The notes under the pieces were generated by a model. The model was not told where the DNA came from. It ran no database searches and worked only from the letters and a program-made list of their open reading frames with translations. The translations under genes were made by a program, and so were the position numbers. A stretch of 64,000 bases of DNA from Nautilus pompilius (lineage: Eukaryota > Mollusca > Cephalopoda > Nautilida > Nautilidae): NCBI GenBank assembly GCA_018389105.1, contig JACATO010001069.1, positions 124,001-188,000 of the forward strand, written 5' to 3'. Numbering within the stretch: position 1 is the first letter of the stretch; each line of letters opens with the position of its first letter. This document shows, one piece after another, positions 1 through 64,000 of this stretch.

Positions 1-2480
1 ATGTGACATCATTTTACTGGCCCATTATTTCATATGGATAAGAGTATGTTCTGGAAATTTCCAGGTTACTTTTAATACTTCAGCATTTATAAGCACCATG
101 ATGGAGAATATTTTGATGAAACTAAGGTTTAAGTCAAAGTTTATTAGATGTGTGTTTGTTTGCATCCATGGATTTGATATTGCATTCACTATCTTAAGGC
201 GAAAAATAAAATGGTTATACTATTTTTTTATTTTTTGTACTTATGTTCGCTTCCAAAATTTTGTCTGGTAGTTTATTAAGTCTCTTTTTTTTGAATCAAT
301 GATCAACATCACCAACTAAATAGAACTGCAGTCTTTTCGTGATTTATATTTGCTCCCTGTTTCGCTGATACAATTTTAAAATATTTTCTCTGTCTAAAAA
401 GATTTTAAAAATAAAAAAGCATATGCTATAAATAGTTTTATACAAATCCACACAAAACGTCGGATTCAGATTTAAAATGTCTTTATCACTATTCATGTGT
501 TAGTTAACTGGTGAGGCGAGGCTGCACTGCTGTAGATAGCGAACCACGTGGCGGTCAGGATCACGTAAAAATAACTTCAACTTGAACTAATTAACACAGA
601 ATATCTAAATAAACGACTAGTGCCGTTATCACGGACTCAATAATGCTAAACAGTTAACTTTAGTTATTAGTTGAAACAAAAAATCTAAAAGATTTTCTTC
701 CTCTACCAAGAAATGGACTCGCAGGTTATATCAAAATAGGCAGACATGCGAAACATGTTTATTACACATACTTTACTGTCAGAAATCTACTTTCCGTTAT
801 ATCCGACCTTCCCTTACACATACGTCATATTGTATTAAAATATCTGTCTTAACAAACATGAAGTTTCCTACATTAGCCTGCCCCTGGATTGCTTTTTTAA
901 AACTGTTCTTTATAACGTGGCGCGAACATGGGTCAGCATCGTCATACCTACTCCTATCCACGCACAGCATACCCTGAAACATCATACTAAAGTCTCTAAA
1001 ACATCATAGAGAAAACCTGAAACAAGCTAAAACTTTACTATCGGATAATCTAAAGCGTCATGGCATAAATTTAGGCCAAAACAAAAATGTCTCATAGTAA
1101 ATAGTGAAACTTCATATACAGATTGAAAATATTCGAAAGTGTCACCTAAATTACGATTACCAACACATTATACTTGAGCAGCATACTAAGCCTTATACAT
1201 AAGCTTTATCGTACCTGAGACCTAAGAATACTGAAATAAAAACAATGCGATTAAAATACATTAAATGTATGTACAATTTGTAAGTTAGGCTTGTTGATTT
1301 GTCTTTTGCCTGTCGTTACCTTTTCCACCATTCTGCCAATAAATAAATATCTGTTTTTATAAATTATAAATGCTATAAAGTACTCTATATAAAAACTGAA
1401 AATAACGACTCTTTGAACATGAATAGAAAGTTTACGAAATTGACCATTTAGGAAAACGTGATGCTTGTTAAATAAAAAGTCGAATTTCATGGGTCATTCA
1501 AGATTTTAAAGAAATTAAGTTGCATAAATCTCGGGAAGCCATAACTATTTATAAATTAATGAAACAGTGCTTTTATTTATACGTGAAATGCCATACAACA
1601 GGCTGTGAGCCATTTTTCTCTAATTATGCATTTTTTTTATTTTGTAGAAAAACCGCCTACATTACTTTGTGAACACCTGATGGTACAGATAAACTGTTAA
1701 TAACATGCCTTCCTATATCGATCCCTAATCAAGCGTGCTTTTATAACATCAGTATTGATTATGTAAAGATATTGAAACTTTAACAAACTGCTTCAAGAAC
1801 AAACTTTTAAAAAACTTTCATAGAACTTTCAGGCATTTATATTATATAGATTTAATGTAATTTGCTCTGTATAAAGTGTTTTGTAAATTACTGTCCGGAG
1901 GGAAATGATTTATTAACAAAAAAAAATATCTTATGTCTTAGCTTAATATCTTTCCTTTTTTAAAAAAAAATCTACCTTTCGCCATTTAAATTATCTTATC
2001 TGAAATCACACACGGCGCTATTCATTTTGATGATACGTTTTTATCTATACAGTGCATTGAGGAAAAATAATCAATTAATTGAGATTTCAAAGCCTTCAGC
2101 AACCGACCGAACGGCATTGATATATTCGGCTACAGAATAATCTACCTAGAAACGAGCACAATGTGGCTCTGGAAGGTTTCACTCAATTCATCGGACAAAA
2201 ATCCTGCCTACATTTATTTTTTTTCGGAGGATAATAAAAGAAAAGAATCGACTATCAAGAATTTAAAAAATTTTTTTGTTGTTGCTATTTTTATAAGGAA
2301 AATCCAATATCGTTTTCACATGCAATCATTATCTTTTGTGGCCAATAACTTTCAAATATACGCTTTCAAAAAATTAGCTACATTGTCGTAAATTTATTTA
2401 CAGCCACCTGCTCTCATAAGCCAAACCGATAGCCGCAAAAGAAGCAACATTTGAACACCATAGTAAATCGAAGTCACACA
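1..2480. other. AT-rich sequence, nothing recognised
   Basis: Short stop-interrupted frames only, the longest about 80 codons, with no family resemblance. Homopolymer A and T runs are common. Confidence 0.5.
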
Positions 2481-2482
2481 AG

Positions 2483-3615
2483 TTGAGATATGGTTGGGTG
2501 ACGCGTGTAAACACACAGCACTCATTCAAACCTGGAACCAACAGACGTCGTTTTGTACGACTTTCCTCATCCATTCTTACTGCAAGGCCTAAACAAGCTT
2601 CTGCTGTGTTTGAAGAGCTGGTTGGCGACTTTGTACACAGCAGTCAGACTGATGTCAAAGGTGTACGATGTGATTTAGGTCTATGGAACGAGATAGCAAA
2701 GGCAGCACATTAATACTGGCAGTTTGTACAAAATCCTGAAACACCCAAAGGTGCTGCAAAGCCAAGATTTGTTTTGTTAGATAATTCAATAAACCTGCGT
2801 GAAAGAGTCAACCCGGTGATTCAGCACCTCATCTCCGTACCTTGCCCTATCAGGTTTCTCTGTCGATAACCGTCAGGCATTTCCCTCTATAGCATCTCAT
2901 TTTCTCCGAAAAGTTTGGTAGCAACAAACACAGATGGCGCGTAGAGTTTATTCAGATGATGGCCATCTCTCTGTGGTCCATCGCTCTTCTCAGCAAAAGC
3001 TTCTACGTCACTGCACAATACTGTTGTCCATCGCTTCTGAAGCTAAGTTTCGTACGGTTGGTACCATTAGAGCTGAGTTTGCTTATGCACCTGAAAAAAG
3101 TATGTCACGCACAAGTCGATGAGATGGGATTTTATTATTGGCTAAGCAGATCCTGACGGTTTAATTGCGTATCTAGCGCAGACCATGGATACTCTGCGCT
3201 GTGAAGCTGGCAATAATAAACCAGTTCCAAAAGAGCGTAAATATATATTGCAATCTTGCGTCTGCAACGTGACACACGGTCAGTATGATCACAGTTTGTC
3301 TGACTTTTCTCGTTTGTTAATGTCGTTCCCACCGTTTATTTATGGTCGATGTGTGGGGGGTATTCAGGATAACAGCGACTTCAAGACAGGTCATCCCAGC
3401 TTGTAGCGGCACGATTGCATTGTTCTCCACAATGCCCGATAGTCTCGGTATTCTGTCACTGTTGGAAGAATCACAAAAAATGCCACAATGCAGCAGAATA
3501 CCTGGGGTTTTGTACAGACAACCTCCAGGGTGAGCTTTGCATGATTTCACGTGCAATATATGACTATCACAAGGAGCATACACTGGTGGAAAACTGCACT
3601 ATTTTGCTCAGGTGA
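2483..3615 (+). pseudogene. Decayed coding-like stretch, family not recognised
   Basis: Five or more overlapping plus-strand frames of 60-90 codons sit head to tail, and base composition is less AT-rich than on either side. The translated pieces look protein-like (for instance one with FVHSSQTDVKGVRCDLGLW and another with KPRFVLLDNSINLRERVNP), as if one ancient open frame had been broken repeatedly. No splice signals tie them together and no family was recognised. A transposon-derived pseudogene is the likeliest reading, but strand and class are uncertain. Confidence 0.3.
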
Positions 3616-3619
3616 CAAC

Positions 3620-5090
3620 GTAGGGTGTAGAATTGTTACTATTTTAGGGAGAATACACATCATTATCTAAATGAAATAGAGAATGTATTGTTACCCCGGC
3701 AATTTCTGAGAATGTATGAATTTCCTAATTATACAGAAATCCTATAACATATGCGCCTATATTCAAGATTAATCTGCACAAGTATAAAATTTCAAATAGG
3801 TAATCAACAGGATGCATAATTTAAGATATACAAGAAAGCTGTGTGCACTTTTACATCTCATCTTTTTGGTTGATTTATGAACATGTCGTTGCTAAATATT
3901 TTAACATAAAGTGAGCTGGAAGAAATTATAAGACTGTTCTTCTTAATAGCCAATGTGAATAAAAACAATTTTAAATAGAAATGCTGTTTCTCTTTTTTTA
4001 TTCTGTTGGACTTTCTAATAGACGCAAGCTGGAACAGTTCTTTTAAGTCAGGGTGCTAGATCTGTAGACAAACATCTAAAAGGTTGACTTGTGAGCTAGA
4101 TATTTGGCGCTAACAAAGAGAATTTGAATGAAATAAATTTTTTGAAATTATATTATTATTTATTTATTTATTTATTTAAAACTCATAAAATTTTGGAAAT
4201 TGGCTCATCTCAATAAAAAAAGCCTTAGATATTTTAAATAAATTTGAATATCTTAATTTTAGTCTTAAAGATATTACAGTGTCTCGTTTCGTTATCATGT
4301 GAACAATTGTGCAGAAATTAAAAGTATATTTTTAAAAATTGTAAATGACTTATTTTCCTTGGTTATCTTCTTCTATTCACTAACCAAAATGTGTTAAAAG
4401 GATTTTATTTTGCTTAATAAAAACTTGAAACTTTCTAACTAAAGAAATAGTTTTAAAATAGCTTATTTAATTCATTCACGTCACTTTACACTGTTAATTG
4501 TGGTCGATTGTCAGGGTAATTCTGTGAATATATTTTGGACTACCAATGATATAACTGACCAATAATTTGTGATTGCTGGATTTAAGCTAAACAGGAAAAT
4601 AGGATAGCGGTGTTGCAGTGTACGAAACCCTCTTCCGTAAACCACATCAGTTGTTACCTCACCTGAGTCGTTTACTGTACAATGGATAACTAGCGTAGTT
4701 CGTCAGCTGTTTCACCGAAAGCAAAATTATATATTAGATTATGGAAATGTGGTAAGACTGAGCGGTTTGTACCTGGGAAAGCTGTATTGGAATACGGATA
4801 CCTGGGTAAAGAATGTGATTACTGACATATAAAACGGTCTGGATAACAGAAAAAGCATCTAATACAAAATGCTAATAATACTCTTTTATATTTTCTCAAG
4901 ACAATCTTATAACGCAGAAAATAGAAAATAAACCGCCGAAAATATCGTTTTTATTCGTCTGTTTCGTGCGAAGATTGTTTTCAGCTTTTCACCGCACGCG
5001 CCATCCAGTCGCCATTTCCTGAATCTACGATCAGACCAGTAAAAAAACGTTCGTGCCGAATCCCCGTACTCGCGCTTACAAAGGGAGGGG
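3620..5090. other. AT-rich sequence, nothing recognised
   Basis: No frames of note. A TTTA-type simple run lies near 4,158-4,180. Confidence 0.5.
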
Positions 5091-5120
5091 GCGAGTAAAT
5101 GATCGATGACCCGCCTCTTC

Positions 5121-5697
5121 TTAAACGAGTATACAGGCCCTTAGGCTTATTGTCGAACAACGTGAAGTGTCGTGCGGTGCGGGCGAAAAAATACTGTCCT
5201 CGTTTTCTGCCAAAATCTCGTCAGCAGCTTCTAAGAACAGCAGTTGGACATCTTTTTGTTTGTTGTACCAAACCAAATGGTCCCTAAACTCGGCCACACG
5301 TTGTTCTGTCCATACTCTATGGCAACATAGATACTTTTCCGATAATTCTTTGTTAAGAGTATCGATCCGTACATACCGCACAAAGCCTTTAATCGTGTTG
5401 CAAATGAACACCCTCACAAACTCGTCGTGGTTAAACCCGGCTGACAGAACATTCAGAATATCCAAAAATCAAACTGTTCTGTCATCACGCACATGAAATT
5501 ATTGACATTTTTCTTTGCGTATAATAGTTCCTTGGTCGTGCAGTTTTTGTTTTGTTTTTTTCGAAAACGGTCGACGCAACGCGGAAAACCCCGGACTGCT
5601 GGTTCTCGGGCCTGAGGTAACATACCGGATCTTTTCCGTACCTCGCCGCAGGTGCGACAAGCGTACGACCGAAATTGCAGTTTTACATTTTTTAATA
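5121..5697 (-). other. Two overlapping open frames in a CpG-richer patch, unassigned
   Basis: One minus-strand frame of about 114 codons (5,465 down to 5,121) contains acidic and aromatic segments such as AADEILAENEDSIF. A second minus-strand frame of about 80 codons, roughly 5,697-5,450, has a Cys-pair start (YACRTCGEVRKR). The patch has more CG dinucleotides than its surroundings. Neither frame starts with a convincing ATG or resembles a known family. They may be a broken transposon or chance openness; a host exon cannot be excluded. Confidence 0.2.
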
Positions 5698-5759
5698 CTT
5701 TACAAGTGGTTTTCGTCTTTATTTATGTACATAGTTCAAAGAAAGCGATAATACATCTG

Positions 5760-7520
5760 TTGGTAGCGACGATGTCACCATCTTCCTCTTCTACTAACTC
5801 GGAAAACAGGCGTTTATGTAAGCACCTTTAACCCTAATAATACACCATTGTCAGTTAATGTTACGCCATTAAATCTGGCGCTACAACAAATTCCCGCCTC
5901 CTTACCGATTTGGTAAAGTATTTTCTAACTATGTGTGTAACATTGCGATCGCTACATCCTTTCCATAAAACTTCAAAATGCCAGGATTATCCTTATAAAC
6001 ATAATGATTTTCGTTTACACTCATTTCTACAATATACCCTTATTAATGAGGATAAAGTGTTTTTTTATTATTATTATATTTCTTCAAGTAAAATGTAAAG
6101 TTCGTGAATTTATCGACCACCCTGACAGAACTGAGTATCTGTTGTTGCTCCAATAACAAAAAAATATTCTTGTCTTATTGTGTCCAGAGAATAGTCGAAA
6201 TCGTCCCTATCTGTTTAGGCACAATGATAGTATCTTAGACGATCCAAAATCTCTTCTTTTGTTTCTCAAGCATGAGAGAGTCTGCAAGTGGAAATCAGGC
6301 CTACTGCAGAAAGCCTCGAAAACAGATTTTTCTAGCGGACATGAATTCTTTACAGCAGATTCAGCTTCTAGCATAAAGTTGAGCTCAGTTTTTAATTCTG
6401 GCTACTGTTAATATTCCATTCTAAAAGCAGCCAATTAAATTATTTCTTTAGTCTATTGAATATCTACTTTTAAAATGAATGGTACGTCTATTATTGCTTT
6501 AAAGCGTTTTAAAGGCATTGCAAAAAAGAACACCGGAGCAGAGAGAAACTTGAGAACAGAACTAGTAAACACCGGAGAAGGCAACACGCGGGTTAGCAAG
6601 CAGATTTCGATTGTTTATTTGACAGACTTTCAGTGCGGCGGACTACAAAGGAGGGGGGGATGGTGTTCACTGTTAAGTTAAGCATCTGCACAAACAAAAT
6701 CTTCAGTTTTAAAGGCTTTCAGCGTTTCTTTCATTCTTAAATTCGTCGCTTGAAGGGATATTGTAGACCCAACAGTTTTAATAGATATTACTGCACTTTG
6801 TGATTTGGTTTTAACTCTAAAAATTGCGCATATATATTTATTTATTTATTAAATATATGCATATGAATGAGCTGGCGTCATTTTAGCTGTTTTAAAGTGA
6901 GAGTAGAAAACTACTTGCGAGTCATCTTGCGCAACCGAATGTTATATAACACGGTGCATATCTATGCCGCACACAACATTGTGTGGTTTTCTTGACAGAA
7001 TGGTTATTACATGATCCTTACGTTCAAAAAATCTTTAAAATTTTTTAAATTTCATTGTAATTAATGACATAGGTAAGGTAAAACAAAAATGTTTTTATTG
7101 CGAAATAAATTCAGTCTGGAAATTAATAGAACGACTGTTTTTCTTAAGGGAGGTGTTGACTAATTTTGACCAGTTGTGAGCGTGAAAACTGATGGAGTGT
7201 TTTGTACAGAAATACTAGCATACTAACCTTAGTGTGAATCAAAACGATCTTTAAACTGGATATTGCAAATATACAGAGTTCATTGATGAATCATTGGTAA
7301 ATATTTAAATAAATAAATAACTGAAGCTCGTTTGTCGTTTCTCGGACTCAATTCTTGTCACATCCATATTGTTGACATCCTGTTGTCCAAAATCATTTCT
7401 GTTTGTGTAAAAGAACTTTATAATGGCGACCGGTCGAGCTTGTTGACTGTCATACTGCTTTACGTGGAGCTAAGCGACCACGAATGGCTCGCTCTTTTGA
7501 ACGCTGGTCACTAGGACAGA
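5760..7520. other. Non-coding, nothing recognised
   Basis: Only short frames. TTTA and AAAT simple runs lie near 6,832-6,850 and 7,304-7,320. Confidence 0.45.
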
Positions 7521-7534
7521 TTTCGTTACCTTAT

Positions 7535-7800
7535 AAACGACTTGAGCGGCACCGACTACTGGACTGATAAGATTGAAAGCCCAAGGTCGAAACCAGCTCG
7601 GTTTGGTTTCAACTGGTCGCTCCAGTTTCTTCCCACATGCGAAAAATAAATTGTTTTTGTAGAGATTTTCTGGATACTTTGTGGTGGAGGTTCGGCAGTT
7701 AACGCCCGACTGGCTTGCACCCTAAGAGCTCCCACGCCGACCGAACCTAGGTAACCCGTTTGGTTAATAAGGTAAACGCTTCCACACACACACACACACG
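7535..7800 (+). repeat. tRNA-derived SINE, family A copy
   Basis: A degenerate tRNA-like head with a box-B-like GGTCGAAACC near 7,587 is followed by a tail TTTCTTCCCACATGCGAAAAA and TAGAGATTTTCTGGATACTT. The tail aligns with the ones at about 53.57 kb, 40.1 kb (minus), 26.7 kb (minus) and 8.63 kb, so these are copies of one family. A CA run closes the element at 7,784-7,799. Confidence 0.5.
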
Positions 7801-8489
7801 CCTAGCTCACTACTGTCCTGACCTATTCCAAGCAGCACAAGAATCCGCAAAAAGGAGTGCGCATTAAAGACTCGCGTGTTTTGCGAAAATTGCTTGGAAA
7901 ACGATTTCAGAACTTGTGATGTCAAACGTGTGTGACTGACCAGAACGTACAGTGGACCTGAAGAAAACTTCTGAGCGACAAGTCTAAAACGTGGAGAGGA
8001 AATTTTGATGAAACAGATGTTACAACAACAAACGATTTAATTTTCAAAATGGAACTCAATTTTGGGGGTTGGGGATCGCAGAACAGGTGTATAGACAACT
8101 GGTTGGGTGTAAGAAATAATGTAATAGCTATTTCGGGCACATACCTCCGACCACTTTGGGGATCTAACCCGCGCTATGAAAGCCCTTTAGCTCGTGTATC
8201 CCTCGTTTAATCTCTTCTGAGCACGTAGCTGCAATAAAATTAGAAACCATCAAAACGCGAGGAGAGTTAGATTACGCACTCTAATATCTGGGGGGAAATC
8301 TAATTATAAATTAATAAATTTAAATTATAATACATTCTTGACATTAAATCTCAAATCAATATCGTTCTAAAACAGGGGCGCGACAACCGGGAGTCGAGCG
8401 TTAAGTTCATTTCCCTTGTTGATCTTCGCAGAGCGCAGCTTTCTAAATAATCCTTAGAAAATAACATTCTTTATTTTTAAATTTCAAAC

Positions 8490-8730
8490 GCGGAGAGGGC
8501 GTTAGTTCAGTGATTAGACTACTGGACTGCCGGGCTGAAAGTTTGAGTGCACTCGGTTTGGCTGAAAGTCCCCACCGCCCGTAATAGTTTCTTCGTCAAC
8601 CGATTGCCTGTGTTTCTCGTGACCACTGCGGTTGCCTCCCACAGCTAAAAGTGAGCGATTTTAGCGTGGTTTTCGTCGACGAAATTGGAAGTACCGGGCT
8701 TCTCGTGGCTGAAGATGACAACGCTTTCTG
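8490..8730 (+). repeat. tRNA-derived SINE, family A copy
   Basis: A tRNA-like head (box A: GTTAGTTCAGTGATTAGAC; box B degenerate, AGTTTGAGTGC) at about 8,494-8,570 is followed by a tail containing TGCCTCCCACAGCTAAAAG and TTTTAGCGTGGTTTTC, matching the shared family tail. Confidence 0.5.
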
Positions 8731-10460
8731 GCTGATGGCCACAGCACGGGGATTTTCTCACCAGCGCCATAGACATTGATGTACGAAAAAGGTCTCAGAA
8801 ATCTAAATTTACAACGAAAACAAGGTTGTAGATATTTTTGATGATCCTTTTCTCGCAATTATGTCAAATCTCACAACGTATTAATTTGTGGTGATCAATA
8901 CTACAGCAGTGCGTTAATGAATAAGTTGCTTTGGGAATCATCCTTATGATACCGACCTCCAGTGATGGCAAAGCTGAGCAGATGGTAGACTGATAAATTA
9001 TGTAAACACAATGGATGTAAGCTCAAAAATCTTCGTCAGGATCAAATCGTCATTGTTAGGGAGCCAAACTGTGATACCAGTCTCATTGTTTTGTTGAGTG
9101 CTAGCTTCCGACAATAATAACAAGCACTTGGTGGCGATTAATAGCCATCTGTAAGTCAACAAGCTAGAAGTAGAAGAGAAGTGACACTTGCTGCCTACAG
9201 CGTGAAAACTAATTATCTTATCGGGTACTTGTCTCAGCTCTCTGGCTATGTATGATTGTACGACTCGTTTTTGATGTTTTCCAAGAGTCGCTGGAGGCCA
9301 AGTGAGTAATCACAAAGTCCAATCCCGCCTTTGCGTCTCTTACACAGAGATCACAGACTGCGTCGAACCCCTGGTTATTGACAACTCGCCACAGTCATGA
9401 TGACGTCAGTGATCGTCAAAACGTTGGAGATAAAACTCGTCTCCAAACACTCGACAATCTGCTGGAAAACACTGGCACTGGTTGAGTTTCTTGGCATTTC
9501 TCCCCTTATTGTTGATAGGTAGTAAATATAGATACCGTCTCACAGCATATTAGCAGTTTGATATTGCAAATAGTATAGATTAAAAATCAGATATTTAAGT
9601 TTACAGCCTTTCTAATGCATATTATTCTGCACTATTAATTGAATGCCATTTAGATGTCTAAGGGAAGAAAGTTTAGACGTACGAGCGGGTGCCAAAGTCA
9701 TTGAAAAAACAACACATTTCTCATAATTACCTCAGAAAAATCGAGAATAATTAATTGAAATTTTTTTTGGTCCATACTGTGATTGGTAAGTAGTCTGGTT
9801 ATTAGTGTTTTCTTGACAAGAATTTTTTAGACGTACACTTTCTTATTTTTAAAATTAAAAGTCGTTACGTGTTTGAAGGTAAAGTATTAAAATATGACAC
9901 ATTCATCCTGAGTGAAGACAGACGAGAGAGGAGTCTTGTTTTAGCTAAAGATGTGGAAAACGTAATGTGTTTCGCCGCAATACTAAAGTTCTATCTTATT
10001 ACTTACTGCCAACAGAGCCAGGTTTCTTTGTACCTGCTCGTCATGTTAGCTTCAGTTCATATTATTCTCACACTGAGTAGGTTTTACTCCTTGTGTAGGG
10101 CCGAAGTAAGCAATCAAATTAATTATTGAACATAATGAAGTATCAACCAGACCCTATAGAAAGTCTATATTAAAAATAAGGGAGCCTTTCTTATTAAAAA
10201 TATTTTAATCATCAAAATCATTTTATTCTTCTATTCGTGCAATTACTAGATTTCACTTATTGTCTTATTCCTTGATTTTAAAAAATTGTGTATTTTTGAC
10301 GCAGGCAGAATACTTTCTACTTTCAACGGGTTCAACTACTTTTTTGATTCCAATTAATATTTTGATTTTATCGACAAGACATATTTCGAGCAATAACTCT
10401 CAGTATGAATCAACAACGCGAGCAATTTTTTTGATGAAAATATACTTTCGGAAAAATTTA
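8730..10460. other. Non-coding, nothing recognised
   Basis: No supported coding frame. An 86-codon frame at 9,869-10,129 has no family resemblance. Confidence 0.4.
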
Positions 10461-10465
10461 ACATA

Positions 10466-10486
10466 CAGAGAGATAGACAGAGAGAG

Positions 10487-10545
<59 letters not shown>

Positions 10546-10798
10546 TGTTGTACGGAGGGTGAGAGAACGGGGGGAGGAGAGATGAGATCAGAACGGAGAG
10601 AGAGAGTAAAAAGAGATAGGGAGAGAGGAAGAGTCAGAGAGTCAGACAGCGTAAGAGAGAGAGTTGACTTCAGAACAGAGACAAAGGAGAGAGATAGAGA
10701 GAGGGGAATGTCTCAGTATAGATGGAGCGGCAGAGAATACGTCAGTACAAAGACGGAGAGAGAGAGAGAGAGCGAGAGAGAGAGAGAGAGAGAGAGAT
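10466..10798 (+). repeat. Purine-rich GA microsatellite block
   Basis: Nearly pure (AG)n at 10,477-10,538 and again at about 10,757-10,798, with a degenerate AG/GGA-rich stretch between. All frames are open here only because GA repeats lack stops, which gives artificial Arg-Glu proteins. Confidence 0.9.
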
Positions 10799-10799
10799 G

Positions 10800-12600
10800 A
10801 AACTTCGGAAGATTCATCATGGAGTGGAAGTAAATTTTTTTTTACTATTTGGAAAATCTCTAGAACAGTTCATTAGATTACATCGTTTGCAACATATTTA
10901 TCAACACCTTTCAATAACTTACATTTCTCCACAAAGAAGAATATCGATGTATAACTTTATTCGTTTAATGAAAACGGTGTAATGTTAAATTATATTAGAA
11001 GAATATTTAACTATCTGTTTCTTAAATGGCAGCATAATTACTCCTCCACTTTTGCAAAGTTTGATAAGATTACTTTATCTTTGTTGTGATGCAAAATCAT
11101 TTAAAATAAGCATACACAAATTTTTCACAAAATCAGTGTTAAGATAGAGTTCATTGTATTATTTATTATTCTTGGCACACGACAATGGATGATGCATGTT
11201 GGTGCCAGAATATCTTAGTATTAAATGAATCTCCATACTTGGTTTGGTGATATCTATGTTCAGAAAGGTGAGACCCAAATGATTTAGATATCACACGTCA
11301 TCCGACTAGCCGCATATATAGGAGTGTACGTTGAAACCAGCAGGTTCACTGCACACTGTTTATCATAACGTAATCATCATATTCAACTCAAGTTCTTTTT
11401 GTGCGCATGTTAGCTTCATTGTTCATTGTCATCTTTCAACCCTAGAAGTGGTGTAAGACCATCGCCGACAGTCATATTGACAGTTTTACTGATATCGATA
11501 AAAACATTTTTTTTTTAATCCATTAAGGTGACATCCAGACAATGATTTTTGGCTGCAAGATAAAGTGATGCTAAGTTTTCTAATATTAACAGATTATATT
11601 AGTCTTTATTAAAATGTTAGAATTTTCACACGTAAACATCAATTTCGATTAAATTTTATAGAATGTTAAAATTATTTATGATTGTCAAAAATCAATCTTA
11701 TCAGTTGATTCGTTTCTTGGATTTATTCTTCTCATGTTTAGATGTCTACTGGTTAATACGTGCACCTGAGGGTTATGTTGGCTACCAATTATTGTTTTTA
11801 CCCATTATTTCAAATCCTCACTTTGATCTAATTCAACGTTTGAGTGACTTTTCGAGAACCAGAAGGCATTCGTTTCGATAGATTAACACTGATATAAGGT
11901 TCTGAAACAACAAAAATAAAAATAAGCCAACAGTTACATTGACGTTGTAGAAGTCGGCAGCTTTAAGTCGAATGAAGTCAGGCTAAGCAAAGAACACTAA
12001 GTTGAAATTGATGCTGCTTTCAATTATCTGCACTTTCATCTATCATTCCTTTTGGTCAACCTTGTCAGGGAAATTCCTGAAGTCAGAAATGATCCCAGTA
12101 CAAAATTGAACAGCAAAAGATCAAAAGAGAAACGTCAGTATCGTGGAAAACCGCAAGGAAAACGAGACTGTGGTGGAAACAGGGCTACTTAAGACGCACT
12201 CGTGGCGAGCAGTGCTCCAGACAAAATTACACTTTATAATCGAATCGGCCATTAACGTAGCCAAAAGCGAAATTTTGAAATCAAAGCCGTTCAAATCGAA
12301 AAGAACAATTGTGTTGAACGATCTTCTTTATTCTAAGTAAACATACCTCCGCCAAATATAGTATACCAGTGTCACTCCCGATCAATCAGGAACCCAACGT
12401 TCTTGAGAAACCACCCAACATTGGTATTTTCAAATATACTGCAAGATCTGACAACCGAGGAAGAGAAAGACCTCGGGACAAGATTTGCTCACAAATGAAA
12501 TTCCAGACGCGTTGCTAAACAAACACAAATAGCCAACTCGGCCGCTTTAAAGACTCGCCATTTCATTAGAATGGTAGCACAATAGCAAAACTACTGGACA
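10800..12600. other. Non-coding, nothing firmly recognised
   Basis: No supported gene. The part from about 12,100 onward may belong to the decayed LINE that follows, but no motif proves it. Confidence 0.35.
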
Positions 12601-12639
12601 ACCAAACAACGTCACAAACCGACATGTGTCGTGGTGTGA

Positions 12640-13840
12640 AATAATCACCCGGTTTGGACACGCAGCAGGTGCCACCCCACCACCGCTTCAAAAGACACAC
12701 AGACCTTTTTTTCCACAAACGCGAGTATCCAATGAATTCCAGTTCGTGAAAAGATCAAACGCAAGAAGCTTAAACGAAAGCAGCAATTCATGTCATCGCT
12801 TTTCTGCAAAGTACCGATGGAAGGACGCACGAAGTGAGGGAATACGACTCAACACCTCTCAAACAACGAAGCAAACTGGTAATAATTTTACTGTACATAT
12901 AGGGCGGAAGTTTTGTGTATCGGTTTAGATGGTCTACCCCAGTTATACGGCGGAGACGTGGACCCACTGACGTCTACGCAGTAGCTGAATGAAGAATGTC
13001 TCTAGACACAAACGTCAAGCGTGGCGGCTTTTACGAGTCCAAAGAATGGTAAAGAAGTATTAGGAACGCTGTCCAGTACGTTACGAATGATAAGACTGTA
13101 ACTCGATCGGTGTACAGAATTTAAGTATCCTTAGACTAAGCGGTAAAAAAAATTGAAGATTCTGAATAGCTATACAACAAAAAGACAGACAAAAAACCAT
13201 TAAATTTGGATTTGGTCTTGAAATAACTAAAAATTAAAGTGAATATATGATACGATGACGCAAGCGCCCAAAATTCTGCCCAGAAACTTTTGACCCGGCT
13301 CTTGACGTACATTCGTTATTGGTCAAGTGGGCTGTCTGGAAGCACAAAAATCTGACTTACAGCTAATGAAAACAGTAGTTTCATCGGCATACTAAGGCAC
13401 TTTGTCGGTGTAGAGTGTTCCAGAAGAAAACGCCACAAGAGCTGATAAAACAGTGTAAGAGATAGCATCAAGAACCTCCGCTCCCAAAACGTACAAAAAG
13501 GAGGCAAACTCTTCGTTGAATACAGACCGGATATGGCAGAAGATTGTCGACTAGAGCATGACTAGTCGGACTGGCATATAATAAGCGAATTCAATGTGCC
13601 GGAAAACAGAAAGGACTGCTCCAACCGATCAAAAGCTTTCTCATTGTCGACACTGTTGATGGCGCCTGAAGCATAAAGACGAGTCAGCAAGTCGACAACC
13701 TGTCAGAGCAAATAGACCTTGTGCATGATGCTATGACCAGGAATATAAAATGCTTGACCCTCACCAACAGGCAGTGCGCGTGGACGGAATGTTTCTGTAA
13801 TCTACACAAAGCAAACAGGCAGAAAGACTGTATATCTGAA
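12640..13840 (-). mobile_element. LINE reverse-transcriptase relic (L1/Tx1-like)
   Basis: Minus-strand frames between 13,830 and 13,300 carry RT landmarks: FYIPGHSIMHKV, then SGAINSVDNEKAFDRL (RT motif with the catalytic Asp in DNEKAFDR), and further on YADETTVFIS at about 13,360, the relic of the YADD box. The spacing is about that of an L1/Tx1-type RT. The frame changes several times and stops interrupt it, so it is dead. DNEKAFDR and YADET replace the usual DxEKAFDR and YADDT. The part below 13,250 has protein-like pieces but no certain motif. No endonuclease or poly(A) tail was found. Confidence 0.55.
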
Positions 13841-13849
13841 AGAGACCGA

Positions 13850-14850
13850 GGAGTGCAACTTGCATCGTTGTGTTTTCGCCTTTAGTCTTTTTCTGTGTTA
13901 GATCTCTCCACTCCCCTTTATGCTTTCTACGGTATATGTTCTTGGATTTTGCTCTAAATATTCCTTTTTGTTTATTATAATTGTGATAGCGAAAGAAATA
14001 ACTCACCTGTCTCCGGAATGCAACACATTAAAAACATTTAGTGATGAGGTCAGCGATATCTGGCTAACTATGTTAACTGATAGGAAGGTTTAACTGTTGG
14101 AAAAAGGAACACATAATTAAGCAGATGCCGGGGTGCGGCAGTGACCAGGTTTATTCTATACACAGCAGAGAAATACGTCAAATGACCTTTAGTAACAATA
14201 TTTGCCTTATAGACTGATTAGAGAGAGAGAGAGAGATTAACTTAGTTCAGATACATTTTTTTAAAAATTTCGTGACTATCACCCATACACGCGTAAAGAA
14301 ACGTTTTATTGGGGCTGGTAGGTTAAAACCCTAATCCCTTTGAAGTTTCACTCTTAAATAAAGATCACAGATCACTAACAGTAAATACTACGGGCCTTCA
14401 AATATAACCCAGTTATAGACGTAATGCTATCCTGCCGGGTTTCATATCAGTTGTTTTTGTTTTCTAGATAATGTTTTGATAAAACGAAGGAAAGAGTAAA
14501 ACTTGCATAAAGGAGTAAGGAAATACATCAGCGGGCATTAAATCAATATTAGTTAACTTGCTCTTAACATTACAGCATGATCACTTGATGCTATTTAAAG
14601 AAATATCACAGATCTTTTATTGTGTTAAAAAAATAAGTGTATTGATTTTTACAAATCAGTTCGGTATTTAGTAAAAAATTGAACCAAAAATAGGTAAACA
14701 AACATAAATCAATATTTATAATTTAAGAAAATTTATCATCAACATAAAAAACAATTCAACCGAAAAATAGAAGAAGAGAAAATAACGCACAATGCGAAAA
14801 GCAACAATACTATGCTAAATAACTAGATTTGTAAAGAGAGAAACAAAAGA
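13850..14850. other. Non-coding, nothing recognised
   Basis: A short GA run lies at 14,221-14,236; otherwise nothing. Confidence 0.4.
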
Positions 14851-14852
14851 TA

Positions 14853-16359
14853 CACTGCCGGACAAAAGAGTTGGGACACTTGCTGTGAAAATGATATTTG
14901 AGTTCTCTTGTTTTTACATTTGCATACAGATAGCCATCCTATTGTCCATAAGTTATATTAAACATGCATTTACAATGTGTAAAACAATGAATGTCATATG
15001 TGTATCTATTGTCTGTAAAAGATATTTGAATTAGCAGAGTCAAATTTGTACCGCGTCAAAAGAGTTGGGACAGTGAAAAAAATCTGTGCATACATTTATT
15101 CCCCTCAATATATTCATTTTTAAAAGATCAAATGAATAGAATCACATCATCTAAGACCATTTAAGATCAATTTTGCACCGTGCCTGGCAAGACAACGTCG
15201 TCTGAAATCAGAGACTTGATAGTTGAGCACCACCAAGAAAATCTGACTTGTTGGGAGATAGCCGATCGAGTCAGTTGCCCGAAAAGCACTGTAAACCGCA
15301 TTCTGAAGCAGTACAAGGAGACCGGAAACACGAAACCAAAATGCGAATCGGAAGACCGCGAAAATGTGACAACAAATGGATCGACTCATTTGTCGCAAAT
15401 CCGGGGGCCAATCGTTTCCTGACATCGACTGCCATTCGAGCCTCCCTGAGTGGAGTGAATGTCTCCAGTTGCACTATTCAACGTCGTCTGTGCGAGGGGG
15501 AATCTTTTTGGACGAATCGCTCAGAAAAAGCCATTGATCAGCAACAAGAACAGGCGCATCCGCATAGCATGGGCTAAAGCGCACAAAATCTGGACCAAAG
15601 TTCAATGGGCTAGAATTCTCTTTTCCGACGAAACGATGAGCACGGCAGGACCAGGCCCTCTCAAGTTGATCAGGGCAGAGCTATCGCCCAGACCTACTGC
15701 AATTTAGTGAGGGATGTCGTCGTCGACTACATCGACGAGAACATGCCAGTTACCGCCATATTCCAGCACGACAATGCCCCGAACCACTCCGCCAGAGTCG
15801 TCACTTCCCTCAGCACCCAACTAGGAATGGATGTCATTCGCTGGCCGCCCCAAAGTCCGGATCCCAACTCAATAGAAAATGCCTGGAAGCAGCTGAAGGC
15901 CAAGCTGGCCAAACACAAGAATCTCAACCAAGACCAATTCTGGCAGGCCGTCGAGAAAAGCTGGCAGGAAATGGCCAATTCCGACTGCCTTCGTTTGGTC
16001 GAATCCATGCCCTGTCGTTGTCGAGAAGTGATCGAAAATCACGGATACGCCACCCACTACTAGTCAATTGATCATTTCCATGCATTTGTTCGATTGTAAT
16101 TTGGAATGTTGAAAAATATTTATGGTTTTGCTCACTGTCCCAACTCTTTTGTCCCGATACAAATCGGACGTTGCCGATTCAAATATTTTTTCCAGAGAAT
16201 ATGTAAACATATGGCATGTGTTGCTTTTATACATTGTGAAGGCATGTTTTGTGCATATAATAGACAATGTGATGGGTATTTAAATGCGTTTGTTAAAACG
16301 AAGGAGCTCAAATATCAATTTCACAGCAAGTGTCCCCCAAACTCTTTTGTCCGGCAGTG
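14853..16359 (+). mobile_element. Tc1-family DNA transposon, near full length, IR/DR ends
   Basis: The element is 1,507 bp, flanked by a TA duplication (14,851-14,852 and 16,360-16,361), and begins CACTGCCGGACAAAAGAG with the inverted match at its end. Each inverted repeat is about 230 bp and holds two direct repeats: outer (14,861-14,881; 16,330-16,352) and inner (15,053-15,074; 16,133-16,155), all around CAAAAGAGTTGGGACA. This is the IR/DR layout known from Sleeping Beauty-type Tc1 elements. One transposase gene lies between them. The only loss at the ends is small mismatches, so the copy looks fairly young. Confidence 0.93.
15180..16063 (+). pseudogene. Tc1 transposase, DD34E, inactivated
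   Basis: Order of parts: paired-type helix-turn-helix (TCWEIADRVSCPKSTVNRIL), AT-hook GRPRK, Tc1 middle region, first catalytic Asp in FSDET (about 15,627), second Asp in FQHDNAPNHSA (about 15,770), and the Glu in PDPNSIENAW 34 residues later, hence DD34E. The start codon is GTG at 15,180, probably a decayed ATG. Coding switches frame near 15,345 and 15,490, and after FSDET roughly 40 codons normally present between the first two catalytic residues are missing. The last 118 codons (15,710-16,063) are intact. It cannot make an active enzyme. Confidence 0.9.
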
Positions 16360-16361
16360 TA

Positions 16362-18630
16362 TATGCAAGTTATTAAAACAGAGAACATGGAGTGAATGAA
16401 TTACGGTCATTATAATGAGGATTAACTCTTTATTGACTAATGTCTTGATTTTAAAGTTTGACATTTGAACAAGATGTGCTTAGTATCGTGAAGATTTTAA
16501 AATCAGTCAAAATTATAATTATATCAATGTGGCGGAATTCTACCTAAACACAGCATACCATTTGTGAATATAACTGATAGTCCTACCCAAGTAGGTAGTG
16601 ACAGTATAGCATTGTTTCATAAAGACGGCATGTAATTTGTAGCCAGAAGGTGAATACAATTTTGTAAGCGGAAAGGAGTTTAAACAACTTTGACCGTTTT
16701 TTTTTTTTTTTTTTGTGCATCGATGTCTGCATGGGAGACAACCCTTGCGGAAGAACGTAGAACCGCAGTTATTCACTGAGAAGCTTTGCTAATCCTGCGC
16801 TACGTGGAGCCCGGCATTTCCGACTTCGGCAGTGGAATATCAGATACGTTATAACGAGTGGGGGCGTCGGCCTTAACAGTCTACCACTTTAATATTCAAA
16901 AGTCAAGGCATTTTTCAAAAATATTCAACCAAAGATCCGCCTTTTTAAAGAAAGCAAACAAAATATGTAAATAAGTAAATAATTGCCAGTGTTTTACGGT
17001 TTTAAAACACAAGTTATCTTTAATTAAAATCCAGAAATATTTACACTCATAAGTGTTTTCAAAAATACATAGCGATAAAGGAAAAAATTTTCAGAGAATT
17101 TATCGACTACGTTATATTTAAGCTTTCGAAATCGCTTAAAATATTTTCGGTGTATACACGCTATATGTAAATTTTTGTTCACATTTTTCTGTTTTGTTTT
17201 AAAAAAAACAGTTTTCTGGTTAAATGCAGTTCAAATTCTTTCCTTGTTTTCAGATTTTTCGTTCAAAATTAAGGGATATTTTGCGTTTGTTTGATTGATA
17301 ACTACCACACACACAGCTATTGTAATCAGAGATTTCATCCCATTTCAGCGCCATTTATCTATGATTTCCTTGTTTCTTTTTTATCTAAATCATTTAAGGT
17401 TATGGTTTCCCCCCCCCCCCATCAACTAATTCTCGGGAAACATGATTATTGCCTGTTGCTTCTGCTGTCTTTGATGATAAATTCTTCAACGCTCGTCCGT
17501 CCCCCTGATAACAGTATATCTGTGTCAAGGTATTCCCAGGTACAACTGAAACAAATCCTATTTCTGTCCAACATTTTGTTCAAGATAAACAAGCATCTGA
17601 TGTGCCATCAGACCTAATGGAGATAAATGTACATCTCACGATTTTTCGAACTCTATAGAAGCTCTGCTGTACGATTGATCAATCCATTAGCAGAGTCGGG
17701 CTTAGAAACCAGTGAATTAGATTTCACTCTGGTCTGCATTACTTACTATCGTTCTCTGTTTTTCAATTTTTTAGATTATATTATCTCAACACTATATATT
17801 ATTATCACACTAATGAGCCTCTTCCCGTTTACCTGCTGGTAGGTCAACTATTGGAGTAATACATACATACATACATATTCGTTTTGTTATTTTCAAAGCT
17901 GCTACGCTCAAGGTAATTTCCAAAATAACTTGCACATTATAACAGTCCATATTGGTTATATTTGTCTTTAAATGTCATAAACGCCACGCCATGACAGTTC
18001 ATGCTGATTATATTTACTACCAAGAATTGATTAGCTCCACTTGTGCGCGGTGATCACGGTAATCACGGGCTGCTAATTTATTCTAGTTGTTCACACACCT
18101 AATCTGCATATCTCGAACCACTATACCTCGCTGTTTCGATCAATATTCAACTGCATTCTCATTCAACCAGCATAAATGAACTTCCGGTGATTAAATGGCA
18201 CCTCCAAAACCAGTTTACTTTTTACCATTTTGATCTTTGGAGATTACAAATCCTGAATTTGATTGGATTGCTGGTGATACTCATTTGGGAATTTTATTAT
18301 TTATTTGTGTATAAAATCAAGTTATCTTCCTAAGGAAAATTTATAAGCTTTTTTATCCTGCCGTATCACTTGTATACCTTGATACGATTGACATTTTAAT
18401 TTACATTCTAATTTTCCTTTCCGGTTGCTTGCTAGTTTTCGTGCCCTCTGATATCGCTGTTACCTCTCGCACTTTCTTCTGTATTTTCTTCCTACTTGCC
18501 AACATTAAATACAATTTACGGTAATTTTAATGTTGAAATCACTTCCGGTTTGATTCGCGCCGCGTGACTTTACCTAACACGCCATGTAACCCACGGTTCT
18601 ACTGCAGGGTTTCTAAGTGGACAAGTTAAG
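16362..18630. other. Non-coding, simple runs only
   Basis: A T-run at 16,698-16,715, a C12 run at 17,409-17,420 and a short (ATAC)n at 17,861-17,876. No coding frame supported. Confidence 0.45.
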
Positions 18631-18639
18631 CACAAGTTA

Positions 18640-20285
18640 CAGAGAATCTTAGTAAGAAACGGACAGTTGATGCGGAGAACAAAGCGTTCCAAAGAAAGTG
18701 GGAAAACAACTGTTTTAATGGACGACTACAAAGGCCCGAGTGTTTGTGACACTTACAAAACGAGGACCACAAGTAATACACATGAGAATCAAAACAAACA
18801 TATTCACAAAACCTGCAGCAGTATGAACTGATAGCCTGGCTGCATCTTATGGGGTCAGCCCCGAATTATCCAAAAGTAAAAAGTCTTTTAGGGATAGGGA
18901 GGTGGTAAAAAAAAAAGGTTTACAGACAACATGGCCGCGCATTCGGAGGTGTGCGGAAGTGACGAAACGATTTCGAGAGCGCGTCCCTGCCTCGCCGAAC
19001 TGTAGCGAGGAGACTAAGTGACGGGAACGAACGTTTCCAGGAAAGCAAAGCCAGTTGTTAAAGACTTCAATTACGTTTCAATAGCATTAAGCGAGAGCCC
19101 AGATATTGGTGATATCAGCCAGGTAGGTTTCGTTCGAACCATTGATGAGAATGTCTGAATATACGAAGAATTGCTAGAGATAATTACTCCTGAAAAGTAG
19201 CACTGGGCAATTGGCCGTGAGTGAATATGGTGGGTTTTTTAAGTGTTCGTGCCGACGACAGCTGGCACAAAAGTGGACCGGATCGGTAAGTAGGCTCGCC
19301 AGAAGAAATCAATGTTGGGTGTCCTACTCTATACTACATTATACACCAGGAAGCTCTTTACAGGAAATAAGTAAAAATTAGTGGCACGATCTTTACTGCT
19401 ACCAAACTGGTCAACAGCATCCAAGGAGGAAACAGCTCAGAGACAGAAACTTTGTGACGTTTGTGGAGAAAATGCGTTGAATATATGGATTTGTCTCTTC
19501 ATTTACAAGTGTGATGGCGGATTGCAGAAAAATGTTCTTTTGCATTTCTTTTGCCTCCAGAAAGGAGGTCCCCACATCTATTAAAGAAGAGAAATTAGTC
19601 AACACCGGCCAATTCCAAGAACATTTAAAAGATTCAAAGTTTCTTCGCTTATTGGCTTTTCTGGCAGATATTACTGTTCACCTTAACACCCCCAATCTCT
19701 GACTGCAGAGTAAAGACCACAACATATCTATTCTTATGAGTCACCAAACATCTAGAATTGTTTTACGTATCCCTCCAGAAAAATGATGTCACATTCTTTC
19801 CGTCTTGCTCCAAACTCTCAACTGAGACTAATGATGTTGATTTTAGAACCTTCTCAGATATAATATCCGGGATCTCGGTGGAGATTTATGGATTTCAAGA
19901 GTTTGAGATTTAGCAATCTGATGAAAGTACCAACTGAGCAGTGAGTACCAGATTTCTAGATAGATCTGTGTGAAGTGCAAACTGATCTTTACTTTTTTTA
20001 CAACAAAAAAAAATGGAATACGTAAAAACCTCCAGAAACCTGTTGCAAAGGATTGTTTCCCAGACCTGAAGGATTTTGTTTTGAAGGTATGCTCCATATT
20101 CGGAATCACCTGCATTTGTGAAAGTAAATTTTCTGTTATGAAAAGCAATGAAATCAAAAAATCGCAGCAAAATTGAAGATTACACTAGTACCCTGCTTCC
20201 GACTGGCCACCACTAAAGTTGGTGCGGATGTTGAAGATTTAGTACAAGAAAAGTCTTTGAAGAAGCACAAATTTCTGGTTTGCTG
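18640..20285 (+). mobile_element. hAT transposase relic (GTF2IRD2/EPM2AIP1-like family)
   Basis: Broken plus-strand frames follow the order of the hAT group that also gave rise to host GTF2IRD2 and EPM2AIP1. An N-terminal KRTVDAENKAFQRKWEN (about 18,658) precedes the decayed BED-type finger. Then comes VSIALSESPDIGDISQ (about 19,080), where most relatives have ALDESTD, so the catalytic Asp is gone. Next are FLADITVHLN (about 19,660), the C-terminal dimerisation block with DLKDFVLKVCSIFGITCICESKFSVMKS (about 20,065-20,150, in two parts) and ATTKVGADVEDLV (about 20,205). Many stops and frame changes make it an old copy. Terminal repeats were not found. Confidence 0.75.
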
Positions 20286-20289
20286 AGAC

Positions 20290-22440
20290 AGATGTTTGAA
20301 ATCTTTTATGAATATTCCATTTTTTAAAAGTGGTAGTCTTTGCTTTTGATAACATGCCATGTTAAGAATGAGATTTTGTCGCATATCATTCATGCGACGT
20401 CACTATTTTTCTATACTAGCTCGCCCAGAATGTGTTCCAGATTAAAAATACTAACTCAAAACTCTGCATTCTGGTGAGGTTAATCGTTTTTCTGTAGTGT
20501 GGTATTTTAAAAATATTCTGCTGGTGCCTATTTATAACAGTAAGTAAATAACGTTTCTTGACTCTCAAAATACCTGAATTCACACAATACTTTATAATTT
20601 GAAAACTATATTTCTTACCCGGCCCCTAGTGTTTAAAAGTTTAGACGAGGCTAATCTCTATGTCAAATGAACGTCAAATAAAACATTCATTGAACTACCT
20701 GATTTTTTTGGCTGTTTATCGAAAATTAAGTTTTATTGATAACAGATAGGTCTGTTAAGTAGCTTAACAATAGATAGCGCCTTTCTGCTTTCCATTGAAA
20801 GCCCTAACTTCTAATAATTAAGTCCTACAATAACTATAGATTACATAAATAAACGATGAATCTAATTTTTTAACTTAAAGCACTATGATAAGTTTAAAAA
20901 AGAAAAGTAATCGATGTATATTATACAGCGTCACCTGTTAGTGATGTGGAGATTATTATTAAAATGTATCTACAAATAATCAGGCTAACAATCTTATGAC
21001 TTCTAAAACAAGATTTTTAACGTTGCACAGACAAACTGATCAATAATGAAAGTCGATTGTCTGTAATCGCATTAAGCGTAATTTGTCTCACGATTAACTG
21101 CACAAACTTGTAAAATGACATTCGTTTCTCATGAACCATTAACTCGCTGATAATCGCTGTTCAATGGCTGAACAATATTCAAAGGAATCTGCCAACGAAA
21201 ACGCTGCCAAATTAAAAACAAAGGTCACTGATGGATGTTTTAATAAGCATTTTAATCCAATAATTTCATATTTCTACTTTTCTCCACTAGTTAACATGGC
21301 GACCAACGTAATTACTTGTTATTTCTCGCACAACTCAAAATGAGACTGTCAGCCATTTAAAAAAAAAAAACTGCTAATAGCACAATCGATTACATGAGAT
21401 AAATTATAGGGAGTGAAGCCGAGAAAAATATGCAAAATATATGAAAGAACAACATTTTATTTAGATTAATAGCAATAGCGGTAATATTTAATTGAATAGT
21501 TAAACCTTTAAATTATTGTAATGTTCAGTCGAATGACTTTGAAAGTGGGAAGGTTATGCAAAACAAGATTTGTTAAGGGAAATAACTTTGTGATAACTAA
21601 CATTTTAAAAATGTTATGTCCCTTACAAGTTTATTTGTTTGGCTATACCAACACAGCTACATTCGAAGTAAAGATTTCAGCTGTTCAAATATAGGATTTT
21701 ACAAATTGATGCAAAAAATATTAATTAGTAGCTGGCTGTCAAAATGTTTTTTTTATAAAAACAATTTGTGAAGATAATTATTAAAGAGAAACAGAAGATG
21801 AGTTATTCAAAAGTATACATTACTGTAAATTCCACGACATGTAATCATAATGTATATATTATTGTTATTTCTGTTGGTGTCGTTAAGTTAATGAGACAAT
21901 AATGCTTAAATGAAGTAATTATACTGCTTTAAAATTGTAACGTGCGATTTGCATGTGTAAGTTTAGTTTTTGATTAATAGTCAAAGGGAAATAACGTTTT
22001 CTTATTGTTAGAATTCGAAACCAGAATACGTTTTCCCAGTCCATTGAACACAAAACAAGGAAACTTTACGTTTTCCTGGCTCTTTATAAATATGTATACT
22101 ATATTCCCCAGTTTCCTCACTGCTGCAGTATGGTCTTGATAAAGTATAAACAGCTTGGATCTTCTAAGTATTCAACGACTGCTCTGATTTTACCTACGTG
22201 ATTTCTTTTCCCACAAGTATTTTTTCTGGAATTTTAAAGCTGAACTTCAGTCACTTGCTTGCGATGTGGACTCTTGTCTTGACTTTGAGGCTGAGGACGT
22301 CCGTGGTCGAGGTGCAAGTCAAACCGCGAAAACCTACCTCACTATATCTACTCAGTAAATTCCTTCTAGAAATCTTCAGTTTTCAGATGTTGAGGGAAAC
22401 TTAAGTGGCCAGCTGGGGAAGAAGAGTAAGAAAATAACAG
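20290..22440. other. AT-rich, nothing recognised
   Basis: A 2.1-kb stretch without supported coding sequence. Confidence 0.45.
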
Positions 22441-22445
22441 AACTG

Positions 22446-22512
22446 GTCCCCACCGGGATTCGAACTCGGAACCTTAACCTTATCAGCAGATTCCCACCGA
22501 GCCTATGTAGAC
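22446..22512 (-). repeat. tRNA-like SINE head
   Basis: On the minus strand this reads GGCTCGGTGGGAATCTGCTG and then GTTCCGAGTTCGAATCCCGG, a good box B (GAGTTCGAATCCC) with a degenerate box A upstream. No convincing tRNA cloverleaf forms, so a SINE head is favoured over a working tRNA gene. The tail was not matched to the other copies. Confidence 0.5.
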
Positions 22513-22689
22513 ACATGGGTCCTTTTAAAATAATTTTTAATTCAGATTTGTTTGATCTAGCGCTACATCCATGGCGAAACCGGATAATCGTAGGCCCACA
22601 TCACATATATATATATAATTAGTGAAGAATTAATTACCATGACGTGCATACCAATAATGTTAATATTTTTTAATTAAGGCACAATATAT

Positions 22690-24660
22690 ATTTAAATTTA
22701 TCTTTACTAGAAACCAGCCTTTCGCGCTTCATTGGACAAACGTTTTTTATTATTTTCAAATAGAAATTATTGCAGGTCGACTCATTCGCTTCTCAAATAA
22801 TTTTTTATCAGCTTAAACTTTGAAAAAGTTCGTTCGGCACATGCAACTGTCACAGGAATTATCAAAGTTATCACAGTTAACATTTCTTGGAAGCTTCAAC
22901 ACATGGCGCTATTTTCACATATTAACAAGGTTACTAACTTAGAAAATGATGAAATGTTTTCAAATCCGATTTAAACAAACATTGTCGAAAGGACAGTAAC
23001 TGAGCAGGAAATTCTTTAGAAATAAATATCTTTCTTATCTTTGTTAGCTAAAGTTATGGCTCCATCGTACAATTCTTTATCGGTTGCAGCAAGCAAATAT
23101 TTTTGGAAAATAATACTAGAATTTTCAGCAACACGTCTTAGACCTTCGAACCTGTGATTTAGTTGAGCGAGCATCATGTCTAAACAACCGTAAAACACGG
23201 TGGTCTTAGACTTTTTTCTGGAACCGAAAGTTTTTCATCTTCACACAATTCACTTTAGTGTTTCTTTGCCTTTATATGCGGTTCTGCTGAAATCTGCTCT
23301 CCACGTCCCATTCCATCAGAATTTCTTCAGATGGTTCTTTTATTTACACGCAGTTGTCCCTGAGTTGCACTAAGAGTCAATTGAGTGCTTTAGTGATTCA
23401 ACTGCTGTGTCCCAACAACATATTTTTACTTTGCAGTGACTTAGAAATTACATTAGTTATTTCTAGCATTTTTATCTGATGATCGGTTAGAAATATAAAC
23501 TCAAACTGTTCTATTTGCTTCAACAGACCAGATGCTTCAACTCGCTCTTCATGTTTTTGAAGAGCCCTTCACAATTTCTGGATAAAGAAATCTTAATGCA
23601 GTTAGTGAATCATTCCTAGAGGACCACTGAGTCGGACATAATCTTTTGATTGTTACTTTCTCAATAACGTCTGACACAGAAGCCAGTTCTTTTAATATAG
23701 CCCACCATCTTATAGTATGAACAAAGAAATTATAAAGATGTTCGACAGCATCACAAAAGGTTTTTAATTTTTAATTTCAGAGGTATTTTGAACACAAACA
23801 TTGAGAGCAACATTTAGATTATGGGCAGCACAGTGAACATTTTCAGCATTTGGTTCTCTCTCAGCTGTTCTTGCTTGGACTCCCGAATATATACCATACC
23901 GCTCGTATTCGTTGCACCATTATACCCTTGATCACGACATTTATTCAAAGTTAATCCATTTTCTTCTATTGAATTAATATTTTAACTTTCTAATCCAATA
24001 GTATTTTGATCGGAAACCTGAGGAAATCCAATAAATGATTCCTTGATTTCTGAATCATGACTTAGTGTTTATTCTGCCATATCGAAAGATTTGACTCATT
24101 TGATTGACTTCTGAAATGTCTTGTGTTGTATCTGTAATTATTGAAAAAAAATGATGCTACTTTTATGTCATCGGTAGTTTTTCTTTTAATTTTGGCAATG
24201 GCCAATAGCATAACCACGTTCTAGGCAGCACCATCCCCGATTTCGATTTCTTAGAATAAAAGACTGCTGAAAAACATCGATCATTCTGGTAAACATCCCT
24301 GGGTAACCGCCCTTTGGGTTTACACGATCCCTTTGATTTTGAAATAGTTAAACGTTTTAGCACTGTTTTCGATATTTATAAGAAAGTGTCCTCGGTCAGA
24401 TGACAATACCGAGTCAATTTGTGGTACTTCATCTATTTCTTCATGAATTTCTTTATTTGTGTCTGATTCTGATTCTACTTCAAACACATTTACATCAGTT
24501 GCAGCACTTGATTTTTTGGCATAAGTAAATTTTAAACACTTACTTGAGCAACTGGCTTCTTCACCTTTATCTACATTATCATTATTCATTTAAAAAAAAC
24601 AATCCAGCTTCAGTAACTTAGAAATCGTTTTTTCTTCTTTCTTGTTGCTTTTCCTTTTTG
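22690..24660 (-). mobile_element. hAT transposase relic (ZMYM1-like, TTF-type finger)
   Basis: Minus-strand pieces appear in hAT order. An acidic N-terminus starts MNNDNVDKGEEASCSS (24,589). Then come GRLPRDVYQNDRCFSAVFYS (about 24,300), QGYNGATNTSGMV (about 23,930), HTIRWWAILKELA (about 23,710), CPTQWSSRNDSLTALRFLYP (about 23,640-23,580), FYGCLDMMLAQLNHRFEGL (about 23,198) and the C-terminal dimerisation motif VTVACAERTFSKFKLIKNYL (about 22,850-22,790). Several stops and frame changes separate them. This is the DUF4371/ZMYM1-like hAT branch, distinct from the hAT relic at 18.6 kb and in the opposite orientation. No certain terminal inverted repeat was seen. Confidence 0.82.
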
Positions 24661-24699
24661 GTAACCAAATTTATGCTTCGGTGTAGACATAAAATTTTC

Positions 24700-25970
24700 A
24701 AATATTAAAGTAACTGCACCGCAGGGCCGACACCCGTCACCAGCCACTGTTTATATAGCACTGTATGTGTGTTTGTAGTAGCCCAAGGCCAGTACTGGAC
24801 ATGTATCAAACACGGGGAAATAGGTATCTGACTCTGCCGCGCCCGCTGCTCAGGGAATTATGATAGAACCCGATTTTTTTTTTCAACACAAGCATCATGC
24901 ATACGATGTATAGTCCACAACTTCATGCCACAAAACCTAATAACATGCTGAATATTTCTTTTTAAATATCTTTACGTTTCCAATAACATCATTTACCTTT
25001 GAAAAAAATTCTGTAAGGAGTTTCTATAAGTAGTTTCCCATAATATTTACTCACACCTCTATTGTCGTTCAGGGTCGACCTACGCTCGCCATCAATCATC
25101 AACAGCCAATCACAGCTCGTGATACCACACGTGCTGGTCAGGGTTGTCCTCTTAACCGAAATATTTCCAGCAAATACCAGGTAACTAACCTAGGAACCAG
25201 TTCAAATTTGTTGCTTGTTGCCCAAGCGGCCTTTCCACAGCGAACTGAAATAGTCCCGTTGGTTGGAGCCATAGAAAGTAAGGCGGTTAAAAAGTAAATA
25301 GATGGTTTTGTATTTACGATGCATAGAGTTGATTAATTGACCCTGGCATCGTGTCTCGTGATGGGTCCCCAAGGAGCTTGGGCACCCCCCCCCGGTTAGT
25401 TTTGCCACTGCTACTTTTACTTTACTCTTTCATACACAGAGCTTCATTGCTGTGCCCTTATGAAAATCTGGCATGTTCTAGCAAAACGCTTGGAATTTTT
25501 AATCATTTGTACCTATAGCTCGGGTGTTCGTTTTCCATTTGGCACATTTTTCGTTATTGTTTGCAACCCCATGTCCGCAAATGGTGAAAGAATGTAAATT
25601 TTTTATCTGAGTTGCATCTTCAACTAAATAGTGTTTGTTGAATGTTTGCTAGCAAGACTTGAAGCCCAGCAGTAATAAAGAGCTATTCCAACATCTTAAC
25701 AAATAATAGTTTTATAATTTAAAAATTAAATAAGATAAATAAGAAATTTCTTGTTGTCAGTTTTTATCAAATTTATTAAATTTTCTGCCATTCGTCACAT
25801 TTTTTTTCCGTCAAATATTATTTGACGCTCTATTGATACACTGGTCAAAACAGTATAAGAATACTGTAATATAAATTGTACAAATTTATTAAGAATAAAA
25901 ATATTTACGCACAATTCCAAATGGATGGTAAAGTTTGACATAGATTTATTTTGTGCAATATCTGGAGATT
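24700..25970. other. Non-coding, nothing recognised
   Basis: A C9-C10 run lies near 25,386. No coding sequence supported. Confidence 0.4.
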
Positions 25971-25989
25971 TTTTGATGCACTTAGTCAC

Positions 25990-26300
25990 GCGGCAATGAC
26001 AGAAAATCTTCAGTAACTGGGCCGCGCCTCCGTCCCATACTATTCGCCAGACGTATGATACAGTCTTCTGGCAGATGGTTCCACTCTCATGTCAAGGCTT
26101 AACCCACATCCTGAATAATCCCAGAAGCACAATGCGTCCAGAGAGCTCATCCAAGACAGTTATTTGGTGTTTAGATCAGGTGGGGACGAACAGGCTATGG
26201 AAAATGTCGGAGACTTTCCTCTTAGTTTACTACTTTTTACGATGGGCACTTGCATTATCGCACATGAAATACACCAAGTTCAGCAAAATGTCTCTGTCTG
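25990..26300 (-). mobile_element. Tc1/mariner transposase fragment
   Basis: Minus strand: VYFMCDNASAHRKK (second catalytic Asp region, about 26,275), then a decayed PPDLNTK (for SPDLNPIE, about 26,190), and then EWNHLPEDCIIRLANSMGRR (about 26,075), the standard C-terminal block of Tc1 transposases. The spacing is right, the frame changes between pieces, and the N-terminal half was not found. Not the same subfamily as the 14.85-kb element (residues differ throughout). Confidence 0.7.
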
Positions 26301-26634
26301 TCTGTAGCCTAGCTATAACTAGGCACCGTTATTCCTCGCCATGGAAACGTCATACTCTCAATGTTCAGTAACGTCATTATGTGCAGGTCTTTGACAGGTT
26401 TCATGTCCAAATTGACCTTTGTAAAGTAAACTTGAAATGGTGTGAATTTTATCCGTTAGAAAATTAGAGAAAAAATCAAGAACAACGGAATTAGATACTC
26501 GAATGCAACATTCAATAAGTGGCTGAGAATGTTTGGGTTCCCGCTGATACGTCACTTCAGACATGTTTGACTTGAACCAGATTCTTTTAATCCGCTTTTC
26601 GACGTTCAAACTTAAGTCCCTCCCCCCCAACTGT

Positions 26635-26850
26635 TAGTTTCCTACACCAAGCGCAGAGGTTAGACGCACTACTACCGCAGAAAGTCCATAGTAAAACACT
26701 TTATCGTGTTGGAGGATACAGAAAATCTCTACCGGCAAAAGAAGAAACCAGCCCGTGGATGTGCACCAAACCGAATCGTTTCCGATCGGGAATCGAATTC
26801 GGAGGTCAAGGTGTCGACTGTATCAATCCAGTAATCTGTCAAGTAATGGG
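26635..26850 (-). repeat. tRNA-derived SINE, family A copy
   Basis: On the minus strand a tRNA-like head has box B GAATTCGATTCCCGATCGG (about 26,800). A tail with GGTTTCTTCTTTTGCCGG and TAGAGATTTTCTGTATCC follows and aligns with the family A tail. Confidence 0.5.
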
Positions 26851-26869
26851 TCACTCTATCGTCTTTTTG

Positions 26870-29800
26870 CCACATTCGTTAGATAAAATGAAAACCAACG
26901 TCTTATAAGATGAAAATATGAAAAAAATGGCCGGTTAGTTTTTGAGGCACATCGAATATCTTTAGTAGTCGCATGACTAAAAATGTAGATCTTTTTAATT
27001 GCAACGGTTCAACACTAGAATAACACCATGAGATTTAAAAAAACTTCAGCACACTCTGATACCACTGCCTCCGGCCACTGTCACGCGCTACGGTATGACG
27101 TCTAAACAGAGATTCTCGTTGGTCTCTGAAGCAATTTTCATGCGGCCCTAGTTCAGCGAAAACTGAGAACTGTGTGCTCCTCACTCACAAACCGTACATT
27201 GCACACTTCTAATTTATCGGCGCAAAATTCCACTATGAGTGGCGAACGATAATCCAGTTTGTCATCAATCGCCTGTATTTTTAAAAAAATAAGGGCAAGT
27301 CTGCGAAAGCCCCAGAATAGACCAGTTGTGAGAAATTGAGACGTTATTAGGTATGCACACATTCAGTGTAGCCCGTGGGGTAAAAATAACATTAAAACTA
27401 AAATACCAGTCTAGGAAGAAAGTGTATTTTGACTAAGTTCTGATAAGAACGAGAAAGACAAATATAACGAACGACTGAGTTTTTTTTAATTATGAATCCA
27501 AACCCAGACTTTGTTATTTATACCTTGTTTTCAGATAGCCTTTCAATTGTTATCTTATCTTGTTTAGATATTTTTTCGGATGTAAACTGTAATTTTCCTG
27601 TCTCTTTTTCTACCACAAGTTGCCCAGTTTTTGTCCGTTTTTATTTTCACTGCAAGAAAAATAGAATATGCTTCGCTTAAGTTAAGCTTCTAATATTTTT
27701 TTAGAATCCTATTTAAAAGAAAATCAGGGCTTACGCATAAGAAAAACAGAGCAGCTCATAATCCCATTTATCAATAAATGTCATGTAGAGATGAACTTCA
27801 CCGCAAGATTCCGGTCGCTGACTGTGTTAGACAGGTAGTAAAAATTCACCAAGTCAACTTAGCCATCAACAGGTCCGCTACAGGAGAATATCAGGTGCGA
27901 ATCAATTTAACATGTAACGTTTTCTCACTATGGACAGTCCTTTTCAGGACTGACCCTGATGATACGGCCGTAATGATTGTCAAAATGTGCATTTATTAGT
28001 ACCTAGTTCAATTACTGGCAATAAAGTGGTGTGAAAAGTCTGAAATAACCAAGCCATTTTCTTAATGTCACCAGTTTCAGCTTTTGATATGAGAGATTGT
28101 TTAATTTTTAAGCTCGGGTTTAGGTCCCTGATTATTATCAGTGCTGTGCAAGATTACTTCATAAAATTGTTTTGATAAAGACAAAATATTATTTTAATTC
28201 ACACCTATAAATTTGAAGTCAGATTTTCATTTCACGAAATACAGTATTTAAAACGTTATTTCACTTTTTTCGTGCTTAACATCCATATTAATCATTATGG
28301 TGGCTAAATATTATGGAGTATATCAATTTATATTATTATTTATTTTTTCCTAAGGTCTTGTTTTATGACTCTGACTCATGGTGACTCATAACTTTTTTGT
28401 TCTACTTTGAAATATAATTCCTGTATATATGAATATATATATATTCGCAATTAACTTGGCGCCACCATATTTGTATGAGCATGTTTATACCGAAAGACAA
28501 AGATGAAGCAATTCGTGGTTATCGAAATTAATTCAAGACATTGCGATATCATATTTTAACGTTTTTGCAAAAAAGCGTTTCCTTATTCTAGAGCAGTAAA
28601 TGTTTTGTAAAAATCCCAGGAGATATCAGACAGCTATTAAAGATGTCAGAAATACATGCTTACACATGTTTAGCTGTTGTTGTTTTCTTTGTTGGTTAGT
28701 CATCCCTGCGTGGATATCGGTAATACTAAGAGCTGTCACTGCTTTTGATAGTCCATCTCATTCCCTAAACACCGTTTTGTTTAGAAAGGCAGATTGTTCT
28801 GTTTCATCAGATCCACTTTCGATCAAATTTTTCATGACTGCGCTGTTCACTTTAGATGATCTACATACGCTAGTGAGTTGCCTGGCAATCTTCTTCCATC
28901 GACTTGAACCAGGCTCGTAAGAAGTTATTTAGATGCTGCTTCATTAGCACGCGTGTTGTTGTTCGTTTTTTTTCTGGTGATGTGTTGAAAGACAAGACGT
29001 ACGCTCCAGAACCAGCTACCTACCATCCACGAACTACAACAGCTATTCCCGTGAAAACACATGCTGTGTGTGTCGCTCTGTTGTCGGACGCTGCAATGTC
29101 TGCGAGGATGCCGATGGTAGACATCTTGAACATCTTTTGTAGTGTATCATTTTTCATGAACTTGATATATAGTAAAAATTCTACCTAGCAATGTTTCTTT
29201 GTTTAGTAGGTTTAGAAAAAGAGTGTATACATCTTTTTGGGAAAGCAAGTCTGCTGCTCAATATTGACGGACCGTTAAACCAAACTACAAAAATTACACC
29301 AAAGCAGTTCTATCAAAAACTCGGCTTTATTCAGTTTCTTCATATAATTTATAACAAACAGTCGGATATGCAGATCTTAGACTCTGATCGTTTTTTTTCA
29401 TATTTATCAGATTAACAACTTTTACTGAAATGCATTTATTTTTAAATAAACTCTACGTTTTTTAAAATTACTTATTTGTTCAATGAATCACTGCAATGCA
29501 AATATTTTTTGAAATAAATTAAGTTTCATTTACACTGTTATAATATATATTATTTTATACTTGAATTTAAACATTATTTTAGAATTAAAAACTTTTTTTC
29601 GTTTTGCAATAAACTTTTCAACCCATCTGATCCATCCACGTCAGTGGTCAAGCGAAAGACAACTGGCCAATGTCCAAGAACGGTTATGGTTCAGCTTTCC
29701 AAAATAAACCTCTTTTTACGAGATTAGCATTAAAGTCATCAGGTGAAATATTAAAACGAAAAGTGGTCATCGTATTATTACATTTTATATCGACCAACAT

Positions 29801-30500
29801 TCAGTAAAATACATACAAAGCAAACACCATTCAAGCCAAAGCGATAAAAGGTAGTGTTTTATTGTCTGAGAAGTTTATTTGAACTTTCTGAATTCTCTTC
29901 AAGTTAAGTACCAATGTTTAGTGTTGAGAGCCAGTGTTTTTTGTTTTTTTCTTTCTTCGAAAGGGTAAAAAGTATAAATAAAATAAAATGCTGTTTTTCA
30001 AAAATGTGCAGCATTATTCTTTGTTCTGTCATCTCATGCACATGTTTGGCAAGTTAGCACATCGCAGAGAAAAGAGTCGAAAAACAAGATTGAAAACAAA
30101 AAATAAGAGAGAGAGAGAGAGGCGAAAAGACGAGAAAATTAGCTGGGATTTGTGTTGTCAGAAGTTAATATTACCGTTGTTTTCAGTTCGTAAAATACTA
30201 AAGATCAATAACAAAAATGCACTCAGAAAAACATACAAAAAGATTGCAGAAGTTTACGACTTATAAATGATTATGAAACTAACAGATAGACAAATAAATA
30301 CATAGAAAGTTTGTGTAGCATCTGAAACTTTAAGTGCGACATATCTGTTAAATTCTATCAACCTTTTTAGCTAAAATGCGAATTATTATAACATTCACGA
30401 CAAATAAATACGGAATAAAATGTCCTCATTTTATATAGATATGTGTGCTATATATATATATATATACGCTTATATTTATATACATATACACATGTATATA
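26870..30500. other. 3' flank of TnC, nothing firmly recognised
   Basis: The longest frames (28,600-28,920 and 28,904-29,188) show no family. A short inverted repeat CAGTCCT-TTTC-AGGACTG lies near 27,936. (TA)n runs lie at about 28,432-28,445 and 30,450-30,466. Confidence 0.4.
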
Positions 30501-30536
30501 TAGATAAACAGATAGGTTGAGCGAGAGGATCCATAT

Positions 30537-30542
30537 TTTATT
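30537..30542 (-). terminator. Poly(A) signal AATAAA, TnC
   Basis: The first clear AATAAA on the minus strand after the variant b stop, about 90 bases downstream of it. Cleavage would fall around 30,510-30,525, next to a TA-rich run. It could serve both last-exon variants. Confidence 0.5.
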
Positions 30543-30630
30543 CTTTCAGATATTTTCACACGCTCTTCTTTGTCCAAATATTTCAGCAGCGCCACCTTAG
30601 GTGCTAAGAGGCGACAACTGCAGTGTTAAC

Positions 30631-30656
30631 TCACCCCATCATCAGATTTGAGAACT
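30631..30656 (-). CDS. TnC: TnC last coding exon, variant b (tail EFSNLMMG)
   Basis: Minus strand: strong acceptor TTCTTTTCTTCTGTTATTTACAG, then AG completing Glu142, then FSNLMMG and TGA (30,633-30,631). It lies 387 bases downstream of variant a, is in the same phase and encodes a clearly related but different tail (FxNLM shared). This looks like a tandem exon duplication used as an alternative last exon. If exon a is spliced in, this segment would be 3' UTR. Confidence 0.78.
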
Positions 30657-33600
30657 CTGTAAATAACAGAAGAAAAGAATTATAAGCAGAGAAAGCAACG
30701 AAAAAACAAGCGAGAATAAATAAATAGTGCATGCAAGGTGTTATATGCAAGAGCAAGCGAGGAAAGTCTGGAGCATGACAACGTAAAACAGTGGTTAGTG
30801 CATTGAGGATGCGTAAAAAAGGAATATATATAATAAATACAAGACAGTGATAACTGATGAAGATGGTGATGATGGAATGATGATGCTTTGAAGTCCCCAT
30901 CTCAGATGAAGATGGGGTGCACAAAGTGTTATGGACATTGTAGGAGTCCCTGGGTCAAGATGAAGTCTTTACTGCCCGGCTGGTACCCTAATGGAGATCG
31001 GAGTAGCGCGTGCGATTGTGGCATACACAACAGGAACCCAGTGTCACTCGGACGTCATCAGATTTTTGAATTCTGCAAAAAGATAAAAGTCAGGTATTTT
31101 TTGTTCATACTAGACGATCGCTATGAAACCAGAGGCCCACCTCCATCTTGACATTTTTTGATTTACAACTGAACGTGGAAGTCTGCTCTTTTCTTTGCTC
31201 AGTCAGCGTCTATCGAAGACAGAAACTCAACATCTCTGTGAAAGGAAAACTGTAGCGAAAACGGCCGCTATCTATAACTCAAGCTTCCCGGAGCTACACA
31301 AATTGAGTCGAAACGTCACTGAAGCGAAACTGCGGCTTTCTTATCTGTCTCTAACCGCCATTTTTAGCCAAATAAAAGAAGAGAAACCTCGCTCGCTATA
31401 ATTGATGACACTAACAGGAAGAAACTGCTCAAAAGTACGATAAGTAGAAATTGAGAATTTATCTGAACATAACGAAAAAACCATAAATTTTACGCTTGAA
31501 ACTCGTTCATTGGTTGGGATTGTATTATTATATTATTATTATTAGTAATTATTGGATTATTATATTATTAATTAGTATTATTATATAATTTTTCTTTAAA
31601 TATATAATTTTAAAATGAAAATCTTTGGCTCAACTTATAATAATTTTTCTTTAAAAGTACAAAAGAATGTACTATATTTTTTATTTTATTGCTAACAGTT
31701 TTGATTAGCCATGAAGCTTTGATATTGGAAGACTGCATAATTATTTCTTATTTTAACTGCGGAAAATAATTACGCAAGCGACCCAGGCATGTTGCAATAT
31801 AGGTATATGTATACGTCATCTCTCTCTCTCTATAATTTCTGTAATTTTTTTATCTTTACTCACAGAAAAACAAAATATTCATGCATGCATCAATCATATT
31901 TTAATACTCTTTTATCTTATTTATCCATTTCTTTTCTCTTCAGTTTTTTGAATAAGACTTTCCTAACATATTTCTTAGCGACATTTACACATCACAATTT
32001 TCCCCAGCTTCCAATCAAATAGCCGCCCTTTTCATGCAGTTCAAAATCGGTTTTTTTTTTTTTTTTTTTTTTTTTTTGTAACGAGGATCTTCAATTTTTC
32101 TATTGCGTCAATTTTTTGTTGCATTTTTACTCGGAATCTTGTAATTCAACTCCGAAAGATTTGTTCCCTCTTTACAAATCGAAAAGAGGAGCAGCGGAAA
32201 GACCCTATACGCGAACGATTCCACTCTGGTTTTCATATCAGCTTTTCTTTTGTTCCAGTATTTTTTTTTAATATATTCTGATAATATATTTTTGGACTCT
32301 CTCCCAACCCTCCCTTGTGAAACTGTAACGACCTGAAATCGTTGAACGTCACCGCCATTTACCATCTTTCTGTGCCGCAGTCGCGTTATCATTCCCTTCT
32401 GCTTTCAAGATAACTGTAGTAAAACCGAAGCAAATGCGGAAGCTCAGATAATGACGAGATTGAAAGTTCAACCATTAGCCTCTGTGTGGAGTGCGAGCCG
32501 GTTGCTTTTGTGGTGCCGCATGTGTAATGATATACATCTCAATTGTCTCATATTAAAAAAACCAGAATGCAATAACGAGTAATAGATCTTGCATATTTTT
32601 TTTTAAATAGAATTGTTTATGCAAATTTAGGAGATTGTTATTATGTGCGACCTTTTCCAGATTGTTGTTGTTTTTAATGAAAATACTGCTGCTCCATTGA
32701 AGAATAACGTTTTGCGCTAGATATAATATATCGTTCTCTACAGGGGAGAAAAGTCTGCATAGTTGCTCTAACCGATTTGGTACGGAGTCAGAAAAGGGCT
32801 ACAAAAGGATATCGCAGTATGCGGAAGCGTCAGAAAGGCATTTGATTTACTTGGAAAAAGAAAAGGATTTATTTCAGATAGGAAAAATATGGCAGAGGAA
32901 AGAATCAGAAGCTGCCAGGGATATGAGGCAACTTTTACTGGAGAGAATGATGCACAGACGTGTTATAGCCAGAGAATTAGCCGATAGCGTGAGCAGCTGA
33001 GATTATAGTTGCATCTCCAGATCGCTCTGTCAAGATACTTGAAAAACCATGCTTCAGATGTAAACATTTGCTGCCAAAACTTATTAATACTCTCGGCCAA
33101 TAAGAAACTTGATTCTACAAAAGAGTATAAATCGATGGAAACAGACTAAGGTCAGATGTTGCAACCTGTAGGATCAAAGTCTGAGTTATTCAATAAGGAC
33201 AGCAAAAGTGAAGATTATTGGTACAAAAACGACGTTTATTATGCCACCAGAGAAGCCGAAAAATGTCAAGGAAGTTGAAGATTTTAAGAAAATAAATGGC
33301 AGCATAGAGGTAGGAGTGTACCACATCAATCTGAGTAAAAAATTATGGTAAACAAATAAACAGTAACCTTTTGATCACATGAAACGACTTTGGGCTCCTA
33401 AAGCCAATGATGGAGCTTCCACGAGTTTAGGTAAGTAACGCTGGGGGAGGTATGGGGAGTAAGCGAGGCAAAACTTACTAAAATCTCCCTGAACAGCTTC
33501 TATGATAACTTGAAACAAAAGTTCATTGAACTGTTTTCTGATAATTTCTGTAAATATACAGGCACAACGCATGACAAATGTTTCAACGTAATCGAGAAAA

Positions 33601-36600
33601 GGAAAGGTCGCACAAATGTTAAGCTTTCATCGTTTCATTCAATATTGTTGGCTAAATACTAAAATGTGTGTGTGTGTGTTTCACGACGTCAGTATCATTG
33701 TTTTGCACAATAAAGCAGATGGGAGAATGAATAAAAGTGTTCACGTTTGCGTAGGAATAGTGATGAAGTCACTTATCATTTTGTATTTGACGGATTCATC
33801 TATAAGTGGAAGTCATGCGGCAAATATTTGTTGTGTTTGTTGTTGTCTTTTTTTTTTCTCTAAAAGAAAATGATTAGAAAAATCTTGAAAGTGGAAGGGA
33901 AGGTGTTTGAAAACAATTAGGAAATTTAGTTTAAAGTGGTTAATAGAGTATTGTCAAAATTTCCTAATCTTTTTTTTAAAAAAACAAAAAAAAAATCTTG
34001 GGTATGATTATTATGACAATAGAACTGCACAAAACTGTTAAGGAGAAAATGGAAGTTGTCAGTTAAACAAAATTTGTTTACATAAATTAATAAACAAATT
34101 ATTAGAACAAGAACAAACAAACCAATTTTCTAAGTAAAATTAGATTCCAAATAATATTTGTTTTTTGGATCACAACAAAACTAAATGCGTGAATTACTGA
34201 AGAACTGTCAAAATAAAGCGGAAGAAAAGTGATCCTAGAATGAACTCTGTGGGATTCTTATCCAATGTCTTTTTGCATCTTCACTCTTTATTGATCTCAT
34301 GTGAAATTAATTAGAAAATGCGCAGGAAGTAATGTTTACTAACGACAGTTTTAATGACAATAAGAAAAACAAAACTAACAGCGGAAAATGTCCTGGATAC
34401 CTTTTCGATGTGCGTTTTTCTTTTTTTTTTCTACCAGAATTTTCATTACCTACAGTCAATTAAAACTCGGTAAAACTGAAAAGTTGATTTTGTGCCTGCG
34501 TCACATCGCACGGTTAACTGATGAAAGGTATTACTTACGTGTGTAGAAACATTCTTTTAATCTTCTCTTTACAGTTCAAACATTTTATCTTATTAGAGAA
34601 ACAAACGAAAATTACCTGGACTTATCGTCAACCATTTAAAAGTCTAAAAACGTAAAAAAAAAACAAAATCCTATAGAAGTAACCAAAATATTAACGGACA
34701 GCTAAGTTTCTGTTTTCAATTTCCATTGGCTGAATGGCCCATGGTGAAGACGAAACTGAGTTTTTGTGATTTGAAAAGATGGAGGTCGCCTCGATATCAT
34801 ACTTAAAACACAATGGAGTATTTACTAAACACTACTTGACTAAGGTAACCTAAAGGTGAAGATAGTAAACAGAATAAAACGTACCAACAGTCAAACCTAT
34901 AGTCTATCCTAAGAGAACATAAATCGCACATCAAACACAGGAACCTGGTGAACTGGGCAGTCTGATTTATTTTATCAGACTCTACTAGCCTCTAGTCGGC
35001 AAACAGCTTCGCCAAAATGTCATTCGCGCATGCGCGTTTCTTTAACGTTGAGTTGTAGAAAACTTTAACAATAAAAAATGTATTCGTGTCAGAGCCTATA
35101 CAGAACACCCCAACCATGAGGCACAGCTGAAAACCATGACACGTGAGAAGTTGTTTATAGTTTTCTTTAGAGGAGAGCTTTAGCATCGCGCAAGTATCGA
35201 GAGTTCAAATTTATTGAAACTTTTATCTGGACTACCAAGGTGAAGACGGTGACTTCCAAATAATCTTACTGACTGATTTTCGATGTGGGATCAAATATCC
35301 TTAAGATTTCTGCTGTTTTATTATTTTATTTGCTTTTTTAATTTTAAAGTAAAATTAGGTTCAGATGCTAGACGGATCTATAAAAATATAATCACGTTTT
35401 AAAGTAAAGTAAGGTTAGAGAACTCGTCCTGAACATTTTGTATTTTGTTAGTTTTGCGTTTATTTTTGGGACGGTTAATGGAAATAATTTGCTATGGTTG
35501 TTTCTTTTCTATTTTTATTCAAATACTTAACTATTAATGATAAATATACATATACTCCCACAACATGGGCAGGTCCTTTATGTTTGTTTTCTTTGCGGAG
35601 AGCATCACTGATTTCGGTAATAACGGTTAATCCAGCTCATGGTCGCTTTCATCCTTGAAATACAATATTTCTTGTGAAGATTCACTATGTTCAACACTAT
35701 TTTTAAAGATGTTGTTGTTGTTCAAACTATTCCACAACATTTCTTTCCACCGAAGTATTTTTTTTTTAATTTAAAATAATATTTATGAAGAGAACTGTAA
35801 ATAAAACAGACGCTGAACCCATTTTGTTTGTGGTGGCTAGTTTCTGTCTAGTTAACCTTCTACACGCGAAGCCGGACGCGCTTTGTAACTACCGATTCAA
35901 GCCAGAGGATTCATTAATATAGTATAAAATCCTTGGTTGAGGGAAAGGGCGGGTTTAAGCTGCATGACGCATGATCACATCCTAGAACACTTCGGGATAC
36001 GTCGGACTATTCCATTCATTTGTAGGTCGAGCGGGATATTCAGGCACATACGCTCTATAGCATTACACGCGAGCTGTGGACATGCCACATACAAAAAAGA
36101 AAAAAAAAAACATGCACGGAAACCATGCGTCCATACAGTGCACGTCACACACACGTGACATGCACGTGACAACACAAAACTACATGGAATACAATGACAG
36201 TTTACCTGAAAAACAACAATAGAACACTACCAAATATACATACGGTTAACGTTTCACAAGCAACATATCAGGACGTTATACCAATTAATATAATATAGCG
36301 TGGAATAAATATCTAAATGACAAAGTGGTTCTCCAAAAAATGTTTAGAGTAAATATGTCTGGACACATTCATTTGATTTACATCCCGTTAGTATGCATCA
36401 TGGAGTAAGTTAATCCACTGGTATGCAGGTCCTTATGATCATCTACAATTTTAGCCATTTGGTGATAAAATATCTCCCTTTTTCACACGATATTTTAAAT
36501 AATTTAAAAAAAATAATTGAACCGATGAATAACAGTAATTTGTTATACAGGTGCGAAGTGAAATCTTATGTTTAGAATTTTCAAAATGTCTATTCCCTTC

Positions 36601-39600
36601 ACCCGAAAGCCGGCTAGTAGTTGATTTTGGGTGTGGAGAATTTTCTAATCAGGGGAATCCTGCCACTGATAATTAATAGCTTTTCTCGTTAAATAAAACA
36701 AAATTCTTTTATTTTTGTGTTTATATCTATCAAGAACGTGTGCTATAGATACTGGCTTGTATGTACAAGAATTTGCTTCTATTTTATCACATGCTAAATT
36801 AATTAGACGTCATAATTAAGACTCTGATGTTCGCTTTAGGCGTTATTACATTAGATAAAAATCTATACTTTTGAATTGACAAAAACAAAACAAACATTTA
36901 TACATATGTAGCCATTAGTTTACAGAGGTGAGGTTTTGTATATGATTCCTTGCCTTTTGTTATTTTGTTTCTTCCTATTCTTTTAAATCTTCCTTCGTTA
37001 TTCCGGAAAGCGGAAATGTCAATCCACAGATAATGAAAGAAAACGTTCTCGCGATGCCACGCTGCGGAAGCTGACAGCTCATGAATAGCCACTGAAAAGC
37101 CGGTCAGAGATAATGGCGTAGACGCACACATTACAACTTGGATGATGTTTGCACTTTAAAAGCAGAAGAAAAAAAGACCGCGCCTACGTTTATTTCGGGG
37201 TAGATTAGAACTGCATGGTTAAAGACTTTAACCAATTTCAAGACAATACGCCTGAAAAATAGAATAATTTCACGATTATGTATTAAAATTACACAGAATA
37301 AATATTGGAAGTTTGTAGTGATCCAATTTAGAATGAGAAAAGCCAGCACAACGGGGAAACGAAAACCGTGGTTCGGAAAGGGTAGTAGACTTTAACAGCG
37401 ATGGCCCTTCCCTCCTTTGCTTTTTTTTTTTTTTTAATTATGCCTTTTCTCAGCTTGTGACATCACAGAAGAAAGGTACAAGTGTTGGCGACTTAGCAAA
37501 CGTCATTATATTTTCACTTTATTGAAATGAACGCACAGAGAAACGTACTATTGTTTAAATTACTCGAGTTATTTCACCATTAAAACAAAATACTATTAAT
37601 AATTTAAAAAATGGCTGCAGGTATTAAATATTTTAAATATTCAATAAAAAACTAAAAACGTACAAAATAAAAAAGTGAAAAGGTTGACTGTACATCGCAG
37701 AAATTGTAGCCACGATAATAACTTTACATATCTGTTATAATTTAAGTTTCTACTTTTCTTTTGACGACCGTTCTTCTGTAACAAAACAGAACAAAGTTAA
37801 ATAAATCAAATTAAGCAAATAATCTAAAAAGATATGAATAATGAACCAAACTTTTATGTGAGAAACGAAGCATAATTCGGTGCAGTATGCAGGTGTTGCT
37901 TGTTCTATTGGCCTTTTAAAGGTAAAGATACGGTTACATTTTTTAATCCTTTGGTGTAATTATTACAGTAACCCTAAGGTCTAAAGATGTGGTAAATGTA
38001 GCCCAGCACGTCAGTTGAAAATCAGGTTAACATCGACGGATGCCGCCGATAAAAGTATGCGGAAACTAATCTAAAGTCAGTCGAGCATTTTAAGGAAACA
38101 AATAGTAAACTACAAATAAATGTGTAAGAAATAATTTATGAAAACACTCGGATACTAACCGGAAATTCCAGTTGGCAAAGTTCAATGTTTTTTCGCTAAT
38201 CTGAACCTTTGCTTTTCTACCTATGATACACCGCGACATAAGCTAACCACCACCATATCTTTCATTCATTTTAACCAAAATTATATCGATTCAGCAATAA
38301 ATCATTTTCACGGATGAGTGAAACTGACTGATCTTGATTGTGTTGCTCGCACTCTCATACAGGCCTGGTGCGTTTGGCTCATTTTGATTGCGCATGCCCA
38401 TGGGGTAGGCTTTGAAAAAAATAGAGTATAACGTCACGATCTGTACACGAACCCGCGTGTCTAGGACTGCCAATGTATACAAGTATGGAGCAGTGACATT
38501 ACACGAAAGGCCAGGGATAGCAGATAATTGGAATGGAAAATTCCGGGCTTCTCTCAGAGTCTTCAGAAGGCAATTTTACACATACCACCCCGTTTTCAGT
38601 CATTCTGCTGCCGAACTTTGTGCTCACAACTACACTGTAATTGGCACTACAAGAAGCGGAGTGTGATGATGGCGGCTTAGCACTGTAAGTCTGATCATCT
38701 TACTGTTATGTCTGAAACTATAACAAGTAAACTGAAATTATTATCGAGCCTTTCGTTGTTCTTCGGCTTTGACAAGTATCCGCTGGCTACTAAACCACTA
38801 AACCAGCATTTATGGACGACAACGATACACCTCACCGGTGGCTTTCCCTTCATGGTACGCCTGAATTGATCCCAAAGAAACTCTAACTGGTTTAAATCCG
38901 GTATTTTAGCAGGCTAAACAAGGGACACTGCGCTGGAAATATTGTACCATTTCAGTATAAAATTTATTTTCGATTATTCTGCAGGAAATTTGTTTACTGG
39001 AAATCTGGTGGTGCTTAACTTAAATTCAGGTGCAAATAATGGTGTTAATTAACGATCTTCTGTCTTCTTTAAATGCATACCACAGAGGAATGACCACCAG
39101 GTATAATTGACTAAGCATTTCTATAGAAAGCAGGCGTGAACAATTCTTATGACTGATCTCAAAAACACATATTATGACGTAAGAACGTAACTGGACAACC
39201 CTAGAAAACTGGCAGCAGCTTTGGTGTTCAGTAGATCTATCAGCTTTACCTTCGTAGTCAACAGTGCCGCTACCGTCGGTGTCTGTTTCTTGGATCATGG
39301 CGTCGATTTCGTCCTCCGACAGGTCGTCACCCAAACTTTTCAGTATCCACCTGAGGTCGTCCACGTCGATAGTTCCTCGGTTTCCCTTATCCAGCACCCT
39401 GAAAGCATCTCTAAGCTCACGTTCATCTTCGTCTTCTCGAAGCTTTTTTTCAAAGATTATCTTGAAATTTTCATAAGTAAAAAATCCGGTTGCTTTAAAC
39501 AGAAATAAATAAATAAATTAATAATCATAGTACAATTTTGTGGTTAACAAAGCGATTCATTTCGTAGCATATCCTTTATATGAAGTACTCACTGCCCCAT

Positions 39601-42600
39601 AGTTAGCAGTCAGCTGTCTGGCTAGCCAATAAGATACAGTTGTATTCCTTTCGTCATTAAGTTACCATCTAATTATGCTATTCAAAATGCCCCATAGATA
39701 AGAATATTTTCATCACGTCACAGACTTTCAAATCTAATTGGTTTAGCTTAGCTTCGTTTTCTTTGAGTGATACTGAAGCGGCTATGATGTCAATGCAAGT
39801 CTTTTCTGTACTTTTATGCTTTAGGTAATGGATATTAGAGAGAATGCATTTTAAGACCATAAATCTTTTGTTATTATTTAGGAGAAAAAGCAAAGTACAC
39901 CAGGAGATTAGAGTTTAAAATGATAGCCTAGCACAAACAGACTTCAAACGCGCGTTTCTATTACATCACCCCTTTGTTTGAGGGACTAAAAAGATATCGT
40001 GTAACTGTTGACATTATTAATGTTTTATCTCATTCACCGGTCTCTAATGGGAAGACAAACAACCCTTGCTAGGGGGCATAGTGCCGCAGAGAGCATTATC
40101 CTGTTCCACGAGGGGCCCAACACGACTGGCGTTGGTAGGAAAATCCCCACTAGAACTCTTATTCTTAGATGCGGGAGGAAAGCCACGCTTCTTGTTGGTG
40201 AAGGAGAGCAAGAGGAAAACAGTCCAGGTTGGTCGGCGAACTGGGGCCTTTGACCGTGGTAGTGCAGTGGGTTAACGACTGAGCCACCGGCCGTCCGCCC
40301 GCGGCAAGTGTTTGAGAAAGATCAGGCGTCAGAGATATAGGCGCTACCCAACTTTTCGACTGTTCCAAAGCGACGACTGTAAACAGAAAACCACTTACCA
40401 TCTTCATCAATGTCGTCGGCCCAACGCTTCAGTTTATCGTTATCCACATGCAAGGCTAGACTTTTAAAGATGTTGTTCAGCTCCTTCGTCGATACGTTGC
40501 CGTTCCCCTTCTTGTCAAAGAGATGAAATGCTTGCTGGGCGTCTGTAAACAACAACAAAAAGAAAAGTAACAGCTATCCTTAATGTCAAATCTTTATTTC
40601 TTGTGCATGGTTGTTTTGATAATTTTAAATAATTTTGTTAAATAAAAAATATTTTCTAAGTTATGTTCACATATCTCCCTTACATTAAAAATTGAAAAAT
40701 TCTGCATTGTGACGTAGTTACTAAACATGTTTCTTTAAAGCAGAAAAGCCACGTTTAAAAATAATCAGTGTACACATTAGGAAATATCAGACAGCTGTTT
40801 TATATCTAAACATGAATTACTAAGGAAAATATATTCTAACCGTGGCGTCTTACTAAGAATGGTTTTATTCTTCAACAGTATACTAATTTACAAAGTATTG
40901 TGTTCTATATTAAACGCTTAACGTATCTAAGCAACCCATCGGCACGATCTTGACATCGCTTACTTACATCTTTAGAGGAAACCGGCGCTAGTTGTTACAG
41001 CTCCAGTAATTCCTAATTAAACGTTTATAGGAAGCTACAATGGACGTCTCATGCTTTTGTCTGCGATTGACGTCGATTATAGCTTCATGTATACGCTTCA
41101 TTAAGAATCGCTAGTAAAATAACTATCCTCGGCCTTCCCAAGATAACATCTATTGTTTAGCATGTATAACTGACGTTTAAATCATCTCTCTAGATTTTTT
41201 GTTTGTACACCTATTTTGTAGATAACAATGGACAACAATGGTTTTCCCACCTGAACACTATCATGCTTACTTTGTAGTATTTCGCACGCTGATTTCAAAT
41301 CTAAAAACCATTTTGTTCTAGGACGTCACGTTTTTTTAGTTATGGCAATTGACTGATGAATGGAGGTTATTCGTAGACTCTAGCAAACTAAGCCTTAAAG
41401 CTGTGCTGTTACATCATGGTAACCAAAAACTTTCGGTTCCTATAGCTCATGCAGTTGGCTTCAAAGAGACATACGAGTCGATGGAACTCCTTTTGAAAGT
41501 GACGAGTTATTCGGTTCATAAATGGAAAATTTGTGGTGATCTCAAAGTTATTTCTCTCCTCGGATTGCAGCTAGGGTACACAAAACATTTGTTTCCTATG
41601 TCTTTGGAACAGCCGTGATGATGCCAACTATTACACTCGAAAAGACTGGCCTATGCGACAGGAACCTATAGTTGGCAGGTACAATGTGCAACATATGCCA
41701 TTGGTAGATCCTCAGAATGTCTACCATCTGCCACTTCATATCAAATTCGGTCTTATGAAAAAAGTTGTCAAAGCCATGGATAAAGACGGTGATGGCTTTA
41801 TGTACATAAGAGAGAAGTTTGGTGCTGACAAAAGTGAAGCTAAACTCAAAGAAAGAATTTTTGTGGGGCCCGAAATTCGAGAACTCATGCGTGATGACGG
41901 GTTCAAAAAATAAGCTGAACCCACTGGAATCTGCAGCATGGGAAGCATTTATTTTAGTTGTACAGAACTTCCTTGGCAAATATAGAGATCACTATGCTGA
42001 GTATGTGAAAAACATGGTAATGGCGTATCATCGAATGGTGGCCAGCGCATCTTGAATTTTTCCAACCAATCTAGGGGTTGTCAGTGATGAGCATGGTGAA
42101 AGGTTTCACCAAGATATAAAGATGATGCAAAGTAGATATCAGGGCAAATTCAAACCCAACATGATGGGTGATTACTGTCGGTTTTTCCAAACGGAGACTG
42201 ATATCCCACATAAGCGCAAGAACAAGTGTCGGAAACATTTGTGAACATTTGGAATGTACCTACTATGTAAGTTAAATGCGTTCCATATCTTCCATACTGC
42301 TTTTATCAGTCTTCCTTGTGCATCTGTTGTCTGATCATGGCAAATATGTTTCACAGTAAACATTTGAATACGAAATATTGTTGTTCAAGCTTTATATAGT
42401 TCATATAACATAAGTCATGATATAGCCTTAGTGGTGAAATTCCTTTTTATGTATATCTCAAAAACCTGACGTCCCAGCCAAATTCTGACTTTAAATTTGA
42501 AATCGGCACCCGAAATTTAGCTGAGACCACCCACATTTCGCTCGGTGGCAGACAAAAAGTTTCATTTTGCTGACCAGGGTCATGGGGTTACACGTTACAT

Positions 42601-45600
42601 TTTAGCTTGTTCCTTGTTTTGTAGTTTTTAAGCCTCTTAAAGCAACGTTCCACTGTAGGTTTTGTCTTTTTCCTTAAAATACTACAGATAATTTCCCTGC
42701 GTTGCTTTGAAACCTGGGTTGAGGCTTGCGTGACTTCTTTTCCGCTGGAAATTCTAGGATGCGCTGAGGAAGGAGAAAACAAAAAATAAAGGGTGCGCAG
42801 CAGGACGTGTTCGGTAGCAAATGTGTCTTGAACCGCGAACATCCTTATTGGAAAAGTGGGATAGGATGAGTACCGAAAATGGATCTGTATGCGACAGAAT
42901 CCAGACGTCCCTATATAGGAAGGAACTAGGTCCAGTCTTTGTATCATCCCAAACCGCTGCCCACATCATTACATGAAAACCACCCTGTCGAACTGTGGAC
43001 TGACACTCGTCGGAGAACAAATCAGACGCCCAAAATGCCATAAGTCTGTGTATTGACCCTGTGCTCATGCAAACCTGCACATTATATTAGCTTCCATAAG
43101 CAGGGGTTTTCGCCGACCCACGCGTCCACTGTAGCCCACTTTATGCAAATACCGTTGAGCTGTACGTTATAATATTATTCAAAGTGTTGGTGATGTCTGA
43201 AAAATTTGTGTGTGAAATGGATTTTATCTGTAAACATTATTGGCTGTCTTGGTCGATGGTAAGCTTTTCTTTTAGTTGTCTGGCTAGAATTAGCAATGAT
43301 ATTATGCACTGTTCCGTTTCCGAGCCCAGGATTCCGTGATATCTGTCTATCACTTTGATGACGGTCTAATTTTTTAGGAGAGAGGGAGAGAGAGAAAGTG
43401 TGCGTGTTGCTAAGGATAAAATAGAGATATTTTTTATTTTAAAATAAGCGAATGTACAAGCTAGTATGCCTGTATGTACTGAAGGCGTATGAATATATGC
43501 ATGCACAACTGTATCTGTCTATGTACATCCATAGATTTGTGCATGTGTCGAAATGCTATGCTAAACAGTTAAATGAAGCGTATTATTATACATCTGTGAC
43601 TATACTGGCCTAAAATGGTTGTGGGATACAGCTCCCTAAATACTGCAGTTATTAATGTGATGAATCGGTCTGACATGGGTTGAAAACTCTATTGCTTCAT
43701 TTTTTACGAGCGACAACGAATTAAAATGCCATGTTTACGCGGAGTTTATGAAACAGTAAATATGGTTTATAGTAAATGTCATATAAATACCATGTAAAAA
43801 TGTTTTTATGGCTCCTTATATCAGTCATTAAAGACGAAGAAAAGGTTACTTTTCTCTGGAGTAAGTGATTCGCTGCGGTTTGGTAAACAGTGTATTAAGT
43901 TTTTAAATCTTCTCCATCCAGGCTTCTTCTCGTTCTTCTTCACCAGACGGCAGGGCGCGTATCCTCCAGCTTTCCGGCCCCTGAGGACGAAACGTTCTAA
44001 CAGGGTTTTAGACCCCGAAAGTCAGGAAAGTGTTCTCCCTAAGAACAAATCTTCGCCGTATCCTGCTTTGATTAAATTGCAACAATTATGGTCGTGTCTG
44101 CGCCGGTACAGCCCCTGTTAGAGCTGTCCAAGTGAGAATCAGGGGGAAGTCTTTTGAAAGGTTACAGGGGTTTTATCATTGTACCTAGCGATGCACCTAA
44201 TATTTTACAGAAGCTTCTTGTTGGGTCCCGACCAACAGTAATGGTCCCCTCCTCTCCTCACAACAATAGCGGTATAATTGAGAAATGCTGAATCAGTAAA
44301 CTAAAAGTAATTCCGACCGTGTAAGACTGGTCACGTGGCCTGTTAAGGTAAGCCAAAGTTTGTATTATTTCTGGCTTTCACAGGCTCTACCCTACTTGTA
44401 CACTACTGATTACCCTGAAATCAGGTCTCTATATAACAAACCATCCTTTATTGACTTACACTGGCATTTAGTTTGACACTTTCTACCTTTCGCCATTAAT
44501 GTCAAATAAATATCTCGTAAAAAGAGTCCAACAGAGCAGCCGTCAGGGGCGGCTTATCCACCAGCCAGACAACGTTAATGGTACATGCGGCAAAAATGCA
44601 AGTTTTCTTTCTAGCAGAAATAACGCGCAATATAAATGGAACTTTTGTCTTATCATTGAATAAATAATAATTGGACCAAAAAAAAACTTTATTTTTCAGA
44701 TATTCTTTCTTTATCTAATAGCAAAGGTTTTTGTTTTTGTCTGCATAGAAATTAGGATTTTCATGCGTCAACACCCCCCCCCCCCCCGTCAAAACATTCG
44801 GGTTTTCATTACCTTTTATATCCTTTAGCTGCCGAGACAGCGCAACCAGCCAACAGCTGTCAAGAAAACCGCACGTCAGAAATGCCTTTAATGACTTAAA
44901 CTCACAGTGACTTATCAAAACAGTCATTATTTAAATAACAAAACACTGTCTTATTTATTGTCTGTATCTCCATGAAAAGCGCCCTTTCAAAGTTGTATAC
45001 CCGGTTGCAAATGGACCATGAACACATCAGACCCCTCCATCTCTCTCTTTTCAGATCTTGTTTTTATGTCCAGTCATTTCCTGCTAAACAAGTCGAAAAT
45101 AGCAACGCTGCCGCATTTTCTACTACCGGTATCATATAACAAGATGTAATCTTGTAATCAAAACTATAAACGGAGCTTGTAAATGATAGCCGGATTATTT
45201 CATACACAAGCAGTCTTGGCTGTTGTGTGGCAGGAAGTTCAACGTCTCGACAGAAACGGGCTCTTAGCCACGGCTTCTTTTTTTAAATAAGCAAATCAGA
45301 TGTATGTATAGATCCACATCTGAGAAAAGACGCATTTCAAATTTAAAAAAAAAAAAGCATATTGAAAGATTGGAATAGCCGTTGGTGACAAAGAACGCGA
45401 GCGTAGATTCTACTGTTATCGGAGATTTTAAAAGGAAGAAAAAGTTTACATTGGCAATTGCCCCAAACCTGTAATTAGACAGTAACAAAATTTGCCAAAC
45501 TATCCGAGAATTTTTTATAAGGGCAAGTATTTGAGTATAAATAGTTAGTTGAGTTCCTCCGACAACGATTTCGGAAAAAACAGAAAGCCAGGTGTTCTCT

Positions 45601-48600
45601 TTGAAGAGCGTTAATTCCATGAACGTTGGCTTTAGAGGAGACTCGGAACAGTACCAGGGCGGGAAAGGTGTTAGCGTGGCACCGAAAACCATGGCATCGC
45701 AAAAGTGTCCGATGCACAACATCTTTCACCGACCAACAAGAAGATCTATAAAAGCTTACTTCTAATTAGAAACGGAAAGAAACCAAAATAAGACAAGCTG
45801 AAACAATGAGAGAAACCGAGCCACTACAGAAAGTCGACAGTGCGACAAGTGAACATGCCACTTTCCACACAAAATTATCTAATTCATACATAAAACCGAA
45901 CATTCTCATCTAGATACTTCGAACGCCATGAGCTTGTGGTAGTGACGTCAGAACCCCTCAGGATGCTGTGCAACATCATCCACACCTATAACACCGCAAC
46001 GTGAAGTACCGATGCTTCTCTGTAGAAGTCTCGCATAAATGGACTGGAATTTCTTTGAAAATGATAATATAGATGAGTCCCCCTGTTAAGTGTTCGTGGT
46101 TTTGAAATAAATGAAGTCTCTTTATTGGCGAACTTTGACATCTATTCTAAATGAACACGCAAAAAAAATCGTATTATTGATCGAGCAGGACCACGTGCCA
46201 AACGTTTATCTTCTGCGTCTTTTTATTAATACGTATATTATTTTCACGGATTATTAATTAATCTTTTCATGGATGGGTTTCTTGTTTGTTTGTCTGTGTA
46301 TGTATTTTGTTTTTCTATACCAAATAGATTTGTTACAGGAAACGGGGAATTTAACAAGGCTCTAAGCACATTTATTCTTTAGATCAATCGTACGCTATTG
46401 TACTCGTAGACTGTCGGAAATAGATTCCAGAAACTGAAAACAGAGGGAGTTCTTGTTTCTCCTCACCAGACCCCAGCGCAGCTTCTCCAGATGGTAAATG
46501 CACATTCAGCGGTAGGTGGAACCCCGGCCTGTCTGTCGAGAAACATTCCCGTTCTACTACTAATGCGCGGCACAGCAGTCAAACATTACAGAATATCACT
46601 CTTGATGTTATCTCTCGTGCCGACACGTTTGTGGCAAATTTACAAACAAAACGCATTTTTTTCCTTTCAGCGGCAATTAAAGGAGAGCTTGTGACTCTGC
46701 AGGGTTAGCAGCCAGTTGTCTGGAGCGAAACACGGTTTCACTTTTACCTAACAAATTACGCTCCACGGCCGGCGCACTTAGCGCCGGAGGTGTGGCTCTT
46801 TCCCTGTGCCACCTGCATACCAACATCCCTGCCGAGGAAAACAGGCCGCGAACTGACAAAACATTAAGACGACAGAGTACCGTAAACACCTATCAGGTCG
46901 GCATAAAACCTGAGTCTAAATATAAATATTTATAATTAGTTCCAAATTCTTTTCATCGGTTTCGACATCTTACGTGTCAAGACCGCGCCAACATTCGCAT
47001 ATCTGGGCGTCGGATTCTCACCGATGAATCGGCCAAGACGTAGGATTATCAACAGCCCACAGTTAATGCAGGCATTCCGCGACTGAATGTCCTCCAGCTC
47101 GACAGTGGAGAAAACCCGACAGTCCGACTTTTATTTGTCTAATAAAAGCAGCATCAGAATCTTTGCTACTTTCATCAGAGCGCAAGACAACTTTAATAAC
47201 AACCAGGGTATCTTCTGAATTAAGATGGTCTGGCCCTTATTAGGTCTCATGAGATCATATTTAAGTAAATGAAGACATGGCTACGGTGATACGATTGGCG
47301 GTCTGACCGTATTTATAATGTAGCTGCACGCGTCGCTATATTTATATCCAACTGGATACGTGACTACGATTATATGTCATTGAGTACGTAAGTCTGTTTA
47401 TGCCACTGACTTGTTGTTTATGTTTATGAGGGTTTGAAGATCTGACTGCATTCGTACGATTCTACAAGAACAATTTTTTTTCTTCCAGCTAACGGGACCA
47501 TGAATCTCGTGACTAAGTATAAAATACTTATGGGTTAAAGAACAGTGCTCAATTTGGGTTGTTGTCGATTTCTGCGCCTAACACTTTCTTCATGCAAACA
47601 AAACTGCATTTCTTTACGAAGCGATCTAGCCAACCGACTGTTTGATATTTGCTCGCCGTCCCCTGCACATAACCCAGCCAAAAGTATGTTTAAAAGCGTA
47701 AAAGAAAAATACAACGCAATTATTTTATTAATGTATATTTTTGCAACCGGGATTTTCACGTCTCGAAAGATCGGAGTGAAGAAGCGGACGTTCCTTGACA
47801 TCTTTCCGCCCGTCCGAACCCCACCAGTTGCCTTTTCTTTCCCTGCCCCACGCTACGAGTTTACACTCTGACCCTTTCTGCGATCACATGCCCGGCCCGG
47901 CCGTTAAAACCGAGTGTTCATTACAGAACGCTGAATTGTCTGTATTTCTTTATATTTCATTTCATTTCTTCGTCTTATGAAAAAATTCGAGGTTTAGTTT
48001 CCTTTTTGTCCGTGTTACTCTGGAGTAACTGGTCTTACCCTATATCAGATTTTCATCCTCCCCTTCCCGGTCAGAAACCAATTAAAGTTTAAATTTACTT
48101 CATTTTCCTTCTTCATTGTGCGAAAACTTTCAATCAATTTAAATTCAGTAAATCTTGAGTTTTCTACTCTAACATAAACCGACCGAAGACTGTAATAATT
48201 AATTCGTTAGACGTATATGTTTTAAAGAAATAATAAACAAACAAGCAAAAGGATACATGCTCGTGTCGTCTAAGTCATAAATATAATTAAAGTTTATGTT
48301 TATATGGCATTTACTGATTAACACGGTCTATATATAATAATTACTGAAGCATAAAAGAAGGGCTTTTGACCAGATAATACAAACGGGCTTCACTATTTTC
48401 CGCAACATCTCTTCTGAAATTCCACACTGGACTACAGAATGTGAGAAATCCCCGAAAACTTCCAAGCAATAAACATAACAACATGTTTACGTCATTTTCG
48501 GTGTTTGATATGGAGAAATGTGGCATGAAATAGAGAGGAGTAAAGTCAAATTCCTGAACACTTTCTTTTACGTAGTATTTTACTTTTTATTTATCCAAGA

Positions 48601-50652
48601 CACAATTTCACTTTGTTTTTGTTTTGTTTTTTTAATTCTGGTTATTGCATTTAATATGACGCTGAGCAGAGCAGTTTATCAAGGGCAGGTAATCGCAACC
48701 TGGCGTGAAGATTGAGCACGTAACTGAACAGCTGAAAGAAAAGTGTTGGGAGGGGAGATAAGCGAGAGCGTGAGAGATAGAGAGAGAGAAGAGTGTGTGT
48801 GTGTGTGTGTTGGAAGCATGGCTAGGAAAACGTATTTTATAGCGAAGGTTGGCTTTTCTGCAAAACTCTACTATAGCAGAGAGAAATTCCAAGACGTATT
48901 TACTTTAGCTAAGTCTTTTCGTCCATCTGTGACCCTGAGACGCGCGCACATGATAAGAGTTCTCTTGAATCGTTGGAGGGGGATATATTATACGTTCTAC
49001 CCCCCCCCCCCGGGGGGGCACACACAGACCTCCATGGAGACAGGTTCAGGTCGTCAGTATCTCGTGTATTCTTTCAGGCACTAAAATTAGGTCTGCACTC
49101 AGACCTTTCCCTATATGGTATCCGCCGCACACAACACGACTAGTGATGTCAGAGTCTCACTCCCTGCGCTAGGACATTTGACATTTCTTGCGTTCTCTCT
49201 CCCACTCTCCCCTCACAGTATGTCGCCGGCGGTCGGGCCACATGATGCCTCCTCCTATTACATCCTTTTGCGTAATGTATGTTGAGTTTGTTTTTGTTTT
49301 TTTTAAATTATACTATTATTTATGGATCATAGAGGTGGTCACTCTATCAAATAAATTATTATTAATATTATTATTTTATCCGTTAGAATGATGGAAACTA
49401 GATATTAAAGAATAAAATACGCACAGATGAAAATATTAAAATGATTTACGTGCTTTCTTAAACTATTCTATGAAGTTGAGCAACACGTGAGAACAAGCAA
49501 AATAATTGCGGATTCCGATGTAGGTTTGTTGTTCTCCCTGCTGCTGGTCTTTTCTCCCTTTTTTTACCGGTTTCTTCATGCCGACGTAATCGGTGATTTT
49601 TTTTTTTTTTCGCGTGTACTACGCCTATCCCACATATTCGCTGTCCACCGCCCCTAAATCGGCCCAGTCAAAACCCTGACCAACATTTTCCAGCTCAGAA
49701 AGTATCCGACCGGGTTCTAGGTTCGCTACGGCCATCGGCAGCCGTCACTCAGCCTCATTCGCGGAAATTACACCGTCGTCCTGAACACCTGCTGACACTC
49801 CGCTGGTAGTGCTGTATCTGGTGGACGACAGCTTGCAGCGAAAGGGTTAAAGCGCCGGGGGGGGGGCAACGCCTCGAGTAAACAAACCCTGTGCCTGCCC
49901 TGCCGCGTGACTTTCTGTCGGCACGTCCACGATTCCTGCCGATGTTTATATTCTGAGAGGCTGCGTAACCGCTGCATTTGAAGGACAGAACCTCAGTAAA
50001 ATAAGGACAGTATTGTCTAGTTTTTTTTTCTTTTTTATCTACGAGGAAAGTAAATAAGGTGTGTACCTATGTCCGTGTCGGACAGACACCTCACTTCACC
50101 TACGAGTCTAGAATAGAAGAAACTAAGTTGGCGCCTTTCAACAGTTCCGTGGATAGTTTTGTGAGAAGGGCAAACAAATGTTTCCTTACCTTGGTATTGT
50201 TTCTCGGTAATTCTGAAGTTGGACTGAAAGAAACAAGAAAATGAACTAATATAAATAAATGAAGGAATTCTTCTCTGATGAATGCAGTTTAAAATCTCCA
50301 GTATAAGGCGGGGGGTTAGGGACAACAACTATAAACGAGTTTTACTATCATCACTTTACCCAGCTCTACGGTAAAATTAAACTGATGGCGGACCACGCCC
50401 TTAAGGCAGGGCCGTTTATGAGCAGGTTACACCTAACTGTTAATTGGGTAATTTAGTAGCAAGAGAGCTGGACCAGTTGTTACCTACCATTTTTTTGCTC
50501 GGATGCTGGCTGGCTGGCTGGCTGGTAGTAGTTCACTCGAAACAGAACAGCTCACGATAGTCCGCGAATTCTACGCCGATGTTCGTTCGACACAATGCCT
50601 CCGTCTGCGCATGTAACCCACATGGAACCCGATACCCTGCTTCCTATTTATA
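30631..50652 (-). CDS. TnC: Troponin C, molluscan type (whole gene, 5 coding exons plus alternative last exon)
   Basis: Thin-filament calcium sensor that binds troponin I and T in muscle. The exons give a 150-residue protein starting MSNFRITEKQYQDAQQAF, or 149 residues with the other last exon. EF-hand loops: I, residues 22-33 (Lys at position 3, non-canonical); II, 58-69 (Asn at position 12, non-canonical); III, 95-106 (Gly and Arg at positions 3 and 5, non-canonical); IV, 131-142 (DTDGSGTVDYEE, fully canonical). Known family fact: molluscan TnC binds a single calcium at site IV, which this pattern matches. Length also fits. The linker KLREDEDERELRDAFRVLD separates the two lobes. Introns: phase 0 after the ATG, then phase 1, 1 and 1, the first as in calmodulin genes. 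Introns 2 and 4 are about 9.6 and 8.2 kb and full of transposon relics. A calmodulin-like protein is the alternative, but three dead sites argue for TnC. Confidence 0.9.
30895..30917 (-). other. Hairpin in TnC 3' UTR (variant a)
   Basis: CCCCATCT and AGATGGGG flank a 7-base loop, giving a perfect 8-bp stem. It lies between the two alternative last exons, about 130 bases past the variant a stop. A role in 3'-end choice is only a guess. Confidence 0.4.
31044..31072 (-). CDS. TnC: TnC last coding exon, variant a (tail EFKNLMTSE)
   Basis: Minus strand: acceptor CTTTTATCTTTTTGCAG, then AA completing Glu142, then FKNLMTSE and a TGA stop (31,046-31,044). Phase 1 matches the donor of exon 4, 8.2 kb upstream. 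The exon restores the aromatic residue after the EF loop and the short amphipathic end typical of TnC. No canonical AATAAA lies between this stop and variant b; an AGTAAA variant is near 30,970, or the transcript may run on to the signal at 30,542. Confidence 0.85.
31505..31590. repeat. ATT/TTA-rich simple repeat
   Basis: Imperfect (ATT)n inside TnC intron 4. Confidence 0.6.
32050..32078. repeat. T homopolymer of about 29 bases
   Basis: Inside TnC intron 4. It could be the poly(A) tail of a minus-strand retroposon, but no retroposon body was recognised beside it. Confidence 0.7.
32100..38750. other. TnC intron 4, non-coding
   Basis: A protein-like but unassigned plus-strand stretch lies around 32,750-33,290 (for example SELFNKDSKSEDYWYKND). 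Otherwise AT-rich with no recognised element. Confidence 0.35.
38775..38965 (-). mobile_element. Tc1/mariner transposase fragment, in TnC intron 4
   Basis: Minus strand: NISSAVSLV, stop, PAKIPDLNQLEFLWDQFRRTMKG. This matches the Tc1 block WPAKSPDLNPIEHLWDxL, including the catalytic Glu (here in LEFLWD). Only this block of about 60 codons is recognisable. Confidence 0.7.
39250..39492 (-). CDS. TnC: TnC exon 4 (EF-hands II to IV, residues 61-141)
   Basis: Minus strand: acceptor TTTCTGTTTAAAG, 243 coding bases, donor GTAAAG. It completes loop II, carries the charged interlobe linker, loop III (DKGNRGTIDVDD) and nearly all of loop IV. The exon stops after Glu141 and the first G of codon 142, so loop IV's position-12 glutamate comes from the next exon. 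Reading past the donor gives an unrelated tail, which supports the splice call. Confidence 0.9.
40060..40305 (-). repeat. tRNA-derived SINE, family A copy, in TnC intron 3
   Basis: On the minus strand the head has box A GGTGGCTCAGTCGTTAAC and a weak box B AGTTCGCCGACC. The tail has TTTCCTCCCGCATCTAAGAA and TAGTGGGGATTTTCCTACC, shared with the other family A copies. It makes up about a quarter of the 906-bp intron. Confidence 0.6.
40399..40542 (-). CDS. TnC: TnC exon 3 (EF-hand I and start of II, residues 13-60)
   Basis: Minus strand: acceptor in a pyrimidine-rich tract ending TTGTTTACAG, 144 coding bases, donor GTAAGT. The exon begins with the last two bases of Asp13 and ends with the first base of codon 61. 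It encodes the first EF-hand, with loop DKKGNGNVSTKE, and the entering helix of the second (DKLKRWADDIDED). Lys at loop position 3 removes a normal calcium ligand. Confidence 0.9.
41340..42245 (+). pseudogene. Relic of a widespread invertebrate repeat-associated protein, in TnC intron 2
   Basis: Plus-strand frames read DEWRLFVDSSKLSLKAVLLH, LICGDLKV-like ICGDLKVISLL, LPLHIKFGLMKKVVKAMDK, KERIFVGPEIRELM, NPLESAAWEAF and EHGERFHQDIKMM with MMGDYC. I recognise this ordered set of motifs from multi-copy uncharacterised proteins in many invertebrate genomes, usually treated as transposon-derived, but I cannot name the element class. The opening segment recalls an RNase H fold. The copy is broken in a few places. 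It lies opposite to TnC and has no part in its mRNA. Confidence 0.6.
42600..43385 (-). mobile_element. Tc1/mariner transposase relic, in TnC intron 2
   Basis: Minus strand, N to C: SRNPGLGNGTVHNII (helix-turn-helix, about 43,330), a linker with YHRPRQP, RYLHKVGYSGRVGRRKPLL (about 43,160-43,105), DLFSDEC (first catalytic Asp, about 43,020), GGFHVMMWAAVWDDTKTG (about 42,980-42,925), a decayed QDN region near 42,830, and a C-terminal block ending near 42,600. Multiple frame changes and stops. It covers most of a transposase but no terminal repeats were found. Confidence 0.75.
44774..44787. repeat. C14 homopolymer
   Basis: Within TnC intron 2. Confidence 0.8.
49000..49018. repeat. C12-G7 abrupt homopolymer junction
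   Basis: A run of about twelve C directly followed by seven G, a small perfect palindrome prone to slippage or hairpin formation. Confidence 0.75.
50190..50223 (-). CDS. TnC: TnC exon 2 (34 bp micro-exon, residues 2-12)
   Basis: Minus strand: acceptor TTTCTTTCAG, then 34 bases encoding SNFRITEKQYQ plus one base, then the donor GTAAGG. It starts in phase 0 after the ATG exon and leaves phase 1, exactly what exon 3 needs. Calmodulin genes have a similar exon of about 31 bp at the same place (their residues ADQLTEEQIA); here the TEKQ stretch occupies the position of TEEQ. Intron 1 is 264 bp. Confidence 0.85.
50488..50620 (-). CDS. TnC: TnC exon 1: 5' UTR and initiator ATG only
   Basis: On the minus strand this exon ends with GCAAAAAAATG directly followed by the donor GTAGGT (GT at 50,487-50,486). 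Only the start codon is coding (50,490-50,488); the intron then follows in phase 0. Calmodulin-family genes commonly carry an intron right after the ATG. The upstream limit is set by the TATA box and is approximate. The UTR holds a short CCAG tetranucleotide run (about 50,503-50,525) and two out-of-context ATGs near its 5' end (50,623 and 50,612), one of which may lie outside the transcript. Confidence 0.75.
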
Positions 50653-50653
50653 G
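50644..50653 (-). promoter_or_regulatory. TATA box overlapping a perfect MEF2-type site, TnC promoter
   Basis: The ten bases CTATTTATAG fit the MEF2 consensus YTA(A/T)4TAR on both strands. On the minus strand the same bases contain TATAAATA (50,652-50,645). The site lies about 155 bases upstream of the TnC start codon, so transcription would begin near 50,620 if the usual 25-30 base spacing holds. MEF2 drives muscle structural genes in animals, so a shared MEF2/TATA element suits a troponin gene. The sequence match is direct; the function is inferred. Confidence 0.6.
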
Positions 50654-50721
50654 TACCCGACCATTTAAGGTTGAACCGTCAACAAAGACGCTTCTCTTCG
50701 ACTCATTTATTTGATTTCTAA

Positions 50722-50750
50722 ACAGCTATTAAACAAATTTAAATAGCTGT
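50722..50750 (-). promoter_or_regulatory. 9-bp inverted repeat upstream of TnC promoter
   Basis: ACAGCTATT and AATAGCTGT flank an 11-base AT spacer, about 70 bases upstream of the TATA/MEF2 site. The symmetry suggests a possible dimeric factor site; this is inference only. Confidence 0.35.
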
Positions 50751-50759
50751 AAACTTTAA

Positions 50760-53425
50760 TAAAGGTTCGCTTATCTTCTGAGCTTCTGCTAGTAGATAGA
50801 TTTAAGTATTTTTTTACGCCTGAAGTTTGGACGATTTTTTGCGCGAAATGAACTGATGGAATTGATACAGCAGCAGCAGGATGAGTGGTTTTTACTCGGG
50901 TGAATCTGCTAGAGTGGGGAGTTGCAAGTCGGCGAGCTTTTCCAAGAATAACATCCCGTGGGGCTGCAGAAGGAATTCAGGGGTAAGCTCGGCCTTTCGG
51001 GTAAAGAGAAACGAAGCATTTCAAAACAGAAAATCGAGTAGATAAATAGACGGCCATAGAGAAGGAGAACTTCTGGACTGTTCATACTGAAAAAGAGGGG
51101 GGGGCGGGGGCAGTTTTCATGTCATTCTGTCAGATGGAGAAGTAATTAGAAGAAATTTTATCCGATATAATGCCGTGCTGCTGCTGCTGACTCAGTCAGG
51201 AAAAGGATACGCATCCGACACCATCCTTCTTATCCATGATATCGCCTTTATCAAAGATGTTATGAGGGTCCATTCGCTTCTTTACGTGCAGCAACAGGAA
51301 ATAAAATCTCGCCAGCCATACCTCATGCTATCTATTTAAGGCAAATGTAATCGCCATGGACAGTTGTAAGTGACCACGTGGTGGCCAATATCATGTTATC
51401 ACTTGACGAATATAACAACCATGAGCAGCACACCTTTAAGGTATATATGGCCACTTTAAAAGTTTCTCAGCCCAGTCGGATTTGACTATCGTGGATAATC
51501 CCGACTGATCACGCTTATGAACAAACGCAGCCAATATGAGCAGCAGTGACTTACATTTCTTGAAGGAATATAACTAACTTGGACGAGCAATAAGTTAGCG
51601 ATTCATCGGCGAATATTAAAGCCGTTCAATTAATCAAATATGAATATAATCAGGGAGAGGCTACCTGCCATGGCTTACGAACTAGGTGAACAAGATAAAA
51701 TATTGCCCATGCTGCAGTCTGTCAGAATAAAAGGTTCATTTGTTGTTTTTTTTTTATATTCTGCTTTAGGACCCGTATTTAATGCATGCGTAGATACTAA
51801 TAACCGAAATTATAGATGGCAGACGTCAAGCTATCTCTTAGAATTCTCTCACGCTACTTCTGCATTCTTGCTTGTGTGCGAGATGTCAATAAACACCCGG
51901 TGCCAGTAAGCATTCTTCGGGGAGAGAGAGAGAAATCGATACACGCCAAAGGTATGCCGGGAAGTCTGTCAGTGATAAATCCTAATCAATGCTGCAGCCA
52001 ATACATCTAGCTACTCACAGACAGCCGTCTCCTAAATCGTAGCGGTGTGTCGGGGAGGCAGGCTGGTTAGACGTACGGTACCGGGAACGTGCTCGCCAGT
52101 CGATCTCTGGCTTAGGGAAAAGGAAAGTTTACACTCCGACCCAAAACAAACAATGGCTTGGCGGGGTTTTCTTGGTCTCTATTATCGTTATTATTGCCAG
52201 TAGCGTCTACCACCGTGCGCAAACACCGAGAGGTATTTAATACAAATATACGGCCGGCGTTATTTAGACGTGCTGCATCTGGGACGGAAGAAAAACGAAT
52301 GATTTCAGCGGTTACTGCTTTTGTCATCTATAAAGATGGAGAGGCGTTTACAGTCATGCTTCTGCCGCGTCTCGTTAATTAAGTGGACCAGAAGTTAAAC
52401 GCTCTTCTTTTCAGATTTATGGCTGGGGAAGGGGCTCCGTTCATTTAAAGCGGTTTAGATAACATCTCAGAGTTATCGGTTACTTACTCCTGACGTTTCT
52501 GAAGTATATAAACATTTTTTCTAGGAGTGTCTTGAGACTGATCTCAAAGCTATAAAGGCTACCATCAAAGAGAGATGGAAGGAATTAACTTCTACGATGA
52601 TGTTCCGTATGTGAATTACTGATCGATCGATGCTTGTAAACCAGAAGGAGATCTATGGTGCTTTTAATTTTCTCACAAAGAGATTCATGGGAGAGCCATG
52701 GAAAGAGAGAGAGGAATATTTTTTCCTGTCCCACTTTCAACTCTCTCTTCTTCCTTCCTTTCTTTCTTCCTTTCTTAAAGAGAACGTGACTTAGTATCCA
52801 AAAGCAAAATAATCTATAAAAGGAAGATTAAGTTAGAGGAATTTCTCATAAATTTAATTGCTTTCGTGCAGAGACATTATAAAACTGCGTCAAGACGTCA
52901 GCAGTTAATGAGCTTTCTGACATCCAGATGTCGCCACTGGATGTGTTAACCTGTCTTCAAAAGAAGAACAAATCGTTAACGCCGGTGGTCCAGAGAAGCC
53001 GATGAAGAACAGATGGTGCAGTGAGAAGCACTGTTTGACCATAATATTTATTACATCAAACCAGGCGTTCTCCACCCACAGTACAGGCTGCGTAACAAAA
53101 TTATTCGTTATCCAGCCTTATCAGTTGCCTGCTATCGTTGATGTCTCCCTATCATTCCCTTAAGAGTAAAAAGGTATTTCTTAAAATCTTTAGGTTGTAA
53201 CATTTTTTTTTCATCTCCTTTTCTTTGTATTAAAAATATTTAAAAAAAATTTTATAATACATTTAACGTGTACTTAGGTCAGTTTTGAAGCTCATTAAGA
53301 ATTATTAACATTATCCCGGCTGACTCGCTTTCTCTTTGCTTCTTTACAATATAATTTCCAACTTCTACAGTAAATGTGAAAGTTTGACTTTTCTCAGGTT
53401 TAGATTATTTCAGTGATCTAACAAA
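50760..53425. other. TnC upstream region, non-coding
   Basis: A palindromic E-box CACGTG lies near 51,374 and a CAGTTG E-box near 51,361. A pyrimidine tract of CTTC/CTTT type lies near 52,742-52,777. A weak tRNA-like segment (GGCTGGTTAGACGTACGG, then CAGTCGATCTCTGGC) lies at about 52,060-52,115. No coding sequence supported. Confidence 0.35.
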
Positions 53426-53432
53426 AATACAG

Positions 53433-53710
53433 GAGGCGGACTGGTACTTGGCTGCCATGATTGAGGCACTGAGTTTGAATCCCGGTCGGGAAAGACTCAG
53501 TCTGAATGTGATTTCATCTCGCTTTACTCACCAGTCCACCGGCCGTTTTCCATCTTTCTCCCACGTCTAAAAATAAGGAGTTTTAGTAGGGTTTTCCTGG
53601 TACTTGTAGTGGAGGTACCACGAGTAACTTTTGACTGGCTAGATAGACTGCCGCACGAAAGTCCCCTAACCGTACCCGAAGAACTCGATCGCAAACTAAG
53701 CAAACAACAA
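53433..53710 (+). repeat. tRNA-derived SINE, family A copy (best preserved)
   Basis: The head GGCGGACTGGTACTTGGCTG leads to box B GAGTTTGAATCCCGGTC (about 53,470). The tail has TTTCTCCCACGTCTAAAAAT, GTTTTAGTAGGGTTTTCCTG and GTGGAGGTACC and ends in a short CAAAC repeat (CTAAGCAAACAACAAAA). This is the reference copy for the family in this window. Confidence 0.7.
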
Positions 53711-54059
53711 AATTATCTGTAAATACCCAAGAATGTTTTGTAGGTACCCACGCGAAATGATGTCAGTCTCGACATAATTAGAGATCTAACCCATCATATC
53801 ACTTGTCTAACCGGGTAGTTTTCAATGATTTTGATTTATTATGAGAGTTTGTATCCTCTCTTTTTAATATTAACTTTTTGTAGCATTCTTCAACTAAGAT
53901 CCCCGCAGCAGTGGAAATAACTCGTGAAAGCTACCTAAAAAAACTTAAACTATTATTATATATCTCAAATATTGTCTTGATGTTTTGCTACAGAACTCAC
54001 TGCAATATCTGTAACCGAGTTAGTACTTTTCGTCACAACTATAGTGATGTGTTGAATGT

Positions 54060-54199
54060 GCGTTTTCAGTATCTCGAGAAACCGTAAACAGCTAACGATG
54101 ACGCTGGGATTTGAACCAGGAATCTCCAGTTGCTAACCCATGTGTGCTACCAACTGAGCTCAGTTAACCGTCTACAGCATCTTGATATACTGAAAACGC
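54060..54199. mobile_element. 140-bp element with terminal inverted repeats enclosing a tRNA-like sequence
   Basis: The left end starts GCGTTTTCAGTATCTCGA; the right end is its inverse (GCGTTTTCAGTATATCAA). The imperfect inverted repeat runs about 38 bases to GTTAAC/GCTAAC. ATGT flanks both sides (54,056-54,059; 54,200-54,203), a possible target duplication. Inside, on the minus strand, are GAGCTCAGTTGGTAGC (box A) and CCTGGTTCAAATCCCAGC (box B), both close to consensus, but the T-arm stem mismatches, so it is not a clean tRNA gene. The whole unit can fold into one long hairpin. Likely a MITE that has absorbed, or arisen from, a tRNA-like sequence. Confidence 0.6.
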
Positions 54200-54359
54200 A
54201 TGTATCAAACGTCGTCATTATTATCTTTTAATTTTTCACAAGCTAGCAAATGTAACGACGCGCACCAGATTCTTTTTCTCTTCACTTGTTGCTCCCTCCG
54301 CATTTCTCTGCCTCTTTTTTTTTTTTTTTTTGAAAGAATTACGAAGTTTTTCCTCGGCG

Positions 54360-54622
54360 GTTTGCGGTTCCATATTATTGGGCGTTCGCCCGTTTTACCA
54401 CCGCCGTTACCGCATGAAGTAAACCCAGCCGCTGCAGTCGTTCGACGAGATCTCTTAAACAGAGCCAGAGGCCAAGTCAGTTCCCGTTCACGGTCAAGTC
54501 CACCCGGCGTAGTCGATGTCTCCTTCCGCTCGTTTGTTTTCTTTGACCAGGGCTGGATTTAAATATCAGATCTCACCGACTAAGATATTTGCCTCGACTA
54601 TATATCAGCCGAGCCACCGTCC
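54360..54622 (-). repeat. tRNA-like SINE, second type
   Basis: Minus strand: the head GGACGGTGGCTCGGCTGATA (box A) leads to a degenerate box B near 54,560. The tail differs from family A. Its limits are uncertain. Confidence 0.4.
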
Positions 54623-55189
54623 GTACTTCGCTCGGTCTGTCGGGCTGAGGGCTATCGGGAAAATAATTCACGCGTCTTTTGTTTTTCCTTTTTAGCCGAT
54701 GGTGCGTAAGCCTTAGTCAAATTTATAATTTGAAAAACAATAGTAGGAGGAATTTAGGGCTCTTCACCGCACAGGCGGAAGCTGACCACAAGTAGTCCCT
54801 TAGGCTGTTCTCGGGTAGTCTTAGTGCGCATGTCTCTTCTGACATCCCAGCATTCAGAAAACGGCAGTGGTTTGGTTAAATTGGCGAAACCGCTCTGTAG
54901 GTTGTCTGAAACTCAGCTCCAGCATTAATTCGTGAAACCTTACGACTTTCCTCCACCCACTGACTCTCTCTCTCGTTCTCTATCCGATTATTTCTCCCTT
55001 CTAATTGTGGCACTATATATATTGAGAGAATTCGACGACGGTTTTGAGAAAAATTCGGATACCATATTACTTTTCTATTTCTGTTTTAAGCTAGAGTATA
55101 AATAAACAAACAATTATTTGGTGCCGGGGACAGCAAAAAAGAAATAAACGTAAAGTTGACCTCAGGGCATAGTGTATTTCACAGCGTGG

Positions 55190-55350
55190 CTTCCTCCCGC
55201 ACCTGTCCGTCGACGTTTTGGCTTCCTCCCACAATTAACAAGAGTTGAAGTAGGCATTTTCATTTAAGGTGTCGAAAGGGTGGCTTTGGTGACCCCATCC
55301 GTCGCATGACATCCTTACATTTTGACTAAGCAAGACAAACAAACGAACAA
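55190..55350 (+). repeat. SINE family A tail fragment
   Basis: CTTCCTCCCACAATTAACAA and GTAGGCATTTTCATTTAAGG align with the family tail, and the fragment ends in ACAAACAAACGAACAAA, like the copy at 53.7 kb. No head was recognised. Confidence 0.45.
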
Positions 55351-55359
55351 AAAAGGGCA

Positions 55360-56780
55360 CCATAGGATTTAAAAAAGCGCACGTGACTTCAAGCCCGAAT
55401 ACAGATGGCGACTAAACCGTCAACTGTTTTTGGCACATCGGGTAAGATACAGGGCTTCGCTATATGCTCGTTTTATTGAATACACCTTTAAAGGTAACTA
55501 TTATTGTTGTTTCACATCTTAGTTACCACTTCCAGTAAATTGCGGTCATTTTTGATTTACTAGGTCTGTTATAATCTATTGTCTTTTAAATTATTACATT
55601 GTCTTAAAATCAGGCGAGTCATGGGAGGCAACAGTGTTTTTCCAAAATTTCAATTAGCTAATTTAGTCAGTAAAAATTACCTCCCTTAGAATATTAACAT
55701 ACTTTTTAAAGAAAGCACACTCAATTCACTTGTTATTTTTAATATTTTAATCTTAAATTATTTCTGTTGATATTCTTATCTCAAGTAAAAATAATTAAAC
55801 AATTCTTTATAAAGATTATTACATTAATAAATCGTTTGTTTAATTGGTATTTTGTTTGTTTGCTATAGCGATCTTTCAATGTCTCTGGAGTCTTTCACCG
55901 ACCAACTGTAAACCGACTGATATCAACAATATGGCAAACAGTTGAAAATAAATAACAAGCTTTGACAGACAATTTCCGCCTTTAGGTATCCGGGGAAAGT
56001 TTAGCCCTGCTACGGTAATTTACTGTTTATTTTATTTATTTTAAAATTGAATTATTATGTAAATAAACATTATGTATATAAAAAAATAACTATAAATGTT
56101 TATGGGGAGGCAAATTTCTGGAACATATTAACGTTTTTTCAAAGAGTAAACCAAATGTTTTCCAAATAGGAAGTGTCTAGCTCGCGCAAGCGTGGAAAGA
56201 TTTCGTTTCTGCGGTTCCAAATCGATCTACTTTCTTGCCATCTGTCTTAATACAATGAGCACAAAACGGCTATCTATAAATTAGGTAAACGTATATTTTG
56301 GAAAAAATCTTAAAAAATTGGAAACATCTGGATATTTTCTAATTTAAAATTTCAAGCATGATTTTTTGGAAACACTTGTGTTCATATATCCATATTTCAT
56401 TATCAAATAATTATTAAGGTAGAACTCTATTTTGGTTAATAAATAGAAAGACATGAAAGATCCGCTGATTTGCCGTTATGATAGATATTGTGGCTGTATG
56501 GACTTGTTTTTATCAGATTACAGCGAATCTCAGATCTACTCTTTTGTCATTTAATCCCTTCCTCCTATACAGAATAGATCCTTGTCGGTCGGAGATACGT
56601 CATCAGTTCCTGCGATAAATATAACCTGTCAATGAATCACGACATCACGCTTTGCTTCCGGCATCAACATCTAAGCTCACAACGATTGCTGGGTCTGCTG
56701 TCGGCAAAATCGTCTGAACGTCTGCTTGATTGACTAATTTAAAAGTGTAGCAGAGTTCACAACATTAAAATTTTATCCGA
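55360..56780. other. Non-coding, nothing recognised
   Basis: AT-rich with no supported frame. Confidence 0.4.
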
Positions 56781-56784
56781 ATCG

Positions 56785-56965
56785 GCCCCTAGTTGGCTAA
56801 GTGAAGTAGTTAGCGCTGATTGGATTTTGCAAGCTGACAGTTGAATTCGACTGGGCGCTGAGTGTCAATCAATTGAGAAGACAGGGGCGCGGTCTCCGAC
56901 CTGGCTCGTGTGTTATTTCGGTTACGTCTGGAGCGCCGCGAGTATCCGTGTGTTAATAATCGGCG
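56785..56965 (+). repeat. tRNA-like SINE, other type
   Basis: CCCCTAGTTGGCTAAGTGAA (box A-like) and CAGTTGAATTCGACTGGGCG (box B) are spaced as in a tRNA. A CG-richer tail up to about 56,965 is not shared with family A. Confidence 0.45.
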
Positions 56966-56969
56966 GCCT

Positions 56970-59190
56970 TAAATGTGTATGGACCGATGCTTCTTTAGCT
57001 TCAAAATGTTCCGAGAAAGATTAATGCTGAAAAGTGATCATTCTAATTTATCTGACTGATTTTTATTTTTTTTTTTCTAAGGAAACGTGCCATTTATAGG
57101 CTAAGGGAAATAACTCAGCACATTATTTGTGACTAACCGACATGCGAAAATTATGGTTGATTTTGATGAATTCTGCAATATCTCATGGCTGTCGCTGATG
57201 CGTGATAGTGTATTTGTTTTACACATTTTTTTTCTTAATCTATACTTATGCTGTATTCTGGAAATGTTATTCAATAAGAATAAATTTCAGTAAAAGTCTT
57301 GCTTGCTTGTAGACGCTACAAAAACAGTTTATAGCTTTCAAATCTGTATATATTTTAAAAAGTAACAAAACAATTATAAAGTTCGAAGTTTCTCACAAAC
57401 AAACAACGGAAGTGGGTGACTTTCTAAAACGCTTGGTCACGTTCGCTCATCTGCGCAGGTAGAAGATGCTTTTTCATTAGCCTCGTAAGTTTTACTGGCA
57501 AAACAAACAAACAAAAATAAAAACATGGGCTAATCGCATTTTTTTTTTGTGTGTGTGTGTCTAAACACGTCATAATTTCCTCTCGCTCGACTGTCTACTA
57601 ACGATAGAGAGAGAGTAAAAAAAAATCAAAAGGTGGGGTGTAATTTAACTTGACTGGTTTCTGAAGTTCGCAAGGGCTGTTAACTGCCTCGATCTTCGAG
57701 GCTGGAGTGCCGGAAAAGGAGGTAACTTCCTGTCTCATTTACAAAATGATGTTATGCCGCTTCCTGATCAACATTCAGTTTAGAGGAAAACACCTGTTTG
57801 AATTCATCTAAATTCGTGGGATCTAAAAGGCTGCCAATCAACACGTTTCCTTAAAGTGGAAAAGAAATTTAAAACATTAGTCCAACGAGTGCAAAGAGTT
57901 TGTTTGTTTGTTTTGTTAATTTTGAACCCCCGCAGCTTCGCCAGCTATCAGGTTTTAAAATTAATTGTCTATAAAATCACATTAGACCCTTTTTTGAGGC
58001 AGCTTGCCATGTAATATAAAATGGCGCAATGGGAAAAGATTAGTACAGATTTGCACACTTAAGTACATGCTTTTTAGAAGCAGAAGAAAAGCAAAATAAC
58101 TGTTGACAAAAATATAAATAAGTTAAATCCAGGCTTTAAATCAGACAATATTCCAAATGAAATAAATAAAAAATTTAAGCAGGAAAATCGTATTAGCGGG
58201 GTTATTTCATCCTACCTGTTTGTTGCTGAATTGTGGGACACAACTCCCAACGTGCCAACTTGATGTTGCTTTCATCCCCTAATTTCGTGCTTCTCTCGGC
58301 GCCAGGGTTATTATAAATGGGTTTCAGAGTTGAACGTGTAATTAGCGACTTTCTGATCCATCTGTTTTACATTTATGTTGTGCGAATTATCATTTTTTAT
58401 TAATTTACTGTCTCTCATATTTAATGTCATGTATATATCATGCAAATATAGCTTTTACTATTTTATGTCGGTTATTGAGGATGAAGTAAAGATGAACTTT
58501 ATCGAACGTATGACTAAAAGTAAGCCTCATTTATTGAATGCCCGTGCATATCATGTAGGTTTGTGTAAATTCAGAACCCGGGCGATAAACAGCAATCTAC
58601 AGAGGTTATGCAAAATTCAGTGGTTCCACCACCGCCCTGCACAACACTTAGACTCGAATAGCGGAGCCACCACTTAACCTACTGGCAGGAGCAGATGCTG
58701 CTAGCGTCCGACGGCCCGACCTATACACGGGCATCGATGATGTTAGTTAAAAGAGTCGCCTACAGTAGATCTAACGGAAACAGCCTCATAGTACCTGCTA
58801 CTCTACAAAATGGATTGTTGCTTTTCGAAAGTACAGTACAAAATATCCGCAATAAACTACCCTTTTCTTTGAGGATATAAATATAAAGATTTCTAGTTTT
58901 AAACAAGATTAAAATTACCCACCTTTACGTTGTGTCTGGGGAGGGGGAGATTCTGTATTTGTGTACATCAGTTATTTTCTCTTCTTAGCTGATATGTTTG
59001 GGGTACATTGGAAAAAAGCTTATTTTTAGTTATTTTTAACGCGTTGCACTAAAAAATTACGATACATTTAGATGATATTAAATAAGAAAGAAAGTAAATA
59101 GCATTTAAATACCGCACGAAGTCTGTTTTTTGGTTCTTTAAACCAGCAAATAACCCTGGAGAATATGGACAAGAATGTCTAGCGTGAAAC
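56970..59190. other. Non-coding, nothing firmly recognised
   Basis: A GT run lies near 57,549-57,560 and a GA run at 57,606-57,615. A 100-codon frame at 58,375-58,677 has no family resemblance. Confidence 0.4.
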
Positions 59191-59196
59191 TTCGTT

Positions 59197-61209
59197 TGGT
59201 ACGACTGGCACTGCACGGTACAACACGGCACGGTATGGTACGGTACAACACGGCACGGTATGGCACAGTACAACACGGCACGGTATGGCACAGTACAACA
59301 CGGCACGGTATGGCACAGTACAACACGGCACGGTATGGTACGGTACAACACGGCACGGTATGGCACAGTACAACACGGCACGGTATGGTACGGTACAACA
59401 CGGCACGGTAATGATACGGTACAACACGGCACGGTATGGCACAGTACAACACGGCACGGTATGGTACGGTACAACACGGCACGGTATGGCACGGTACAAC
59501 ACGGCACGGTACGGCACTGTACAACACGGCACGGTATGGTACGGCACTGTACAACACACGGCACGGTATGATACGGGTACAACACGGCACGGTATGGCAC
59601 GGTACAACACGGCACGGTATGGTACGGTACAACACGGCACGGTATGGCACAGTACAACACGGCACGGTATGGCACGGTACAACACGGCACGGTATGGTAC
59701 GGTACAACACGGCACGGTATGGTACGGTACAACACGGCACGGTATGGCACAGTACAACACGGCACGGTATGGCACGGTACAACACGGCACGGTATGGTAC
59801 GGTACAACACGGCACGGTATGGCACAGTACAACACGGCACGGTATGGCACGGTACAACACGGCACGGTACGGCACTGTACAACACGGCACGGTATGGTAC
59901 GACGGCACTGTACAACACGGCACGGTATGATACGGTACAACACGGCACGGTATGGCACGGTACAACACGGCACGGTATGGTACGGTACAACACGGCACGG
60001 TATGGCACAGTACAACACGGCACGGTATGGCACGGTACAACCGGCACGGTATGGCACGGTACAACACGGCACGGTACGGCACTGTACAACACGGCACGGT
60101 ATGGCACAGTACAACACGGCACGGTATGGCACGGTACAACACGGCACGGTATGGCACGGTACAACACGGCACGGTATGGCACAGTACAACACGGCACGGT
60201 ATGGTACGGTACAACACGGCACGGTATGATACGGTACAACACGGCACGGTATGGCACAGTACAACACGGCACGGTATGGTACGGTACAACACGGCACGGT
60301 ATGGCACGGTACAACACGGCACGGTACGGCACTGTACAACACGGCACGGTATGGTACGGCACTGTACAACACGGCACGGTATGATACGGTACAACACGGC
60401 ACGGTATGGCACGGTACAACACGGCACGGTATGGTACGGTACAACACGGCACGGTATGGCACAGTACAACACGGCACGGTATGGCACGGTACAACACGGC
60501 ACGGTATGGTACGGTACACCGGCACGGTATGGTACGGTACAACACGGCACGGTATGGCACAGTACAACACGGCACGGTATGGCACGGTACAACACGGCAC
60601 GGTATGGTACGGTACAACACGGCACGGTATGGCACTGTACAACACGGCACGGTATGGCACGGTACAACACGGCACGGTACGGCACTGTACAACACGGCAC
60701 GGTATGGTACGGCACTGTACAACACGGCACGGTATGATACGGTACAACACGCACGGCACGGTATGCACGGTACAACACGGCACGGTATGGTACGGTACAA
60801 CACGGCACGGTATGGCACAGTACAACACGGCACGGTATGGCACGGTACAACACGGCACGGTATGGCACGGTACAACACGGCACGGTACGGCACTGTACAA
60901 CACGGCACGGTATGGCACAGTACAACACGGCACGGTATGGCACGGTACAACACGGCACGGTATGGCACGGTACAACACGGCACGGTACGGCACTGTACAA
61001 CACGGCACGGTATGATACGGTACAACACGGCACGGTATGGCACAGTACAACACGGCACGGTATGGTACGGTACAACACGGCACGGTATGGCACAGTACAA
61101 CACGGCACGGTATGGCACGGTACAACACGGCACGGTATGGCACGGTACAACACGGCACGGTATGATACGGTACAACACGGCACGGTATGGCACGGCACGG
61201 TGCAGTATA
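59197..61209. repeat. 25-bp minisatellite array, about 80 copies
   Basis: The unit is TACAACACGG CACGGTATGG CACGG (25 bp), which divides into CACGGTATGG, CACGGTACAA and CACGG. Copies differ mainly at a few sites (GGTA/GGCA/GATA and CGGTAC/CAGTAC/CTGTAC). The unit has no stop in any frame and 25 is not divisible by three, so each frame cycles through all phases as a 25-residue peptide repeat; the long open frames on both strands are therefore not genes. Variant order shows a higher-order period (see findings). A few 1-2 base indels break the register. Confidence 0.97.
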
Positions 61210-62470
61210 GATGAGATTGGTACATACTATTAAAATCAAGTCTGATGTTTATAGTCGCAATGTTACTTTGCGATATGATTCGTACCATGTCAGAAATTTG
61301 ATCAACAAAAGGGAAAAAAATCTGATTGGAACACTTTTTGTTTTACCTTGTTCTTTTTTATTGTTGAGAGAAATTATTGCCTGGTCGGACTTGATATTTA
61401 GCTGTTAAAAATCTGTTTACGCTGTATTTGATGGGCTGCTCAGCTGTCTACAGTCAGGTAAGTGCGTCGCCAGCAGATATCTTTTTTGTACTGTTTAAGT
61501 ATTTTCCACAGTAGCCTGGAGCTGTTATTGTAGTTCCTCGTCATCTCTTTATTCTCATCCAAAGAAAAATAACTGTCCGTAAGACAAGATTTGTCCAGAA
61601 GTAGACTAGACAAATTTTCTAGTCTACTTCTGACATACTGCAGCAGTGATACAGTTTTGCAATATTATCATTAGAATTTCATAAAGGATTAAACCGACAG
61701 TAGCCCGGTCAAAGACGTCCTCATGTCCCTGACGTTTGCTAGGGACCGATGAATGGCTTTGTTGTTGCAACCGGTTATTTACTTCCTCGTTAATCTCAAG
61801 CTACCTCCAACGTTGCCATCTATTATTAGCCCTTGTGCCGTCTGTTCACTTCTTGTAGCTGATTTTCACCAGTCCAATAGTAATTAAGCCAGCTGCTGTT
61901 CAATGTGCACCGAATAATCGCCACTTAATATTTTTTTTCTATTTAAAAAAGGAAGATTGAAGGAACTGGTGGTATTAATTAGTGAAAATTATTAATGTGC
62001 TGATAAATAAATAAATATACATCGATTGCCCGCCATGAAAGATTCCTATTTTCTCCTCTTCTTTTTTTGTAGCGAGGAGACTCGTGTTAAGCAGCGAACA
62101 GTGGAGTCTGTAAAGAGACAGTAATCGTTGGCTTCTTGTGATTGGAATTACCTCAGCCGACCGAGTCTCGGGTAGATGGGAGAATTAGGAAGCACTTAGG
62201 CGCGGTGATTAGACGTGAGCGTCAGGTTCCTTTTGTATCCCGTTTATAATCAAGCTGAAATTATTCAATCTAAATTGTGCGTTCCTCACGAAAACGTAGA
62301 ATTCTTTTTCAATGAATATCTAGAAGGAAAATAGAAGAATTTTTAAAATGTTAAGTTGGTAGCGCTAAATAAATTCGTCCAAAACGTTCGGGGGGAGAGC
62401 ACAAAGTTTGTTAACTGGTAATTAGACCGTTCACAATCATCAGCAAACCCGTGTACCGATTTTACCTTAT
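61210..62470. other. Non-coding, with one perfect hairpin
   Basis: See the hairpin at 61,596-61,632; otherwise nothing recognised. Confidence 0.4.
61596..61632. other. Perfect 15-bp stem hairpin
   Basis: CAGAAGTAGACTAGA, loop CAAATTT, then the exact inverse complement. Too short for a typical microRNA precursor. Confidence 0.7.
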
Positions 62471-62479
62471 TTTGTTCTA

Positions 62480-63219
62480 TTACCAGTTATAGCATTTTAC
62501 CCGAAGTTGTTGGGTTGGTTTCATAAGCTCAATGATCAGCACTGAGAATCTGACAGCAATATTGCCATCTGGGAAAACAGTGCGGCTAATACCCGGTAGA
62601 ACCGCCATATCGGGATACGGACATCTAGAAATCTGTGTTGAGCCGCTTGAATTGAGTGTATGGGCACGTTGAGAATGATGCATATCTGTGGTTTTTATAG
62701 TGAAATTCTATTACATTTGGTTATGATTTAGTGGTCATCTTGTAAAAAGGAGCCTGGAAGAAAAGCAGCCATAAATGACATGCAAACTACACGAAATCAT
62801 AATCAACTTCAACAGATTTTGAAACAGTTGTGGCCATAATTACACGCGCGCAAAATAAGTAGAACAAAAGCTTGATTCCTGCAGTTAAAAGACTGCAACG
62901 ACTCTCAAAACACCAGACTAGTTAAGGATATTGGGAGACCGCAGTCGAGCCATAAAGTAGACCCAACAGAAGAGGGGGGTAAAATCACTTCCAATAACAA
63001 CATAATACCTCTACTAACACAGCCACGAGGATCAGTCAGAGCCAACAGGTCCACGTTAAATGTCCGCAACAAAGCTTCAGGCAAGAACTGGAACGGATCT
63101 AAACCTATGATGACCACGTTGATAGTGGATGGCCAGGGAAAAAAGAAAAGCTGAGAACTGTTTCGGTCCGCCCAGAGGGTGAAACGAAGCACCGAAATCA
63201 GCTTACTGTCAACTGACAT
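62480..63219 (-). pseudogene. Decayed coding-like cluster, unassigned
   Basis: Two minus-strand frames: 104 codons from 63,219, containing INVVIIGLDPF and RGIMLLLEVILPP, and 67 codons from 62,683, containing VFPDGNIAVRFSVLIIEL. The first pair of motifs faintly recalls uracil-DNA glycosylase (VVIxGQDPYH ... RGVLLLNxxLTV), but key residues differ and the spacing is short. The second piece was not recognised. The origin (host, virus fossil or transposon) is open; it is broken. Confidence 0.2.
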
Positions 63220-63224
63220 TATTA

Positions 63225-64000
63225 AACCCTAGTTGCTCCTGAGGTTTTACTAACGAAGTAGCTCGCAAAGTTGATCCATTACACAGTGCACTGGTTTGTC
63301 ACCTTTTGGAGACCAGGGCAAAAGCCGAAAACATTATCTTAAATAAACAGATGTCCAGTGCCTACTTGCGATGTGGAATGACTTCAAACCATAACGAACT
63401 AGAAGGGCCGCCTGCCTAGTCACGAGACGAAAGCCGAATGTGAAACGATTAATTACTTTGTCTCGGCTAAAGACGTAACTATATCATCAAAACGGCAAAG
63501 ATTATACAGGATACGGCCGCGAGCACGTGCTACTGTTCTGGTTGGGTTTGACCGGTTTGTTTGTTGTTTCTTGTAGCAGATGCAAATGTAAGCAGTATTA
63601 GTTAAGTCTCAAGTCCAAACTCGACTTTATCTTAAAAAAGAGATTACTTTCCATCTTGTTGAACGTGAACTGTCTAAAAAGTGTCCATGTCAATTTCTTG
63701 AGTTGATATATAAAATATCAGAATTTCAAAACGGACTAAACACAAATAGCCGTGTTGCCTTCGTTTATACACAAGAGACCTGTCTTCTCAAAATCAGTCT
63801 TTCCTCAAAGAAAAATTTCTAGATCTTTCCCTAATCTACTTATTATGCGTTTTTGCTTACATAATGGTAATTATTTAAGTGTTCTCCCTACCTACTTGGT
63901 TTATTATTTACAAATATTTGAAATTTTAAGAAACCCATTTCCAGATGTATATTAACGCAAGAAATTGTAAATTCTTTTTGTAGAAACCATATTAAATAAA
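63225..64000. other. Non-coding, nothing recognised
   Basis: No supported feature up to the window edge. Confidence 0.4.

Follow-up and report, generated by a model that had tools for sequence, protein, structure and literature searches.

The window analysed here is a stretch of 64,000 nucleotides whose minus strand carries a gene that appears to encode troponin C, reconstructed as four exons followed by a choice of two terminal coding segments, A and B. Exon 3 (40399-40542, minus strand, 144 nt) encodes a degenerate calcium site I and the start of site II; it was matched by tblastn with a calmodulin-like query at 4.7e-9, and by the approximate splice-site matrices used throughout (acceptor and donor) its acceptor ranks 13 of 3466 and its donor 10 of 3898. 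Exon 4 (39250-39492, minus strand, 243 nt; tblastn 1.2e-21, donor rank 67 of 3898) encodes the end of site II, a degenerate site III and site IV as far as the first base of Glu142, and it is undivided over that length, so that this gene lacks an intron, the fourth, that calmodulin and troponin C genes have in vertebrates. A strong acceptor-donor pair delimits exon 2 (50190-50223, minus strand, 34 nt), which was found in a scan for such pairs 9-300 nt apart that returned six on the minus strand and none on the plus strand; it encodes SNFRITEKQYQ and the first base of Asp13 and reads in phase into exon 3 (DAQQAFHLFDKKGNG). An earlier scan for an exon preceding exon 3, in which a Met was required, gave nothing credible. 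The probable start codon is placed more tentatively at 50488-50490 (minus strand), where the end of exon 1 would read AAAAAAATG/GTAGGT. This is the best of 10 ATG/GT sites upstream of exon 2, with a donor score of 3.99 against 1.97 for the runner-up, and no site upstream of exon 2 offers an ATG with one to five further codons before a donor scoring above 3.5.

With a start Met, exons 2-4 and a tail give proteins of 150 (A) or 149 (B) residues, in which the EF-hand loops begin at residues 22, 58, 95 and 131, and Glu142 closes loop IV (131-142), a number that holds if exon 1 supplies the start Met alone, as we infer. Aligned with calmodulin, the joined protein covers a span of the same length (residues 5-149 on 4-148). 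Pfam EF-hand_7 matches exon 4 joined to tail A and scores the two full proteins at 92.0 and 90.7 bits, and two NCBIfam matches of the protein lie far under their cut-off and reflect just the EF-hands.

Four EF-hand units within about 150 residues, recognised by Pfam as EF-hand pairs, are what is expected of troponin C, and the C-lobe (with tail A) is identical at 50 of 65 residues (77%) to PDB 3TZ1, a 'Troponin C' that we take to be that of the Akazara scallop. Judged by residues only, loops I (DKKGNGNVSTKE), II (DEDATGFFTYEN) and III (DKGNRGTIDVDD) are off the canonical pattern and loop IV (DTDGSGTVDYEE) is canonical; on these loop residues alone, the protein is predicted to bind calcium at a single site. 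Site IV is also the single calcium-binding domain of scallop troponin C. The existence of a single such domain in the scallop protein is stated in a published account (PMC12040844). PDB searches with sequences from the window returned calmodulins or calmodulin fusions only, among the 60 matches listed of 500, 398 and 187, and it took a scallop query to retrieve 3TZ1, a chain of 74 residues. Calmodulins presumably outrank it because their two lobes sum above what a 74-residue fragment can reach. The evidence supports a troponin C, probably of scallop type, and a molluscan origin of the gene is likely, in line with the troponin C identity proposed in an earlier sequence-only reading of this DNA.

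Other features of the window lie outside these exons. A 25-bp tandem repeat of about 78 copies (unit GCACGGTACAACACGGCACGGTATG, 90% matches) occupies 59213-61195; each of its strands has several frames free of stops, which yields long spurious open reading frames there. Pieces of a Tc1/mariner-like transposase are spread over two plus-strand open reading frames at 15227-16060 (PF13358 DDE_3, 1.3e-9; PF01498, 0.032, which is under its cut-off). On the strand opposite the gene and just upstream of exon 3, an open reading frame at 41575-41910 (plus strand) contains the EF-hand-like DKDGDGFMYIRE. The stretch concerned (41755-41859, plus strand) was considered as a second troponin C and set aside, its open reading frame having no Pfam match; the frame resembles a transposable-element fragment, and its calcium-loop look is probably due to chance. 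Rfam at gathering threshold and a tRNA scan found nothing in the window.

Direct reading of the minus strand places the two tail segments where the sequence-only reading had put them. Segment A (tttttgcag/AATTCAAAAATCTGATGACGTCCGAGTGA) starts at 31072 and ends at 31044, its 29 nt of coding sequence reading (G)AA TTC AAA AAT CTG ATG ACG TCC GAG TGA, or EFKNLMTSE and a stop. Segment B runs from 30656 to 30631 (ttatttacag/AGTTCTCAAATCTGATGATGGGGTGA), its 26 nt reading (G)AG TTC TCA AAT CTG ATG ATG GGG TGA, or EFSNLMMG and a stop. The coding segments are separated by 387 bases (31043 to 30657), and the distance from acceptor to acceptor is 416. Both face the same upstream donor, CGAAG/GTAAAG after 39250, and both have the same phase, the last G of exon 4 being followed by AA in A or AG in B to complete the split codon for Glu, position 12 of loop IV. 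The claims that the tails share a phase and that both keep Glu142 and site IV are borne out in this way, the residue number under the proviso for exon 1 given above. The acceptors had been called strong, with reason: among the 3466 minus-strand AGs that of A ranks 28 and that of B ranks 6. Acceptor strength alone is not diagnostic, since the acceptor of exon 4 ranks merely 279 of 3466 and 12 AGs, A and B included, score above 4.5 in 39240-30560. An acceptor and a stop in a shared frame, as in an alternative last exon, are present in both A and B. The statement that both tails end in a stop holds insofar as each has an in-frame TGA; for B it is not certain, the TGA (30633-30631) coinciding with a strong 5' splice site.

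The two segments align over 25 nt, from TTTRCAG to CTGATGA, with 21 identical positions (84%), and the likeness is limited to these 25 bases, 18 of them exonic and 15 of those 18 identical. The exon and acceptor of A score 30 against those of B, compared with a base-shuffle mean of 12.7, and none of 500 shuffles was as good. The flanks behave differently: the upstream flanks (150 bases) score 14 against a shuffle mean of 15.2, a score that 418 of 500 shuffles equal or exceed, and the downstream flanks (100 bases) score 11 against 13.2, equalled or exceeded by 473 of 500. An unconstrained copy should decay like its flanks, which the exons have not done, and the pair is therefore likely to be an old tandem exon duplication of which both copies were kept; the duplication suggested in the sequence-only reading is accepted at that strength. 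Of the two, A is probably the ancestral form, having both the tail length of calmodulin (the alignment stops one residue short of both ends) and the closer likeness to the tail of 3TZ1. With the template and acceptor cut-offs given below, neither strand of the window showed a third copy of the tail. As for duplicates of exon 4, tblastn with a calmodulin-like sequence and exon 4 as queries gave, among the matches listed, none below E 0.068 besides exons 3 and 4 themselves, and no relatives of exon 4 were found by tblastn in viral_contigs or genome_contigs (38 and 167 pattern matches), neither of which is an animal collection.

How readily such a pair could arise by chance was measured with a template, EFKCLM, taken from the tail of 3TZ1. 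Among 172 phase-compatible AGs with a tail of 6-16 residues in 39249-29000, A (score 22) and B (17) rank first and second, and the third scores 10. When an acceptor cut-off was added, the whole window contained just two matches, A and B, both on the minus strand; in 2000 dinucleotide shuffles of 39249-29000 there were four single matches and no shuffle with two, at cut-offs (template at least 17, acceptor at least 5.7) that were chosen after seeing the data so that both real copies pass. This test supersedes an earlier one of 300 shuffles, in which B alone passed the cut-off. Without the acceptor cut-off the template is far less selective: matches of at least 17 with a short tail occur 0.28 times per shuffle, some plus-strand AGs equal or outscore the two segments (25 at 40521, EFKCLM; 29 at 2945, EFVQMM), and with the template EFLTMM an AG on the minus strand, at 22885, draws level at 16. 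Similarly, when 46 bases of DNA around A serve as the query, the score at B is 30, yet an unrelated site near 57200 (minus strand) scores 29. Neither the template score alone nor DNA likeness alone decides whether A and B are related.

Downstream of the tails, an AATAAA at 30537-30542 (minus strand) is the sole AATAAA or ATTAAA from 31200 to 29880 and is probably common to A and B. It begins 89 bases past the stop of B and is followed by a TG-rich stretch, although the minus strand has one AATAAA in every 627 bases, which makes its placement weak evidence. All donors between A and B score 1 or less, so that A is unlikely to be spliced on to B. The interval also has no AATAAA, and the simplest layout is therefore a single terminal exon in which the two acceptors compete and the poly(A) signal at 30542 serves both. 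In this respect the tandem alternative last exons of the earlier reading need revision: the two tails, each with an acceptor and in the same phase, stand, and separate poly(A) sites are probably not involved, as the canonical signal comes only after B. A TGCATG, the RBFOX motif, lies at 30730-30735 (minus strand), 79 bases upstream of B; the window has 19 copies of this motif on its minus strand and 13 on its plus strand, and the last intron has six, so that it is a lead only.

Our preferred explanation, which we hold with slightly better than even confidence, is that the last exon of a scallop-type troponin C gene was duplicated and is spliced alternatively to A or B within one shared terminal exon. 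An ancient last coding exon, encoding the last-helix tail of EF-hand IV, would have been duplicated in tandem, and the donor of exon 4 (39250) would be joined either to the acceptor of A (31072) or, with A skipped, to that of B (30656). Either join would keep the phase and restore Glu142 at the end of the sole canonical calcium loop, so that calcium binding at site IV is predicted to be kept in both forms. The tails differ in having Lys (A) or Ser (B) two residues past Glu142 and in ending MTSE or MMG, and swapping them would be likely to change how the last helix packs and how it meets troponin I or T. Transcripts with A would most simply run through B to the poly(A) signal at 30542, the choice resting between competing 3' splice sites. 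The sequence, the phase, the site scores, the relatedness of the segments and the divergence of their flanks are observed; the use of both acceptors, the shared poly(A) site, the functional difference between the tails and any tissue rule are putative, and the muscle or stage specificity proposed for the tails is possible.

The stop of B, by itself, is no proof of a terminal exon, since any phase-2 GTGAGT donor reads ...G TGA, and it is such a donor-like GTGAGT that overlaps it (GGG/GTGAGT, 30629-30634, minus strand). B could thus be an internal exon of 22 nt (30656-30635) that is spliced onward, the true tail being EFSNLMMG plus more residues. The rank of this donor, 8 of 3898 GTs against 67 for the donor of exon 4, argues for such an arrangement, as does the presence of B, together with the inferred exons 2 and 3, among the six minus-strand acceptor-donor pairs (three others complete the six, and the plus strand has none); about 1.4 pairs per strand are nevertheless expected from the site counts, and the support from exon 2 is partly circular, that exon having been found by the same scan. 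Against it, none of the 16 acceptors above 4.5 in 30560-60 leads in phase to a recognisable troponin C end. The strongest of them, at 22412 (8.81), was considered as the next exon of B and would give GWPLKFPSTSEN, which is not convincing. With a strong donor 75 nt on, the segment 22412-22338 (minus strand) looks like an exon that would belong to some other gene or, more remotely, supply troponin C with a third tail. The ...LMMG end, moreover, falls within one residue of that of A and has the AATAAA close behind it. We consider B likelier to be terminal than internal, and an internal B unlikely, though it is the foremost of the rival readings. A composite exon B, in which the donor is either ignored, giving ...LMMG, or used, giving a 22-nt microexon and, through splicing to an exon farther downstream, a third tail of greater length, seems to us quite unlikely; if true, it would provide three tails, with two competing acceptors and a contest between donor and poly(A) signal as controls.

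The remaining alternatives concern the same pair of segments. A and B could be two true alternative last exons with poly(A) sites of their own, A ending at a non-canonical signal such as the AGTAAA at 30968-30973 (minus strand), which begins 71 bases past the stop of A. Of 11 hexamers scanned between A and B, this variant alone is present, a possible private signal of A although variant poly(A) hexamers are rarer than the canonical one; the lack of a canonical signal between the segments speaks against this reading, which comes next in order among the unlikely ones. Lower in our estimation, and unlikely too, is that a single tail is used and the other is a relic of the duplication. The shortness of the exon would allow this, but acceptor, phase and frame are intact in both copies while the flanks are at chance level, and neither copy is relic-like, since the acceptor of B outscores that of A and the tail of A is the nearer to 3TZ1. 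Finally, one of the two could be a chance look-alike with no homology to the other, a reading that draws on the frequency of template-only matches, the high plus-strand scores and the near-equal DNA match near 57200. We regard it as very improbable, given the scarcity of joint template and acceptor matches in the shuffles and the identities, with and without the acceptor, in the right place, strand and phase. Of all these readings, we retain that of a duplicated last exon with two acceptors in one shared terminal exon.

If both tails are made, one gene would yield two calcium sensors, alike in their calcium-binding loop and unlike at the end of the last helix, which would offer a clean natural test of the role of the C-terminal tail of troponin C and would place troponin C among the contractile genes for which splicing is a source of diversity in molluscs. 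Beyond the residues it shares with the C-lobe, scallop 3TZ1 also has the site IV DTDGSGTVDYEEF found here, a site III off the canonical pattern and a similar tail, EFKCLMMSSDA; it differs in showing one tail, two residues longer than A. The scallop troponin C gene was reportedly the subject of a paper by Yuasa and Takagi in 2000. The equal-span match to calmodulin extends to gene structure, since in vertebrate calmodulin genes, too, the final intron interrupts this Glu codon and the exons measure 144 and 107+136 = 243, whereas calmodulin has four working calcium loops and here just IV is canonical. C-terminal isoforms of insect myosin alkali light chain and isoforms of ascidian troponin C are also known.

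In the oyster Crassostrea gigas, a troponin C isoform X2 of 150 amino acids (XP_011429059.1) is listed in one report (PMC8310146); its length equals that of isoform A, and its name suggests that more than one isoform has been annotated. No report of alternative last exons in mollusc troponin C was found in the literature searched, whose coverage was incomplete, and one may have been published. Isoforms that arise through splicing are described for ascidian troponin I (PMC6589888) and scallop myosin heavy chain (PMC5963113). The present arrangement could plausibly be a modest further case of this known kind of protein diversity, with no new type of mechanism: it would resemble those systems in deriving tissue isoforms from one contractile-protein gene by alternative splicing, and differ from them in the genes and exons concerned, the piece swapped here being the last 8-9 codons of troponin C.
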